64,000 nt of DNA from Aeoliella straminimaris (lineage in GTDB: Bacteria > Planctomycetota > Planctomycetia > Pirellulales > Lacipirellulaceae): contig NZ_JAMXLR010000003.1 of NCBI RefSeq assembly GCF_024054565.1, positions 1-64,000 on the forward strand, read 5' to 3'. Every line of letters begins with the position of its first letter. The first letter of the stretch is position 1. Under the pieces are notes generated by a model that was not told the DNA's origin, searched no databases, and saw nothing but the letters and a program-made list of their open reading frames with translations. Positions 1 to 64,000 of the stretch are shown here, piece by piece. The position numbers and the translations under genes were made by a program.

Positions 1-70
1 AAATGGTGGGTAACTATCGATGTGCCAGGGACCGTTGTCAGCGACCTGGGAACATGGGAAAGTGAAACGC

Positions 71-736
71 ATGAGCGAACCAGCCCCCACAACCGAAGAC
101 TTTGATTCCCTCGCCGACGCCGTGACGTGGGCCGGACTGGAAATTCCCGCCGAACATATTGCCGGGCTGGACGCCTATCGTCAATTGTTGTGGCAATGGA
201 ACGAGAACATCAACCTTACGAGGCACACCACGCTGCAAAAGTTCGCGGGGCGCGATCTGCTGGACACGGTCCGGTTGTCCGAACACCTGGACAAGGGCGA
301 CCGTGTACTCGACATCGGCTCTGGCGGCGGCGTGCCTGGCTTGCCACTGGCCATTTTGAGGCCCGACCTCACCGTGTCGGTGTGCGACTCGGTGGGCAAG
401 AAAGCGAAAGTTCTGGAAGATATGGTCCAATCGCTGGGCCTGCCCGTCACTGTTTATCCAGCACGTGCCGAGCAGGTACTCGAAATCACCACCCAGGGCA
501 CCTTGATCGCCCGAGGTGTGGCGTCGTTGAAGAAACTGCTCACATGGCTGGAGCCGCATTGGGAAGCGTTCGACCAACTACTCTTGATAAAAGGGAAAGC
601 CTGGGTAGAAGAACGGGGCGAGGCGAGACACCACGGTTTGCTGAAAGATCTGGACTTGCGACGCGTCGCTTCGTACGAAAGTCCACTGGTTGGCGAAAGC
701 GTGCTGCTTCGCATCACTCAACGCGACTCCCAATGA
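71..736 (+). CDS. rsmG: 16S rRNA (guanine-527-N7)-methyltransferase RsmG
   Basis: RsmG (GidB) transfers a methyl group from S-adenosylmethionine to N7 of G527 in 16S rRNA. The SAM-binding motif I is visible as VLDIGSGGGVPGLPLAI, followed by the motif containing ARGVASLKKLL that is typical of GidB. I chose the ATG at 71 (MSEPAPTTED) because the conserved part begins shortly after it and GGGAAAG lies about 8 bases upstream; an in-frame ATG at 20 would add 17 residues unlike the family. The resulting 221 residues match the usual length. The 70 bases to its left hold no gene I can identify. A gap of about 130 bases separates it from the next gene. Confidence 0.95.
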   Translation: MSEPAPTTEDFDSLADAVTWAGLEIPAEHIAGLDAYRQLLWQWNENINLTRHTTLQKFAGRDLLDTVRLSEHLDKGDRVLDIGSGGGVPGLPLAILRPDLTVSVCDSVGKKAKVLEDMVQSLGLPVTVYPARAEQVLEITTQGTLIARGVASLKKLLTWLEPHWEAFDQLLLIKGKAWVEERGEARHHGLLKDLDLRRVASYESPLVGESVLLRITQRDSQ

Positions 737-869
737 CCTCGCACCGCTAGTCGGTGGGCAAAGAGTCCACTACACTCACGGTATTGCGCAAATACGCAGG
801 CGACCGACGGCTTGCCAACGGTCTGCCATTGGTGAGATCTTTTTCTGTTCAATCCGGAGACAACATACC

Positions 870-1223
870 ATGGCCGACAAGCCAACTACACCAGAAGAGA
901 CCAAACCAGCCGAAGGCGGCGAAGCTCAAACTCAACAACGTGCCCGCGTGGAAGTGAGCGACAAGAACGCCATTTGCACCTACGCTAATTTCTGCCGCGT
1001 GACGGGCACGCCCGAAGAATTGATCCTCGACTTCGGCCTGAACTCGCAACCGTATGGCGTGCCCACCGAGCCGGTGGAAGTGAAGCAGCGCATCGTCACC
1101 AACTACTTCACTGCCAAGCGGATGCTGCAGGCGTTGCACCTGTCGGTGCAGCGGCACGAGCAAGCCTTCGGCGTGCTGGAGACCGACGTGCAGAAACGCG
1201 TCGTGACCAAGACGCAGAGCTAA
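870..1223 (+). CDS. DUF3467 family protein
   Basis: This 117-residue soluble protein matches the DUF3467 pattern: a hydrophilic Glu/Gln-rich leader of about 28 residues, then a compact domain containing YANFCRVTGTPEELILDFG and a later segment around VKQRIVTNYFTAKRMLQAL. The family is widespread and its function is unknown. The ATG at 870 is preceded by CCGGAGA 8-14 bases upstream, which fixes the start; the upstream in-frame extension from 690 overlaps the end of rsmG and lacks a ribosome site. It has its own terminator just downstream, so it is probably monocistronic or the last gene after rsmG. Confidence 0.85.
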   Translation: MADKPTTPEETKPAEGGEAQTQQRARVEVSDKNAICTYANFCRVTGTPEELILDFGLNSQPYGVPTEPVEVKQRIVTNYFTAKRMLQALHLSVQRHEQAFGVLETDVQKRVVTKTQS

Positions 1224-1243
1224 GAGAGCCCTGTAAAACAAGA

Positions 1244-1283
1244 GCCCAGCCGGTTCTGAATCAGAATCGGCTGGGCCTTTTTT
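1244..1283 (+). terminator. Rho-independent terminator after the DUF3467 gene
   Basis: GCCCAGCCG at 1244-1252 pairs with CGGCTGGGC at 1268-1276. An inner TTCTGA/TCAGAA pairing extends the stem, and seven T residues follow. It sits 20 bases after the DUF3467 stop codon and just before the end of the convergent TPR gene. Confidence 0.9.
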
Positions 1284-1308
1284 GTGGGCCTGCGGTTGGC
1301 TTTTTCGC

Positions 1309-1647
1309 TTACCGCTGCGACTGCAGAATGCGGCTCTTCTCCATGGCTTCTTCGGCCATGGCGATGTATTGCGTGTCACCGGTGCCAGCGTAGGCCCGCT
1401 GGTAGGTAACGCTCATGGCCGCGAAGCTGAACGGATCGTCAGGCTCCAATTCGCAAGTCTTCTGGGCGTGGGCGATTGCTTCGTCGTGCTTGCCCATCTT
1501 CTGCAGCGTAACCGCCAGCGAGGAATGTGCCAGTGAGTAGGCGGGATCGATCTCCAGTGCCTGCTCGAGCTTCGCAACCACCTCCTCCAGCTTGTCCTCG
1601 GCTTTCAGTTGTTCCGCTTCGTTATACAGTTCAAGTGCAGTGGGCAT
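1309..1647 (-). CDS. Small tetratricopeptide-repeat protein
   Basis: A 112-residue protein made almost entirely of TPR helices. One full repeat is AYSLAHSSLAVTLQKMGKHD, with partial repeats on each side (LYNEAEQLKAEDKLEEVVAK and DPFSFAAMSVTYQRA). Such proteins act as protein-protein interaction modules; no catalytic motif is present. I chose the ATG at 1647; a TTG 18 bases upstream is also in frame but less likely. It faces lpxA divergently across a gap of nearly 400 bases and converges on the DUF3467 terminator. The partner protein cannot be inferred. Confidence 0.75.
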   Translation of the reverse strand: MPTALELYNEAEQLKAEDKLEEVVAKLEQALEIDPAYSLAHSSLAVTLQKMGKHDEAIAHAQKTCELEPDDPFSFAAMSVTYQRAYAGTGDTQYIAMAEEAMEKSRILQSQR

Positions 1648-2034
1648 GGCAGATCGGGAGGGCAAAAGGATGAAAACGGCTCGTCACCAATTCTGGTTGG
1701 ATCGGGCCCCATCGGCAAGTCGGGCAACGACGTCGGTTTGCCGACAATGCTGTTAGTTGGTGCTCTTTATGCTAGCACTCCTCCCCGCCACGAACTACCC
1801 AGGCACAGTGTTTTGCCGGGGCCAACTGCTCGAATAGGCAAAATCGATACCTTCCGTTAAGGGGGTACGATTGGCGAAACCGATAACCAACGCATGAGAG
1901 GCACCATCACCGGATGACCTCGGCGAGCGGCCGACAGTCCCGCAACTGCCAGCACTCGCAACAGCAACCTGCACTAGGCCACCCGCGCAACCGCTGCGCG
2001 TCCGCGGCCGCACCATCGAGGGGGCCCACCTGTG
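1648..2034. other. Divergent intergenic region, TPR gene / lpxA
   Basis: About 390 bases with no convincing gene in any frame. It must carry the promoters of the divergent TPR gene and lpxA, but I found no hexamer pair I trust. GAGGGGG at 2018-2024 is the probable ribosome site of lpxA. A single TAGCACTC at about 1771 looks like half of a CIRCE heat-shock operator but lacks its inverted partner. Confidence 0.4.
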
Positions 2035-2892
2035 ATGATCCACCCGCTTGCCGAAGTCAGCCCGAGTGCCAAACTGGGAGCCGACGTAACGATCGGACCT
2101 TTCGCCGTGGTGGAAGACGACGTAGAGATTGGCGACGGCTGCCAAATCCTTGCTCGCTCCAGCATTAAGCGTGGAACCACGTTGGGCGAAGGAAACATTG
2201 TGGGCGAAGGCGCCGTGGTCGGCGGCCTGCCACAACACCTGCAACAGCCTGAGCACCCCGGCCGCGTCGTGATAGGTTCTCGTAACATCATTCGAGAGAA
2301 TGTCACTATTCACCGAGCCTTCGTCACCGACACGGCCACCACGATTGGCAATGAATGCCTGCTGATGGTCGGTTCGCATGTGGCGCACGACTGCATTGTC
2401 GGTAACAATGTCGTCCTGACCAACAATTCCCTGCTAGGTGGCCACGTGATCGTCGGCGATCGGGCTTACCTGGGCGGTGGCGCAGCGGTGCATCAGCACT
2501 GCCACATTGGCCGCGTCGCCATGGTCGGTGGTCTGGCTCGGCTGGACCAGGACGTACCACCCTTTGTGATGGTGGACGGCGAAACCAATCGCATTGTGGG
2601 ACTCAACCGCGTCGGCTTGCGTCGCGCTGGTGTGAGCCCGCAACAACGGAGCGAGATCAAAGACGCCTATCAATTGATCTTCCGCACCGGGCTCGCCTTC
2701 AACGACCTGCTCGAAACACTCGACGAGCAGTTTCAGGAAGGACCGGCCGCCGAGTACGCCCCGTTCCTGCGGGCCGCCACTCGCGGGTACATCCGCGAAC
2801 GTCGCGATCCGCCGAAGTCGTTCCGCCTGGTCCGCGAAGATCCGGCTTCGGAAGATGCCGTAGTGATCGAACCAGTCAAGCAAGCAGGCTGA
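2035..2892 (+). CDS. lpxA: Acyl-ACP:UDP-N-acetylglucosamine O-acyltransferase (LpxA)
   Basis: LpxA performs the first step of lipid A synthesis, moving a hydroxyacyl chain from ACP to UDP-GlcNAc in the cytoplasm. The sequence is a left-handed beta-helix of hexapeptide repeats (IHPLAEVSPSAKLGADVTIG and on). The conserved stretches ENVTIHRAF, CLLMVGSHVAHDC and the GGHVIVGD region hold the catalytic and substrate-binding residues, including the His of SHVAHDC. An alpha-helical C-terminal part follows from about residue 200. At 285 residues it is slightly longer than the E. coli enzyme (262). The start could be GTG 2032 or ATG 2035; GAGGGGG at 2018-2024 serves both. It implies a lipid A-type outer membrane. 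Confidence 0.95.
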   Translation: MIHPLAEVSPSAKLGADVTIGPFAVVEDDVEIGDGCQILARSSIKRGTTLGEGNIVGEGAVVGGLPQHLQQPEHPGRVVIGSRNIIRENVTIHRAFVTDTATTIGNECLLMVGSHVAHDCIVGNNVVLTNNSLLGGHVIVGDRAYLGGGAAVHQHCHIGRVAMVGGLARLDQDVPPFVMVDGETNRIVGLNRVGLRRAGVSPQQRSEIKDAYQLIFRTGLAFNDLLETLDEQFQEGPAAEYAPFLRAATRGYIRERRDPPKSFRLVREDPASEDAVVIEPVKQAG

Positions 2893-2896
2893 GGCT

Positions 2897-4279
2897 CTAT
2901 GGAGTCTCGGCTGGTTGCTCGTCGGCCGCTGATTTTTCGTCGTTAGCTGGTTCGTCGCTAGCGGGTTCCGCCTCAGAATCTTGTTCCGTTGGCTCTGTCT
3001 GCGGGCGATCCTGCTTGGCGAGCTCCTTAGCGGCCAGGTCCTCTCGGTTGAGCAGTGCGTTGATCGACTCGGTCAGTTCGCCTTTCAGGTCGTTGGGCAA
3101 ACCAACGTGCACCACGTGCACCCGCCCATCCAGACCGATGAGGACCGTTTGCGGAATGCCCGAGACATCGTACTTCTCCGCCACCGAGGCTTCGGGGTCG
3201 CGGAGCACATTGATTTCGATTTCGCGGTCCTTCAGAAACTTCTGAATCGTCTCGACGTCTTCCTGCAAGTTCACGGCGTACACGCCCACGGGCTTGCCCT
3301 TAAAGTCGGCTGCCACCTCGGCCAGTTGGGGCAGTCCCGCCACGCACGGCGGGCACCAGGTGGCCCAGAAATCGAGCACGATTACCTGTTTGCCGATGGC
3401 ATCTTTCAGCGAAAACGCTTCGTCGCCGTCGAGCTTCACCAAGGCAAACGTGGGCGCTGGCTGACCGATCAGCGGGTTGACCGTGACGACGGGCGGCTCC
3501 ACCGGACCCGGCATGTTAGGGGTGAAGCTCTCCACCAATTCGGCACTGGCGGGTGGGGTAAAGGCAAAGGTCTCTTCCGCCAGTTGTGGATCGAACTCCC
3601 AGTTCTTCGTCCGAAACGAAATTTGCACGGTGTAGCCAAGCTCTTTTTCCTCTTCGCCCAGTTGCTTCGATACGTCGGGAAGGATGCGGCGAATGATCGG
3701 CTGGTCTCCGGTGGTGACCCAGATGTCGTAGTCCCACTCTTTGGCGATGAATTTCAAGTGGTGACACTCTGAACCTTCAAAGGTCTCGATGCCGATGTAC
3801 TCGCTCGACGTGACCTGGCCGGTGAGTCGCTCCATCGGGTCGTCGGACAGCAGCGCCATCATGAATCCCCCCATGCCGCCATCGACCAGCATCATCCCTT
3901 GCACGCTGGTGCTGAACTCGTCGAGCGATTTGGGCGCCTCGCCCTCGGTGTATTGCCGAAGCTCGGACATGTACTGAACCATCTTCTCGCCATCCGAGGC
4001 CACGGTTCCTCCCAGGTCGCCGTCGGTGCGAAGAATCAGGAACCGATTGGGACGTTCGGCGGCCACTTCGTAGTGGGCCGATTTGCCGTGTTCCAAACCG
4101 GGCAAGCCAACCTTCACTTCCAGGTCCATCTCGGCGGTAAACGACTTGGCGTTTTTCACCAGGTCGGTAGCTGCTCGCAAGATTGCATCCGGATCGTTCG
4201 CTTCGTCTGCCGCACGTGCGCTGGACGAGCAGGCCACCAAGGCCAGCACGCCTGCCAGGAAGTGTGCTTTCGATACCAT
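2897..4279 (-). CDS. Exported protein with LolA-like/DUF2092 domain and TlpA-type thioredoxin domain
   Basis: The 460-residue product starts with a signal peptide (MVSKAHFLAGVLALVACSSS). Residues of about 25-245 resemble DUF2092, a LolA-like beta-barrel domain. After a linker with PVEPPVVTVNPL, residues of about 270-410 form a TlpA/ResA-like thioredoxin fold with the active site WATWCPPC. The tail is a Glu/Ala/Thr-rich disordered stretch. The thioredoxin part probably works as a thiol-disulfide reductase in the periplasm; the role of the N-terminal domain is unknown. The ATG at 4279 has GAGGAGAGG 4-12 bases upstream. A much longer open frame continues upstream but overlaps the aldehyde dehydrogenase out of frame and is not coding. 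The stop lies 4 bases from the convergent lpxA stop. Confidence 0.9.
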   Translation of the reverse strand: MVSKAHFLAGVLALVACSSSARAADEANDPDAILRAATDLVKNAKSFTAEMDLEVKVGLPGLEHGKSAHYEVAAERPNRFLILRTDGDLGGTVASDGEKMVQYMSELRQYTEGEAPKSLDEFSTSVQGMMLVDGGMGGFMMALLSDDPMERLTGQVTSSEYIGIETFEGSECHHLKFIAKEWDYDIWVTTGDQPIIRRILPDVSKQLGEEEKELGYTVQISFRTKNWEFDPQLAEETFAFTPPASAELVESFTPNMPGPVEPPVVTVNPLIGQPAPTFALVKLDGDEAFSLKDAIGKQVIVLDFWATWCPPCVAGLPQLAEVAADFKGKPVGVYAVNLQEDVETIQKFLKDREIEINVLRDPEASVAEKYDVSGIPQTVLIGLDGRVHVVHVGLPNDLKGELTESINALLNREDLAAKELAKQDRPQTEPTEQDSEAEPASDEPANDEKSAADEQPAETP

Positions 4280-4326
4280 CTGCCTCTCCTCGCGTAACAG
4301 AAAATGATGACTGATCGCGACCTGGA

Positions 4327-5877
4327 CTAGCCCAGGTCGTCGCCGAACTTGATGCCTTGCGCCAGCGGCAACTCCGAACCATAGTTGATGGTGCAGGTGG
4401 CTCGTCGCATGTACTGCCTCCAACTGTCCGAGCCACTTTCGCGGCCGCCGCCGGTGTCTTTCTCGCCACCAAACGCGCCACCGATTTCGGCGCCGCTGGT
4501 GCCGATGTTTACACCGACCAGACCACAATCGGAACCGGCCGGGCCAATGAACTGATGGGCTTGGCGAACATCGTTCGTGAAGATGGCCGACGACAATCCT
4601 TGCGGCACCGCGTTGTGCATCTCGATGGCGTCGTCGAAGTTCTCGTACTCCACGATGTAGGTCAGCGGCGCAAAGGTCTCTTCGTGCATCACCGGCGTTT
4701 GCACCGGCAGACGAACCAATGCCGGCTCGACGTACACTCCGCCCGCGGGCACCCCTTCGGTCACGCGGTCGCCACCACAAATCAGGGTTCCCCCCTGGTC
4801 GTGCGCGGCCGCCAGACTGGCCTGCATCGTGTCGAACGCCCGTTCGTTGACTAGCGGACCCACCAGCGTGGAGGATTCCCGTGGATCGCCAATCGGAAGC
4901 GACGAGTAAATAGTCTTGAGTCGTTCGATGAGCTGTCCGGAGATGTCCTTGTGCACGAACAGCCGACGCAAACTGGTGCAACGCTGGCCGCAGGTTCCCA
5001 CGGCCGCGAAGGTGATCGCTCGCACGGCGATGTCGAGGTCGGCCGACGGGGTGACAATCATACCGTTGTTGCCGCCAAGTTCCAGCAGGCTGCGACCGAG
5101 TCGTGAGGCGACTACCTGGGCCACGGCGCGTCCCATCGGTACCGAACCAGTCGCCGAGACCAGCGGCACCCGCGGATCGGCCGCCAGGGCCGAACCCACG
5201 TCGGCCTTGCCGATGACCAGGGTCGACAGCCCTGCGGGGGCCTCGCCACCAAAGCGGGCAGCGGCCAGCGCGACAATCTGGTTGCAGGCCAGCGCCGTTA
5301 GTGGGGTTTGCTCCGAGGGCTTCCAAATGATGGGGTCGCCACACACTAGACCAATCATGGCGTTCCACGCCCACACAGCAGCGGGAAAGTTGAACGCCGA
5401 GATCACACCCACTGGTCCTAAGGGGTGCCAGTTCTCGATCAGACAATGCTCGGGCCGCTCGGTGGCGATGGTCAGGCCATGCAACTGTCGCGACAGTCCC
5501 ACCGCGAACTCGCAAACGTCGACCCATTCCTGAATCTCGCCTTCGGCTTCGGCAGGAATTTTGCCTGCCTCGAGCGTGATCAGCTTGGCGAGTTCCTTCT
5601 TGTTCTCCCGTACCAGGTCGCCAATTTCACGAACAAATTCACCACGACGCGGCGGCGGCACCATCCGCCACTGGCGAAATGCGTGTTCGGCGGCGTGCAC
5701 CGCTTCGGCAACTTGCGAAGGAGCCGCCGCGCGAATGGGGCAGGTCGGCTTGCCATCGATCGGCGAACATGGTTCCAGCAGTTCACCACTCGCACCACGC
5801 GGCAATGGGTCGATGCCCCAAAAGCCGGAGTAGTGATCGCCATCGGTAGGGGGAAGAATGTGCTCGGGCAGCTTCAT
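4327..5877 (-). CDS. NAD-dependent aldehyde dehydrogenase, ALDH7-like (2-aminoadipate semialdehyde dehydrogenase)
   Basis: An ALDH-superfamily enzyme of 516 residues. The catalytic general base is Glu266 in LLELGGNNG and the nucleophile is Cys300 in GQRCTSLRR; the latter motif, and the ending ERESGSD-like segment (GGGRESGSDSWRQYMRR), are typical of ALDH7 (antiquitin). Family members oxidise 2-aminoadipate 6-semialdehyde to 2-aminoadipate with NAD. That fits its neighbours: a lysine-dehydrogenase-like enzyme upstream and a 2-oxoadipate enzyme beyond it. I chose the ATG at 5877 because AAGGA lies about 7 bases upstream; the in-frame extension to 6003 is unlike the family. The exact substrate is inferred from family and context. 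Confidence 0.92.
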   Translation of the reverse strand: MKLPEHILPPTDGDHYSGFWGIDPLPRGASGELLEPCSPIDGKPTCPIRAAAPSQVAEAVHAAEHAFRQWRMVPPPRRGEFVREIGDLVRENKKELAKLITLEAGKIPAEAEGEIQEWVDVCEFAVGLSRQLHGLTIATERPEHCLIENWHPLGPVGVISAFNFPAAVWAWNAMIGLVCGDPIIWKPSEQTPLTALACNQIVALAAARFGGEAPAGLSTLVIGKADVGSALAADPRVPLVSATGSVPMGRAVAQVVASRLGRSLLELGGNNGMIVTPSADLDIAVRAITFAAVGTCGQRCTSLRRLFVHKDISGQLIERLKTIYSSLPIGDPRESSTLVGPLVNERAFDTMQASLAAAHDQGGTLICGGDRVTEGVPAGGVYVEPALVRLPVQTPVMHEETFAPLTYIVEYENFDDAIEMHNAVPQGLSSAIFTNDVRQAHQFIGPAGSDCGLVGVNIGTSGAEIGGAFGGEKDTGGGRESGSDSWRQYMRRATCTINYGSELPLAQGIKFGDDLG

Positions 5878-6079
5878 GATCGGTCCTTCGGAGGCACGAC
5901 GTCGGTGTGATGAAACATGGACTTCTGCAATGCGAAATGCCAGTTGATAACGGCAACGATACGACGCAAGCAGGGAGGAAGGGGCAGGGCAGGCGGGCAG
6001 CAATACCCTATTAGAACAAATCGGCCCACCTTTTCCACAGTAGATTGGGGGCAGTTTCTAAAGTGCAAGCAGCCTGGAA

Positions 6080-6105
6080 GAGATTTGGACCCATTTCCAA
6101 ATCTC
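6080..6105. repeat. Inverted repeat between the lysine-dehydrogenase-like and aldehyde dehydrogenase genes
   Basis: GAGATTTGG at 6080-6088 is an exact inverted match of CCAAATCTC at 6097-6105 with an 8-base loop. It lies about 75 bases past the stop of the lysine-dehydrogenase-like gene. There is no T run, so it may be a factor-dependent terminator, a processing site or an operator. The rest of the 300-base gap (5878-6178) holds only the ribosome site of the aldehyde dehydrogenase gene. Confidence 0.5.
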
Positions 6106-6178
6106 CCGCGCCCCATGCACGAATTGCACGAAACGCCAATTCATCGGGTGGTCATTCAGTTTCGGCGATTCACTCTTG

Positions 6179-7324
6179 CTAAGGCTGCAACTCAGGCCGG
6201 GTATCGCTGGCGATGGGCGCCCGCACGTGCGTGGCCTGGGCATAGGGAGTACCGAAGCGGTTGGCGAGGAAGTCCGCCAGTTTTACGTCCTCCTGTCGCA
6301 CGAAGCCGCGTTCGGGAAGCTTGCCGTCGCGCCACAGGTCGACCACTGCACACAAGCTCGTCGCCGTGGTGATCTGAATGCTACTGGCGGACAGGCCGTG
6401 GATGTCGCTGTGGTAGATCTTCCGAGCGTCGGCCACCTGCTGGTACTCGCCATCGACCCAACCGGTCACCGTGCTGAATACCAGCACCACGTCCTGATTG
6501 GTGCACGGCACGGCTTGTTCGAGCAGCTTTTTCAGCAGCGGTCGCTGATCGTGGAACCGCAAGCCGGAGAGCAGGAAGCTCATCAGGTAGCGATGACCGA
6601 CGTAGCGGACCGTTTTGTAGTCGAGTTCGTTGACCTGGCCCTCGAGCGTCTCGCACAAGGTGCCCAAGCCGCCGGAGGTATTGAAGGCCTCGTAGTCGAC
6701 TCCGTCCAGCGCGAATTGCTCGAGTCCCTCCAGCGGTTGCAGCGAGACACGCTTGCCCTCGCGAATGGCCTCGCACGGGTTGCAGTACTCGTTGATCAAG
6801 CCATCGGTCGACCAGGTGAGGTTGTACTTCAGCATGTTGTCGGGATAAAGCGGCAATGCGCCCACACGCATTTTTACCCGGTCCAACTGTTCGAAGTGCT
6901 TGCACAAGTCGTACGCCAGGATGCCTATAAAGCCCGGAGCCAATCCGCACTGCGGCATGAAAATTTGCCCCGGCTTGGCCTCTTCGCCGATAGCCCGAAT
7001 GGCCGCCGTGGTTGCGACATCTTCCGTGAGGTCGAAGTAGCTGACACCTGCCGCGTGGGCCGCACGGGCGATTCCCTCGTTCACGTCGAATGAACAGGCG
7101 GATACCACCGCGTCGAGTCCATCGAGAAACTTGCCCACTTCTTCGGCGCTGGCTACGTCGAGCACTTGGGTGTCGACCGGCGTCTGGCTCACTAGCAGAT
7201 TGAGCGCCTCGTCCGACACGTCGCCTACGCGAACTTGATAGTCGCCTGCATGTTGCAGCAAACGAGCGATCGCCCGGCCGATCTTGCCGGCGCCGAGAAT
7301 TCCAATATTGGTTTGTTTGGCCAT
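6179..7324 (-). CDS. Saccharopine dehydrogenase family protein, probable lysine 6-dehydrogenase
   Basis: The 381-residue protein begins with an NAD(P)-binding Rossmann fold (GILGAGKIGRAIARLL) and continues with the saccharopine dehydrogenase fold (QCGLAPGFIGILAYDL). Its length is that of bacterial lysine 6-dehydrogenase, which oxidatively deaminates L-lysine to 2-aminoadipate semialdehyde, rather than that of fused LKR/SDH enzymes. A saccharopine-splitting role cannot be excluded from sequence alone. Context supports lysine breakdown: an ALDH7-like dehydrogenase follows and an HglS-like enzyme precedes on the same strand. ATG 7324 (MAKQTN) is preferred over ATG 7333 because AAGGA lies 8 bases before it. 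Confidence 0.85.
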   Translation of the reverse strand: MAKQTNIGILGAGKIGRAIARLLQHAGDYQVRVGDVSDEALNLLVSQTPVDTQVLDVASAEEVGKFLDGLDAVVSACSFDVNEGIARAAHAAGVSYFDLTEDVATTAAIRAIGEEAKPGQIFMPQCGLAPGFIGILAYDLCKHFEQLDRVKMRVGALPLYPDNMLKYNLTWSTDGLINEYCNPCEAIREGKRVSLQPLEGLEQFALDGVDYEAFNTSGGLGTLCETLEGQVNELDYKTVRYVGHRYLMSFLLSGLRFHDQRPLLKKLLEQAVPCTNQDVVLVFSTVTGWVDGEYQQVADARKIYHSDIHGLSASSIQITTATSLCAVVDLWRDGKLPERGFVRQEDVKLADFLANRFGTPYAQATHVRAPIASDTRPELQP

Positions 7325-7411
7325 GGGGAACATCCTTGTAGAGGAACAGCCGAAGTGGTAGGGAGATAGTCGAACTGGTGAATCAAATAGCGGAGCAAGA
7401 ATGAACCCACG

Positions 7412-7463
7412 CTCAAGTTTCCAGGTCCAATATAATTAGACCAATGGATCTAGGAAACTTGAG
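7412..7463. repeat. Perfect 11-bp inverted repeat with nested palindrome
   Basis: CTCAAGTTTCC at 7412-7422 is exactly inverted as GGAAACTTGAG at 7453-7463. Inside the 30-base spacer, GGTC and GACC form a further stem around an AT-rich centre. The element ends 18 bases before the hglS stop codon, in the gap before the lysine-dehydrogenase-like gene. No T tract follows in the minus direction, so it may be an RNA processing or regulatory element rather than a simple terminator. Confidence 0.6.
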
Positions 7464-7481
7464 CAGGGAACTTTGCGGCCG

Positions 7482-8288
7482 TTACGATTTCTTTGTATCC
7501 GTCGACTCAAAGATCTTGTCAGCGCTAGTGGCGACGAAGCCCTGGAATAGATTGCCGTCCTTGTCTGGATATCGCTTGGCGAACTCGTAGTAACAGGTGG
7601 GAACTTCGTGCGTCTGGTCGTCCGCAAACTCCACTTCCATCTTGTCGGCCATGGTCGACCCCTGTTCCAATAGTTGCTCGGGCGAGCCTTTCACACGGCC
7701 ACCCGAATCGTTCACCGCCAGACCAAGCGACTCGACGACTTGCAGCACCCCTTCCACCTCTGTGGTTTTCTGCAAGTTGTTCACGCTGATCGTAAAGTGG
7801 TTGGGCCGCAAGCCGAGCGTGGCCACCCACGCGGCGTACTCGCTCTCGGCGACCAGTGTCTGGTAGTCGTCCCAGCTGATAGGGTCCCACAGCCGGCCAC
7901 TCCACAGCACCTCGGGCTCGGCGAGTTCCGACGAGTCGACCCAGGCCGCGCATTCCTTCAGGATGGCGGCCGACTTGCTCGATAGCTCATCAACCTTGAG
8001 CTCCGAAAGAAAAATCCGCGGAGCATTGGGCTCTTCGCTCACGTAGCCGAACGCCCGCAGCTTCTTGGCCGGAAACTCGTACGGCTCGAGCTGCTTGTAG
8101 CCGAGCGCCAGGATGTGGGGCTCCAGCCGCTCGATGCCAATCGGCTCGAGACCTAACGTACGGAACGCGACGTGGTCGTTTACCACCTGCTCGCCTCGCG
8201 ACTCGAACTCCTCACGGATTCGAGCGGCCTGCGGCGCCATGGCCACGTAGTCTTTCCAAAGCGCATCAAAGAATTCGTCGGGTGACAT
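7482..8288 (-). CDS. hglS: DUF1338 family protein, probable 2-oxoadipate dioxygenase/decarboxylase (HglS-like, short form)
   Basis: The 268-residue protein belongs to the DUF1338 family. The characterised Pseudomonas member HglS is an Fe(II) enzyme that converts 2-oxoadipate to D-2-hydroxyglutarate and CO2. Likely metal and substrate residues are His39 and Arg43 in NDHVAFR, the His in the LRPNHFTISVN segment, and a Glu in the C-terminal IFESTD. It is clearly shorter than Pseudomonas HglS (about 460 residues), resembling the compact form of the family. It lies 37 bases downstream of lutC and is probably co-transcribed with lutABC. Lysine-pathway enzymes follow on the same strand. Function is inferred from family and context. 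Confidence 0.85.
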   Translation of the reverse strand: MSPDEFFDALWKDYVAMAPQAARIREEFESRGEQVVNDHVAFRTLGLEPIGIERLEPHILALGYKQLEPYEFPAKKLRAFGYVSEEPNAPRIFLSELKVDELSSKSAAILKECAAWVDSSELAEPEVLWSGRLWDPISWDDYQTLVAESEYAAWVATLGLRPNHFTISVNNLQKTTEVEGVLQVVESLGLAVNDSGGRVKGSPEQLLEQGSTMADKMEVEFADDQTHEVPTCYYEFAKRYPDKDGNLFQGFVATSADKIFESTDTKKS

Positions 8289-8325
8289 GTTTGATAGGGG
8301 ATAGAGAATTGGGAGGTCGGAACAC

Positions 8326-8931
8326 TTACGATTCTATCAACAATACGTCCAGCGACCGGGGCCCCTGGGCGCCAATGACCAACGACTGTTCGATATCGGC
8401 GGTTTTACTCGGTCCGGCGACAAAAGTACCAAACGCGGGGCGGTCGTCCGATCCCCAACCGGCGATGCGCTGGTACGCCTGATGCATGTTGTGCAGCAGT
8501 TGACTGGTTGGCAAAACCAACACCAGGTGTTCGCACAGAAAGTATACCGCGCGGTGGCATACCTGATGATCGGTCACCCAAATCGCGCCGTTCTCGGCCA
8601 CGCCAAACTCGGCCGGCAGCACGGCCCAGTCCAGCCCCGATAGTTCGTGTGGCGTATCGAGTTGGTCGAGTTGCAGCGTCGACTTACCGACCCCCTCGAC
8701 CAGGGAAAGGGTCGACGCCGACTGGGTGTAGTCGCTCCGCCCTTCCAGCCAGGCATCGGCCGCCGCAGAGTCGGGCAACAGTTCGCTCGAAGCGCCGATG
8801 CCGGTGAGCATCTGGCGAAAATGGGTAAGCGGTTCGTCGAACGTTTGCCACACCTGCTCCATCGACGGCAGATCCATGTTCGCAGCCCGATTGGCTCGTA
8901 CACTGTTCAAGATGTCTTCGCGAGCAGCCAT
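8326..8931 (-). CDS. lutC: LUD-domain protein LutC
   Basis: A 201-residue LUD-domain protein of the LutC type, with the conserved core LPAEFGVAENGAIWVTD and the following region HLVLVLPTSQLLHNMHQAY. In Bacillus, LutABC together oxidise L-lactate to pyruvate in an iron-sulfur pathway; LutC is the small LUD subunit. The gene starts 10 bases after the lutB stop codon and ends 37 bases before the HglS-like gene, which indicates one transcript. Its partner subunits are both present and intact upstream. Confidence 0.9.
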   Translation of the reverse strand: MAAREDILNSVRANRAANMDLPSMEQVWQTFDEPLTHFRQMLTGIGASSELLPDSAAADAWLEGRSDYTQSASTLSLVEGVGKSTLQLDQLDTPHELSGLDWAVLPAEFGVAENGAIWVTDHQVCHRAVYFLCEHLVLVLPTSQLLHNMHQAYQRIAGWGSDDRPAFGTFVAGPSKTADIEQSLVIGAQGPRSLDVLLIES

Positions 8932-8941
8932 GAGGGAGATT

Positions 8942-10333
8942 CTAGTTCGACTTTTCTTGATCGCTTCGCGCCTGCGGGGCGCGTTTCTTGTACGCCTGAC
9001 GGAACGACTCTTTCGGGGCCTCAGGCAAATCGCGCTGTCGGCCCCAAACGTTCAGGGGATTGTAAATGAGAAACCTGGGCAGCCACCGCAGCGAGACTCG
9101 CCCCAGCTTGCCCATCGTACGGTAAAGCCACGGCCTGCGCAACACTGCGCCGGCCACCTTCATCGGCACCGTTTTGGCCATTGGCAGCAGGTGTCGTTTA
9201 CCAAGTTCGTGTCGCATAGCGAGCAACTGGTGATGCAGCGGAATCTTCACCGGACAGACTTCCGTGCAGGAGCCACACAAGCTGCAGGCGAATGGCAGGC
9301 TCTCGAATTTCTCCGGATCGCGCGCCGGGTTGATCACCGAACCAATCGGCCCGGCCACCGTGGCGTGGTAGCTGTGGCCGCCGCTGCGGCGATACACGGG
9401 GCAAGTGTTCAGGCATGCCCCGCACCGAATGCAGTTCAGTGCACGATTGAATTCGCTTTGGCCCATCATGCCACTGCGGCCGTTGTCGACTAGCACGATG
9501 TGCATTTCCTGCCCTTCGCGCGGCGTGTGAAAGTGCGACGAATAGGCTGTGATGGGCTGTCCGGTAGCCGATCGCGCCAGCAGCCGGAGGAACACCCCCA
9601 GGTGATCGAGCCGGGGAATCAACTTCTCGAGCCCCATCGACGCGATGTGCAGCGGCGGTAGCGCCGTACCCAGGTCGGCGTTGCCTTCGTTGGTGCAAAC
9701 GACAATGCCCCCGGTCTCGGCAATGCCGAAGTTCACGCCAGTCAGCCCGGCGCCGGCCGATATCAGTTTGTCCCGCAAGTGATTTCGCGCCGCTTCAGTC
9801 AGATAGTCGGGGTCGCTCGCGCCGGCTTCGGTGCCGAGTTGGTCGTGGAACAACTGGCCCACTTCCTGCTTTTTGATATGAATTGCCGGCAACACGATGT
9901 GGCTGGGGTGCTCATGCCGCATCTGTACGATCCGCTCGCCCAGGTCGGTGTCCACGACCTCGATGCCGGCCGCCTCGAGAAACGGATTCAGCCCGCACTC
10001 TTCGGTAAGCATCGACTTGCTTTTGACCAACAGGTTGACGTCACGTTCTTTGAGCAGGCCGAGAACGATCTCATTGTGCTCTTTGCCATTCCGCGCCCAA
10101 TGCACCTTGATGCCATGCCGTATGGCGTTGGCTTCGAACTGCTCCAGGTACTCGTCGAGTCGCGACAACGTGTGCCGTTTGATCTGCGAGGCCGTCTCGC
10201 GCAGCAGTTCCCACTCCGGCACGCTGGCCGCTGCCAGGTCGCGTTTCTTGCGAACAAAGAAGATTGTTTCGTCATGCCACTTCGTTCGCTCGGCGTCGGC
10301 GATGAACTCGGCGGCGGCTGTAGCGTGGGACAT
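8942..10333 (-). CDS. lutB: LUD-domain iron-sulfur protein LutB
   Basis: A 463-residue protein with an N-terminal LUD domain (including AGAGLTGVNFGIAETGGIVV) and a C-terminal ferredoxin-like part. The two 4Fe-4S motifs are CIRCGACLNTCPVY and CSLCGSCTEVCPVK. A basic C-terminal tail follows. LutB is the larger electron-transfer subunit of the LutABC 2-hydroxyacid (lactate) oxidising system. I chose ATG 10333 (MSHATAAAEF), which leaves a 28-base gap to lutA; the open frame extends upstream to 10402 into lutA but that part is unlike the family. Confidence 0.93.
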   Translation of the reverse strand: MSHATAAAEFIADAERTKWHDETIFFVRKKRDLAAASVPEWELLRETASQIKRHTLSRLDEYLEQFEANAIRHGIKVHWARNGKEHNEIVLGLLKERDVNLLVKSKSMLTEECGLNPFLEAAGIEVVDTDLGERIVQMRHEHPSHIVLPAIHIKKQEVGQLFHDQLGTEAGASDPDYLTEAARNHLRDKLISAGAGLTGVNFGIAETGGIVVCTNEGNADLGTALPPLHIASMGLEKLIPRLDHLGVFLRLLARSATGQPITAYSSHFHTPREGQEMHIVLVDNGRSGMMGQSEFNRALNCIRCGACLNTCPVYRRSGGHSYHATVAGPIGSVINPARDPEKFESLPFACSLCGSCTEVCPVKIPLHHQLLAMRHELGKRHLLPMAKTVPMKVAGAVLRRPWLYRTMGKLGRVSLRWLPRFLIYNPLNVWGRQRDLPEAPKESFRQAYKKRAPQARSDQEKSN

Positions 10334-10361
10334 GATGGAGCAGTGGTCGGGATTCGGGGGA

Positions 10362-11126
10362 CTAGGGAGTAGGCGTCGGTTGAGTCTTTGTGCTTTGGGC
10401 AAGGATCTCCGCGACGTGCATTAGCTTAAGCGGCAGTTTCTTGCGGCGGGCCAGACCTCCCAGGTGCATTAGGCAGGACATGTCCGCCGAGGCAATCACC
10501 TCGGCACCGGCCGACTTGTGATCGGCCAATCGGTCTAGCCCCATGCGGCAACTCACCGCCTCCTCGGCCACGGCGAACGTACCGCCGAAGCCGCAGCACT
10601 CGTCGGTACGCTCGAGCTGTACCAGTTCGATACCCTCGAGTCCGGCTAGCAGCTTCTCCACCTTGTTGAAGGGCGTGGCCATTTGCTCACTCGGTTTACC
10701 CAACCGCAGTTCGCGCAGGCCATGGCAGGCGTTGTGCAAACCAACCCGATGGGGAAACTCGCCCTCGATCGAGTCGATCTCCAGCACGTCGGTCAGGAAC
10801 TCGCACAATTCGAAAGTGCGACTGCCGACCTTGTCCACCCGCGGGTCGTCGGGCAGCAGGTCGTGAAAGTGATGGCGTACCATGGCGACACAACTGCCGC
10901 TGGGCGCGACGACATACTCGTACGACTCGAATACGTCGAGAAACAATTTGGCAACCGGCCGAGCGTCTTCGGTGCAACCGGTATTGGCCATGGGCTGACC
11001 ACAACAAGTCTGGCCGGTAGGATAGTCGACCGTTGCTCCATAGCGCTCCAGCACCTCCACGGTCGCCATGCCGACGTGGGGGAAGAACTGGTCGATGTAG
11101 CAAGGAATGAAGAGTCCGACTTTCAC
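10362..11126 (-). CDS. lutA: CCG-domain iron-sulfur protein LutA
   Basis: A 254-residue protein of two cysteine-rich CCG domains, as in LutA and the GlpC/HdrB family that bind iron-sulfur or unusual FeS clusters. Visible motifs are CYIDQFFP, TCCGQPMANTGC, LHNACHGLREL and DECCGFGGTFAV. It is the third subunit of the LutABC system and comes first in the likely lutA-lutB-lutC-hglS transcript. The start is a GTG at 11126 (VKVGLFIPCYI), where family similarity begins; an ATG just upstream is out of frame. The 224 bases before it, up to the HTTM gene stop, probably hold the promoter. Confidence 0.92.
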   Translation of the reverse strand: MKVGLFIPCYIDQFFPHVGMATVEVLERYGATVDYPTGQTCCGQPMANTGCTEDARPVAKLFLDVFESYEYVVAPSGSCVAMVRHHFHDLLPDDPRVDKVGSRTFELCEFLTDVLEIDSIEGEFPHRVGLHNACHGLRELRLGKPSEQMATPFNKVEKLLAGLEGIELVQLERTDECCGFGGTFAVAEEAVSCRMGLDRLADHKSAGAEVIASADMSCLMHLGGLARRKKLPLKLMHVAEILAQSTKTQPTPTP

Positions 11127-11350
11127 GCTGCGTCCATGATAGGCTGGCGGTGGAACGGGTCGGCGACGACTTCGCTTGCACCACTGGTCGAGCAAGTGTG
11201 TCGCTCGGCGGGCTCGCTGGGCCGCACTCGGTCCGTTAATTCGCAAGTTGCAATATACACTCTTCCCCGGTCCGGTTGCGAGTCGCCCAGGCACTTCGCG
11301 TATCGGCAAAACGTAATAGCCACCGCACCAATCCGGGCAACTGTTCCGGT

Positions 11351-12868
11351 TTATCCTGGTTGTTTTTCACCTTGATTCTCACGAACTCCTTGGACCTTGG
11401 ATTCGTGGCGCGAATCGGTGAAATAATTGCGCAGAGCGTCATCGCCCCACCCTACTATAGCGCCTTCGGCCAGAATGGCATCGCGCTCCGGCCAATCGGC
11501 CGCTGAGATGTCGGTCGTGTCGAGCAACGGATAACAGGCCACCGGCCACGACCGATGCATCCGGGACGCGCCCACCATGACCTGGGCGGCGAGAATTACC
11601 GCGCCTACCACCAACAGCGGCTTGGCCGACCAGCGGATCGCCGCCGTGGGGGCCTCGTCGCGCTTAATCGGTACGCTGCACGCGCGGTTGTCGGCCACAT
11701 GGCGATAAATCTTCCGGCCCAGCGAAGCGACGGGCGGTAGGTAAATGACCAGCAGGGTCGGCCATAGCAGCGGTACCCGCCACGCGATTCGCTGGTAGGC
11801 GTCGAACCCTTTGGTGGTGTGCCACTCGCGCTGCGGGGTTCGTTCCGCGGCATGCATGTCCCGCATCAGGGCGTCGTCTTCCAGGTATCCCAAGCCCATC
11901 GCGGCGAAACGCTCGCGATCGAACGCATTGACCGGGTGAAGTTGCTCGAGCCAATCCAACGTAAGGAGCATTCCCATGGTGCGGCGACACATTTTGCAGT
12001 TGCCATCGTACAGCACCGTGATCGGCTGACGAAACAGCTTCCGGCCCAGCAAGCCGAACAGCCGCTGCCAATCGACGAACATCACATACATCGCCAGCAG
12101 GGTGGGGGCATGGAGCGTCGAAAGCAGACGCGTCGTGGCGTGAAATAGCAGTCCCAGGCCGGCCCACACCAACCGTGTCGGCTTCCACCACACTGCCAAC
12201 GGCCAGCCAATCATCCACACGACGGCCATCATCAACACGGCTGTGAGATTCGCAGCGCCACTCACCGCCGTCCAGAACCCGGGAAAAAAGTAAGTGATTG
12301 CCACCACCAACATCGCCAAGCGAATCGGCAGACCGTAGCGAACCGAGTGGGCGACCCGCTGGACGCGACCGTGATCGGCGTTACGAAATGCCCGCCACAG
12401 CGAGTCGATCGACAACGCATCGCCCGCACGACTGCATGCCAACAGTGTCCCAATCAATACCACATGGTGCAGGGCGTAGTTCGCCGCGCCTGAGCATTGC
12501 GCAATGCCGAGCAGATAGAAGGATAGCAGCACGGCGATCCAGGAAGCCGTCCGTGTGAATAGCCCAATGAGCGCGAGCGCCGTTGCGGCTATGGCAACCG
12601 GAAGTAACCAGTCGGTTATCTCGACACCAATGGGAAGATGCTGCAGCACCGCGCCGGCGATGCTGGGCCACTGGAGGTTGTCGCGCGGCCAACTGGCGAT
12701 CTCGCGAATCGGCTCATTCAGCAGACCCAACAGCAATGTCGTGAACACCACAACGCGCAGCACCGCCAGGTTTAATGCCGCCCCCGGCGCAAACAAGAAT
12801 CGCCATAACCGCCGAGTTAGCGCGGCGAGCGACCCATCTGGTCGATTGCTAGTAAGGGAGGAGGGCAT
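11351..12868 (-). CDS. HTTM-like membrane protein fused to a DCC (DUF393) thiol-redox domain
   Basis: A 505-residue integral membrane protein. Residues 1 to about 280 hold several hydrophobic helices with the character of HTTM (vitamin K carboxylase-like) domains. The following soluble part carries YDGNCKMCRRTMG, the YDGxCxxC signature of the DCC family of predicted thiol-disulfide oxidoreductases, at about residue 300. One more membrane helix (LLVVGAVILAAQVMVGA) sits near the C-terminus. The likely start is ATG 12868 (MPSSLTSNRP); a TTG at 12937 would add 23 residues. It is transcribed towards lutA but separated by 224 bases. Substrate unknown. Confidence 0.85.
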   Translation of the reverse strand: MPSSLTSNRPDGSLAALTRRLWRFLFAPGAALNLAVLRVVVFTTLLLGLLNEPIREIASWPRDNLQWPSIAGAVLQHLPIGVEITDWLLPVAIAATALALIGLFTRTASWIAVLLSFYLLGIAQCSGAANYALHHVVLIGTLLACSRAGDALSIDSLWRAFRNADHGRVQRVAHSVRYGLPIRLAMLVVAITYFFPGFWTAVSGAANLTAVLMMAVVWMIGWPLAVWWKPTRLVWAGLGLLFHATTRLLSTLHAPTLLAMYVMFVDWQRLFGLLGRKLFRQPITVLYDGNCKMCRRTMGMLLTLDWLEQLHPVNAFDRERFAAMGLGYLEDDALMRDMHAAERTPQREWHTTKGFDAYQRIAWRVPLLWPTLLVIYLPPVASLGRKIYRHVADNRACSVPIKRDEAPTAAIRWSAKPLLVVGAVILAAQVMVGASRMHRSWPVACYPLLDTTDISAADWPERDAILAEGAIVGWGDDALRNYFTDSRHESKVQGVRENQGEKQPG

Positions 12869-13017
12869 AGGCGGGGGTAGTGAGCGGAAGGACACGAGCG
12901 GTACATGAATTGTAGTTTCCGCTATCGGTACGTCCAACCGCAGGGCCGATTCCCCGAAGTTTTAGAACCAGAACGCTCGACTTTCGAAAAAGACGGTGAG
13001 CACCAGCCGAGTAAGCT

Positions 13018-13230
13018 CTAATAATGCGGCGGCTTTTCGTGGGGCAGATCTTCGCCCGACCGCTCGACGAATTGGGCCAGCAACTTGAGTTTCGCCTCGA
13101 GCCGCGCGACAGCCCCCGAGAGCCGGTCGATTTCCTTGCGTTGTTCGACCGCTTCGGTATTGAGCGTATCGATTAAATGCTGCTGGTGAGCGAGCAATTC
13201 TTCGAGTCGGGTTTGGCGTTCGTCAGACAT
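13018..13230 (-). CDS. slyX: SlyX family protein
   Basis: A 70-residue coiled-coil protein with the SlyX pattern: heptad-rich residues 5-55 (LEELLAHQQHLIDTLN through AVARLEAKLKLLAQF) and the characteristic ending EKPPHY. The biochemical role of SlyX is not known. I chose ATG 13230 (MSDERQTR); an in-frame ATG 15 bases upstream is possible. It is the last gene of the likely gltB-gltD-membrane protein-slyX run. Confidence 0.85.
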   Translation of the reverse strand: MSDERQTRLEELLAHQQHLIDTLNTEAVEQRKEIDRLSGAVARLEAKLKLLAQFVERSGEDLPHEKPPHY

Positions 13231-13258
13231 GCAATGGTGCTTCATTCCGGCCGAGCGG

Positions 13259-13450
13259 CTAATTGTCCTGGCGCAATCGATACCACCCCGTCAGCAGCAT
13301 GGCAATAACAATTAGTAACACAGCGATGCCGCGCTGCCCGGCATTTCGCCAGCCTACTATCTGGGTGAAGAATCCGATGAATGCCGCCAGCAGTGCGCAA
13401 CCGGTTGTGATTGCGAGTAGCTTTCGCGTCGTGAATCGAGGCACACCCAT
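13259..13450 (-). CDS. Small two-helix membrane protein
   Basis: A 63-residue protein with two predicted membrane helices, about residues 10-30 (LLAITTGCALLAAFIGFF) and 40-57 (GIAVLLIVIAMLLTGWY), and basic residues at both ends. It lies 19 bases after gltD and about 30 bases before slyX, so it is likely co-transcribed. I do not recognise a family; planctomycete genomes have many small proteins with the same RKLL start. Confidence 0.65.
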   Translation of the reverse strand: MGVPRFTTRKLLAITTGCALLAAFIGFFTQIVGWRNAGQRGIAVLLIVIAMLLTGWYRLRQDN

Positions 13451-13469
13451 GCGGCGTTCACCGGTGAAG

Positions 13470-15041
13470 TCACACCGTTTGCTGCGGCAGGTTCAGCCCC
13501 GGAGCACTCATGGTGGTCGAGCCCATCAGGAATTCGTCGATGGCCCGTGCGGCGCCTCGGCCCTCGTTGATCGCCCACACCACCAGGCTCTGTCCGCGAC
13601 GGCAGTCGCCAGCGGCGAACACGCCTTCGGCACTGGTAGCGAACTGGCCATGCTCGGCACGAATCGTAAGCCAGCCGCGGCGTGGTTCCTGGGTTTCGAG
13701 CCCCAACAACTCGCCAACCTCCAGTTCGGGGCCAACAAACCCAGTGGCCAACAGCACCAGATCGGCGGGCCACACTTTTTCGCTATCGATCACTTCGCTA
13801 AATGGTGCCATCTCGGTGGGCTTCGACCAGTCGACTTCCACCGTCTTCACGCCGGTGATGTGACCATTCTCGCCCACGAACTCCTTGGTCAGCACTTGAT
13901 ACACTCGCGGATCGCTGCCAGTCCGGGCTTCGACCTCGGCGTGCGAGTAGTCCACCCGATAGACACGAGGCCACTCGGGCCAAGGATTGTTCGGAGCCCG
14001 GGTCGCTGGTGGCTTCGCCAGCAGTTCGAAGTTCACGATGCTTGTCGCTCCGTGACGCAGCGAAGTGCCGATGCAGTCGGCGCCCGTATCGCCACCGCCA
14101 ATGACGACGACGTTCTTCCCCTTGGCGGACAGGAACGCACCGTCTTTCAGCTCGGAATCAAGCAAGCTTTTGGTGTTCCGCGTCAGGAAGTCCATGGCCA
14201 GGTGGATGCCATCCAGATCGCGGCCAGGGCAGCGCCCCGTCGGATCGAACGGCTTGGTGGCTCCGGTGGCCAGCAGCAAGGCGTCGTACTCTTCCATCAG
14301 CTCGTTGGGATCCACGACCGCAATCTCGAGACCGCGTTCCTTCATGATGCCGGTCATGTGGCCCGACTCGAACTCCGTGCGACTGCCAACATGCGTGCAG
14401 GTGCGGAACTCGACACCTTCTTCGCGGAGTTGGTTGATACGTCGCTCGACGACGTCCTTGCCAAGTTTCATAAACGGAATGCCGTACATCAGCAGTCCCC
14501 CGATACGATCGGCCCGCTCGAAGACCGTCACCGCGTGGCCGCGGCGGCGGAGTTGCTGTGCGGCAGTCAATCCGGCTGGGCCGGAGCCGACAATGGCCAC
14601 CCGTTTGCCTGTTTCCTGCTCCGGCGGTTGCGGCACAACCCAGCCTTCTTCGAAACCGCGATCAATGATCGCATTCTCGATGTTCTTGATCGTGACGGGC
14701 GGTTCGTTGATACCCAGGACGCACGCCCCCTCACACGGCGCAGGGCACGCCCGACCGGTGAACTCAGGGAAGTTGTTGGTCTTGTGCAGACGATGCAGTG
14801 CGTCGCGCCATCGACCCTGGTAAACCAGATCGTTCCACTCGGGGATCAGATTGTCGATCGGACAACCGCTGTTCGACTGACAGAACGGTACACCACAGTC
14901 CATGCACCGCGCACCTTGCGTGCGCAACTGCTGCTCCGGCGCCTGCGTGAAAATCTCCAAGTAGTCGTTTGCACGCTCCAGCGGATCACGATAAGGCACC
15001 GCCTGGCGCTCGTACTCTTTAAAACCGGTTGGCTTACCCAT
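13470..15041 (-). CDS. gltD: Glutamate synthase (NADPH) small subunit GltD
   Basis: GltD passes electrons from NADPH through FAD and 4Fe-4S clusters to GltB for glutamate synthesis. The 523 residues show N-terminal cysteine clusters ([16 protein letters not shown] and [12 protein letters not shown]), an FAD-binding motif ([17 protein letters not shown]) and an NADPH-binding motif ([13 protein letters not shown]). The end carries the FAD-contacting ATGF and [17 protein letters not shown] stretches. Length is slightly above the usual 470-490. It follows gltB by about 110 bases on the same strand. Confidence 0.96.
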
Positions 15042-15150
15042 GGTTCAGGGATCGGGGGTCAGGGGTCGAGGATGGAGGAAATAAGCTGGATGCTCTTGCC
15101 GACGTACGATACTGTCCCGTCGGCAGAGGCGGAACGACACCAACGCTCGT

Positions 15151-19830
<4,680 letters not shown>

Positions 19831-19940
19831 GGATTGGGTCCTTCTGCGGGATCCTTAGGTTCCGCCAGCGAGAGCTCTGCCGCGAGGTGCGACTTTGCGA
19901 GTCGCACTCTGCCAGAGGCCGCACGCCGCCGGGCGACCTC

Positions 19941-20885
19941 TTACGCTAAGACTGTCTTTTTATTGGTACTCGAGGAGACCGACTTGGCGAGCACCAGCTC
20001 GTCGTCGGCGTGGGATTGCAGGTACTCGATGAACCGACGCGAGGCACCGCTGAGTTCGCGATTGCGCCGGTACACAAATCCGAGCGGCCGAGAAAGCTGT
20101 TGACCACTCAACGGAATGGCGACCAGCGTGCCCAGGGCCACTTCGCGGGCGACCGTCGGCTCCGGCAGGATGCTTACGCTCGAACCTACCTCAACCGCCC
20201 GCTTGATTGTTTCAATGTTGTCAAACTCAAACTCTACTACGACTTCGATTCCGCGGAGGTCGAATTCCTGATCGATCTCGTCGCGGATACGCAAACCTTG
20301 CTGGAAGGCGACAAACGACTGACCGCGAACCGCCTCGAGTGGCGCCCTTCCCCGCGATGCGAGCGGATGCGTGGGGGGCGCCACGATCACCATTGGCTCG
20401 TCTCGCCAGGCAACGGCCGCCAGCAGTCGCGACTCCTGCGGGTAGCTGGTAATGCCAAAGTCGGCTTGCTCGGTTTCCACCACTTCACGTACCCGATCCG
20501 GGTGCAGGTACTCCAAGCGGATATTGCAGTTGGGGTTTTGGGCCGAGAAGTCGCGGAGGTACTGGCTCATGTGCGCCAGCCCCACCGAGTAGATGGAGGC
20601 CACATTCACTCGCGCTTCTTCGGCTTCGTGCAACGAGCGAATGTCTTCCTCCAGCACATCGTACTTCTGCAGCAGGTCGAGACACCCCTCAAAGTATCGA
20701 TCGCCTTCGGGTGTGAGCACAAACGGTCGCCGCGAACGATCGAGCAGTTGCACGCCCAGGTGTTCCTCAAGATGCAGCACTACCTGGCTGGCATTGGATT
20801 GCGATACACCGTTGGCATCCGCAGCTTTCGAAAAGCTGCGGTGCTTGACCACGTCGCAAAATATCTTGAGGGATTTGATGTGCAT
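19941..20885 (-). CDS. LysR-type transcriptional regulator, CysB-like
   Basis: A 314-residue LysR regulator. The winged helix-turn-helix is residues 1-60 (MHIKSLKIFCDVVKHRSFSK with the recognition part SQSNASQVVLHLEEHLG), followed by a periplasmic-binding-like effector domain (about 90-295; ADFGITSYPQ). The ATG at 20885 begins the conserved HTH; the longer upstream frame is not family-like. It lies 110 bases upstream of gltB on the same strand and divergent from the porin gene, so either could be its target. By analogy with GltC of Bacillus it may control gltBD; that is inference only. Confidence 0.9.
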   Translation of the reverse strand: MHIKSLKIFCDVVKHRSFSKAADANGVSQSNASQVVLHLEEHLGVQLLDRSRRPFVLTPEGDRYFEGCLDLLQKYDVLEEDIRSLHEAEEARVNVASIYSVGLAHMSQYLRDFSAQNPNCNIRLEYLHPDRVREVVETEQADFGITSYPQESRLLAAVAWRDEPMVIVAPPTHPLASRGRAPLEAVRGQSFVAFQQGLRIRDEIDQEFDLRGIEVVVEFEFDNIETIKRAVEVGSSVSILPEPTVAREVALGTLVAIPLSGQQLSRPLGFVYRRNRELSGASRRFIEYLQSHADDELVLAKSVSSSTNKKTVLA

Positions 20886-21466
20886 CGTATTTTCGAACAG
20901 GTTTTGCGCTCGTTGGGCGCCGTGGGTCCACCTCCCTGGATTGCTCCAACCGAAGGGCCACTTGCGACGCGCCGAGTCGGAACTCTGAAAGCAGATAAGC
21001 CTATTGCAGGTGCCGATCTGCCAAGACAATCATGGATGCAAATATCGGCGATCAGCAGAATTCCGAAAACGAATAGTACAGCCTGCCTGCACTGCTTGTC
21101 AATCAGCCACACCCAGCCAGCGGCCCCTCGCCAACTCCCACCCCACCCTCAGCGCTGCGGTATTCCACATCCGCATCTCGGAGAATTGCCTTCTTCAGCA
21201 ATGTTAAGCATTTGTGAAGAGATCGCTGGCAAGCTGTACCGCTTGTAACAGTCCTAGCGGCCAGTCCCGGGTATTTGCCGTTACAGCCGGTCGATTCGCT
21301 ACGTCCGGCACCACTGCTGCAACCGATTAAGTGATTGTTGCCCGCACTATCGGGCAATCGCTCGGACCCTCTCTATCCGCAGGTTCCGCCCCCTCGGGCC
21401 TGCGGGTAGCCCCCTCGTTCGTTGCACGTCCCTGATTCACTGACCCGATTGAGAGAACGTATAGCC
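20886..21466. promoter_or_regulatory. Divergent LysR / porin intergenic region with inverted repeats
   Basis: The 581-base gap has no credible gene. It contains three inverted repeats. TCTTCAGCAATG (21192-21203) pairs with CATTTGTGAAGA (21209-21220), 10 of 12 positions with a 5-base centre. TTGCCCG (21338-21344) pairs with CGGGCAA (21351-21357). CCGCAGG (21377-21383) pairs with CCTGCGG (21399-21405). The first has the size of a regulator-binding dyad; the last two could fold in the porin mRNA leader, ending about 60 bases before its start codon. Confidence 0.5.
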
Positions 21467-23098
21467 ATGAATGCAGTCGCGTTGCGAATGAATTTGTCAG
21501 CGCTGGCGACCATCCTGATCAACCTTGGATTTTGGGGCGCCATGGCTCAAGCCGGGGGGCCGTTCGAGGAAATGTCCAACGTCTATGGAATCCAGCAGAT
21601 CTCTTACGATGCCAGCAGCGGCTACGACTGGCTAGCCGAGCAGGACGTGGACGCTCCCGACTCACTCCCCCCGCAGTTGCGACAGGAAGCATTTGCCGCC
21701 AATCAGGATCTCTTTCGCGAGGTCTCCACCGAAGTCTCGCCCAGCGATGAAGTAAGCACCGAAGACGTCGAACCAGACGAGTCGCTCGCCGATCGCTTGA
21801 GTGCTCTGGAGAAGAAGTTCGACGAAATGGACGACGCCCAGGGCGAGTTGAAGTCGAGCCTCAAAGGCTACGCCAGGAGTGGTAACAGCGGTGCGACCAT
21901 GAAGGTCAGTGGTCGTATACACGCTGACCTGTGGGGCTACCCCGATCCTTCGCCCGGCGTAAACGGCTTCGAGACGGGAGACAACAACGATCCGCCCGCA
22001 GCTCGCCTCGGTTTCCGTCGAATTCGTTTCGGCGTGGCGGGAGACCTGTGGAAGAACACGCTCTACAAGGTTGAAATGGAGTTTGCCGGGGGGAATGACG
22101 TAGAGTTTCGGGACGTATATCTCGGCCTTACAGAGCTGCCCATCTTACGGACCTTGCTGATCGGCAATCAGAAGCGTCCCTATGGCTTGGACCATCTGAA
22201 CAGCAGCCGCTACAACGTGTTCATCGAACGACCTTTTGTTGTCGAGGCGTTCAATCAGGACGCTCGACGCTTTGGCATCTGCTCCTACGGAGTGTCCGAA
22301 GATGAGGCGTACAACTGGCGATACGGGGTATTCAACCAGCGGTTGATCCAAGACGAGGGAAACTACATTAGTAACCACTGGCAGTGCCAGATCGCCGGTC
22401 GACTCGCTAACACCATCTGGTACGACGAATGTTCCGACGGCCGTGGCTACGCCCACGTGGCCGTATCAGGCACCTGGGCCGACACCGCCGGCGATCAGAA
22501 TACGGAAAACTATGCCGATTCCGGCATCAATGAAGCTCGCTTTCGCACGCGGCCAGAGGCTCGCACCGTATCGCGTTGGCTCGACACCGGCGTGATCGAC
22601 GGGGCGGACGACTATTCGCTGTTGGGCCTGGAGAATGTGATCAACGTCGGGGCAGTGCAGTTCTGCGGCGAGTATGAGCAAGTGTGGCTGCAGCGAGATG
22701 CAGCCAGCGAATTGCAATTCCATGGCGGGTACTTCTACGTTTCGTACTTCCTTACCGGCGAGCACATGCCGTGGGATCGTGAAACGGGTTGCCTGGGCCG
22801 TGTCGTGCCGTTCGAGAACTTCTTCCTGGTCGACACTTGCTGCGACGGCGTTCGCGGCGGCTGGGGAGCTTGGCAGATCGCCGCCCGCTATTCACGGCTC
22901 GACCTCGCCGACAACGACATTCAGGGCGGCATCGGTGATAGCTTCACATTCGGCATGAATTGGTATTGGAATCCCTACGCTAACGTACAGTTCAACTACA
23001 TCTACGGGAACATTTACGACAACTCTCTCAATGCAGCCGGCGGTATCGACGACGGCGACTATCACGTGCTTGGGCTGCGTTTCCGTTGCGACTTCTAG
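21467..23098 (+). CDS. Phosphate-selective porin O/P (OprP/OprO-like) outer membrane protein
   Basis: A 543-residue outer-membrane porin. Residues 1-28 form a signal peptide ending AMAQA. Residues of about 105-135 are an acidic coiled coil (LADRLSALEKKFDEMDD) of the type that anchors porins to the cell wall or trimerises. The rest is a beta-barrel with aromatic-girdle patterns and the family stretch around LGLTELPILRTLLIGNQKRP. It ends in an aromatic residue (RFRCDF), as beta-barrels do. The ATG at 21467 has GAGAG 10-15 bases before it. It belongs to the Porin_O_P family; whether it is phosphate-specific cannot be read from sequence. A cysteine-rich protein gene follows after 62 bases. Confidence 0.88.
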   Translation: MNAVALRMNLSALATILINLGFWGAMAQAGGPFEEMSNVYGIQQISYDASSGYDWLAEQDVDAPDSLPPQLRQEAFAANQDLFREVSTEVSPSDEVSTEDVEPDESLADRLSALEKKFDEMDDAQGELKSSLKGYARSGNSGATMKVSGRIHADLWGYPDPSPGVNGFETGDNNDPPAARLGFRRIRFGVAGDLWKNTLYKVEMEFAGGNDVEFRDVYLGLTELPILRTLLIGNQKRPYGLDHLNSSRYNVFIERPFVVEAFNQDARRFGICSYGVSEDEAYNWRYGVFNQRLIQDEGNYISNHWQCQIAGRLANTIWYDECSDGRGYAHVAVSGTWADTAGDQNTENYADSGINEARFRTRPEARTVSRWLDTGVIDGADDYSLLGLENVINVGAVQFCGEYEQVWLQRDAASELQFHGGYFYVSYFLTGEHMPWDRETGCLGRVVPFENFFLVDTCCDGVRGGWGAWQIAARYSRLDLADNDIQGGIGDSFTFGMNWYWNPYANVQFNYIYGNIYDNSLNAAGGIDDGDYHVLGLRFRCDF

Positions 23099-23160
23099 AT
23101 TCCCATTCGCTCCAAGTAACACATCAAGCTCTCAGCCAACTACCGATGGAGACTCGATAA

Positions 23161-24072
23161 ATGTCCACGTCCAAATACGCAGCTGTGAACTACTTGGCGT
23201 TTGCCCTGCTGGCCGCTGCAACCAGCGCCATGGCCCAGTCACCCTTGCCAGATGCCCTGGTATCCTCGGCCATCTGCTGTGGTTCGGCATGCGACGAACC
23301 GGCCTGCGGTGCACCCGCTTGCTGCCCCAGCGATTGTTGTGGACCCGACTGCTGTGACGAGAAGTATCGCTCGGAGTGCTGCGGCAAGGGTTTTCTGCTG
23401 AAGAACATGCGGTTGCATGAGGGCTGTGGCAAAGTCTGCATGTCGAAGGTCGAAGAGGTTACTGAAGAGAAGTCGTGCTGGAAGATCGAGTGCGAGGAGA
23501 TCTGCGTGCCCCGCGTGGTGGGGCCCTGGGCCGAAGGTGGTTCGGGCCTGACCATCTTCAACTTCTTGAAGAAAAAGGGCCACGCCGCCGGATGCGGCGA
23601 CTGCTGTGACACCTGCTGCGGTAGCGATTGCTGCACGGATGGCTGCTGCCAGCAACCTCGATGCGGCGATGTACGCTGTGTCCGCACGCTGGCAAGCGAA
23701 AGCTACGAGTGCACCAAATGCCAGTGCAAGTGGGACATCAAGGACGGCTGCTACCGCTATGGACCGGGTAGCTGTGCCGGCGGCTGCTGCGGCAGTGCCG
23801 GCTGTGACTCGGCGGTGGACTGCGGCGATGGCTGCGGAAGTATCCCCTTGAAGATGAATCCTCCAGCGATGCCCGTCGAAGTGCCCCCTGCCCCGGCGTC
23901 CGCCGCGCGGTCGGCCAACGGACAGTATCGCGTGACCATTGCCCAGGCGTTCGGCATTAGCCCCGCCTCGTGTGAAGAGCCCGAAGGCGAACAGTCGGTA
24001 CCCCCAGTTACCCAGGCGAAGATGCCGAAACAGCAGCCCAAGAGAAAGTCGCCTTGGAGCTTGTGGAAGTAG
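23161..24072 (+). CDS. Exported cysteine-rich protein
   Basis: A 303-residue protein with a signal peptide (residues 1-25, ending AMAQS) and about 39 cysteines, many as CC or CCGSDCC-like clusters. Between the two Cys-rich blocks lies a conserved-looking core: a segment with CWKIECEEICVPRVVGPW (about 105-122) and another with CVRTLASESYECTKCQCKW (about 178-196). The C-terminal quarter is Pro/Ala-rich and ends in basic residues. I recognise the core as a type seen in planctomycetes but know no function. Metal binding or dense disulfide cross-linking outside the cytoplasm is plausible. GGAG lies 10 bases before the ATG. The porin ends only 62 bases upstream, so co-expression is likely. Confidence 0.8.
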   Translation: MSTSKYAAVNYLAFALLAAATSAMAQSPLPDALVSSAICCGSACDEPACGAPACCPSDCCGPDCCDEKYRSECCGKGFLLKNMRLHEGCGKVCMSKVEEVTEEKSCWKIECEEICVPRVVGPWAEGGSGLTIFNFLKKKGHAAGCGDCCDTCCGSDCCTDGCCQQPRCGDVRCVRTLASESYECTKCQCKWDIKDGCYRYGPGSCAGGCCGSAGCDSAVDCGDGCGSIPLKMNPPAMPVEVPPAPASAARSANGQYRVTIAQAFGISPASCEEPEGEQSVPPVTQAKMPKQQPKRKSPWSLWK

Positions 24073-24103
24073 CAAAGCCAAGTTGCGTTCAGCGAAAACG
24101 ACC

Positions 24104-24136
24104 AGGGCCGTCGATGCCGTGAACATCGACGGCCCT
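24104..24136. terminator. Hairpin between convergent genes, possible bidirectional terminator
   Basis: AGGGCCGTCGATG (24104-24116) is a perfect inverted match of CATCGACGGCCCT (24124-24136) with a 7-base loop. It lies between the stop codons of the cysteine-rich protein and the convergent DUF4405 protein. There is no long T tract on either side, so termination efficiency is uncertain. Confidence 0.6.
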
Positions 24137-24180
24137 AAGTCTATGCAGACCTTGGCGATTCCCTACCGCCGGGTTGGTCT

Positions 24181-24789
24181 CTATGGCTCGGGCGAGTTGT
24201 CCTTTATTACTTCGCGCACCCTGTCCATGTCGAACTGGAACTCCCGCCCCAATCGGCCCATGCGCTCGTCGGGTGAGACGTCAGCGGGCAAACTTAGTTC
24301 GCGTTTGAAGGCCTCCGCCGGCACGCCCGAGAGCTGCGAGATCTCGGCCACCGACATCGAACCGCGGATGCCCATGTCGTCGTGCTCGATGGCTTGTTGC
24401 TGCCGATGAGATGTTTCGCCGGCAGCGGTGGGGGTTACCTGTGGTGTGGCGAAGAACGGCGCAGCAGTCGCGGCCACCAGGACGACCAGTCCCACGCAGG
24501 CCACCCACACCCGCCGTCGCGTCAGCGAGCGGACCTTGCCTTTAACCATGGCGACAATCCACGGCCAGTGCAGCACCAGGTGAACGCCAATAACGACAAC
24601 GAGCCCGATCGCCATCCAGAAGTGCACGTCGCCCCACGCGTGGCGATCCAGTCCCCACAGCGTCTTGAAATGCCCCGAGCCGGGCGGCAAGGTGTAATGA
24701 ATTAAGAGCCCTGTCGAAAGCAACAGGGTGGACAGCAGAAAAGCAATCAAGTCGACGGAGAAGTTGACCGTCCCTTTCTTGATTTTCAT
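24181..24789 (-). CDS. DUF4405 membrane protein
   Basis: A 202-residue protein with an N-terminal DUF4405 domain of membrane helices (VDLIAFLLSTLLLSTGLLIHYT; VHFWMAIGLVVVIGVHLVLHW) holding several His residues that could ligate haem as in other small cytochrome-b-like domains. A third helix follows at about residues 100-118. The C-terminal soluble part (about 145-202, including ISQLSGVPAEAFKREL and ERMGRLGREFQFDM) resembles a small helical domain seen at the end of other DUF4405 proteins. ATG 24789 has AAGGA 8 bases upstream. An electron-transfer role is inference. Confidence 0.8.
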   Translation of the reverse strand: MKIKKGTVNFSVDLIAFLLSTLLLSTGLLIHYTLPPGSGHFKTLWGLDRHAWGDVHFWMAIGLVVVIGVHLVLHWPWIVAMVKGKVRSLTRRRVWVACVGLVVLVAATAAPFFATPQVTPTAAGETSHRQQQAIEHDDMGIRGSMSVAEISQLSGVPAEAFKRELSLPADVSPDERMGRLGREFQFDMDRVREVIKDNSPEP

Positions 24790-24984
24790 CGTTCGATCCT
24801 TCGTTATCCGAATTTGCGCCACACAGATGAGCGTGCAAATCACATTCCTGCGACCGACAAGTCGGCCGAAGCTAGGATACGTGAAGGTTCGACACAAAAA
24901 GCAGTCGCGCAGCGTCCGCGTCCGCCCAAACGGCCGTGCGAAGCCGCACGATGAAGACGTCTGCCATAGCACCGAAGGCAGTAG

Positions 24985-28164
<3,180 letters not shown>

Positions 28165-28402
28165 TTACCTAGTCTGCAGAGCTTACAGAATAAATTGCCC
28201 CTGTTCCCAAATATAGGGCTAGCCAGAGCGAAGTGGCCCAATGGGTCGTTTTTCGTCGCGTATTGCCGCAACATTCTGTAGACTGAAGTCCTCTTTGGGC
28301 CTGTTTACCGCCATTTCGGCGGAGATGCCCGAAGCTGGATTCCCCTACGTTTGCCGTGCGGGCTTGGGTTCGCGCTGGCGGGAGCACGCGGAGGAGGTGG
28401 AC

Positions 28403-29953
28403 ATGAACAGTCGAGTACCTGCTTACTCTATCGTAATTTGCCTGTCGATTTTTAGCGCCGCTGTTGTCGACGCCGCCGGATCGACCGATCCAGATGCGAT
28501 GGCCGCCCGCGTGGACGAAATGCTGGCCGCCGAATGGACCCAGGCCGGTATCACGCCTGCCACGGCCGCGACCGACAGCGAGTTCATCCGCCGGGTGTAT
28601 CTCGACCTGGTAGGCGTGGTCCCGCGGGTGTCGCAGGTCCGCGAGTTCCTGGACGACGACAGCCCCACCAAACGCATCGACCTGGTCGAGCGGCTACTGC
28701 GTTCACCCCGCTACGCCACGCACATGGCCACCACCTGGCGGAACCGCATTGTGCCCCCCGAAGTGGAACAGGCGAACATGCGCGAGTCGGTGGCGCTGGA
28801 GAAGTGGTTGCGCGAGCGATTCGAATCGAACCTGCGGTATGACAATATCGTCGGCGGACTGCTGGCCACCGGCGGCGACGAGCTCGGTCCTGCACTCTAC
28901 TTCCGCGCCAACGATTTCGCGCCCGAGAAACTGGCCGCCAGCACGTCGGAGCTGTTCCTGGGCGTGAAGCTCGAGTGTGCGCAATGCCACGACCATCCGT
29001 TTGCCGACTGGAAGCAGCGAGATTTCTGGGGCCTGGCCGCATTCTTCGCCCGCATCGATGGCAGCGAGGCCATGCAGATGAACGCCAACTTGCAGGTGCG
29101 CGATAAGGACTCCGGCGAAGTGATGCTGCCCGACACCACCGAGGTGATTCCGCCCAAGTTCCCTGGCGGCCCAGTGGTGGAAGATAGCGATCGACGTTCG
29201 CGGCGAGTGCAGCTCACCATCTGGATGACCGAACGCGACAACCGCCTGTTCAGCCGTGCGGCCGTCAACTGGTCATGGACCCACTTGTTTGGGCAGCCGC
29301 TGGTCACGGACATCGATTTGCCCCGCGAGCAGCAGTCGTCCATTCACGCCGACCTACTAGACGAGCTGGCCGACTACTTCGTGGCCACGCAGTTCGACCT
29401 GGCCAACCTGTGGCGAGTGCTGGCCTCCACCCAGGCATACGGGCTGTCGGGCGAACATCCCGCACCGCCCGATCCGCATTACTTCGCGGTGATGCAACCC
29501 AAGCCGCTGACGCCCGAACAGTTTTACGACAGCGTGGCCTTATTGTCGCCCACGATGTCGGGCTCCATGTTCCCGTCCACGGGCGACCAATTGACCGAAG
29601 ATCCCGTGCGAGCCGAGTTCGTCCGTCGGATGCGGAGCCCGTCGGAAGATCCACTGGAGTACCACGCCGGCACGCTGCAGGCGTTGCTACTAATGAACGG
29701 CCCCACGACCACGGGACTGACCGACCACCAACAAGGCCGATTGCTCACCGCGCTGACCGCGCCGTACATGAGGTCGGGCGACCAGGTGACCACGCTGTTT
29801 CTGGCCACGTTGGCCCGCGAGCCCGATTCGTTAGAACGCGAGTCGTGCGAAACGATGCTGCAAGACACAGAAGGCGACGAACAACGCATGCGAGCCCTGA
29901 GCGATCTGTTGTGGGCACTCGTCAATAGCACCGAGTTCGCCTTCCGAAGATAG
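28403..29953 (+). CDS. DUF1549/DUF1553 domain protein (planctomycete surface/cytochrome-like protein)
   Basis: A 516-residue exported protein with a signal peptide (SIVICLSIFSAAVVDAAG). The DUF1549 (PSCyt2) part includes RRVYLDLVGVVPRVSQVREF and the haem-binding-like CAQCHDHP at about residue 192; the DUF1553 (PSD1) part follows, with SRAAVNWSWTHLFG. This pair of domains is a hallmark of Planctomycetes and is nearly always followed by a DUF1501 gene, as here after 34 bases. The function is not established; catabolic or cell-surface roles have been suggested for the family. GGAGGAGG lies 5-12 bases before ATG 28403, fixing the start. Confidence 0.92.
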   Translation: MNSRVPAYSIVICLSIFSAAVVDAAGSTDPDAMAARVDEMLAAEWTQAGITPATAATDSEFIRRVYLDLVGVVPRVSQVREFLDDDSPTKRIDLVERLLRSPRYATHMATTWRNRIVPPEVEQANMRESVALEKWLRERFESNLRYDNIVGGLLATGGDELGPALYFRANDFAPEKLAASTSELFLGVKLECAQCHDHPFADWKQRDFWGLAAFFARIDGSEAMQMNANLQVRDKDSGEVMLPDTTEVIPPKFPGGPVVEDSDRRSRRVQLTIWMTERDNRLFSRAAVNWSWTHLFGQPLVTDIDLPREQQSSIHADLLDELADYFVATQFDLANLWRVLASTQAYGLSGEHPAPPDPHYFAVMQPKPLTPEQFYDSVALLSPTMSGSMFPSTGDQLTEDPVRAEFVRRMRSPSEDPLEYHAGTLQALLLMNGPTTTGLTDHQQGRLLTALTAPYMRSGDQVTTLFLATLAREPDSLERESCETMLQDTEGDEQRMRALSDLLWALVNSTEFAFRR

Positions 29954-29987
29954 TTCAGCGTCAATCGGTTTTCCCTTGGAGACTTCC

Positions 29988-31295
29988 ATGTTCCAACCAA
30001 TCGATCGCCGGCAAATGCTTGGGGCTTTGGGCCTGGGGGCGTTGGGCACGTCCTGCGCCAGTTGGTTCGCTCCGCTGGCCACTGCAGCCGCTTCGCATCC
30101 AGGACGTCGGCGGCACTGCATTCTGCTGTGGATGAACGGCGGACCGAGCCAAACAGACACGTTCGACATGAAACCGGGCCACGCCAACGGCGGGTCGATT
30201 AAGGAAATCCCCACCAGCGTGCCGGGCTTGCGGTTCAGCGAGCACTTTTCCCGTCTGGCCGAGCAAGCCGATCAGCTGGCGGTGATTCGCTCGCTGACCA
30301 CCAAAGAAGGCGACCACGCCCGCGGGGCCCACGTGGTCCGCACCGGCTACACTCCGCAGGGCGACGTGGCCCATCCGGCGATGGGTTGCTCACTGTCCAA
30401 GCAGCTCGACCATGGCGACACCATCCTGCCGGCGTACGTGAGCATCGCGCCGCAATCGCAGCTCAACCCCGCGGCCTTCGGCCCGGGCTTCCTGGGTCCG
30501 CAATACGCACCGGCCGTCGTGGGCGGACAACCAACCGATGGCACCCGTGAGATGGCCGATCTGCGACTCGAAAATGTCGAGTGGGCCCAAGGCGTTAGCG
30601 AGCGACAAGCTGCGCGGCGGATGGAGATGTGGCGGGCCTTGGAGGGCCGGTTTCTGGCCTCCCGTCAGCAAAACTCGCTGGCAGCGCACCACGCTCTCTA
30701 CCGCCAGGCCGCCGAAATGATGCGTCCCGAGGTTCGACAAGCGTTTGATTTAAAGGAAGAACCTCGGCAGGTGCGTGAGCGTTACGGCCGGGGACTGTTC
30801 GGTCAGGGTTGCTTGCTCGCCCGGCGACTCGTGGAGCGCGACGTACCGTTCGTCGAGGTCGCCCTGGGGCAAGGCCTGGCCTGGGACACGCACGCGGACA
30901 ATTTCCAGCAAGTCGCCCGGTTGTCCGAGGAACTCGACGCTGGTTGGTCGAGCTTGATGATCGAGCTGTCGAATCGTGGTTTGCTCGAGAGCACCACCAT
31001 CGTCTGGATGGGAGAGTTCGGCCGAACGCCGATGATCAACTCCAACGCTGGTCGCGATCATTTCCCCAACGCTTGGAGCTGCGTGCTGGCGGGCGGCGGC
31101 ATCGCCGGCGGGCAAGCATATGGTCGCACCTCAGAGGACGGTATGAAGATCGAAGAGAACCCGGTGCAGATAGGTGACGTGCTGGCCACCCTGTGCGAGG
31201 CGGTGGGCGTCTCGCCCTACCATGAGAACATTACCCCTTCGAATCGCCCAGTGAAGATCGCCGAAGGCTCGGCGATCACGGAACTGTTAGCATGA
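29988..31295 (+). CDS. DUF1501 family protein with Tat signal
   Basis: A 435-residue DUF1501 protein. The N-terminus has a twin-arginine motif (DRRQMLGALGLGALG), pointing to Tat export. The DUF1501 fold is sulfatase/alkaline-phosphatase-like; visible family stretches are ILLWMNGGPSQTDTFDMKP, AHVVRTGYTPQGDVAHPAMG and TTIVWMGEFGRTPMI, whose Asp and Glu/His residues could bind metals. ATG 29988 has GGAG 6-9 bases upstream; a TTG 12 bases earlier is also in frame. It follows the DUF1549 gene and precedes the EF-hand lipoprotein by 13 bases, so the three form an operon. Confidence 0.92.
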   Translation: MFQPIDRRQMLGALGLGALGTSCASWFAPLATAAASHPGRRRHCILLWMNGGPSQTDTFDMKPGHANGGSIKEIPTSVPGLRFSEHFSRLAEQADQLAVIRSLTTKEGDHARGAHVVRTGYTPQGDVAHPAMGCSLSKQLDHGDTILPAYVSIAPQSQLNPAAFGPGFLGPQYAPAVVGGQPTDGTREMADLRLENVEWAQGVSERQAARRMEMWRALEGRFLASRQQNSLAAHHALYRQAAEMMRPEVRQAFDLKEEPRQVRERYGRGLFGQGCLLARRLVERDVPFVEVALGQGLAWDTHADNFQQVARLSEELDAGWSSLMIELSNRGLLESTTIVWMGEFGRTPMINSNAGRDHFPNAWSCVLAGGGIAGGQAYGRTSEDGMKIEENPVQIGDVLATLCEAVGVSPYHENITPSNRPVKIAEGSAITELLA

Positions 31296-31308
31296 GGGTG
31301 CATTTCGA

Positions 31309-32910
31309 ATGCCTTGGATTCGCTACTGCAGCCTACTCCTTCTGATCGCCGTGTCGGTCGTGGCGACGGTCGGATGCCAGCGCGCCAAGGTATCTCAACC
31401 TGCGCTACCGAAGGCAAAACCAAAAGCGGAACCCGTTGCCATCGTGCAAGAAGCTCCCGCACCCGAGCCGGAACCTGCCGAACAGCCTGAACCCGAACCA
31501 CCGCCCGAACCAGCCTACACATGGCCTGAAGAAAAGCTGCGCGAACGCGTGGTGTTGCTTTCGCCGGGCGGGCCGCTGGTGGCGGATCTATGGATCACGG
31601 TTGACGGCCGGCCCCATACCGAGGGCGTGGAGCAGCTTGTCGAAGCGGCATACAACGCGGGCGATACCAACGGCGACAAACGGCGAACCTGGAAGGAATG
31701 GCGGGCGAACAACGAGTACTTCGCCTCCTCCATGCCCGGCGTAACACCTACCTCCAAACAACTCGACGAGTGGGAGGAAACCTACGATCGCAACGGCGAC
31801 CATCGCATCCAGCGAGGCGAGATGGCATCGTGGCTGGGCCGCGACGCGGGGCGCAGCGTCGCGCCGCTGACGGTCCGCAGCACCCAGACGCGAGGTGCCA
31901 GCGAATCACGCTTGTGGGAACTGCTGGATGCCGACGCCAGTGGTGGGCTGTCGCCCGACGAACTGGCGAGCGTCGCCCAACGTTTGTGGGCGTATGACGC
32001 GGACGACGATCGCACGCTGGTCGACGCGGAGCTGGCCCCGCTCGAAGAACAGTTGTCAACGCAGGGCAATCGACGGATCTCGAGTCGCGTGGTGCAAAGA
32101 CATGCGGCCCTGCACTTGGGCGGCTCGTTCGACATGGGTCGGCTCGGTTACCTGCTGGCCGACATGTACGCTCGCCAACAGTCGCTGGGCGGCGAGTGCT
32201 TTCGTGAGCTGCCAGGTCTGTTTACTGAACTCGACGACGGCGACGGGTGGCTGGGCGACTCCGAGATCGCGCGACTGGCCACCATCGAGCCGCACCTTCG
32301 CCTGGCTGTGGGCTTCCGCGACGGCCGTCCGCCTGTGATCGAGCAACTCGAACTGACCGACCGCGTGGAGTCGCTGCGACTCGTAGCCCACCCCACCAAA
32401 TCCCGCGCTGTGGTGCAACTGGGCGACTGCCGACTGGTGCTGTCGATCCACGACCTGGCCGTTCCATCGAGTCCCAACAACAGCCTGCGGAGCATCCAGA
32501 CGCAGCTCATGGTGCACGACCAGTGCGACGTGTTGTACGAGTCGCTCGACGCTAACTCCGATGGCCGCCTGGGCGAACGAGAGGTGACCACCGCCAGCGA
32601 GCGACTCAAAGCATGCGACCTCGATGGCGATGGCCTGCTGTCGGCCGCCGAATTGCCGCAGGTCCGCATCGTGGCATTGCTGCGCGGGGAAGATCCCTCG
32701 ACGGTGAACTTCTACGTCCCCGATGCAGCGCCCACCAGCGGCAGCACGAGCGATGCCCCCCGCTGGTTCGCCGCCGCCGACTTCAACAACGATGGTGACC
32801 TCAGCCGCCGGGAATTCCTCGGCCCTCCCGAGGCGTTCGATCAGTTGGATCTCAACGGCGATGGGTTTATGGATGCCGAGGAGGCTCGGGCGGCGGACGG
32901 CGCGGAGTAA
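31309..32910 (+). CDS. Lipoprotein-like protein with about nine EF-hand loops
   Basis: A 533-residue exported protein. The N-terminus is hydrophobic and ends at VATVGC, a plausible lipobox. A proline/glutamate-rich linker follows (residues of about 30-68). At least nine EF-hand-type calcium loops can be seen, for example DTNGDKRRTWKE (about 118), DRNGDHRIQRGE (160), DADASGGLSPDE (206), DANSDGRLGERE (413), DLDGDGLLSAAE (437) and DLNGDGFMDAEE (513), with DADDDRTLVDAE, DDGDGWLGDSE and NNDGDLSRRE less canonical. It starts 13 bases after the DUF1501 stop, with GAGGGTG about 9 bases before the ATG. A calcium-dependent surface role next to the DUF1549/1501 pair is inferred. Confidence 0.85.
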   Translation: MPWIRYCSLLLLIAVSVVATVGCQRAKVSQPALPKAKPKAEPVAIVQEAPAPEPEPAEQPEPEPPPEPAYTWPEEKLRERVVLLSPGGPLVADLWITVDGRPHTEGVEQLVEAAYNAGDTNGDKRRTWKEWRANNEYFASSMPGVTPTSKQLDEWEETYDRNGDHRIQRGEMASWLGRDAGRSVAPLTVRSTQTRGASESRLWELLDADASGGLSPDELASVAQRLWAYDADDDRTLVDAELAPLEEQLSTQGNRRISSRVVQRHAALHLGGSFDMGRLGYLLADMYARQQSLGGECFRELPGLFTELDDGDGWLGDSEIARLATIEPHLRLAVGFRDGRPPVIEQLELTDRVESLRLVAHPTKSRAVVQLGDCRLVLSIHDLAVPSSPNNSLRSIQTQLMVHDQCDVLYESLDANSDGRLGEREVTTASERLKACDLDGDGLLSAAELPQVRIVALLRGEDPSTVNFYVPDAAPTSGSTSDAPRWFAAADFNNDGDLSRREFLGPPEAFDQLDLNGDGFMDAEEARAADGAE

Positions 32911-32974
32911 GGTCCCTCGCTTCCCTGAGCTATGAGTGTCCTAACTACCTCAAGAGGTGCTGGATCGACAGGCA

Positions 32975-32999
32975 CTGGCCGGGAGTGGCCAGCTTTTTT
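32975..32999 (+). terminator. Rho-independent terminator after the EF-hand gene
   Basis: CTGGCC (32975-32980) pairs with GGCCAG (32987-32992) around a GGGAGT loop, followed by C and six T residues. It closes the DUF1549-DUF1501-EF-hand operon 65 bases past the stop codon. Confidence 0.7.
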
Positions 33000-33020
33000 G
33001 TAGTCCATGTCATCGGGCTG

Positions 33021-33203
33021 ATGTTGATGCCCGACTCCTTCTTCACCGACGGTCCGCGGGGCCGCAAGAATCTGGCACGTGCAGAAGTTCAATCCGTCGC
33101 CTCGCTGCAGACTCTGTGCCTTGTCCTGGGATTTATCCTTGTGGTCGTGCTGCTGGTAGGAGTGGCCGAAGTGATTGGCACGGCTATGAACGGCAAGGGC
33201 TAA
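33021..33203 (+). CDS. Small single-pass membrane protein
   Basis: A 60-residue reading frame with one hydrophobic helix near its C-terminal half (LCLVLGFILVVVLLVGVAEVIG). An in-frame GTG at 32985 would extend it, but that codon lies inside the terminator of the preceding gene, so I take ATG 33021. The ribosome site is weak. No family recognised; it may be real because the helix is coherent and the frame fills the gap up to the convergent ligase gene. Confidence 0.4.
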   Translation: MLMPDSFFTDGPRGRKNLARAEVQSVASLQTLCLVLGFILVVVLLVGVAEVIGTAMNGKG

Positions 33204-33230
33204 AGTGCGACCATTCCACTTTGGGACTCG

Positions 33231-34352
33231 TCACTTCTCCGAAATCCGCGACTCCGCAGTTAGCCGACGCACGACTTCCACCAGGTCGCCCGCTTCTTCA
33301 AAGATAGCCAACTGTTTGTTGGCACAACTTTGCGCACGGGCCAGTTGTTCGCACTTTGCGAGCCAGTGGTCGCAGTTCAGGCGTTTGGCGGTGGGCATCA
33401 GTACGTTGGTCAGCTGTTTGACAGCGGTAGAAACGGGCCTCGGCAGGTAAGTGAAGGAGTCGACCAGTTCGGCGTCGACGCCGTACCGCGCGGCCCGCCA
33501 CTTGTTCTGCCGCACCATCATCGGGTGGCAATCGTGCTGGTACGTACCGTGGTCGATCTCGTCGGATAGCGACTGTACCAGGCTTTGCGTCATGGCGGCC
33601 AGGGCCAGGGCGTGTTCCAGGTTGCCCGGCATGTCGTACACGCGCACTTCCACGGTGCCGAAGTTGTGGTGCGGGCGGACGTCCCACCACAGTTCGCGAA
33701 TGGTATTGATGAACCCTGTGTCGACCATGTGATTCACCAGCCAGACATACTCGCTCCAGTTGCGCATCAGCGTCGGCAGTCCGGCAGTGGGCAGACCCTC
33801 CATTACTTTCGAGCGATACGACTGCAACCCGGTAACTCGCCCTTCCCAGAAGGGACTGCTGGTACTCATGGCCAGCAGGGTTGGCAGGTGCCGCATCAGC
33901 CGGTCGCAAATCATCACGGCCTTGTCACCCGAGTCGACCCCCACGTGCACGTGCATGCCAAAGGTGATCAGCCGGCGGGCCATGTCCTGCAGCAGTTGTA
34001 CGAGCCCCAAGTAGCGTTCGTTTTCGGTTACCTGTTGGTCCAGGCACAGCGAGAACGGATGGCTGGCCCCCCACCATAGCCGCACATCGCACGCATCGCA
34101 GGCGGCTTCGACACTGCGGATCTTATGCTCCAGGTCCGCCCCGGCTTCGTCGATGGTTTCGCACACGCCGGTGTTGATTTCCAGTACGCACTGCATCAAT
34201 TCGTGTTTCACGCCCTGGACCGAATCGTCCAGCGCCGTAGAGACGCGATCATACGCACTGGAAAGCGCCATGGTCTTGGCATCGACCAGGCCCAACTCCA
34301 ACTCAATCCCCACCGTGGGATAGTCGTTGCGGGTGAATCCAATTTTTCCCAT
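33231..34352 (-). CDS. Glutamate-cysteine ligase family 2 (YbdK-type carboxylate-amine ligase)
   Basis: A 373-residue GCS2-family enzyme. Family members ligate the carboxylate of glutamate to an amine with ATP; E. coli YbdK has weak gamma-glutamylcysteine ligase activity, while most homologues have unknown substrates. Visible motifs are the N-terminal VGIELELGLVD (Glu ligands), FGMHVHVGVD and the TVEVRVYDMPGN region. Length matches the family. It starts 29 bases after the stop of the M20 amidohydrolase, so a ligase and an amide hydrolase share one transcript, which suggests related amide substrates. Confidence 0.88.
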   Translation of the reverse strand: MGKIGFTRNDYPTVGIELELGLVDAKTMALSSAYDRVSTALDDSVQGVKHELMQCVLEINTGVCETIDEAGADLEHKIRSVEAACDACDVRLWWGASHPFSLCLDQQVTENERYLGLVQLLQDMARRLITFGMHVHVGVDSGDKAVMICDRLMRHLPTLLAMSTSSPFWEGRVTGLQSYRSKVMEGLPTAGLPTLMRNWSEYVWLVNHMVDTGFINTIRELWWDVRPHHNFGTVEVRVYDMPGNLEHALALAAMTQSLVQSLSDEIDHGTYQHDCHPMMVRQNKWRAARYGVDAELVDSFTYLPRPVSTAVKQLTNVLMPTAKRLNCDHWLAKCEQLARAQSCANKQLAIFEEAGDLVEVVRRLTAESRISEK

Positions 34353-34381
34353 AAGAAGAGGTTCCCGTCATTGGGGGCGGG

Positions 34382-35578
34382 TCAACTGTCGAGACAAGCT
34401 TCCACCACGGCGGTGGCAAGCACCTTGGCGCCAATGGCCAGGCAACGCTCGTCGATATCGAACAACGGAGTGTGCAGGCCGCTGGCAGGGGTGTTGTCGC
34501 GCGACGAACCAAGGCGGAACATCACGCCGGGGACGTGTTCCTGAAAAAAAGCAAAGTCTTCGCCGCCCATACTGGGGCGGTCGATCCATTGTACGCGGTC
34601 GGTGCCCAGCAGGCTGCCCGAAATGTTGGCGACCAGGTTGGTCAGCCGGAGATCATTTTCGACACCGGGAATATGCACGCCGAAATCGATATGAATCTTG
34701 GTGCCGGTAAGTTGTCCCACCGACTCGGCCACATGGGCCACATGGCCCACCACGTGATTGCGGACGTCGCGGCCCAAGGCGCGGATCATACCCGACATGG
34801 TCACTCGGTCGGGAATCACATTGGAAGCGGAGCCCCCTTCGATTTGGGTAATCGCCACTACGGCTGCATCCTGGCTATCGATGCCACGCGGCACGAGTTG
34901 GTAGATGGCCGTGACGAACTGCGCGGCCGCCGCGATGGTGTCCTTTGCCAAGTGCGGCCGTGCGGCGTGACTGGCCGCACCTTCGACTTCGATCCGCATG
35001 GCGTCGCAGTGTGCAGTAAAAGTGTTTGCCCTCACCCCCACAGTACCCACGGCGCGCGTGGGATCGACGTGCAGCGCGAAGATGCCGTCGACTCCCTGCA
35101 ACACGCCATTGGCGACCATTTCGCTCGCGCCGGTGGCGGTTTCTTCGGCCGGTTGAAACAGGCCTCGCCAGGTGACTGGACAGGGCAGCGCGCCGGCCTT
35201 GGCCAATTCGGCCAGCGTGACAATCGCCCCATACACGCACGTGGCGTGGGCATCGTGGCCGCAGCCGTGCATGATGCCCTCGTTGCGGCTGCGATACTCC
35301 ACCTGCTTCCGATCCTTCAGCACCAAAGCATCGATATCGCCCCGCAAGGCGACTCGCTTCGCCGCCGATTGATCCTCGCTGTCGGCGATCACTCCTCGAC
35401 GATGTTGCGGCACCACCGAGGCAATGCCATGCTCGGCCAAACGCATCTGCAGGAACTCACTCGTGGCGTACTCCTGATTGCTCGGCTCGGGATGTCGATG
35501 CAGGTGACGACGGACCTCGATCAGCTCGTCGGCGCGACGATCCACGGCGTCCCACAGCTGTTGTTGCCAGTCGGGCAT
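34382..35578 (-). CDS. M20 family metal-dependent amidohydrolase
   Basis: A 398-residue M20D-type aminoacylase/hippurate hydrolase. Family motifs are RRHLHRHPEPSNQEY at the start, the metal-binding MHGCGHDAHATC, FQPAEETATGASEMV with the catalytic and metal Glu, and the C-terminal MGGEDFAFFQEHVPGVMFRLG. The lid domain carries EVEGAASHAARPH. It hydrolyses an N-acyl or amide bond of an amino acid derivative in the cytoplasm; the substrate is not determined. ATG 35578 (MPDWQQQL) is chosen where similarity starts; the frame extends to 35641. Confidence 0.92.
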   Translation of the reverse strand: MPDWQQQLWDAVDRRADELIEVRRHLHRHPEPSNQEYATSEFLQMRLAEHGIASVVPQHRRGVIADSEDQSAAKRVALRGDIDALVLKDRKQVEYRSRNEGIMHGCGHDAHATCVYGAIVTLAELAKAGALPCPVTWRGLFQPAEETATGASEMVANGVLQGVDGIFALHVDPTRAVGTVGVRANTFTAHCDAMRIEVEGAASHAARPHLAKDTIAAAAQFVTAIYQLVPRGIDSQDAAVVAITQIEGGSASNVIPDRVTMSGMIRALGRDVRNHVVGHVAHVAESVGQLTGTKIHIDFGVHIPGVENDLRLTNLVANISGSLLGTDRVQWIDRPSMGGEDFAFFQEHVPGVMFRLGSSRDNTPASGLHTPLFDIDERCLAIGAKVLATAVVEACLDS

Positions 35579-35769
35579 CTGATAGTGGCAAGAGGCACGT
35601 GACGGGTGGACGCAAGCGACTGGCCCCATGCCACACGTCACTCGCCACCCGTTGTCTATGTATAGCCTACCACGTTATCCGCACGTGCGGCTATGGAGCC
35701 GATACGCCGAAGCACGCTTTTCGGCAGCTATCAACCAGCACCAACGGTGCGAGCGTGGTCACCGGGCAC

Positions 35770-38313
35770 TCACTCCGACCTTTGCTTGACCGCCAGGCAC
35801 AGCCCGGCCGTTGTCGACTCGCCTGGAAGCAGCAGGCTGAACAAGTAACCGGCCACCGTGGTGACGATCACACCGATCATCGAATACAAGAAGAAATGGA
35901 CATGGCCATACACGAAGTAGAGTGCCACGGTGCTGCAAATCACTCCCATGATGGCGCCGGAGGAGTTTCCCCGCGCGGTGAAGATGCCCAGCACGAACAG
36001 CCCGGCGACAATACCAATCGTGAGTCCTACGATGGTAGTAAACAGATCGAGCGACGAGAGAATGCCAAACTGCTTGACGAGAATCGCCGACACCGTGGCC
36101 AGGCAACCCAGCGCGAGTGTAATCCAGCGGGCCATGTGCAGTCGCGCAGCATCCGAACGCTCAGGTCTTAGCCGGGCGTAGAAATCGGTCACCAGTACCG
36201 TCGCCACGCTGTGCATCGAGCTATCGAGACTCGACATCGCGGCGGCGAAGATCGAAGCAATGATGAACCCCGATAGCCCCGGTGGCAGTTGTTGGGCGAT
36301 GAATAGCGGGACAATGCCATCCACCCTCACGCCAGGATCCATGAGCGCCGGATTCGACCGATAGAACACGTACAACGCTGTGCCCAGCAGGTAGATCAAC
36401 ACCGCCCACGGCACCGACACCGCCACATCGGTCCACAGTGCCCGCGTTGCGCTGCGTTGGTCCTTCGTCGCCAGGAAACGCTGCACCGAAGCCTGGTCCG
36501 CGGTAAGCATGGCCAAGCGTTGGAACAGATTGCCAACCAGCACGACCCACAGCGCGGTGGTGGTGAATTGCCAGCCGGGATCAACCATGCGAAACTTGTC
36601 GTGCTCGCTGGCCACGGCGAACAGCTCGCCGAGCCCGCCCTCGAGATCGAGAACCACCACGGTAATGCAAGCCAGGCCACCCAGCAGCAACATGACCGCT
36701 TGTAACACGTCGGTCCACACCACGGCCTCGATGCCGCCGGCAATGGTGTAGGCCGTGGCCAGGCTTCCCATCAGTACGATGCACCACACGACATCGATGC
36801 CGGTCACCGCGTTCAGCGCGATCGCCGGCAGGTACAGAACGATGGTCATGCGTCCCAGTTGGGTGAGTACAAAAGCCGTGGCTCCCAACATGCGCACCGC
36901 CCCATTGAATCGCACCTCCAGGTACTCGTAAGCACTGGTGATCTTCAAACGACTGAAAAATGGCAGGTACGCGCGAGTGACAATCGGCACCACCAGGAAC
37001 CACGTGGCCACGCCGGTGAAGTACACCCAATTGGTGGCGAACACCTTGCCAGGGATCGCCATGAAGCCAATGGAACTAACCTGCGTGGCCATCAGGCTCA
37101 GCCCAATCGCCCACCAAGGTAGCCGCTTCCCGCCCAGAAAGAAGTCGGAAGAGGAATTTTCCCGGCGCGAGCAGTAGAATCCGATGCCCGCTAGCGACGC
37201 CAGGTATAGCACCAACGCCACGTAGTCGATCATCCCAAACTTTGGCGGGGCCGGTTGAGGGGTTACCTGCCATCCGTCGGGGGTGCGAATCCGCGGGCGC
37301 AGCTCGCCGCCCGGCAGAAACAAACTGTTGTGCCAGCTGACCGCGTACGTCCCGGCAACTCCTTGTGGCATTTTGCCCATGGTCGACCAGGTGTCGGTGA
37401 TCGTATGGTAGACGAGCACATCGCGGACGAACTGGTAGTCGGGCTGCAGCTCCGCGATGCCATCGACGTCGTGTCCGTCCGATCCACTGAACACCATCAG
37501 GTGCGATTGCCCCACGGCTGCAACCGGCGCAGCAAACGCAGCCCGCGGCACCTCGGCTTGCTGTCGCCAGGTACCTTCGCTGGGCGAAAAACTGTGTACG
37601 TCGCGGAGGTACTCGCTGCCGTGTTTGCCACTGACGAGGTACAGCCGGTCGGCGAAGCCATCCCACTGCGGCACCAGCAAAGCGCCGCTTCGCGGTGGTC
37701 CCTCCCAAGTTGGCAGTCGCTGCCATCCGCGTTCATTGCGGGGTGCGTCGAGATCGAGACAAAGAAACTCCTCGAGTTGCTTCCCTTGGTGGTTTCCACC
37801 GGCCACGTAAACCTTCTGTCCCAAGATGGCCGCCGCCAGATATGAACGCGGCGAGGGCAGCGCCGCGGGCTCGGTGACTACCTCCGCCGAGTTGGTATCG
37901 CCGTGCCACTCAATCCAGAACGCCTCGGCGGTCTCCCCGGAGGCGTCTGTACCGCCCATACAAAACAAACCTCGCGGCGTGCCGACCGCTGCACCATGGG
38001 CCAAGGGCCGCGGCAATCGCCCCACCAACCGCCAGTCGGCCGTTTCGCGATGGGCAAGATCTAGTGCGTAGATCGTATTGAGATACTGTTTGGGATCCTC
38101 CCAGTCGGGAAAGTTCGAACCGCCCGCCACGATCAGTCGATCGCCAACCATCCCCACGTAAGCCCCCGCGATGCCCAGCGAGTCGGGCAGTTGGGGGAGC
38201 TCTTGCCAGTGCAGAAGATCATCTGGCGGGGCGGTGTCCGATGCTCCAGCGATCGCGCCAACACCGGCGGCGAGCAGTAGCACTAGCAGGCAGTTTCGTG
38301 ATATCGGGTGCAT
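35770..38313 (-). CDS. Kelch beta-propeller fused to a sodium:solute symporter
   Basis: An 847-residue fusion. A signal peptide (ISRNCLLVLLLAAGVGAIAG) leads into about 340 residues of kelch repeats (RLIVAGGSNFP, GLFCMGGTDASGE, KVYVAGGNHQGKQ, LYLVSGKHGSEYL, HLMVFSGSDG, SLFLPGGELRP), resembling N-acetylneuraminate epimerase (NanM). From about residue 365 follows a full SSS-family transporter of some 13 helices, with GFYCSRRENSSSDFFLGGKRLPWW and the family signature region around ASIFAAAMSSLDSSMHSVATV. The propeller should sit outside the membrane in front of the transporter. Two small unknown genes precede it closely. Sialic acid or a similar sugar as substrate is only a guess. Confidence 0.9.
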   Translation of the reverse strand: MHPISRNCLLVLLLAAGVGAIAGASDTAPPDDLLHWQELPQLPDSLGIAGAYVGMVGDRLIVAGGSNFPDWEDPKQYLNTIYALDLAHRETADWRLVGRLPRPLAHGAAVGTPRGLFCMGGTDASGETAEAFWIEWHGDTNSAEVVTEPAALPSPRSYLAAAILGQKVYVAGGNHQGKQLEEFLCLDLDAPRNERGWQRLPTWEGPPRSGALLVPQWDGFADRLYLVSGKHGSEYLRDVHSFSPSEGTWRQQAEVPRAAFAAPVAAVGQSHLMVFSGSDGHDVDGIAELQPDYQFVRDVLVYHTITDTWSTMGKMPQGVAGTYAVSWHNSLFLPGGELRPRIRTPDGWQVTPQPAPPKFGMIDYVALVLYLASLAGIGFYCSRRENSSSDFFLGGKRLPWWAIGLSLMATQVSSIGFMAIPGKVFATNWVYFTGVATWFLVVPIVTRAYLPFFSRLKITSAYEYLEVRFNGAVRMLGATAFVLTQLGRMTIVLYLPAIALNAVTGIDVVWCIVLMGSLATAYTIAGGIEAVVWTDVLQAVMLLLGGLACITVVVLDLEGGLGELFAVASEHDKFRMVDPGWQFTTTALWVVLVGNLFQRLAMLTADQASVQRFLATKDQRSATRALWTDVAVSVPWAVLIYLLGTALYVFYRSNPALMDPGVRVDGIVPLFIAQQLPPGLSGFIIASIFAAAMSSLDSSMHSVATVLVTDFYARLRPERSDAARLHMARWITLALGCLATVSAILVKQFGILSSLDLFTTIVGLTIGIVAGLFVLGIFTARGNSSGAIMGVICSTVALYFVYGHVHFFLYSMIGVIVTTVAGYLFSLLLPGESTTAGLCLAVKQRSE

Positions 38314-38386
38314 ATGCTGTGAACGGGAGCATGAAGAGGTAGCCGCCTGCAGTGGTCCCAACGCGTCAACTGCGGCGTGGCTCGAG

Positions 38387-38719
38387 TCACTTGAGAACAA
38401 GGTTGATGTTGACGTTGAAGCGAGCCTGCTCGCCTTCGACCGATCCCTCGAGCCGCAGCCAGCCGCCAAAGTGAGTGACGCGTACAAAGCTTACGCCCAA
38501 TTGGTCGATCCGCTGGAACTCGGTACCTTCGTCAGCCCAATGAATACCGTCCGGCGAGACTTGCACCCGGGCCTGCAGGGCGGGGTTCTCTCCTTCGAGC
38601 TCCTGAACGCGGATAAAGAATATCGCCTCGGTCGCCCAGGCGCATTCGTAGGGCTCCGTAGCAAAGCTTTGGGTGTAGTCGCGGTGCCGTTCCAAGGCGG
38701 CCGTAATCGAGTGTCTCAT
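38387..38719 (-). CDS. Unknown 110-residue protein
   Basis: A soluble protein without signal peptide or membrane helix. It starts MRHSITAALERHRDYTQSFA and continues with alternating beta-strand-like segments (EAIFFIRVQEL, ALQARVQVSPDG, VSFVRVTHFGGWLRLEG, ARFNVNINLVL), so a small beta-sandwich is likely. The gene lies 39 bases after its larger partner and 73 bases before the kelch-symporter, all on one strand. I do not recognise the family and infer a role in the same pathway only from position. Confidence 0.7.
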   Translation of the reverse strand: MRHSITAALERHRDYTQSFATEPYECAWATEAIFFIRVQELEGENPALQARVQVSPDGIHWADEGTEFQRIDQLGVSFVRVTHFGGWLRLEGSVEGEQARFNVNINLVLK

Positions 38720-38758
38720 CCTCAGCGTACTTTCGAATGGATAAGGGAAAGGCGGAAC

Positions 38759-39691
38759 TCACTCCGCCGAGATCAGCACCGAATCGACGAAAAGAAACAC
38801 GCGGCGAGTCGTATCGGCTTCGATCCAGATCACCGGATTCAATAACGAAGTAATGCCGCGATACGGTGCAACCAGCGTCGGCTGCACACCCTGCAACGAA
38901 TAGGTGCTCCGGCCCGACTGCAGCTCGCAGTATTCGCGACGTTGGGTATCGATAGTCAACCGAAAGTAGGACCAGTTGATCTTGTCGTCCGACTCGTTGT
39001 AGCAGAGCACTTCCTCGCCGCCCGGCACCCACTTGAACGAGTCGGCGTCGCCATTGGACTGGCGCTTGCCAAACCACACTGGGTCGATACCGCGCTTGCA
39101 CCAATCGCCTTCGGTATCATACGCCCACTCGCTGTCGGTTACATCGGCAGCCTGAGCGTACTGCCATTTACGGGCGAGCGTGCCGTTTACGGAGTTCACA
39201 TAGCGGGCGGCGGAGAAGTAGCGATGTTCGGTGTCCTGGATGTCGAACAGCGCGCCGAACGCGCGAATGTCTTTTTCGCCGATGCCGGCGCGATCCTGCT
39301 CGGGCGTGTACGCATACCACATCTCGAGCTGTAGCTTGCCGCTGTTGGCGAACGGCAGGGAGGTCATTCGTTTGATGGCCATGCTCATAGCGCCGGGCGC
39401 CGGTGGCTGTTCGTACGGATTCGCCTCGGGGCGAGTGGCCAGCTTTAGCGAATACAACCCGTTCATCGCGCCGTGCGTCCCCGCATAGCCGAAGTTGGCG
39501 TTCGACAACATCACTGGCCCCCAGCGATGCTTGGTCACGATACTGGGTCGCGGCTTGTGCCCTTCCAGCACGAAGTTGTTCATCAGGTCGATCCAGCCGC
39601 ACTGTCCCTGATTAAAATCGTCGTAGGCCAGGATGTTTTGCAGCGGCCGGTAACGGCCAGAGAGCAATAGCGGATGGGAAAACTCGTTCAT
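38759..39691 (-). CDS. Unknown 310-residue protein, first gene of the kelch-symporter run
   Basis: A soluble, beta-rich protein with no signal peptide. It opens with MNEFSHPLLLSGRYRPLQN and contains ILAYDDFNQGQCGWIDLM, KLQLEMWYAYTPEQD, and a C-terminal end VIWIEADTTRRVFLFVDSVL. The DxF, the LxMWY pattern and the paired strands at the end recall jelly-roll (concanavalin-like) carbohydrate-binding folds, but no catalytic site stands out. It begins the run 310-residue protein, 110-residue protein, kelch-symporter. Function unknown. Confidence 0.75.
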   Translation of the reverse strand: MNEFSHPLLLSGRYRPLQNILAYDDFNQGQCGWIDLMNNFVLEGHKPRPSIVTKHRWGPVMLSNANFGYAGTHGAMNGLYSLKLATRPEANPYEQPPAPGAMSMAIKRMTSLPFANSGKLQLEMWYAYTPEQDRAGIGEKDIRAFGALFDIQDTEHRYFSAARYVNSVNGTLARKWQYAQAADVTDSEWAYDTEGDWCKRGIDPVWFGKRQSNGDADSFKWVPGGEEVLCYNESDDKINWSYFRLTIDTQRREYCELQSGRSTYSLQGVQPTLVAPYRGITSLLNPVIWIEADTTRRVFLFVDSVLISAE

Positions 39692-39958
39692 TGTGCCTGC
39701 ACACGCTCCTTGCTACGAAAGGGCTCGGCGGCGGCACTCGACATGTTTTCAACAACGCCCGAGCAGAGGAAGACCTGCGCGGAGAATCCTCGGTGCGTTT
39801 GCCGCCAAACCCGCCGCCGACATATTACTGAAAAACCAGAAATATTCTACGCATCTTATTACCACAGTCGTGGCCATGCAAGCACACACCGAAGGCGACA
39901 GCACGAAAGATCGCCCAAACCCGGCATTCTTGACCGCAAAATTAGCCCACAGCCCCGA

Positions 39959-41098
39959 CTACCGACGGAGCGAGTCGGCCAAGTACACCGCGATCGGGCA
40001 GAAGATGATCAGCGGCAGCCACGCGGCCAGCGTCGGGCGGATCCAGCCCGAATTACCCAGTGACTGGCAGCCAATCGTCACGGTAAAGTAGGCCGCTACG
40101 ACCAGGGCTGCCAGACCGACCGCCAGGTACAGATTGCGATTGCCGCGCGTTACCACCAGCGGCAGTCCCAGAAACAGCAGCGTGCAGTCCAGCAATGGCT
40201 TCACCAGCCGCGAATGCACCTCGACTCGCAGGTCGTTGCCCAGATCCACACTCGGACTATGTAGCTCGTCGATTAGTTCGAGCGTCGAGGCGTGTTGCCT
40301 CCACGCGGTGCCTGCCAGCAGTCGCTCGAAGTCGACATTGCTCACCAGAAACACTTCATCCGACTTCAGCCACCCCGCGTCGCACGGCATTACCAGCACG
40401 GGGAGGTCGTCCTGCATCAGCGAGGGTCGCTCGCTGAGGTGCTTGGGGGTAACCACGCCACTCAGCAGGTAGCCACCCGGTTTGGAGTCGTCGGGCGGCT
40501 GGTATACGGCACTTTCGGCGTATACCAGCTTGCCGTACCTCGAGAGGTGAGACGGCAGAATCAAACTCACGCCCGCCAGGGTTTGTGTGGCGGTCACGGC
40601 TTCTTCGGCGTCGATGCGGATGCCGGTTTGCGTGTCCTGTCGCGAAGCCACTTCCTGGGCGCGATTGCTACCCAGGTTTTTGGCGTCCGAGGCCAGCTTC
40701 TCGCGAATCTGGGGCAGCACCACCTCGCGGTTGGTGGCCGCCAGAATGCATACTACCACCGCCGCGATAATCACCGGTCGCAACACCCGCAGGCGCGACA
40801 CGCCCGCGGCCATCAGGGCGGTCATTTCGTTGTACCGTTCGATCCAGGTGATAGTGAACATGGCCGCCACCAGCGGTAGCACGCCACTTATGATCTCGAA
40901 GAAGTAAATCGACTTGTAGCCGTAGTACTGCAACATCACCTGCGCGTAAGACTGATTCATCTCCTTCGCCACGCGGCTGAAGTCATCCAGATTCTGAAAC
41001 GCATCAATCACCACAAACAGCCCTGTCAGGCTGACGTAACAGATCAGGAAGATCTGCACGAACTGCCACAGCAGGTATCGATCGATGATTCGCAGCAT
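39959..41098 (-). CDS. LptF/LptG family lipopolysaccharide-export permease
   Basis: A 379-residue YjgP/YjgQ permease with six membrane helices: three in the first 125 residues (FVQIFLICYVSLTGLFVVI; GVLPLVAAMFTI; VIIAAVVVCILA), a periplasmic beta-jelly-roll domain in the middle, and three at the end. Such proteins form the LptB2FG transporter moving LPS from the inner to the outer membrane. Only one of the usual pair is in this window. ATG 41098 is taken; a GTG 12 bases upstream is in frame. It is divergent from comF. Confidence 0.9.
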   Translation of the reverse strand: MLRIIDRYLLWQFVQIFLICYVSLTGLFVVIDAFQNLDDFSRVAKEMNQSYAQVMLQYYGYKSIYFFEIISGVLPLVAAMFTITWIERYNEMTALMAAGVSRLRVLRPVIIAAVVVCILAATNREVVLPQIREKLASDAKNLGSNRAQEVASRQDTQTGIRIDAEEAVTATQTLAGVSLILPSHLSRYGKLVYAESAVYQPPDDSKPGGYLLSGVVTPKHLSERPSLMQDDLPVLVMPCDAGWLKSDEVFLVSNVDFERLLAGTAWRQHASTLELIDELHSPSVDLGNDLRVEVHSRLVKPLLDCTLLFLGLPLVVTRGNRNLYLAVGLAALVVAAYFTVTIGCQSLGNSGWIRPTLAAWLPLIIFCPIAVYLADSLRR

Positions 41099-41341
41099 GG
41101 CGGACGGCACTCACAATTCGGGAACAAAGTCGCAGAACAGTAGTGGATGCATGCGCGGTGCGTCAAGATTGGGTGATTATCGCCGTCAGTTGCCAACAAC
41201 GGCCGATTGCTGGCGAATTTCCCCCCAGGGCGAATCTCCGCCTGCCCCCGCGGTGCTAGCACGTCCGGCTCCCGTAAAAACTCTGCACTCCTTCCCCCGC
41301 TTAACTACAATGCTAGCACTACCTTGCACGGCACCATTGGC

Positions 41342-42106
41342 ATGTCTCGCTCCGTATTCTCCATATCCCGGCTTGCTTCGTCGTGTCGCTCGCGGCTATT
41401 GGAACTATTGTTCCCACCGGCGTGCGTCGTGTGTGGCGAGGCGCTCGATCGGCCCACGCCGGCCGCCTTCTGCAGGGCGTGCCTGCACGAGTTCGCCGAA
41501 TTCCACCCGCCCTACTGTCCGGGGTGCGGGGCCACGGTGCCGCAGCCGCTCGCCGCCGGTAAGACCTGCGGTCACTGCGGCGGCGGCAAGACTCGCTATG
41601 ACCTGGCCGTGAGTCTCGGCCCCTACGAAGGCTTGCTCCGCGAGCAATTACTACGCGCCAAAAAGCCAACCGGCGAACAAGTGGCCGTGGCGCTCGCGCA
41701 TCGATTGCTACAGCAACACAGCGAACAACTCCAAGCTGCCGACATTGATGTCGTCTGCCCGGTGCCGATGCACTGGCGGCGTCGGTTGCGGCGGATGACC
41801 AACTCGCCTTCGACCATGGCCAGCGTCATCGCGCAGCAACTGGGCGTGCCATTGGCCAGCGGGCTGTTGGTGCGGCGACGTTACACACTGCCGCAGTTCC
41901 AACTGTCGCCTACCGATCGGCTCACGAACGTCCGCAGCGCGTTCCGCGTGGCGGCCGGGCATCGGTTACAATCGGCGCACGTGCTGCTGGTGGACGACAT
42001 CCTTACAACCGGCGCCACCGTCACCCAGTGCTCGCGTGCGCTGCGCCACGGCGGCGCCGCTCGGGTGACCGTGGCTGCCGTGGCGCGCAGTTATTCGGAT
42101 CGTTAA
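41342..42106 (+). CDS. comF: ComF family phosphoribosyltransferase-like protein
   Basis: A 254-residue ComF/GntX protein. The N-terminus has a zinc-finger-like cysteine set (CVVCGEAL, FCRACLHEF, YCPGCGATV, CGHCGGG). The C-terminal phosphoribosyltransferase fold carries the PRPP-binding loop VLLVDDILTTGATV and VVCPVPMHWRRRLRR. In naturally competent bacteria ComF helps DNA uptake; elsewhere its role is unclear. ATG 41342 is where similarity starts, though the frame is open further upstream. Divergent from the Lpt permease across 243 bases. Confidence 0.93.
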   Translation: MSRSVFSISRLASSCRSRLLELLFPPACVVCGEALDRPTPAAFCRACLHEFAEFHPPYCPGCGATVPQPLAAGKTCGHCGGGKTRYDLAVSLGPYEGLLREQLLRAKKPTGEQVAVALAHRLLQQHSEQLQAADIDVVCPVPMHWRRRLRRMTNSPSTMASVIAQQLGVPLASGLLVRRRYTLPQFQLSPTDRLTNVRSAFRVAAGHRLQSAHVLLVDDILTTGATVTQCSRALRHGGAARVTVAAVARSYSDR

Positions 42107-42244
42107 TGCCGCGCCGCCGCCCGCGCTTGCCAACGCCTCAATTGTCGGGAGAATAGTGCTGCGGCGTGGCCCAGTTTTGACGATCGGGTAATAAAGCCGC
42201 CCCCGCGCACCCATCCTATCCGCCCTTCCCTTCGCGTGGTGAAT

Positions 42245-43201
42245 ATGGCCCCTCAGACCCAAGTGAGCCTGCAACCACCGAAACGGCCCCTCGATCCGTT
42301 TCGCCGGGCCGTGCTGCGCGGACTCGCTGTGCTGCTGCCGCCGCTGCTCACGATCGTCATCTTCGTGTGGGTCTACAACACGGTCATCACCTACATGCTC
42401 GAGCCGATGGAGCGTAACGCTCGTGCGGCACTGATGACCTATGCCACGGACATCCAGCCCGACCGGGCCGATGCCGAGCAGAACGAAGACGATCCGAATC
42501 AGTACACCATCGAAGACAAGCAATACGTCCGCACCAAGGACGATCGCTTCATACCGCTCGACGTCTACAAGAAGGTCAAACCAAGCGTCGGCCGCAGCAC
42601 CTCGCGCGATGCCGACGTGATCTACGAAGAGTACATCGACCAGGAGTACCTGAAACGATGGTTCGTCATCCCCGTGTTTCTCGGGGTGTTGATCCTGGTG
42701 CTGTACCTGCTGGGCAGGTTCCTGGCGGCCGGCGTGGGCCGATTCCTGTGGGGGCAACTCGAACGCGTCATTACCCGGCTGCCGCTCATCAGCAAGGTTT
42801 ACTCGTCGGTCAAGCAGGTGACCGACTTCATGTTCTCCGACACCACGATCAAGGCCACCCGCGTCGTGGCCATCGAATACCCCCGCCGAGGCATCTGGAC
42901 CCTCGCCATGGTGACCGGCGAAAGCATGCTCGACATCCGCGCCGCCGCCAACGAGCCCGTGCTCAGCGTGCTGGTACCCACCTCGCCCATGCCGTTCACT
43001 GGGTTTACCATGACGGTACGTAAGAGCGAAACCATCGACCTGAACATCACCATCGACCAGGCGATCCAGTTCATCGTCAGTTGCGGTGTGGTGGTGCCGC
43101 CGGGGCAGGTGGCAACCGATGTCGACGAGCGGGATCGGCTGATCCTGCCCGACACGGCACACCCGCCCTCCGGACCGAACATGACGCCCAAGAGCGAGTG
43201 A
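42245..43201 (+). CDS. DUF502 family membrane protein
   Basis: A 318-residue DUF502 protein with two membrane helices (about residues 23-48, GLAVLLPPLLTIVIFVWVYN, and about 137-160, VIPVFLGVLILVLYLLGRF). Between them lies an unusually long acidic, charged insert (EQNEDDPNQYTIEDKQY and on). The C-terminal domain includes SKVYSSVKQVTDFMF and ends in a Pro-rich tail. Function unknown. ATG 42245 is preferred; two GTG codons 6 and 9 bases earlier are in frame. hemC starts 8 bases after its stop, so they are co-transcribed. Confidence 0.9.
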   Translation: MAPQTQVSLQPPKRPLDPFRRAVLRGLAVLLPPLLTIVIFVWVYNTVITYMLEPMERNARAALMTYATDIQPDRADAEQNEDDPNQYTIEDKQYVRTKDDRFIPLDVYKKVKPSVGRSTSRDADVIYEEYIDQEYLKRWFVIPVFLGVLILVLYLLGRFLAAGVGRFLWGQLERVITRLPLISKVYSSVKQVTDFMFSDTTIKATRVVAIEYPRRGIWTLAMVTGESMLDIRAAANEPVLSVLVPTSPMPFTGFTMTVRKSETIDLNITIDQAIQFIVSCGVVVPPGQVATDVDERDRLILPDTAHPPSGPNMTPKSE

Positions 43202-43209
43202 GGAATCCC

Positions 43210-44127
43210 GTGGCCAAGCGAGTGCTGCGACTAGGAACCCGAGGCAGCAAACTGGCCCGTTGGCAAGCCGACTGGACCGCCGCGCGACTCACCGAAATCG
43301 GCCATCTGGTCGAGATTGTCGAGATCACCACCACCGGCGACGCCAATCAATCGACCGACCTCGGCGCCATCGGCGGTGTGGGACTGTTCACCAAGGAGAT
43401 TCAGCGGGCGCTGCTGGACGATACCGTCGACCTGGCGGTGCACAGCCTGAAGGACCTGCCAACCACGCCGGTACCGGGCCTCACCCTGGCCGCTGTGCCC
43501 GAGCGGGAAGTGGTGGCCGACGCCCTGGTTTCGAACACGGCCCGTTCGATCGACGAACTGCCCGCTGGCGCTCGCGTCGGCACTGGTAGCCTGCGTCGCC
43601 GCTCACAGCTCTTGAAGCTGCGGCCCGATCTGCAGCTGTGCGACGTCCGCGGGAACGTTGACACGCGACTCCGCAAGCTCGACGCGGGCGACTTCGACGC
43701 GATGGTGCTGGCCGCTGCCGGGCTGACGCGGTTGGGTCTGGACGAGCGGATCGCCCAGCAGATACCGTTCGACCAGATGCTGCCGGCCCCGGGCCAGGGT
43801 GCCCTGGGCATCGAATGCCGCGCGGATGACGGAGAAGCGTTCTCGGCCCTCGCCCCGCTGAACGTTGCCGAGGCCCGCGCCGCGGTGACCGCCGAACGAA
43901 CAATGCTGGCCCACGTCGAAGGGGGCTGCCTGGCCGCCATCGGCGCACATGCAACGGTCGACGACGATCAGTTGCATCTTGTCGCCCGCATCCTTAGCGC
44001 TGACGGCACGGAGTGCTTGGCTGCCAAGTCGACGGGAGCGATGGATGATGCGGAGATGATTGGGCGACAGGTGGGCACTGAGTTGCTCGCCCAGGGGGCG
44101 AAGCGATTAGTGGAAGAGCGGCGGTAG
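43210..44127 (+). CDS. hemC: Hydroxymethylbilane synthase (porphobilinogen deaminase) HemC
   Basis: HemC joins four porphobilinogen units into hydroxymethylbilane for haem and corrinoid synthesis. Recognisable stretches are LRLGTRGSKLARWQ, VDLAVHSLKDLPT, GTGSLRRRSQL, RGNVDTRLRKL and LPAPGQGALGIECR. The dipyrromethane cofactor binds Cys240 in EGGCLAAIGAHA. The start is a GTG at 43210 with AGGA 6 bases upstream, 8 bases after the DUF502 stop. At 305 residues it has the usual length. Confidence 0.96.
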   Translation: MAKRVLRLGTRGSKLARWQADWTAARLTEIGHLVEIVEITTTGDANQSTDLGAIGGVGLFTKEIQRALLDDTVDLAVHSLKDLPTTPVPGLTLAAVPEREVVADALVSNTARSIDELPAGARVGTGSLRRRSQLLKLRPDLQLCDVRGNVDTRLRKLDAGDFDAMVLAAAGLTRLGLDERIAQQIPFDQMLPAPGQGALGIECRADDGEAFSALAPLNVAEARAAVTAERTMLAHVEGGCLAAIGAHATVDDDQLHLVARILSADGTECLAAKSTGAMDDAEMIGRQVGTELLAQGAKRLVEERR

Positions 44128-44137
44128 AGGGGGAGTC

Positions 44138-44563
44138 TCAGTTGCGATCGACCGCCGCAACGTCAGCAACCAACTTCTTAGCGTTTCTAACATTAATCAG
44201 AATTGCCACTGTACACATTCGATCAATGCGAAAGACGCGCATAACGTCGAAGCAGTTTTGAAAGTCAATGGAGAGCGGTCTTCCCTGGTATTGCATCAGG
44301 ACAACATGCTTGGTCCTTGATCGGCCAGCCACTACCGCAATAGCAGTGCTTCCATCAGGCCTGCCTGCTGTCGCGAATGCACCCCAGACAGCCGAATCTA
44401 CCAGTGCTACCACCCAACAATCGCAATCTGAACAATTCCTCCAGAATTCACTTTGAATAGAGTCGGATTGCTTTAGAATCGACAGGCGACCTCTCGTGAA
44501 GCGGCCTCGGTGACGACTCTTCCGCCATTCACCAGGTGTTCTGCGTTCTTTGAGCGTGAGCAC
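44138..44563 (-). CDS. Uncertain open reading frame, possibly truncated at its start
   Basis: A 141-codon frame starting at a GTG. The second half reads like a protein (KHVVLMQYQGRPLSIDFQN; TVAILINVRNAKKL) with a plausible codon mix. The frame stays open upstream of the GTG for about 75 more bases without a good start codon, so it may be the remnant of a longer gene. No family recognised. It converges on hemC, 10 bases from its stop. It could equally be chance. Confidence 0.3.
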   Translation of the reverse strand: MLTLKERRTPGEWRKSRHRGRFTRGRLSILKQSDSIQSEFWRNCSDCDCWVVALVDSAVWGAFATAGRPDGSTAIAVVAGRSRTKHVVLMQYQGRPLSIDFQNCFDVMRVFRIDRMCTVAILINVRNAKKLVADVAAVDRN

Positions 44564-44877
44564 TTCAAAACCGCACTCCCACTTGCAAAGGAGTGCTTTG
44601 ATCCGCCACGCCTTCTTTGTGCGATCTCGGCCGAATCACAATGACATAAGGAGTTGCCAATGAGGTGTATTTAGGTGCCTTGATAGACTGGTGTAGTGCT
44701 TCATTCGCTTTGCAGGTTGCCCTACTTCCCATTGGCGAGTTTGTGGAGGTGTCGTACCTGTTCGAAGCCATACTCCACCAAATGGGCATTCGGAAAATGC
44801 CATGCGTGGCATCCGGCCCAGTGAAGTCACTCTGTGATCTCAAGTCAGCACCACTTCAGACGACAGGAGAAGATCCC
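44564..44877. other. Intergenic region before a PEP-CTERM gene
   Basis: About 310 bases without a credible gene. ATGCCA and TGGCAT form a short hairpin around 44798-44813. AGGAGA at 44866-44871 is the ribosome site of the next gene. No promoter was recognised with confidence. Confidence 0.3.
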
Positions 44878-45579
44878 ATGTTGTACAAGTCGAGCGATTC
44901 GTCGAACGCCAAGCCTGTATCGTTTCGGATTCTCCTAGAAGGTAGCATTCTAGCTTGCTGGGGGGGCATCATCGCATGCCAAGTCGCGACGGGGAGTTCA
45001 CTTCCCATGCAGAACCAACTGGATCCCCGGCACTTGGATCTTGATCCGGCTGCAGGGGGATCGGGTATCTTCGTGGCGCCGGGGGTTACCTACGAGCAAT
45101 CGTTTGGTGACGCTCTGGACAGCGCCGAAGACTGGTACGCTGAGTTTCTGATTGGAAACCCGATGGGCAGTCAACCCGTTGCATTCGATATGAACCTCGT
45201 GTGGCCTGGCGGCAATACGCAGGGCCCTGGGCTACTGCAGCCTGGCTTTGCGTTTGTGTTGAAGGTAAACCCGACTGACATCCCTGAAACGAGGCCCAAC
45301 TGGCTGTTTACCTTCACGAATCCCACCAGCCAGGATCTCATCGTCGATGCGTCGGTGAGCGAGGCACTAAGCCTGACCACACCGCCGGAAACCAGTTACG
45401 GTTTCTTTACTCTCGCTGGCGAGCCCGCAGGTTCCACAGTGGATAATCGATTCACTCCCGGTGACATTGGCCCAAATCCGGTAAGACTTGGAATAGTACC
45501 GGAGCCAACGGCATTCGGGTTGGCACTGGTTGGAGCGTGCCTCCTACTGGCAGGTGGATATCGGGCCGGGAAAAGCTAA
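44878..45579 (+). CDS. PEP-CTERM anchored exported protein
   Basis: A 233-residue exported protein. The N-terminus has a hydrophobic segment (ILLEGSILACWGGIIACQVA) after an extended hydrophilic start. The C-terminus is a PEP-CTERM signal: VPEP, a hydrophobic helix (FGLALVGACLLLAGGY) and a basic tail (RAGKS). Exosortase recognises such tails; no exosortase gene is in the window. The middle is beta-rich with no known domain (FDMNLVWPGGN; NWLFTFTNPTSQDLIVDASV). AGGAGA 7-12 bases before ATG 44878 fixes the start. Confidence 0.75.
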   Translation: MLYKSSDSSNAKPVSFRILLEGSILACWGGIIACQVATGSSLPMQNQLDPRHLDLDPAAGGSGIFVAPGVTYEQSFGDALDSAEDWYAEFLIGNPMGSQPVAFDMNLVWPGGNTQGPGLLQPGFAFVLKVNPTDIPETRPNWLFTFTNPTSQDLIVDASVSEALSLTTPPETSYGFFTLAGEPAGSTVDNRFTPGDIGPNPVRLGIVPEPTAFGLALVGACLLLAGGYRAGKS

Positions 45580-45853
45580 ACCACCATTCCCAACCTAAAG
45601 TGCGAGTGCCTATAGAACCTCCGGACGAAGGCATCAAATCGCAATTGGCCTGAGTCCACGCTGTTCTGTGAAGCAATTGGACCGCCGTGCTGCTATCGGT
45701 CCACGCCTCCGGATCTGGCAGCGCGGTGGTTGCTTGCTTTGACAACCCTACGGTTCAACACCGCCATTTGAACAGTTCAAAAGGGCTATTTCTCGCGCAT
45801 GACGGGATGTCTTGCGGCTGAGAAAGAACTAGCTTGTGTTTGTGCGTAGGAAC

Positions 45854-45889
45854 GTCTTTTGCGAAAAGACCTGGTTGCGATTAGCAACC
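45854..45889 (+). promoter_or_regulatory. Tandem small hairpins in the upstream region of the metzincin-like gene
   Basis: Two perfect hairpins follow each other: GTCTTTT(GCG)AAAAGAC at 45854-45870 and GGTTGC(GATTA)GCAACC at 45873-45889. They lie about 65 bases before the start codon at 45954 and are not followed by T tracts. Farther up, TTGACA at 45739-45744 could be a -35 box but has no good -10 at the right distance. The rest of the 374-base gap (45580-45953) holds nothing recognisable. Confidence 0.45.
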
Positions 45890-45953
45890 CCTTCGCGATG
45901 ACTCCAGACTACGGACCTGATCTATCTCCGGCATGTGGCCAAAGGGGGTTACG

Positions 45954-48893
45954 ATGGTTAGCGGTTGCTGTTTGACACCTCGCCTGCTCTCGGTAGTTCT
46001 CTTTGCGTCACTTCTCGTGCCCACGTTCTATGCAACAACCAAGGCAGTGACCATCAATGTCTCATTCTCGCAGTTTACTGATGCGCCCAACTTTGATCCG
46101 ACGGGAGATAAAATGCTGGCCATCGTCAACGCGGCTGCCAACTACTGGGAAGATATCATTGAAGATCCGTTTGTTCTCGATGTGGAAATTGGCTATGAGA
46201 ATATCGGCGGTAATGGACGTGCGGCGTTCGCCTGCTATGCCACGGGACCGTTAAACTGTATCGACGGCGACGTACAACCAAGCACGCCCGATTTTGGGCT
46301 CATCCGCTTTGATACCATGCAGACTGTCGGGAGAGCTGGCACGAATGCCGACGGAACGTTGCGGTGGTTTTTCGACAGCACTCCACTTGATCATTCTGAA
46401 TTCGAGATGCAGCAAACGTTGGTGAGGTCTCTCTCACCCCTCAATGTCGCATTTGTCTATTCCGAGACCAGTCCGCCCGAATTGATGGAGGCGGGCATGC
46501 TAGGCAATGCAAGTAGTCCGACCAACGAATTCGACGCTTTCACGATTGCAGTGCACGAGTTGGGACATCTGCTGGGTACGCTGAACGAAATCTCGCTGCC
46601 AGAAACGGCAACTGACGACGCTTACGACGTGAATCCCGATTTCGTATACGGGGCAACCGTTGAGATTGCCACCAATTCCGGCGATGGCGAACATCTGGCA
46701 AGCACCATTGGCCTCATGCGGTCGACTGTATCTGTGGATCAGCGTTTGCTTCCCTCGGCGACTGACGTGTTTGCCATAGCCGCCGGAGCCGACCCCGACT
46801 GGGCATTCATCGATTTGCCAAGGCAAGACTTTCTCGGCGGCACGCTGTGGGACATTCTCGCAAACTGGGAGGGCAATAGCATTCCGGACGAAGACGATAG
46901 TGCATTCATCCGCCACGGCGGCGACGTGCGAGTACTGGCAAACCACGCAGTGGCCAACTTGCTGATCGCTGAAGGCAGTAGCCTCGAACTGGATGGAAAT
47001 GGCAACTCACTAACCGTCGGCAACACCCTGACCATCGGTGGCGAAGGTGGGGGTACGGCGGTCATGTCGGTACTTGGTGACAAGTCGATTACCGCTTCGG
47101 TGGTCCGCGTTCGCGATGACGGTCGCCTATTCACATCAGGCAGTATTTTTGACGTCGACGTTGATGCCGCGGAGGTGATTGTCGAGCAGGGTGGGCTCGT
47201 TTCGGGGACCGGGCGCATACGAGCTGACAACATCAGGCTATCGGGCACCTTAACGGCCATTGCTCCCGTCGGCAGTTTGATGAATGTACTCACTCTCGAT
47301 GCCAATCCGGGGGGAGAGATCGATCTGGACGGTACTGGAAGCGGACAGGTGTTTGCCGTCCTGGCGAGTGTCAGCATCTCCGGCCCGCTTTCCGACAGTT
47401 TTGGTGGCGAAATCACCGTCGGTGCCGGGCGGTCGGTTTTCTTTGACGAGCCGTGGACATTTGGCACCCCTCAGCTAAATGGAGACGGAGTGGGGGTCCT
47501 CAATCTAAATGGGGGGAGTAGCGATACGCAGCTAGCCACTCTCGACACCCAGGGATGGACCGCCCGGGATGGGCGAATAAACGTGTCCGGGCGAGCCAAC
47601 ATTCTGAGGGCAACGGAATTCCTGCAGGGGGTGGAAGTGAATGTGGCGACCGACGGCTTTCTTGACCTCGACGGCGTGACCACTTTCAGAGGCGGTACCT
47701 ACACCGGAGGCGGCAGCATCGTGTTGAACAATGACACTGCGGTGGAATCGGACACCACTGTCGAAGTCAGCCGATTCGACCTCGACGGCGACAGCTTCGG
47801 TCAAACAGTGACACTCAACGCACCGCTTACGTTAAATGTTGACTACATCGATACCGGCAATAACAACTTCAATTTTGATACGATCGACATCAACTTCAAC
47901 GGTCGGTTGGCAGTGAATCTCAACACCTCGAGCGCCTGGACCATGGCCAGTACGTTGAACATCAACTTCGGACTTTTCCCGCAAACGGTGCTAGACGGGG
48001 TCGGGGTCAACATCACCGGCACGCTCAACGCCGACGGATCGAGTGTGGTTGCCGCCCCGCTCGATGTGTCTGGCACATTCCACTTCGTCGACACACAGTC
48101 GAGGGTCACTCTTTCATCGGCTCCGTTTGTAAGGCTCAGCGAGCATGTGATACGTACCGGGGCTACGATCGACGGCGGTGGCACACTTGTAATCGGCAGC
48201 ACCGCCCTGCTCACGCTGGAAGACGGCGTGCAGATTGGTGAAAACGTCGAGAACCAGGGGGAGTTGCAAATTGGCAATTCACCCGGCGCAGCTCAAGTTG
48301 GCTTCTACTCGCAATCGGCCAATGCGTCATGGCATGTCGAAATCGCCGGAACACCCAGATCGGGCGAGTTTGATCAACTCGACGTCGTCGGCCAGGCGGA
48401 CCTGGCTGGGGTGCTCGACGTGCTTTTGAACGACGAATACACACCGAATGTGGGGGACGAGTTTACTGTTCTCACCGCCAACCGGATATCGAATACATTC
48501 GACGAGCTCACGGTTGCCGACGAAGCGGATATCCTGAACGTCACCTTGGTTGCCTTGTATTCTCCGAATACGGTTGTACTTCGCATCGAAAACATAGGAC
48601 TTTGGGGCGACTACAACGGCGATGGTGTCGTCAACGCAGCCGACTACACCGTGTGGCGAAACAACCTTGGGTCGCCAGCAGGTACGCTGCCCAACGACCC
48701 ACATGGATCACCGATTGGCACGTTTCAGTACGAAACGTGGAAGTCTAGCTTCGGAAACACCTTGCCGGAGTCAGCTCTACGACAGCTGTCCGCTGTGCCG
48801 GAGCCAAGTGCTATCGCATTCGTTGTACAAACCGGCGCGTTACTGATCATGTGGGCTTGCCAGCGATGCACCGCCAACAAGGCCCGGCAATAG
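45954..48893 (+). CDS. Large exported metzincin-like protein with beta-helix repeats, dockerin-like segment and PEP-CTERM tail
   Basis: A 979-residue protein. A signal peptide (LLSVVLFASLLVPTFYA) precedes a metalloprotease-like domain (about 30-290) with the helix motif AVHELGHLLGTLNE. HExxH is intact, but the usual third zinc ligand of metzincins (HExxHxxGxxH) is Asn. Residues of about 310-800 are repetitive beta-strand turns with NG, GG and DG, probably a beta-helix stalk. At about 885 a dockerin-type loop appears (GDYNGDGVVNAADYTVWRNN), the second repeat being degenerate (FQYETWKSSFGNT). The end is VPEPSAIAFVVQTG with a hydrophobic helix and basic tail. ATG 45954 is chosen over 45933 for the AAGGGGG 6-12 bases upstream. 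Confidence 0.85.
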   Translation: MVSGCCLTPRLLSVVLFASLLVPTFYATTKAVTINVSFSQFTDAPNFDPTGDKMLAIVNAAANYWEDIIEDPFVLDVEIGYENIGGNGRAAFACYATGPLNCIDGDVQPSTPDFGLIRFDTMQTVGRAGTNADGTLRWFFDSTPLDHSEFEMQQTLVRSLSPLNVAFVYSETSPPELMEAGMLGNASSPTNEFDAFTIAVHELGHLLGTLNEISLPETATDDAYDVNPDFVYGATVEIATNSGDGEHLASTIGLMRSTVSVDQRLLPSATDVFAIAAGADPDWAFIDLPRQDFLGGTLWDILANWEGNSIPDEDDSAFIRHGGDVRVLANHAVANLLIAEGSSLELDGNGNSLTVGNTLTIGGEGGGTAVMSVLGDKSITASVVRVRDDGRLFTSGSIFDVDVDAAEVIVEQGGLVSGTGRIRADNIRLSGTLTAIAPVGSLMNVLTLDANPGGEIDLDGTGSGQVFAVLASVSISGPLSDSFGGEITVGAGRSVFFDEPWTFGTPQLNGDGVGVLNLNGGSSDTQLATLDTQGWTARDGRINVSGRANILRATEFLQGVEVNVATDGFLDLDGVTTFRGGTYTGGGSIVLNNDTAVESDTTVEVSRFDLDGDSFGQTVTLNAPLTLNVDYIDTGNNNFNFDTIDINFNGRLAVNLNTSSAWTMASTLNINFGLFPQTVLDGVGVNITGTLNADGSSVVAAPLDVSGTFHFVDTQSRVTLSSAPFVRLSEHVIRTGATIDGGGTLVIGSTALLTLEDGVQIGENVENQGELQIGNSPGAAQVGFYSQSANASWHVEIAGTPRSGEFDQLDVVGQADLAGVLDVLLNDEYTPNVGDEFTVLTANRISNTFDELTVADEADILNVTLVALYSPNTVVLRIENIGLWGDYNGDGVVNAADYTVWRNNLGSPAGTLPNDPHGSPIGTFQYETWKSSFGNTLPESALRQLSAVPEPSAIAFVVQTGALLIMWACQRCTANKARQ

Positions 48894-49274
48894 TCCTCCG
48901 CAAACAAGTCGGGCGGTCCCGTTGCCCCTGTTCCGCAGCTGCATTCCTGTTAGTACACAGATTCCATGCAAGGAAGTTCGGCTGGACCCACATCCGCAGA
49001 TTCTCCAGACGTCCAGCTGTGGGTGGTGTCGCAGACTTCTGCCGCTGTGTCGTCATGGTGACGGCGCGGAGGAATTGGAGCACAGGCAACGTCCTTCCCA
49101 CGCAGTTGGCATGCTATCCAGCGGCTGACAGGGGAACGGAACAACTCAAGAAGCACGATGCTTGCTATCTTCACGACTGCCAGATGATTTATCGATACAA
49201 ACACCAGAGAAACACGCTACAATGCGCGTGGGAGGCCGGGGACCGTGAGCAATTCAAAAGAAAGGAACCCCGAC
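48894..49274. other. Intergenic region before a Tat-exported protein
   Basis: About 380 bases with no gene I accept. TACAAT at 49217-49222 could be a -10 box for the next gene but its -35 partner is poor. AAGGA at about 49262-49266 is the ribosome site of the next gene. Confidence 0.3.
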
Positions 49275-50801
49275 ATGGCTGGAGAGTTCAATCGGAGAAG
49301 ATTCTTTTCGACAACGGCAACTACCGGAGCTGCGATCGGCCTCGGTGACCTCGGTTTTCTATCTGCCTTGAACCCGGTGTCGGCCGCAGAGGCAAAAGTG
49401 GCCCCCGGCGCAATTGAGTTGAACTCCGAGATTGCCCCCGTCGTAAGGTTGATTGAGGAAACACCGCGAGATCGCTTGCTGGAGGTAGTCGCTGAGCGAC
49501 TGCGGCAAGGCCTGAGCTATCGCGAGCTACTGGCGGGTCTGTTGCTGGCGGGCGTGAAGAATGTAGAACCTCGACCCAGCGTCGGACACAAGTTCCACAC
49601 CGTGCTGGTGGTCAACTCGGCGCACCTGGCGAGCATTTCCTCTCCGCCCGAACATCGATGGCTTCCCATCTTCTGGGCACTAGACTACTTCAAGAGCGCC
49701 GCGGCGCGTGACGTGGCCGAGCGTGGTGACTGGTCCATGAGTCGGGTCGACGAATCGGCCTTGCCAACTCCTCTGCAGTCGCCGCAAGCTTTCGCCACGG
49801 CCATGGACAACTGGGATGAAGCAGCCGCGGACACGGCCATCGTTGGCATGGCTCGTCACGCTGGCGCTATGGGAGTTTATGAACAGTTATTTCACTATGG
49901 GATGCGAGACTTTCGCTCCATCGGGCACAAAGCCATTTATGTGGCCAACAGTTGGCGAACGCTCCAATGCATCGGATGGCAGCATGCCGAACCCGTATTG
50001 CGATCGTTGGCCTACGCCCTGTTGATGCACGAAGGAGGCAATCCGAGCCAACGTGATGCTGAAGCCGACCGTCCCTATCGCCAGAATCTCGAGATCGTCG
50101 ACTCGATCCGTCGCGACTGGCGAGCGGGGCGTGTAGATGGGGTTGCTACTCGAGATCTCGTTGCAACCTTACGGACTGCTTCGAGCCAGGAAGCGAGTCA
50201 GCACGTCGTGGATTTGTTGAACAGCGGCGTCGGTCCCCAGTCCGTGTGGGACGGGCTATTGGTCTCCGCTGGAGAACTGCTGATGCAACAGCCGGCGATT
50301 GTGCCACTGCATGCGGTGACAACGACCAACGCCCTTCATTTCGCTTACCAGACCAGCGGTAACGATCAGACTCGTCGGCTGGTATTGCTCCAGAATGCGG
50401 CGTTCTTGGCGAAGTTCCGCGAAGCGACTCACGGGCGAGGTCAGTTGAAGGATGTCTGGATCGACGATCTTCAAACTGCGACGGCCCCTGCCCCCCAAAA
50501 TGTGGCCGAGATTTTCTCCGACCTGAGTAGCAAACCTGAAGACGCTGCGGCAAGCATGGTAGGTTATTTGAATGAGACGGAGGACCCAAGAGCGCTTATG
50601 GATGCCGCCCGTGTGTTGATTTTCCTCAAAGGCAACAATGCACACGACTACAAGTTCAGCTCGGCAGTGCTAGAAGACTACTATCACGTGTCACCTGAGT
50701 TCAGGAACCTCTATTTGGCCTCGAATGTGTTCATGTTGCGCGGTTCGCAGGGCCCAGATAACGAACTCGTTCAACGGACCCGCGAAGCCTTGGGAGCATG
50801 A
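49275..50801 (+). CDS. Tat-exported protein of unknown function
   Basis: A 508-residue protein with a twin-arginine signal (NRRRFFSTTATTGAAIGLGDLG). The mature part is mostly alpha-helical, with no membrane helix. Conserved-looking stretches are RDRLLEVVAERLRQGLSYRE, HKFHTVLVVNSAHLA, SIGHKAIYVANSWRTL and the His-rich MARHAGAMGVYEQLFHYG. Several spaced His residues could bind a metal or haem; that is speculation. I do not recognise the family. ATG 49275 (MAGEFNRRRF) has AAGGA about 8 bases upstream; a GTG 30 bases earlier is in frame. Confidence 0.8.
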   Translation: MAGEFNRRRFFSTTATTGAAIGLGDLGFLSALNPVSAAEAKVAPGAIELNSEIAPVVRLIEETPRDRLLEVVAERLRQGLSYRELLAGLLLAGVKNVEPRPSVGHKFHTVLVVNSAHLASISSPPEHRWLPIFWALDYFKSAAARDVAERGDWSMSRVDESALPTPLQSPQAFATAMDNWDEAAADTAIVGMARHAGAMGVYEQLFHYGMRDFRSIGHKAIYVANSWRTLQCIGWQHAEPVLRSLAYALLMHEGGNPSQRDAEADRPYRQNLEIVDSIRRDWRAGRVDGVATRDLVATLRTASSQEASQHVVDLLNSGVGPQSVWDGLLVSAGELLMQQPAIVPLHAVTTTNALHFAYQTSGNDQTRRLVLLQNAAFLAKFREATHGRGQLKDVWIDDLQTATAPAPQNVAEIFSDLSSKPEDAAASMVGYLNETEDPRALMDAARVLIFLKGNNAHDYKFSSAVLEDYYHVSPEFRNLYLASNVFMLRGSQGPDNELVQRTREALGA

Positions 50802-51306
50802 TGGCGAGGACCACTGGTCGGTTCTTTCGCGAGCAGGTCAGCTGCTAAGCAATCGCCCTACGCGGCGACGCGAATCCAGACAGTTGGAATCGTCCACACA
50901 ATGGATCTCTCTGTCATCGATGCGATGATGCGGAGTGCTGAGGTGAACGATACCGCAGGCAAGTGAGCCATATGCCAGTCTGCCGCAGATGGACCCACGG
51001 CGGCAAAATAGCGAAGCCGTAAACACCAGCCGAGATAGAGCGTTTGCCTCTCCCAATTCCGCACTCTGTCAAACTTCGCCATAGATCCCCACCTGCCATC
51101 GGCTCGAATGGTCCGTAGGGGGCGGAGTGGGGAACAACTCGGCGGCCTCGAGGCAGTGGCATTGCTGTAAGCCTATACCACAAAACGACTTGCGCAAAAC
51201 ACAAGCCCACAATCTCCGGTGGTTTTGGGACCATTGGATCGAATTGGCCAACTACAGCCAGCGCAGCCAAACGACGTGTGTGGGCAAATCTCCCAGAAAA
51301 GACAGG
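50802..51306. other. Long non-coding stretch before the sulfide operon
   Basis: About 500 bases. Short frames exist on both strands but none has a ribosome site, a family match or convincing codon use. No terminator with a T tract was found after the preceding gene. The region may be decayed DNA at the edge of the accessory segment. Confidence 0.35.
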
Positions 51307-51334
51307 TGGACATATCGCAACATTCCGATATAAT
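51307..51334 (+). promoter_or_regulatory. Promoter with overlapping dyad, candidate ArsR operator
   Basis: TGGACA (51307-51312) and a perfect TATAAT (51329-51334) are 16 bases apart, a near-consensus sigma-70-type promoter. An inverted repeat ATATCG (51312-51317) / CGATAT (51326-51331) with an 8-base spacer covers the spacer and half of the -10 box, the right place for repression by the ArsR protein encoded next. The start site would fall at about 51341, giving a very short leader containing GGAGG (51341-51345). The 8-mer ATATCGCA recurs at 51724-51731, between the regulator gene and the exporter gene. Confidence 0.7.
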
Positions 51335-51351
51335 GTCTGTGGAGGTGGAAG

Positions 51352-51702
51352 ATGATCGACAAAGCCCAAGCACTCGAGGATTCACGACCGAAGCGTCGCC
51401 TATTGCCAGTCGACGCCGAAGCATTGGGGCAGGCTGCCGAGTGCCTGCGGACGCTGGCTCACCCGGTGCGGATCCGCATGGTGCAGCTCCTGTTGCACGA
51501 CCGGTATACCGTAGGCGAGTTGGCCAAAGACTGTGGCGTGCTGGAAAACGTCGCTTCGGAACACCTGCGGCTGATGCAGCGATGCGGTTTCTTCACCAGC
51601 GAAAAGGTGGGGCGGCGAGTCTACTACAAGGTGGCCGAGCCGCATCTCGAGCGAATGCTGGATTGCATCGAGAACCGCTTCCAGCCTTGCGCGGCGAGCT
51701 GA
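51352..51702 (+). CDS. ArsR family transcriptional regulator of the sulfide operon
   Basis: A 116-residue winged-helix ArsR/SmtB protein: LRTLAHPVRIRMVQLLLH is the first helices, VGELAKDCGVLENVASEHLRLMQRCGFF the recognition region and VGRRVYYKVAEPH the wing. It has cysteines at 31, 61, 78, 105 and 113. Persulfide-sensing ArsR proteins such as SqrR and BigR use a pair of cysteines in the first and last helices; Cys31 and Cys105 are the natural candidates here but are not at the exact SqrR positions. Gene order with persulfide dioxygenase and SQR supports sulfide or persulfide sensing. GGAGG 6 bases before the ATG fixes the start. Confidence 0.9.
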   Translation: MIDKAQALEDSRPKRRLLPVDAEALGQAAECLRTLAHPVRIRMVQLLLHDRYTVGELAKDCGVLENVASEHLRLMQRCGFFTSEKVGRRVYYKVAEPHLERMLDCIENRFQPCAAS

Positions 51703-51835
51703 ATCGTATTTTTTTACCACCATATATCGCACTCTCGCTAGGTATTGATATGTTTGCTTCCATGTCCGAGAAGGCATCAATAGTCCGCGTCCTATCGACT
51801 GCTGCCAGACTGCCATTCCAGCGGGGAGTTTCCTC

Positions 51836-52621
51836 ATGCCAGGTATAGCCATTGTCGGTGGGATAGCCATTGGCTTTGCGCTGGGACTCACCGGCGGCGG
51901 GGGCGGCATCTTCGCCGTGCCACTGCTGGTGTACGGACTGAAACTGCCGGCGCGAGAAGCCGTGGGCGTCTCCCTGGCAGCCGTCGGCACCACAGCCCTG
52001 CTGGGCGCCCTGGGACGACTCCACCAAGGGCAGGCCGATCTTCGTACTGGACTGATCTTCGCGCTGGCAGGCATGATTGGCGCTCCCCTTGGCTCGCGAC
52101 TCTCGGCACTGCTTCCGGAGTCGATGCTGCTGGTGCTGTTTAGCGGTCTGATGTTAGTAGTTGCCGTGCGAATGTGGAACGCATCGAGAAGAAACCTTGC
52201 CAACGCGCAGTTCGTTTGTCAGCGCGACGAATCCGGGCGCCCGACGCTCGGCCCGCGATGCATTGCTCTGTTGAGCGCGCTGGGGCTGTCGACCGGCGTG
52301 CTATCGGGCATGTTTGGTGTGGGTGGTGGATTTGTCATCGTGCCGGCACTGGTCCTGCTCGGTGGACTGAGCATCCATGTTGCGGTGGCCACCTCCTTGC
52401 TGGTGATCTTTCTGATCAGCATCTCGGGCGTCACTTCCTACGTCCTTGGCGGTGGCAGCATTTCCTGGGCACTTACCGGTTTGTTTACCTTGGGAGGCGT
52501 CGTCGGGATGCAATTCGGCTCGCGCCTCTCCGCCCGCGTGTCGGGCCCCGTACTGCAACGAGTATTCGCCGCTGCGATGGTCGCGGTGGCCTGTTTTGTC
52601 GTCGTCAAATCCCTCGCCTGA
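51836..52621 (+). CDS. TauE/SafE family sulfite/sulfonate exporter
   Basis: A 261-residue membrane protein made of two homologous halves, each starting with a glycine-rich helix (GLTGGGGGIFAVPLLVYGL and GMFGVGGGFVIVPALVLLGG) typical of TauE/SafE (DUF81). About eight helices are present. Such proteins export sulfite or other small sulfur anions. In this operon it would remove sulfite made by the persulfide dioxygenase. It begins 133 bases after the regulator stop and ends 46 bases before the dioxygenase. Confidence 0.9.
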   Translation: MPGIAIVGGIAIGFALGLTGGGGGIFAVPLLVYGLKLPAREAVGVSLAAVGTTALLGALGRLHQGQADLRTGLIFALAGMIGAPLGSRLSALLPESMLLVLFSGLMLVVAVRMWNASRRNLANAQFVCQRDESGRPTLGPRCIALLSALGLSTGVLSGMFGVGGGFVIVPALVLLGGLSIHVAVATSLLVIFLISISGVTSYVLGGGSISWALTGLFTLGGVVGMQFGSRLSARVSGPVLQRVFAAAMVAVACFVVVKSLA

Positions 52622-52667
52622 GGCAGGCGAGTTAGAAGTTCCCATACCAGGCCAAAGGAGTTAAGTC

Positions 52668-54107
52668 ATGTTACTTCGTTACTTCTACGATCGCACGCTG
52701 GCCCACGCTTCCTACATGGTGGGATGCCAACGAGCCAAGAAGGCCTTGATTGTCGACCCTGGACGAGACATCGATCAGTACCTGGGCGCGGCGAAGCGGG
52801 AAGGCATGGAGATTGCCGCCGTGGCAGAGACGCACATCCATGCCGACTATGTCTCCGGTGCACGCGAGTTGGCCGACCGAGTGGGCGCGAAGCTGTACGT
52901 CTCGGACGAAGGACCCGACGACTGGAAGTACGGGTACGTCGCGAAGTACGACCATCACTTGTGCAAGGATGGCGACCGCTTCCAGTTGGGCAAGATCGAA
53001 CTGCAGGTCATGCACACACCGGGGCACACGCCCGAGAGCATTTCGTTCGTTCTCACCGACCATGGCGGTGGTGCAGATAAGCCGATGGGCATTTTTACAG
53101 GCGACTTCGTGTTCGTCGGCTCCATCGGGCGGCCCGACCTCCTGGAGGAAGCTGCCGGCATGAAAGGCACGGCCGAGATGGGAGCCCATCAGTTGTTCCA
53201 CTCGGCTCAGAAGTTCCGCGAACTTCCCGACCACATGCAGATGTGGCCGGCCCATGGTGCGGGCAGCGCATGCGGCAAGGGACTGGGGGCCATTCCGTCG
53301 TCGACGGTCGGCTACGAGAAGCTCTTTAACCCGGCACTGCAATTCGACGACGAAGAAGAGTTCGTAAAGTACATCCTGGCCGACCAGCCCGAGGCGCCAA
53401 AGTACTTTGCCGTGATGAAACGCGTGAACAAGGAAGGTCCTACTGTGCTGGGTGACCAACCGCTGCCACCGCACGTGGAAGCCGACTTGCTGGACGCCGC
53501 CCTCAAGGACGGCACGGTGGTCGACCTGTCAGAACCGAGTCAGTACGCTGAGGGGCACGCAGCGGGGACGCTGAACATTCCCGCGGGCATGCTGGCCAGT
53601 TGGGCAGGTTGGTTGGTCGACTACGACAAGCCGGTTTATCTCATCGCTGGCAACGATCAGTTGCCCGAGGCCGTGCGGGTGCTAAACAAGATTGGCGTCG
53701 ACCACGTGAAAGGAGTCTTCGCGCCGAAGGATCTCACCGCGGCAGGCGCCATGGGGCAAACTTACCCCAACGCGACCCCCGAGCAGCTGGCCGATCGCAT
53801 CGCTTCGGGTAAAGTCAGCCTGCTGGACGTTCGCGGACAGGGTGAATGGAACACCGGGCACATTCCGCAGGCCGAGCATCGCTTCCTGGGCAAGCTGCCT
53901 GACAACCTGGCGGGTATCGATCGCAGCAAGCCGGTGGTGGCCCAGTGCCAGAGCGGCCGACGGTCGGCCATCGCCACCAGCGTACTGCAAAACGCCGGGC
54001 TGGAAGTCATCAACATGGCCGGCGGTTTCGGCGCCTGGAGCGAGGCTGGTTTGCCAGTCGATCTCCCCAACGGCGCTTGCGACTCCGTCGCATGTGCGTC
54101 GGTGTAA
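52668..54107 (+). CDS. CstB-like persulfide dioxygenase fused to two rhodanese domains
   Basis: A 479-residue enzyme. Residues 1 to about 250 are a metallo-beta-lactamase fold of the ETHE1 type: iron ligands His56, His58 in THIHADYVSG with Asp60, His116 in MHTPGHTPES, and an Asp in FTGDFVF. It should oxidise a persulfide to sulfite with O2. Two rhodanese domains follow. The first (about 265-360) has no active-site Cys (YLIAGNDQLPEAV); the second has one at about residue 427 (VVAQCQSGRRSA). This is the layout of Staphylococcus CstB. The Tyr after HAD replaces the His found in many MBL enzymes but is common in this subgroup. GGAG precedes the ATG. Confidence 0.93.
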   Translation: MLLRYFYDRTLAHASYMVGCQRAKKALIVDPGRDIDQYLGAAKREGMEIAAVAETHIHADYVSGARELADRVGAKLYVSDEGPDDWKYGYVAKYDHHLCKDGDRFQLGKIELQVMHTPGHTPESISFVLTDHGGGADKPMGIFTGDFVFVGSIGRPDLLEEAAGMKGTAEMGAHQLFHSAQKFRELPDHMQMWPAHGAGSACGKGLGAIPSSTVGYEKLFNPALQFDDEEEFVKYILADQPEAPKYFAVMKRVNKEGPTVLGDQPLPPHVEADLLDAALKDGTVVDLSEPSQYAEGHAAGTLNIPAGMLASWAGWLVDYDKPVYLIAGNDQLPEAVRVLNKIGVDHVKGVFAPKDLTAAGAMGQTYPNATPEQLADRIASGKVSLLDVRGQGEWNTGHIPQAEHRFLGKLPDNLAGIDRSKPVVAQCQSGRRSAIATSVLQNAGLEVINMAGGFGAWSEAGLPVDLPNGACDSVACASV

Positions 54108-54113
54108 TCATTG

Positions 54114-54136
54114 GCCGCCCCCCCTGCGGGGGCGGC
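54114..54136 (+). terminator. GC-rich hairpin inside the sulfide operon, possible attenuator
   Basis: GCCGCCCCC (54114-54122) pairs exactly with GGGGGCGGC (54128-54136) around a 5-base loop, followed by GTTTCTTC. It stands 7 bases after the dioxygenase stop and before the DUF1641 gene. The weak T tract suggests partial termination or protection of the upstream mRNA. Confidence 0.55.
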
Positions 54137-54161
54137 GTTTCTTCATACAAGGCCTGTCGCC

Positions 54162-54902
54162 ATGAACGATCTCGCAACCAATCCCAGCGACGCCGCTTGT
54201 CTGCCGCCGTCGGCTCGCGACGTCGCGCGACTTTCCGAGCAGTTGGACGAACTCAATGCCCGGCTACTGAAGCTCGACCATGTGCAGCAGTCGCTGGAGT
54301 CGATTGCGGCTATTTCGGTCGACGTAGCCGACGAACAAGCCCAACGCTGCGGCGACACCGATCGGCGTATCGCCCAGGCCATGGCGCTCGTCGAACGGCT
54401 TACCCGCCCCGAAGCGTTGGCAGCTCTCAACAATCTGGCTGAACGTGCGCCACAACTCGAGTACCTGCTGTCGCTAGTCGACACTGCACCCGACGCGCTC
54501 GCCATGTTCACCGACGTCGTAGACGACTGGGCGCAGTCTTATAGCGAGCAAGGTGTCGATCTGATCGAGGCGGTGCGGCGCGGAATTCGCGCAGCGGTCT
54601 GGCTCGGCGAGCGGATCAGCGAGCAGGAACTCGAACGGCTTGGCACGCTACTACGGTCCGACATGCTCGATCCCAACGCCCTGGCTGTCGTGGCTAACGC
54701 CGCCACCGCACTGGCACAGACCCAGCAGGCCACTCACCAGTCCGATCGGCCACAAAAAGCGGGTCTGTTGTCCGGACTACGGGCGTTGTCCAACCCACGA
54801 ACCCAACAGTCGCTGGCGTTCGCTATTCAATTCTCCCAAGCGTTTGGCGACTTGGTCGGCCAATCCTGCTGCGGCTCCACGGAAAGTGAGGATTCTCGAT
54901 GA
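54162..54902 (+). CDS. DUF1641 family protein
   Basis: A 246-residue soluble helical protein. DUF1641 proteins are often encoded next to sulfide:quinone oxidoreductases and also next to formate dehydrogenases; their role is unknown, a scaffold or maturation factor being likely. The first third is coiled coil (RLSEQLDELNARLLKLDHVQ), the DUF1641 core includes ELERLGTLLRSDMLDPN, and it ends with GQSCCGSTESEDSR. Its last four bases overlap the ATG of the sulfide:quinone oxidoreductase, so translation is probably coupled. Confidence 0.88.
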   Translation: MNDLATNPSDAACLPPSARDVARLSEQLDELNARLLKLDHVQQSLESIAAISVDVADEQAQRCGDTDRRIAQAMALVERLTRPEALAALNNLAERAPQLEYLLSLVDTAPDALAMFTDVVDDWAQSYSEQGVDLIEAVRRGIRAAVWLGERISEQELERLGTLLRSDMLDPNALAVVANAATALAQTQQATHQSDRPQKAGLLSGLRALSNPRTQQSLAFAIQFSQAFGDLVGQSCCGSTESEDSR

Positions 54903-56086
54903 GCACACACCATCACATCGTCGTCGTCGGCGGAGGGGCCGCGGGCATCTCCGTCACATCGCGGCTGCTGCGGGCGCTACCGGACGTCGACATTGCGGTC
55001 ATCGATCCGGCGACGTACCACTACTACCAGCCGATGTGGACTCTGGCCGGCGGCGGCATCTTCCCCCGCGAGAACTCGCGCCGCAACGAAGAGGATGTCA
55101 TCCCTGTCGGGGCCCAATGGCTACAAGATGCGGTCGAGTCGTTCGACCCCGAAAACAACCTGCTGCGTATTCATGGTGGCAGTCAGGTGAGTTACGACTT
55201 CCTGGTCGTCGCACCGGGGTTGCAAATAAACTGGGACGCCATTCCCGGCCTGCGCGAATCGATCGGTAACAACGGCGTCTGCAGCAACTATTCGTTCGAG
55301 ACCGTTCAGTCGACCTGGGACAACATCCGCAACTTCCAAGGTGGTACCGCCTTGTTCACACATCCGGTGGGTGCCGTGAAGTGCGGCGGCGCACCGCAGA
55401 AGATCTGCTACCTGGCTGAAGATTATTTCCGCCGCGCCGGTATTCGCGACCGCTGTAACATCGTCTTCAGCATCGCCAAGAATGTCATTTTCGACTCCCC
55501 CCGTTACGCCCAAACGTTACTCCAAGTGGTTGAGCGAAAAGAGATCGACGTGCGATACAGCATGGAATTAAAGGAAGTGCGAGGCGAACAGCGTCAAGCC
55601 GTGCTGCAGCAGGTGGGTGGCGACGAGCGCGTTGTCATCGACTACGACATGCTGCACGTCACGCCCCCCATGGGCCCACCCGACTTCGTCGCTAACAGCC
55701 CCCTGGGCGACGAGTCGGGTTGGGTCGATGTCGACAAGCACACGTTGCAGCACACACGATACCCCAACGTCTTCGGACTAGGCGATGCTTCCAGCCTGCC
55801 GACGTCGAAGACGGCGGCCGCCATTCGCAAGCAGGCGCCCACACTCGTGGCCAACCTGCTGGCCGCCATCGACGGCGAGCCGCTCCGCGCCAGCTACGAC
55901 GGCTACACCTCCTGCCCGCTGGTAACGGGTTACAACAGTATGGTGCTGGCAGAGTTCGACTACGACAAGCAGCCGCAAGAGACCTTCCCATTCGACCAGT
56001 CGGAAGAACGGTTCAGCATGATGCTGCTCAAAGAGTACGGTCTCCCCGCCCTGTACTGGCATGGCATGCTCAAGGGCCGCGCATAA
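54899..56086 (+). CDS. sqr: Sulfide:quinone oxidoreductase, type II-like
   Basis: A 395-residue flavoprotein. It begins with the FAD-binding motif VVVGGGAAGISVTSRLL. The redox cysteines are likely Cys162 (VKCGGAPQK) and Cys339 (YTSCPLVTG), with FGLGDASSLPTSKTAAAIR as the second FAD segment. The sequence resembles the mitochondrial-type (type II) SQR, which oxidises H2S to persulfide and passes electrons to quinone at the membrane; the C-terminal helices should anchor it. The product feeds the persulfide dioxygenase encoded upstream. Start overlaps the DUF1641 stop (ATGA). Confidence 0.93.
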   Translation: MSTHHHIVVVGGGAAGISVTSRLLRALPDVDIAVIDPATYHYYQPMWTLAGGGIFPRENSRRNEEDVIPVGAQWLQDAVESFDPENNLLRIHGGSQVSYDFLVVAPGLQINWDAIPGLRESIGNNGVCSNYSFETVQSTWDNIRNFQGGTALFTHPVGAVKCGGAPQKICYLAEDYFRRAGIRDRCNIVFSIAKNVIFDSPRYAQTLLQVVERKEIDVRYSMELKEVRGEQRQAVLQQVGGDERVVIDYDMLHVTPPMGPPDFVANSPLGDESGWVDVDKHTLQHTRYPNVFGLGDASSLPTSKTAAAIRKQAPTLVANLLAAIDGEPLRASYDGYTSCPLVTGYNSMVLAEFDYDKQPQETFPFDQSEERFSMMLLKEYGLPALYWHGMLKGRA

Positions 56087-56365
56087 GCGGCTGGCAACAC
56101 CAACGGCGACTTCGGGATTTCGGGTTCTACCGTTGGCCAGCGAGCCAGCCGCACTTGATCGTGGCGCCAGTATGAACACAATGAATAGTGTCCACTCGCA
56201 GTCCCCACTGCCGTGTCCACAACAGTGCTGCGGTGTGACATGCTTGCGGCGACATGCCTCCATTTAGTACGTGTAAGCTGAAGGGAGTGCCAGAGGCCTG
56301 GGACGAAAGCAACATCAACCACGACCAGGTGGTTCGTTGTCGCCACGAATGGAGCGGAACTCGCA

Positions 56366-56782
56366 ATGGATACTCTCAACCAACTCCGCTCACTGCATCA
56401 TGGTGATTGCGTGGTGTGTGGTGATTCTCATGAGCATGGGTTGAAGCTACAGTTTCGCGTCACCAATCCACATGAGGTCTCGGCATCGTTCGATTGTGAT
56501 GAAGCATTCCAAGGCTATGCAAACATGCTGCACGGAGGTGTCATCAGCGGGCTATTGGACGGCGCCATGACAAACTGCTTGTTCGCCCAGGGGCACGTTG
56601 CCGTCACGGGCGAGCTTCGAGTGAAGTTTCGACATCCAGTCGCGACCGCAAGCAGGGCCACGATACGAGCGTGGATTGTCGAGAACCGACCGCCGTACTA
56701 CTTGCTCAATGCCGAACTGACCCAAGAGGGGCAACTAAAAGCCAAGGCGGAGGGTAAGTTCATCGAACGCCCTGCCGCTTAG
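56366..56782 (+). CDS. PaaI-type hotdog thioesterase
   Basis: A 138-residue hotdog-fold protein of the PaaI/YbaW thioesterase type. The motif around the active site is GYANMLHGGVISGLLDGAMT; the strand VTGELRVKFRHPV follows. It probably hydrolyses an acyl-CoA thioester; the substrate is unknown. The N-terminal CVVCGDSHEHGL with its two cysteines is also seen in related proteins. A 279-base gap separates it from sqr, so it is likely independent of the sulfide operon. Confidence 0.85.
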   Translation: MDTLNQLRSLHHGDCVVCGDSHEHGLKLQFRVTNPHEVSASFDCDEAFQGYANMLHGGVISGLLDGAMTNCLFAQGHVAVTGELRVKFRHPVATASRATIRAWIVENRPPYYLLNAELTQEGQLKAKAEGKFIERPAA

Positions 56783-57033
56783 CATCACCTCTGTTTCAAA
56801 CAGTCCGCCGGTCGGATTCGCAATAAGACTGGTACTGCACCGACATGCTACGGCTCCAGCAAGCTTGTCCAGGACCGCTGCAATCGACGGCGCCCAACAT
56901 GTAGTCGTTGCTGGAATTATCTAGCCCCTTGTGCAACAATGACCGCGCACACCGATGCGAGTGTTTTGGTGGCGGAGAGTCTATGTGTCGCTGCCCGAAC
57001 TTCTGGGTTCTCTTTTCCAGTAGGAGGTGGAAG

Positions 57034-60000
57034 ATGTCTGGGCCAGTCGACTCAGAGCGCATGGTACGATCATTGAACACACTGTTGGTGCTATTGGCAT
57101 TCTTCTTCGCTGCAGCGAGTGCCACAGCGCAACTGACCGCGACCTGGACCGGCGCCGGCGGCGACAACAGCTACTCCAACGCGGACAATTGGGACACGGC
57201 CCTGGCGCCCATTAACGACCTGTCTAACACGTACAACGTCGTCATCCCCGCGGGCGCGACAATCAACTACGACGTCACAGGCACTGGCAATCAGGTGGAC
57301 AGCCTTGCCCTGGCCGATGGAAGCACGCTCGTAATGGGTTCACCCAGCCTGGCACTCGAGGTGCTCGGCACCGCGAGCCTGGCTGGAACAATCAACGCAG
57401 CGGACGGTAGCCTGACGGCCGCCGCGTTAAGTTCGTCATTCACTGGCACACCACACCTGATGGCCAGCGGTGGCGGAACCATCCACGTTGCGGCCCCCAC
57501 TTTCTCGGCGACTTACACCGGCACCCAAGTCATCTTCGACGCCGACGGTGTCGGCTCCGTCATTATGCTCAACACCATGGACGCGTTGATCGTGGACGAG
57601 TCGACGTCGTTCACCGATCCGCTCACGATACGCGCCACCAACGGAGGCGTTATCGACCTGTCGGCCGTCGAGTCGGCCACCAGCAGCGACCGCCTCGACT
57701 TTGTGGTTGCCACGGGCGGCAACATCGACCTGCCTTCGCTACTCAGCACTTCGGGCGTGCGATTCCAAATCGACAAAGCAATTTACAGCCTTCCGGCATT
57801 GGGCAGCTCCACGAACACCATCTTCGACGCAGCTTCCGGTACCACGCTCAGTGCTCCGCAACTCAGCAGCATGTCGAATTCCACGGTAACCCTGGCCGAT
57901 GGCGCCGCATTGGACACACCAAACCTCAGCAGCTTCCAATCCAGCACGATTACCCTCACACCTACTCGCACCTTTACGACGGACGGACTGGTGAACATCG
58001 ACAGTTCGCGTTTCTTTCTACAAGCCGGTGCGGTATTCGATCAGGTCACGGCCACCAGCTACACAGGCAACTTCTCAGGTGCCCAAACAATGCTGGATTC
58101 CAATGGACCAGGCAGCGACCTAGACCTCTCGTCACTTACCAGTCTGACCGTAAATGAGAATACTTCGTTCGAAGACGTCATAACCGTCCGCGCCGCGGAC
58201 GGAGGGCTCATCGACCTGTCGAACGTTACGTCGATTCAGGCCAATGACCTGCTGGAACTGGAGATTCAAACTTCAGGCCACATCGACCTGAGCGCGTTGA
58301 CCTCCACGCAGCGAGTGCTGTTTGACATCGACGTGACTACCTACACCACTCCAGTACTCGCAACCGCAGCCAACACTCGCTACGAAGTGGGCCCCGCGGC
58401 CACGCTCGACCTGCCGATGCTCTTGCAACAGGACGGCGGCAACATCACGCTGTCCGCCGACGCGACGCTCAACGCCCCTTCGCTGACGCACCTGAACAAC
58501 ACCACGTTTACCGCCGAAACGAATGCCACGTTCAACGCGCCACTGGTAACCGACTTCGCAGGCAGTACGGCGACCATCTCACCAGATTTCACCTTTACGA
58601 CCCGCCAACTCTCGCATATCGATAACGCGCGATTTTTCGTCGAAGGAGGAAAGGTGTTTGGCGAAGTCACGGCCACTTCGTACACGGGCAATTTCTCCAA
58701 CGGATCACAAACGCTGTTTCAAGCAGACGGAGCCGGCAGTCGGCTGGACCTTTCCTCGCTGACCAGTTTCGAGGCAAATGAAACGACCTCGTTCGAAGAC
58801 CCATTGTACGCCCGAGCTATCAACGACGGGATCATCGATCTCTCGTCAATCGAGTCGGCAGTGAGCAGCGACCTGCTGGTTTTCGAGATAGCGTCGAGTG
58901 GGCAAATCGATCTCAGCTCGCTGATCAGCACCAGTCGAGTGCGATTCGATGTTGATGTGGCCACGTTCGAGCTTCCTTCGCTGGAGACGGCCGCCAGTTC
59001 ACAGTTTTTGGTTGCCACCGGCGCAACGGTCGATGCGCCACTGCTTGCCGCGGTCAGTGGTTCCACCCTCGATGTTTCCGATGGCGGTGCCCTGCTTGCG
59101 ACCAATCTGACCAGCCTGACGGACAGCCTGGCGACGTTCACCGCGTCCAACTCGATCCAGACCGCCAAGCTGATCAACATCGACGGGTCGCGGTTCTTCG
59201 TCGAGGCAGGTGGCGTATTCGATGCCGCGACTGCAACTGGTTACACCGGCAACTTCAGTGGCGAGCAAACCATCATGCAGGCAACCGGCACCGGCTCGGT
59301 GCTCGATTTGTCCTCGCTCAGTAGTTTGGTGGTGACCGAGAACACCTCGTTCGACGACCCGCTTACGGTACGAGCGGCCGACCAGGCGACGATCGACTTG
59401 TCCAGCGTGGCCAATGCTTCCAGCAACGACCGCCTGCGTTTCGTCGCCGAAAGCAATAGTCGGATCGACCTGGGAGCACTGCAATCGGCCAGTCTGATCG
59501 ATTTCCATGTCGAGTCGGGCGGACGCATCGAGGTCGGCTCCGTCTCGTCCGGCGACTCGGTAAATATCTTGGTCACCGATTCCGATAGTCGCTTCATCGC
59601 CCACGGCGACGTGCTGATCGACCCTGACAGTACGCTCAGCGTGAGCAATGGAGGGGTATTGATCCTGCAGGGCGATTATCGCTTCGAGCAGATCGACGAA
59701 GGCAACATTGCGTTCGACGCGGGCGTTTTGCGGTTTGAAGGATCCGGCGTGCAAGAGATGGAAGTCGCCGGCCTCGACAGCGGTGTGGGCGGTGCAACCA
59801 GCGGTAATTTTGGAACGGCGCAGCTCGTCATCGGAACCGCCACGGAACGCAACTCTGTCGAATTGATCGACGCCATCGACAACGGCAACCGGGGCATCGG
59901 CGGTGAGGCCGAGGCGCTCTACCTCTACGGCCTCGGCGGACCGACCGGCCTAAAAATACTCAATGGCTCCGCGTTGGTGCTCAACGGACTGAACGTGTAT

Positions 60001-61257
60001 GCGTGGGACCCAATCCAAGGGCAACAAGTGCATCTGAACAGCTTATTCGGTCCGGGCGAATTGCGCATTCCTTACGACGATGGCTACGTGCAGCTTGTAC
60101 CGCTTGATTTCCATTGGGACAATAGCGGGGGTGGCGACTTCCAGGTGGAAGGCAACTGGAGCGATGGCGTGACCCCGATTCGATCCGATGCCGCCGTCTG
60201 GGACCTCGACAGCATCGCAGGGTATGTGGTGCTGTTCGGTGCCAACGTGGCAACCGATAGCGCCGCGATCAAGACGGACCGTGTGACTTTCGATCTTGGT
60301 GGATTTACGTACGAGGTTGCCGGCTTGCACGCAGCCGACTCGCTGATTGTCGCAGAAAGTTCCGGCGACGAAGCCTCGCTTACAGTCAGCAATGGCCAGC
60401 TCGTCACCAACCGCGTGCTCGTTGCGCCCGAGTCGGGCTCGATCGGGCAACTCACCATTAGCGATACCGGAACATTGCAGGTCGACCAAGACCTGGTCCT
60501 CGGCAGCGGCAGCGCCACGCTTAGCGTGAAAGCAAATGGTTCGGTTGCCGTTGGCGGCGAGCTATGGCTGGGCAATAGCAGCACGCTCAACGGCTCGGGC
60601 ACTGTCAGCGGCGAGGTTCACAATCAGTCCGGTGTCGTCGCACCCGGTGATTCGATTGGGGTTCTATCGATCGAGGGGTCCTATGATCAGGCCGCCGATG
60701 CAACGCTCGCCGTTGCCATTGCCGGCGATGACAATTCGAATGCGATGAATCCCGAGCACGACCAACTGGTTATCGACGGCCCGACGACCATCGCCGGTAC
60801 CCTCGAAGTCCAACTAGTTGAAGAGTATGCGCCTGCATTAACGGAGACATTCACGATACTCGCCTCTACGGGTGGGCTGACCGGCGAATTCTCCAATGCA
60901 TTACTGCCCGATCTTGGTCCGCTGCTGGCGATGGACGTGTTCTATAACCCCAACGAAGTGATCCTGGCAGTCGTTCCGGCCCTCGCTGGCGATTACAACG
61001 CGGATGGCTTCGTCGATATCGCCGACTACACGGTGTGGCGCAACACCCTGGGAGCCGCCGGCACGGCCCTCGCCGCCGATGGCGATCGCAGCGGCACCGT
61101 CGACGCTGCCGACTACAACCTCTGGCGGTCGAACTTTGGCAACACGGCCTCTTCTTCAGTTGGCGATCAAACCGCCGTGCCAGAACCCAACACGCTGCTG
61201 GGATTCGCGCTGGCCATGACGCTCGTGGGAGGCACGTATTGGCGAGCCAAAGAATGA
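57034..61257 (+). CDS. Giant exported repeat protein with dockerin segment and PEP-CTERM anchor
   Basis: A 1407-residue protein. A signal peptide (LLVLLAFFFAAASATAQ) is followed by WTGAGGDNSYSNADNWD, a start common in autotransporter-like beta-helix proteins. Residues of about 160-835 hold four related units of roughly 180-210 residues, each with a YTGNFSG-like motif (Tyr161, 343, 550, 737), a LDLSSLTS-like segment and TSFEDPL. The rest is beta-strand-rich. A two-loop dockerin type I segment lies at about 1318-1375 (GDYNADGFVDIADYTVWRN; GDRSGTVDAADYNLWRSNFG). The tail is VPEPNTLLGFALAMTLVGG plus a basic end. AGGAGG 7 bases before ATG 57034 fixes the start. Probably a surface or biofilm protein. 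Confidence 0.85.
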   Translation: MSGPVDSERMVRSLNTLLVLLAFFFAAASATAQLTATWTGAGGDNSYSNADNWDTALAPINDLSNTYNVVIPAGATINYDVTGTGNQVDSLALADGSTLVMGSPSLALEVLGTASLAGTINAADGSLTAAALSSSFTGTPHLMASGGGTIHVAAPTFSATYTGTQVIFDADGVGSVIMLNTMDALIVDESTSFTDPLTIRATNGGVIDLSAVESATSSDRLDFVVATGGNIDLPSLLSTSGVRFQIDKAIYSLPALGSSTNTIFDAASGTTLSAPQLSSMSNSTVTLADGAALDTPNLSSFQSSTITLTPTRTFTTDGLVNIDSSRFFLQAGAVFDQVTATSYTGNFSGAQTMLDSNGPGSDLDLSSLTSLTVNENTSFEDVITVRAADGGLIDLSNVTSIQANDLLELEIQTSGHIDLSALTSTQRVLFDIDVTTYTTPVLATAANTRYEVGPAATLDLPMLLQQDGGNITLSADATLNAPSLTHLNNTTFTAETNATFNAPLVTDFAGSTATISPDFTFTTRQLSHIDNARFFVEGGKVFGEVTATSYTGNFSNGSQTLFQADGAGSRLDLSSLTSFEANETTSFEDPLYARAINDGIIDLSSIESAVSSDLLVFEIASSGQIDLSSLISTSRVRFDVDVATFELPSLETAASSQFLVATGATVDAPLLAAVSGSTLDVSDGGALLATNLTSLTDSLATFTASNSIQTAKLINIDGSRFFVEAGGVFDAATATGYTGNFSGEQTIMQATGTGSVLDLSSLSSLVVTENTSFDDPLTVRAADQATIDLSSVANASSNDRLRFVAESNSRIDLGALQSASLIDFHVESGGRIEVGSVSSGDSVNILVTDSDSRFIAHGDVLIDPDSTLSVSNGGVLILQGDYRFEQIDEGNIAFDAGVLRFEGSGVQEMEVAGLDSGVGGATSGNFGTAQLVIGTATERNSVELIDAIDNGNRGIGGEAEALYLYGLGGPTGLKILNGSALVLNGLNVYAWDPIQGQQVHLNSLFGPGELRIPYDDGYVQLVPLDFHWDNSGGGDFQVEGNWSDGVTPIRSDAAVWDLDSIAGYVVLFGANVATDSAAIKTDRVTFDLGGFTYEVAGLHAADSLIVAESSGDEASLTVSNGQLVTNRVLVAPESGSIGQLTISDTGTLQVDQDLVLGSGSATLSVKANGSVAVGGELWLGNSSTLNGSGTVSGEVHNQSGVVAPGDSIGVLSIEGSYDQAADATLAVAIAGDDNSNAMNPEHDQLVIDGPTTIAGTLEVQLVEEYAPALTETFTILASTGGLTGEFSNALLPDLGPLLAMDVFYNPNEVILAVVPALAGDYNADGFVDIADYTVWRNTLGAAGTALAADGDRSGTVDAADYNLWRSNFGNTASSSVGDQTAVPEPNTLLGFALAMTLVGGTYWRAKE
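57514..59540 (+). repeat. Four tandem protein-coding repeats of about 180-210 codons
   Basis: Units begin near codons 161, 343, 550 and 737 of the giant gene. They share YTGNF(S), a short strand ending in SGS/AGS, LDLSSLTSL, a TSFEDPLTVRA-like strand and IDLSS. The last unit breaks off early. Divergence at the DNA level is high, so the duplications are old. Confidence 0.7.
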
Positions 61258-61347
61258 AATTGACGTTTGGCTAACAGAGCGTTTCTTGTTGGGTGCCCTG
61301 CCCTAGCGTGCTGCACAAAGTCGCTGTTCTGTTGGCATTCGCGGAGC

Positions 61348-62046
61348 CTACTGATTCTGGTTGCTGAGCAACTTACCTGCTTCGTCGAGCAGCCCGGCCT
61401 GGCGGAGATACTCAGCACCCTGCGCGGCGTCGAATAGCACCTCGCTTAGGACTAGCTTGCCGCGTTGGAACACGAACCGGTGGACCAATTGCATTGGCTG
61501 GGTAAGGGGCTGCCCGATTGGCCCCATCCAGTTTTGCCCCCACACGATCACTTCGTTGCCATGGCAGGCGAACTTGTACCAGGGCCGCCAGTCGTGGTTC
61601 GCCGGGGGCTCGATGATGGAAAAGAAGATACTGTACGCTCGCTCAAGGCCGTCGATGCCGTAGTGCTCGCCAGCAAATGGAATCACCTCAGGGTCGCCGT
61701 TCAGTCGAGTGACCAAATCCTCGTCGAGAAAATGACGGATCTTTTCGACGTTGTTGCCCGGATGCTCGTACTCGGCCGCGATGTAGGCCTTGGCCAATGT
61801 AACCGGATCACAAATCAGGTCTTCAGGGTGCACGGGCTCTCTCGGCGTGGCTAGCGTATCCGCCAGGTCGGCCACCGTACTGGCCGAAATGGACTGGCTG
61901 GCCTCAGCCTTGGAAACAAGCCTTTCGCTGTAGCCCGATTCCTGAGCTAGTTCTCGCTGTGTCCAACCTCGTTTTTGTCGAAGAAATGCAACTAGCTCGC
62001 CATTGCAGGCGTACGCTTTTTGTTGTGGCGGTTCTTGCCAGGGCAT
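61348..62046 (-). CDS. XRE-type HTH regulator fused to a SnoaL-like domain
   Basis: A 232-residue protein. Residues of about 17-70 are a helix-turn-helix of the Cro/CI type (FLRQKRGWTQRELAQESGYS, SISASTVADLADTL). After a linker, residues of about 90-215 look like a SnoaL/NTF2-like alpha-beta barrel (IRHFLDEDLVTRLN, HYGIDGLERAYSIFFSI, NEVIVWGQNWMG), a fold that binds small ligands. This suggests a one-component ligand-responsive regulator. ATG 62046 (MPWQEPP) is preferred over a TTG at 62085. It converges on the giant repeat gene. Confidence 0.8.
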   Translation of the reverse strand: MPWQEPPQQKAYACNGELVAFLRQKRGWTQRELAQESGYSERLVSKAEASQSISASTVADLADTLATPREPVHPEDLICDPVTLAKAYIAAEYEHPGNNVEKIRHFLDEDLVTRLNGDPEVIPFAGEHYGIDGLERAYSIFFSIIEPPANHDWRPWYKFACHGNEVIVWGQNWMGPIGQPLTQPMQLVHRFVFQRGKLVLSEVLFDAAQGAEYLRQAGLLDEAGKLLSNQNQ

Positions 62047-62702
62047 AGAGTCATCCCATGTTAATGCTGGCAGGAATCGTGACAATTCCTAAATGTTCCA
62101 CCCTAGATACCTGTTCAAGCCTAGTTTTCTTCGGGCGAAAGGTCAACGTGCGTGTCGCGTGCGTGTTCACCGCAGGGTCGCGACATTAGACTGAAGAAGA
62201 TTCGCCATTGGCGAATCGGCCAATGTCAGTCAGCAGATATCGACCGGCCCCGAGTGCGGCGGAAATTCCGACATTTTCCGCATTTCGAGCCCACGCAGGC
62301 CTTAGGCGTCCTCCGTTTATCGGCCAAAACTCCTCGATACCAACCCAGTGAGCTTCGCGTTTGGATCGCGTTGCAAGTTCTCTACGGTGGTTATCACGCG
62401 ACCCATCCAACCCTTCCACGGAAATATCAAACTCGGTGCCGGCGGCACTCTGCGAGCGACGCCTCCAGAGTACGGGGACGTCGCCGGCACCGAATTTAAA
62501 TCACGCCCCTGACACACGCCCCCCCGCTCGGGTGAGCGGCCAGAAACGGCTGCCGAATCGCGTGTTCGCTCGACCTCGAGATGTCTGTTTTTCTTTTCGA
62601 CGCAGGCCGCCTGAGGGCAGCCCGCCTTAGCAACTTTGGCCGTTGGCGGTCACGACTTGCCCGTGGTGCTATTGAGCGAGAGTCGTTTTCCAATGGCATG
62701 GC
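62047..62702. other. Long structured non-coding region
   Basis: Over 650 bases with no acceptable gene. GATTCGCCA/TGGCGAATC (62199-62217) is a perfect dyad with a single central base, overlapped by CATTGG/CCAATG (62206-62225); it could be the operator of the XRE-type regulator, whose gene starts about 150 bases away. A larger hairpin at 62430-62496 is listed separately. Confidence 0.4.
62430..62496. repeat. 67-base nested hairpin, REP/MITE-like or RNA element
   Basis: AACTCGGTGCCGGCG (62430-62444) pairs with CGCCGGCACCGAATT (62482-62496), 14 of 15 positions, the inner 11 perfectly. Inside, ACTCTG (62447-62452) pairs with CAGAGT (62466-62471). AAATCACGCCCCTGAC follows directly. No other copy was noticed in the window. 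Confidence 0.5.
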
Positions 62703-62730
62703 GTGACAAGCTCGATTGGCGGAGTATAAT
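62703..62730 (+). promoter_or_regulatory. Near-consensus promoter of the right-edge gene
   Basis: GTGACA (62703-62708) and a perfect TATAAT (62725-62730) are separated by 16 bases. The start site would be near 62737, giving a leader of about 60 bases that contains CGGGGGAAAG before the ATG at 62799. Confidence 0.7.
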
Positions 62731-62798
62731 GCGACCGCGCCACGCCCGCCGCAAGACTGGCGCGTGGTTTCTCATCGACAGGCGACGGGGGAAAGTCG

Positions 62799-64000
62799 AT
62801 GCCAGACTTCTATGTCTACACTAATCGCAAGCGTCCAGGTTTGCATGTCTGGCGCGAGGGGACCGCGCTGAAGCGTTACCTGGTTCCCAAGAACCTCGGA
62901 CCGGGGTGGGTGAAGTTCGAGTGCGACAATCTGAACGCCTCGATCGAGAATCCGGTGCGATTCATGCTCTTCTCCTTCACCGACAAGGATACCTTTGTTG
63001 ACTGGGAGGATGGGACATTCAACCGAGAGCTGCCCCGACTGCCTTCCGGCGAGTTCCCGCCCGATGTCTGGTTTGTTTCGGGGGCACCGCGCATCACACT
63101 CACCGATCCTCGCTTGAGATCGGAAGCCAGTGTCCGAGTGCACCTGATTTCTCAGACGAGATTTCGCCCCGCCGAAATGTACATTTGGGATCCAGCCCTG
63201 GGGGTCGCCCGACGCGAATCACAAACCGGCGAGGATGCCCTCGGTCCCTACTTCGACATCACACTATCGGACGATGAAAAATCATTCTTCAACTTCAAGT
63301 TCATCCGCAAGAAGGGCGAGGATTTCACAGAGTTCGAACCGAACAGCGCCAATCGGTGGTGGGTCAGCAGCGACGGCGCCGAGGTGTGGACGCATAGCGG
63401 CGATTCAGCGGTCACGACGACCCAACCCGTCAAACGCACTCTGACGATGCACGTCCGTCAATGGATAGACATGCCGCCCGTATTGCACCTGTGGGCACAA
63501 AATGGCGAGTTTGTCGCCGATCTGCCAGGCAATACCATAGCCGGCTGGACTACATTCAAAGCCGACATCTATTCGCACCTTCCGTATGGTTGCCTGATTC
63601 GCAACCCCGGCTACGACGTCGAGTGGGAGCACGAAGAGGCCAAACGCACCCATCTGGTGGTCGACGATGATCAAGAATGGTGGACCCTCGAGGGGGATCG
63701 AGCTTTGTTCTCCGCCGAGCCGACGCCCAATGCGCGATTGGACCTGACGATAGCCAATACCGACCTCAGCGACCTTGGGGAAAGCAGGTTCGCCCACGTG
63801 TGGATCAACCGAGCTCGTGGCCCCATGCTGGACGATGTGCCGGTCGATAACGCCGGAAAGGTCTCCCTGCATGTCTACCCGAAAGTTAATACTTCTATCA
63901 AATTTCATGACGAACACGGAGTCTGGGAGAACCTCCGCCATGTCGCATGCGTGCAGGAGGCAGACTCTCCCCTTCACCGCTACGTGGTTCTCGAGCGTCC
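62799..64000 (+). CDS. Right-edge gene with tandem carbohydrate-binding-like modules (incomplete)
   Basis: An uninterrupted frame of 400 codons from ATG 62799 to the window end; the 3' part is missing. It starts MPDFYVYTNRKRPGLHVWRE, has no signal peptide, and is acidic and Trp-rich. At least three repeating units of about 100 residues recur with a pattern strand-LWxW-x-strand: VRVHLISQTRFRPAEMYIWD (about residue 110), LTMHVRQWIDMPPVLHLWAQ (about 210) and LDLTIANTDLSDLGESRFAH plus VWINR (about 311). This resembles pullulanase-associated domains (CBM41-like), so a starch- or glycogen-acting enzyme is possible further on. GGGGGAAAG lies before the start. The assignment is tentative. Confidence 0.75.
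   Translation, partial: MPDFYVYTNRKRPGLHVWREGTALKRYLVPKNLGPGWVKFECDNLNASIENPVRFMLFSFTDKDTFVDWEDGTFNRELPRLPSGEFPPDVWFVSGAPRITLTDPRLRSEASVRVHLISQTRFRPAEMYIWDPALGVARRESQTGEDALGPYFDITLSDDEKSFFNFKFIRKKGEDFTEFEPNSANRWWVSSDGAEVWTHSGDSAVTTTQPVKRTLTMHVRQWIDMPPVLHLWAQNGEFVADLPGNTIAGWTTFKADIYSHLPYGCLIRNPGYDVEWEHEEAKRTHLVVDDDQEWWTLEGDRALFSAEPTPNARLDLTIANTDLSDLGESRFAHVWINRARGPMLDDVPVDNAGKVSLHVYPKVNTSIKFHDEHGVWENLRHVACVQEADSPLHRYVVLER

Follow-up and report, generated by a model that had tools for sequence, protein, structure and literature searches.

NanM (YjhT; structure 2UVK) is the soluble periplasmic sialic acid mutarotase of E. coli, and its residues E209 and R215 reportedly have a catalytic role. SiaT (structure 5NV9; TC 2.A.21) is the Na+/sialic acid symporter of Proteus mirabilis; its S60 and R135 bind the carboxylate of Neu5Ac, and the substitutions T63A and Q82D abolish its transport (PMC5931594). 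In the window, by which we mean the whole stretch of 64,000 nt analyzed here, relatives of these two proteins are joined in a single chain, which naturally links a probable conversion of anomers with transport, and two small genes precede it.

Organization of the three-gene locus

An ORF check of the window placed the three genes on the minus strand at the same positions as the initial annotation. The genes for a 310 aa protein (38759..39691) and a 110 aa protein (38387..38719) are 39 bases apart, and a gap of 73 bases separates the latter from the kelch-SSS gene (35770..38313), so these earlier values agree with ours. The fusion protein has 847 aa and a signal peptide at approximately residues 1-25. 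We took an internal ATG as its start, because the alternative, a 905 aa ORF from a TTG at 38487, overlaps the preceding gene, while the ATG start yields the signal peptide. The reading frame is uninterrupted in the window and the same architecture was found in dozens of full-length homologues, so a frame or assembly artefact was ruled out as the origin of the fusion. The initial annotation had named separately encoded domains in close relatives as the sign of such an artefact, and no kelch gene was adjacent at any of the eight unfused SSS loci examined.

The three genes form one block between a LptF/LptG-family permease gene (39959..41092, minus strand; profile match and locus comparison) and a M20 amidohydrolase gene (34382..35599, minus strand), which is not part of the module. 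In the same-genus genome G363 the site is empty and the LptF/G gene directly adjoins the M20 gene; the block that is absent there covers 35675..39955 (no strand assigned, boundaries approximate), and a shared 14-mer beside the M20 start and collinear flanks (L170) back this comparison. The M20 amidohydrolase and GCS2 were ruled out as extra operon members, since they are kept together in module-free relatives, including the same genus. A promoter scan found no promoter, an outcome that says little either way. Searches with references for DHDPS/NanA, GlcNAc-2-epimerase, BNR, sulfatase, SASA and GntR/FCD gave zero matches across the 64 kb window, and by the DHDPS, AGE and BNR searches this locus has no sialic acid catabolic cluster. 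The window is thereby without a lyase for consuming sialic acid, which counts against the uptake function proposed below.

Domains of the fusion protein

The initial annotation had described a NanM-like kelch propeller fused to a complete SSS transporter, and both parts proved genuine. The propeller (residues 33-350; 37264..38217, minus strand) matched the Pfam profiles NANM (E=1.5e-27) and Kelch_1 (E=2e-17), and positions 226-346 of the NANM profile fell on residues 33-139, which is the pattern of a circular permutation. When the kelch domain was written twice, the wrap-around alignment covered residues 36-331 of NanM 2UVK (E=1.4e-12), which means that the two propellers are alignable nearly end to end if permutation is allowed. 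The window's propeller differs from NanM in being permuted and anchored to a permease, whereas NanM is soluble. Among the kelch-specific NCBIfam profiles, that of the circularly permuted mutarotase family TIGR03548 scored best (E=5e-39), yet its 134 bits fell short of the cut-off of 243, and the window's protein also differs from that family in its fusion to a transporter; TIGR03547 gave 93 bits against a cut-off of 256, so neither mutarotase cut-off was reached. The motif E337-x5-R343 (37285..37305, minus strand) aligned with E209 and R215 of NanM, and both residues were retained in 53 of 57 fused homologues (this set consists of 57 full-length kelch-SSS fusions).

The symporter domain (residues 359-828; 35830..37239, minus strand) matched SSF (PF00474) over profile positions 1-404 of 406 (E=7e-45, 154 bits, cut-off 22.8) and TIGR00813 with 243.8 bits (cut-off 184), and since these whole-domain matches are above curated cut-offs, it belongs to the SSS family. 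SiaT 5NV9 was the closest solved structure (E=8.7e-100, 38% identity over 470 residues). The Na2 site is kept, with A409, V412 (backbone), A691, S694 and S695 corresponding to A56, L59, A339, S342 and S343 of SiaT, and Asp182 of Na3 is also shared, while Ser345 of Na3 is replaced by Asp. The carboxylate-binding Ser60 and Arg135 correspond to S413 and R488, which were retained in all 57 homologues. The four remaining Neu5Ac contacts of SiaT (Thr63, Gln82, Asn247 and Gln250) are altered to G416, V435, R599 and M602, and therefore we did not file the window's protein as a sialic acid symporter proper.

Kelch-SSS fusions in Planctomycetota

The kelch-SSS fusion is common in Planctomycetota and not unique to the window, so the novelty first attached to it did not hold: full-length fusions occur in dozens of genomes of the phylum, often in sialic-acid-type clusters. 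Many of the 57 homologues adjoin genes for NanA-type lyase, GlcNAc 2-epimerase, BNR or sulfatase. A NanA/DHDPS-family gene was located within 7 kb of 27 of them, while the window's genome has only 5 DHDPS-family genes in 7.8 Mb, which by arithmetic would put one near approximately 1% of homologues. At least one of DHDPS, AGE, BNR, sulfatase, SASA and GntR was found beside 40 of the 57. A second copy in the window's own genome (C29) directly adjoins a DHDPS-family gene, followed by a sulfatase and a BNR gene. Thus, the earlier remark on the absence of sialic acid genes from the neighborhood is true for the window but false for the family and for the second copy. Read parsimoniously, the members of the family join a mutarotase to a symporter of the sialic acid type. 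Fusions in sialic-type clusters (e.g., L033, L034 and L047) have an architecture identical to the window's, but unlike the window's copy they adjoin NanA-type lyase, epimerase, BNR or sulfatase genes and carry the SiaT-like Thr63. A literature search, with most subscription journals outside its reach, found no paper describing a kelch-SSS fusion and none mentioning DUF6772.

The DUF6772 and DUF6385-like pair

The two small proteins had been described as of unknown family, which needs correction. The 310 aa protein matched DUF6772 (PF20562; E=3.7e-87, 292.6 bits, gathering cut-off 27), and the 110 aa protein matched DUF6385 (PF19912; E=1.3e-5) just under the cut-off (25.5 against 26.8 bits), so by its profile score it is classed as a relative of DUF6385, not a member. 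All 21 intact loci, which come from Planctomycetota, Actinobacteria, Chloroflexi, Spirochaetes and Alphaproteobacteria, have the two genes side by side. In DUF6772 the residues H73, K83, R108, E123, E131, D150, R157, R163, E233, K237 and R244 are invariant. Neither protein has a signal peptide, which suggests that their place of action would be the cytoplasm, once the substrate has been imported, and that they would not be extracytoplasmic processing factors. The initial annotation had also tied the fusion to these two partners, but the pair is rare and generally does not track the kelch fusion: DUF6772 was found in 6 of 397 genomes of the order, and full-length kelch-SSS in dozens. In Actinobacteria the pair is accompanied by ABC importers, so its link to this symporter is not universal (in these high-GC loci greedy longest-ORF calling takes some antisense ORFs, and the context there is from Pfam-confirmed genes only).

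Within Pirellulales, the pair precedes one transporter subclade (support 100/100), and the pocket changes T63G, Q82V/I and N247R (SiaT numbering) are common to this subclade. The gene order DUF6772-DUF6385-SSS is the same in the window, G417 and G633. An early view that saw no relation between pair and symporter, which was based on 2 of 246 genomes of the phylum and on G130 with no SSS, was revised after G417 and G633. Two of the three pair-preceded operons have lost most or all of the kelch domain: G417 lacks it entirely but keeps the signal peptide and linker, G633 has about one blade, and pair and symporter remain in both. So the proposal of a self-contained module stands as far as the three genes are one unit (empty site in G363, shared order in G417 and G633), but the kelch domain is not essential to it; the module is DUF6772-DUF6385-symporter, with kelch optional.

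Proposed function and alternatives

The most likely job of the module would be uptake of a carboxylated, sialic-like sugar, which is probably other than plain Neu5Ac and which the pair would handle in the cytosol. On balance we favor a three-gene uptake cassette, a Na+-coupled importer of sialic-type sugar acids with an N-terminal NanM-type mutarotase, because the SSS domain is SiaT-like, the carboxylate and Na2 residues and the Glu/Arg pair are kept, most homologues have sialic-type neighbors, and the genes are present as a block. In such a cassette, the fusion protein would import a sialic-acid-type carboxylated sugar together with Na+, and its periplasmic kelch domain would convert the anomer freed by secreted hydrolases into the anomer accepted by the permease. 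The window's subclade may have shifted to another sugar acid, one that is probably more acidic or carries other substituents, as T63G, Q82V/I and N247R suggest, and the DUF6772 and DUF6385-like proteins would bind or process the imported sugar in the cytoplasm.

The homology to SiaT and NanM, the gene context of the family, the intact E337 and R343, and the DHDPS-family gene beside the second copy would also fit plain Neu5Ac uptake by a single-chain NanM-SiaT that moved out of a nan cluster, with the pair as an unrelated passenger. We consider this improbable: the replacements T63G, Q82V and N247R are at Neu5Ac-contact positions, two of which do not tolerate T63A and Q82D in SiaT (PMC5931594), and since the pair stands before this subclade in two further genomes as well, it is no accidental neighbor. 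A somewhat less improbable alternative, though still unlikely, is that the propeller is vestigial or purely structural or binding, and that DUF6772, DUF6385 and symporter alone are the working unit. Besides the deletions in G417, which has no kelch homologue anywhere in its genome, and in G633, the propeller of L046 is degraded and L111 and L112 have lost the mutarotase residues; with losses in the five other members of the subclade, mutarotation may be dispensable even in the window, which also counts against the favored cassette. However, the window's propeller is full-length and carries the Glu/Arg pair, which argues for continuing constraint. The pair occurs in several phyla with differing importers and regulators, and in G130 its neighbors are a DUF4838 protein and PhyH dioxygenases but no SSS; this would suit a transport-independent role (e.g., carbohydrate-sensing or structural), in which co-location with importers reflects shared sugar-use islands. 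This we also hold to be doubtful, because three Pirellulales genomes share one operon order, each with a transporter of this one subclade, and because the genes are present as a single block at the window's site.

Beyond the favored cassette, a more far-reaching proposal is conceivable but tentative: the pair may be an unrecognised obligate cytosolic two-protein system, probably a carbohydrate-active enzyme with a beta-sandwich accessory, coupled to importers that differ between phyla, with the Pirellulales cassette carrying a re-specialised, SiaT-like but non-Neu5Ac symporter whose fused mutarotase is being lost. The structure predictions that had been suggested for both proteins gave fold classes, but no function could be named from them. 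The AlphaFold2 model of DUF6772 (mean pLDDT 69, pTM 0.75) was a predicted concanavalin-A-like beta jelly roll, with Foldseek matches mostly to ConA-like lectins, calreticulin, PL36 lyase and GH43 enzymes (E approximately 1e-4, TM 0.3-0.5), and the DUF6385-like model (pLDDT 93) was a predicted small beta-sandwich with weak matches to GOLD domains, CBM16/22/61 and others; TM-scores of 0.3-0.6 and a pLDDT of 69 for DUF6772 indicate fold class only. A sequence search of solved structures gave no match for DUF6772, and only designed beta-trefoils matched the DUF6385-like protein with a marginal E-value that was taken as noise.

The locus gives a first functional lead for two DUF families always found as neighbors, and since relatives of the gene occur both with the propeller and without it, its contribution could be tested directly. 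Should the pocket changes reflect a new substrate, Pirellulales would use an unrecognised acidic sugar. In both G417 and G633 a GntR/FCD regulator is divergent to the three-gene operon, and in G417 BNR genes are located beyond the regulator.

A kelch-SSS fusion protein of a widespread family

The three minus-strand genes lie exactly where the initial annotation had placed them and encode a 310-aa protein (38759-39691), a 110-aa protein (38387-38719) and an 847-aa fusion protein (35770-38313). The reading of the last as a kelch propeller and a full SSS domain in one chain also held, since profile searches matched both domains in one protein, at residues 33-350 and 359-828. The fusion carries a signal peptide, and SSS proteins of its topology have their N-terminus outside the cytoplasm, as established for PutP, so the propeller would be periplasmic. 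It is of the circularly permuted mutarotase type: NANM profile positions 226-346 match fusion residues 33-139, and when the kelch domain was written twice, the alignment with NanM, the sialic acid mutarotase of E. coli (2UVK), ran through 36-331. The nearest solved relative of the SSS domain is SiaT, the Na+/sialic acid symporter of Proteus mirabilis (5NV9).

The fusion with its partners had been proposed as a possible new uptake system, but full-length kelch-SSS proteins were common across the 246 phylum and 197 order genomes surveyed; what is new is the pair of partner genes and the re-specialised transporter. Among 57 homologues with flanks, a DHDPS/NanA-family gene was found within 7 kb of 27, sulfatases of 19, BNR (sialidase-type) proteins of 15 and a GlcNAc 2-epimerase of 13, and 40 had at least one such neighbour. 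With five DHDPS-family genes in the 7.8 Mb of the window's genome, about 1% of random places would be expected this near one. Sulfatases weigh little because they are abundant in planctomycetes; lyase and epimerase neighbours are the weightier context evidence.

NanM residues at 2UVK positions 209 and 215 are reportedly catalytic, from work of Severi et al. in 2008, and their equivalents were kept in 53 of the 57 homologues. Ser60 and Arg135 of SiaT, which bind the Neu5Ac carboxylate (PMC5931594), have equivalents in all 57. NanM works in the periplasm as a mutarotase, upstream of the transporter in its pathway (PMC10017367). Based on the neighbour genes, the SiaT relationship, the carboxylate residues, the retained NanM residues and NanM's known role, the family most likely works like NanM joined to SiaT.

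A second kelch-SSS copy in the window's genome (38% identical) is of the ordinary family kind and lies in a run of DHDPS, kelch-SSS, sulfatase and BNR genes (L033, G000:C29:195000-214900); this contig carries three of the five DHDPS-family genes in the genome, in a span of about 18 kb. Unfused SSS transporters (L181-L188) share 35-46% identity with the window's SSS domain, and no adjacent kelch gene was found beside them; one (L183) adjoins a DHDPS gene, and two have weak BNR matches nearby.

Altered pocket and propeller loss in the window's subclade

A maximum-likelihood tree built from 60 SSS domains placed the window's domain in a group of five, supported at 100/100. These five, and the transporter of the Pirellulales genome G633, found later, have T63G and Q82V/I in common, and N247R where covered (SiaT numbering). 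The pocket columns were included in the tree, but they amount to three of 475 and are unlikely to have caused the grouping. SiaT loses transport when mutated to T63A or Q82D (PMC5931594), so plain Neu5Ac transport by the subclade is doubtful, and we infer that the window's transporter carries another carboxylated sugar.

The propeller is eroding within this subclade. The 209/215-equivalent residues are lost at two loci (L111 and L112) and the propeller is degraded at another (L046). In a further Pirellulales genome, G417, it is gone, leaving the signal peptide and some 45 linker residues; in G633 (L179 1765-3543, G633:C314) a signal peptide and about the first blade run directly into the SSS domain, apparently an intermediate stage of propeller loss. 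Only the window's copy has the full propeller with both residues, and mutarotase activity is probably still present there.

The DUF6772/DUF6385-like pair

The two partners, initially described as lacking a known family, are a Pfam DUF6772 protein (310 aa) and a DUF6385 relative (110 aa). Scanning genome contigs gave 17 DUF6772 loci, in Pirellulales, other Planctomycetota, Actinobacteria, Chloroflexi, Spirochaetes and Nitratireductor, and the 110-aa gene was directly downstream in all 17, in most cases at a spacing of -7 to +15 bases. Counting the window, G417, G633 and a further genome, G561, the pair was adjacent in 21/21 intact loci. L109 7591-7912 (G323:C198) retains only the stretch around the junction of the two genes, from the DUF6772 end into the DUF6385-like start, and is apparently a decayed copy.

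About 50 DUF6772 columns, many charged or polar, are invariant across 18 sequences, which would exceed what is usual in a plain structural domain. Structure prediction gives DUF6772 a ConA-like jelly roll (moderate confidence) and its partner a small beta-sandwich (high confidence); both classes are often seen in proteins that bind or process carbohydrates, the scores giving fold class only. No signal peptide was found in either window partner, the open frames leaving no room for one and the N-termini not being hydrophobic, and the pair would handle its substrate in the cytosol.

The expected co-occurrence stood in part. Three Pirellulales have DUF6772 directly upstream of the window's transporter subclade and on its strand, namely the window, G417 (63% identity across the 214 residues available before its contig ends) and G633 (57% identity), but DUF6772 is rare (2/246 and 2/392 phylum genomes, 6/397 order genomes), so the pair does not track kelch-SSS fusions in general. 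In a Pirellulales MAG (CSMAG_2310, L053) the contig ends within another SSS gene, convergent with the pair, whose C-terminal part comes next after it; in G561 the contig stops 455 bases past the pair. A divergent GntR/FCD regulator is common to G417, G633 and L053; in G417 and L053, BNR genes lie on its far side. Elsewhere the pair's neighbours were ABC importers together with LacI or GntR regulators, or a DUF4838 protein together with PhyH dioxygenases, and the loci outside Planctomycetota suggest carbohydrate-use islands. ABC importers of SBP_bac_5 or sugar type lie near the pair at L056, L061, L062, L063 and L054, all outside that phylum.

An empty site in the same genus

The same-genus genome G363 keeps the window's gene order over about 13 kb, with the LptF/G and M20 genes directly adjacent and all three block genes absent. 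A 14-base stretch upstream of the M20 gene is common to both and sets the block bounds at about 35675 to 39955. The three genes behave as one unit. The empty site may reflect either gain of the block in the window or its loss in G363; DUF6772 was not found in the other genomes searched of the genus.

Elsewhere in the window, G+C drops from about 0.62 to 0.53-0.57 at 44000-48000, a region encoding a 986-aa protein that looks secreted and has a dockerin-like segment close to its end.
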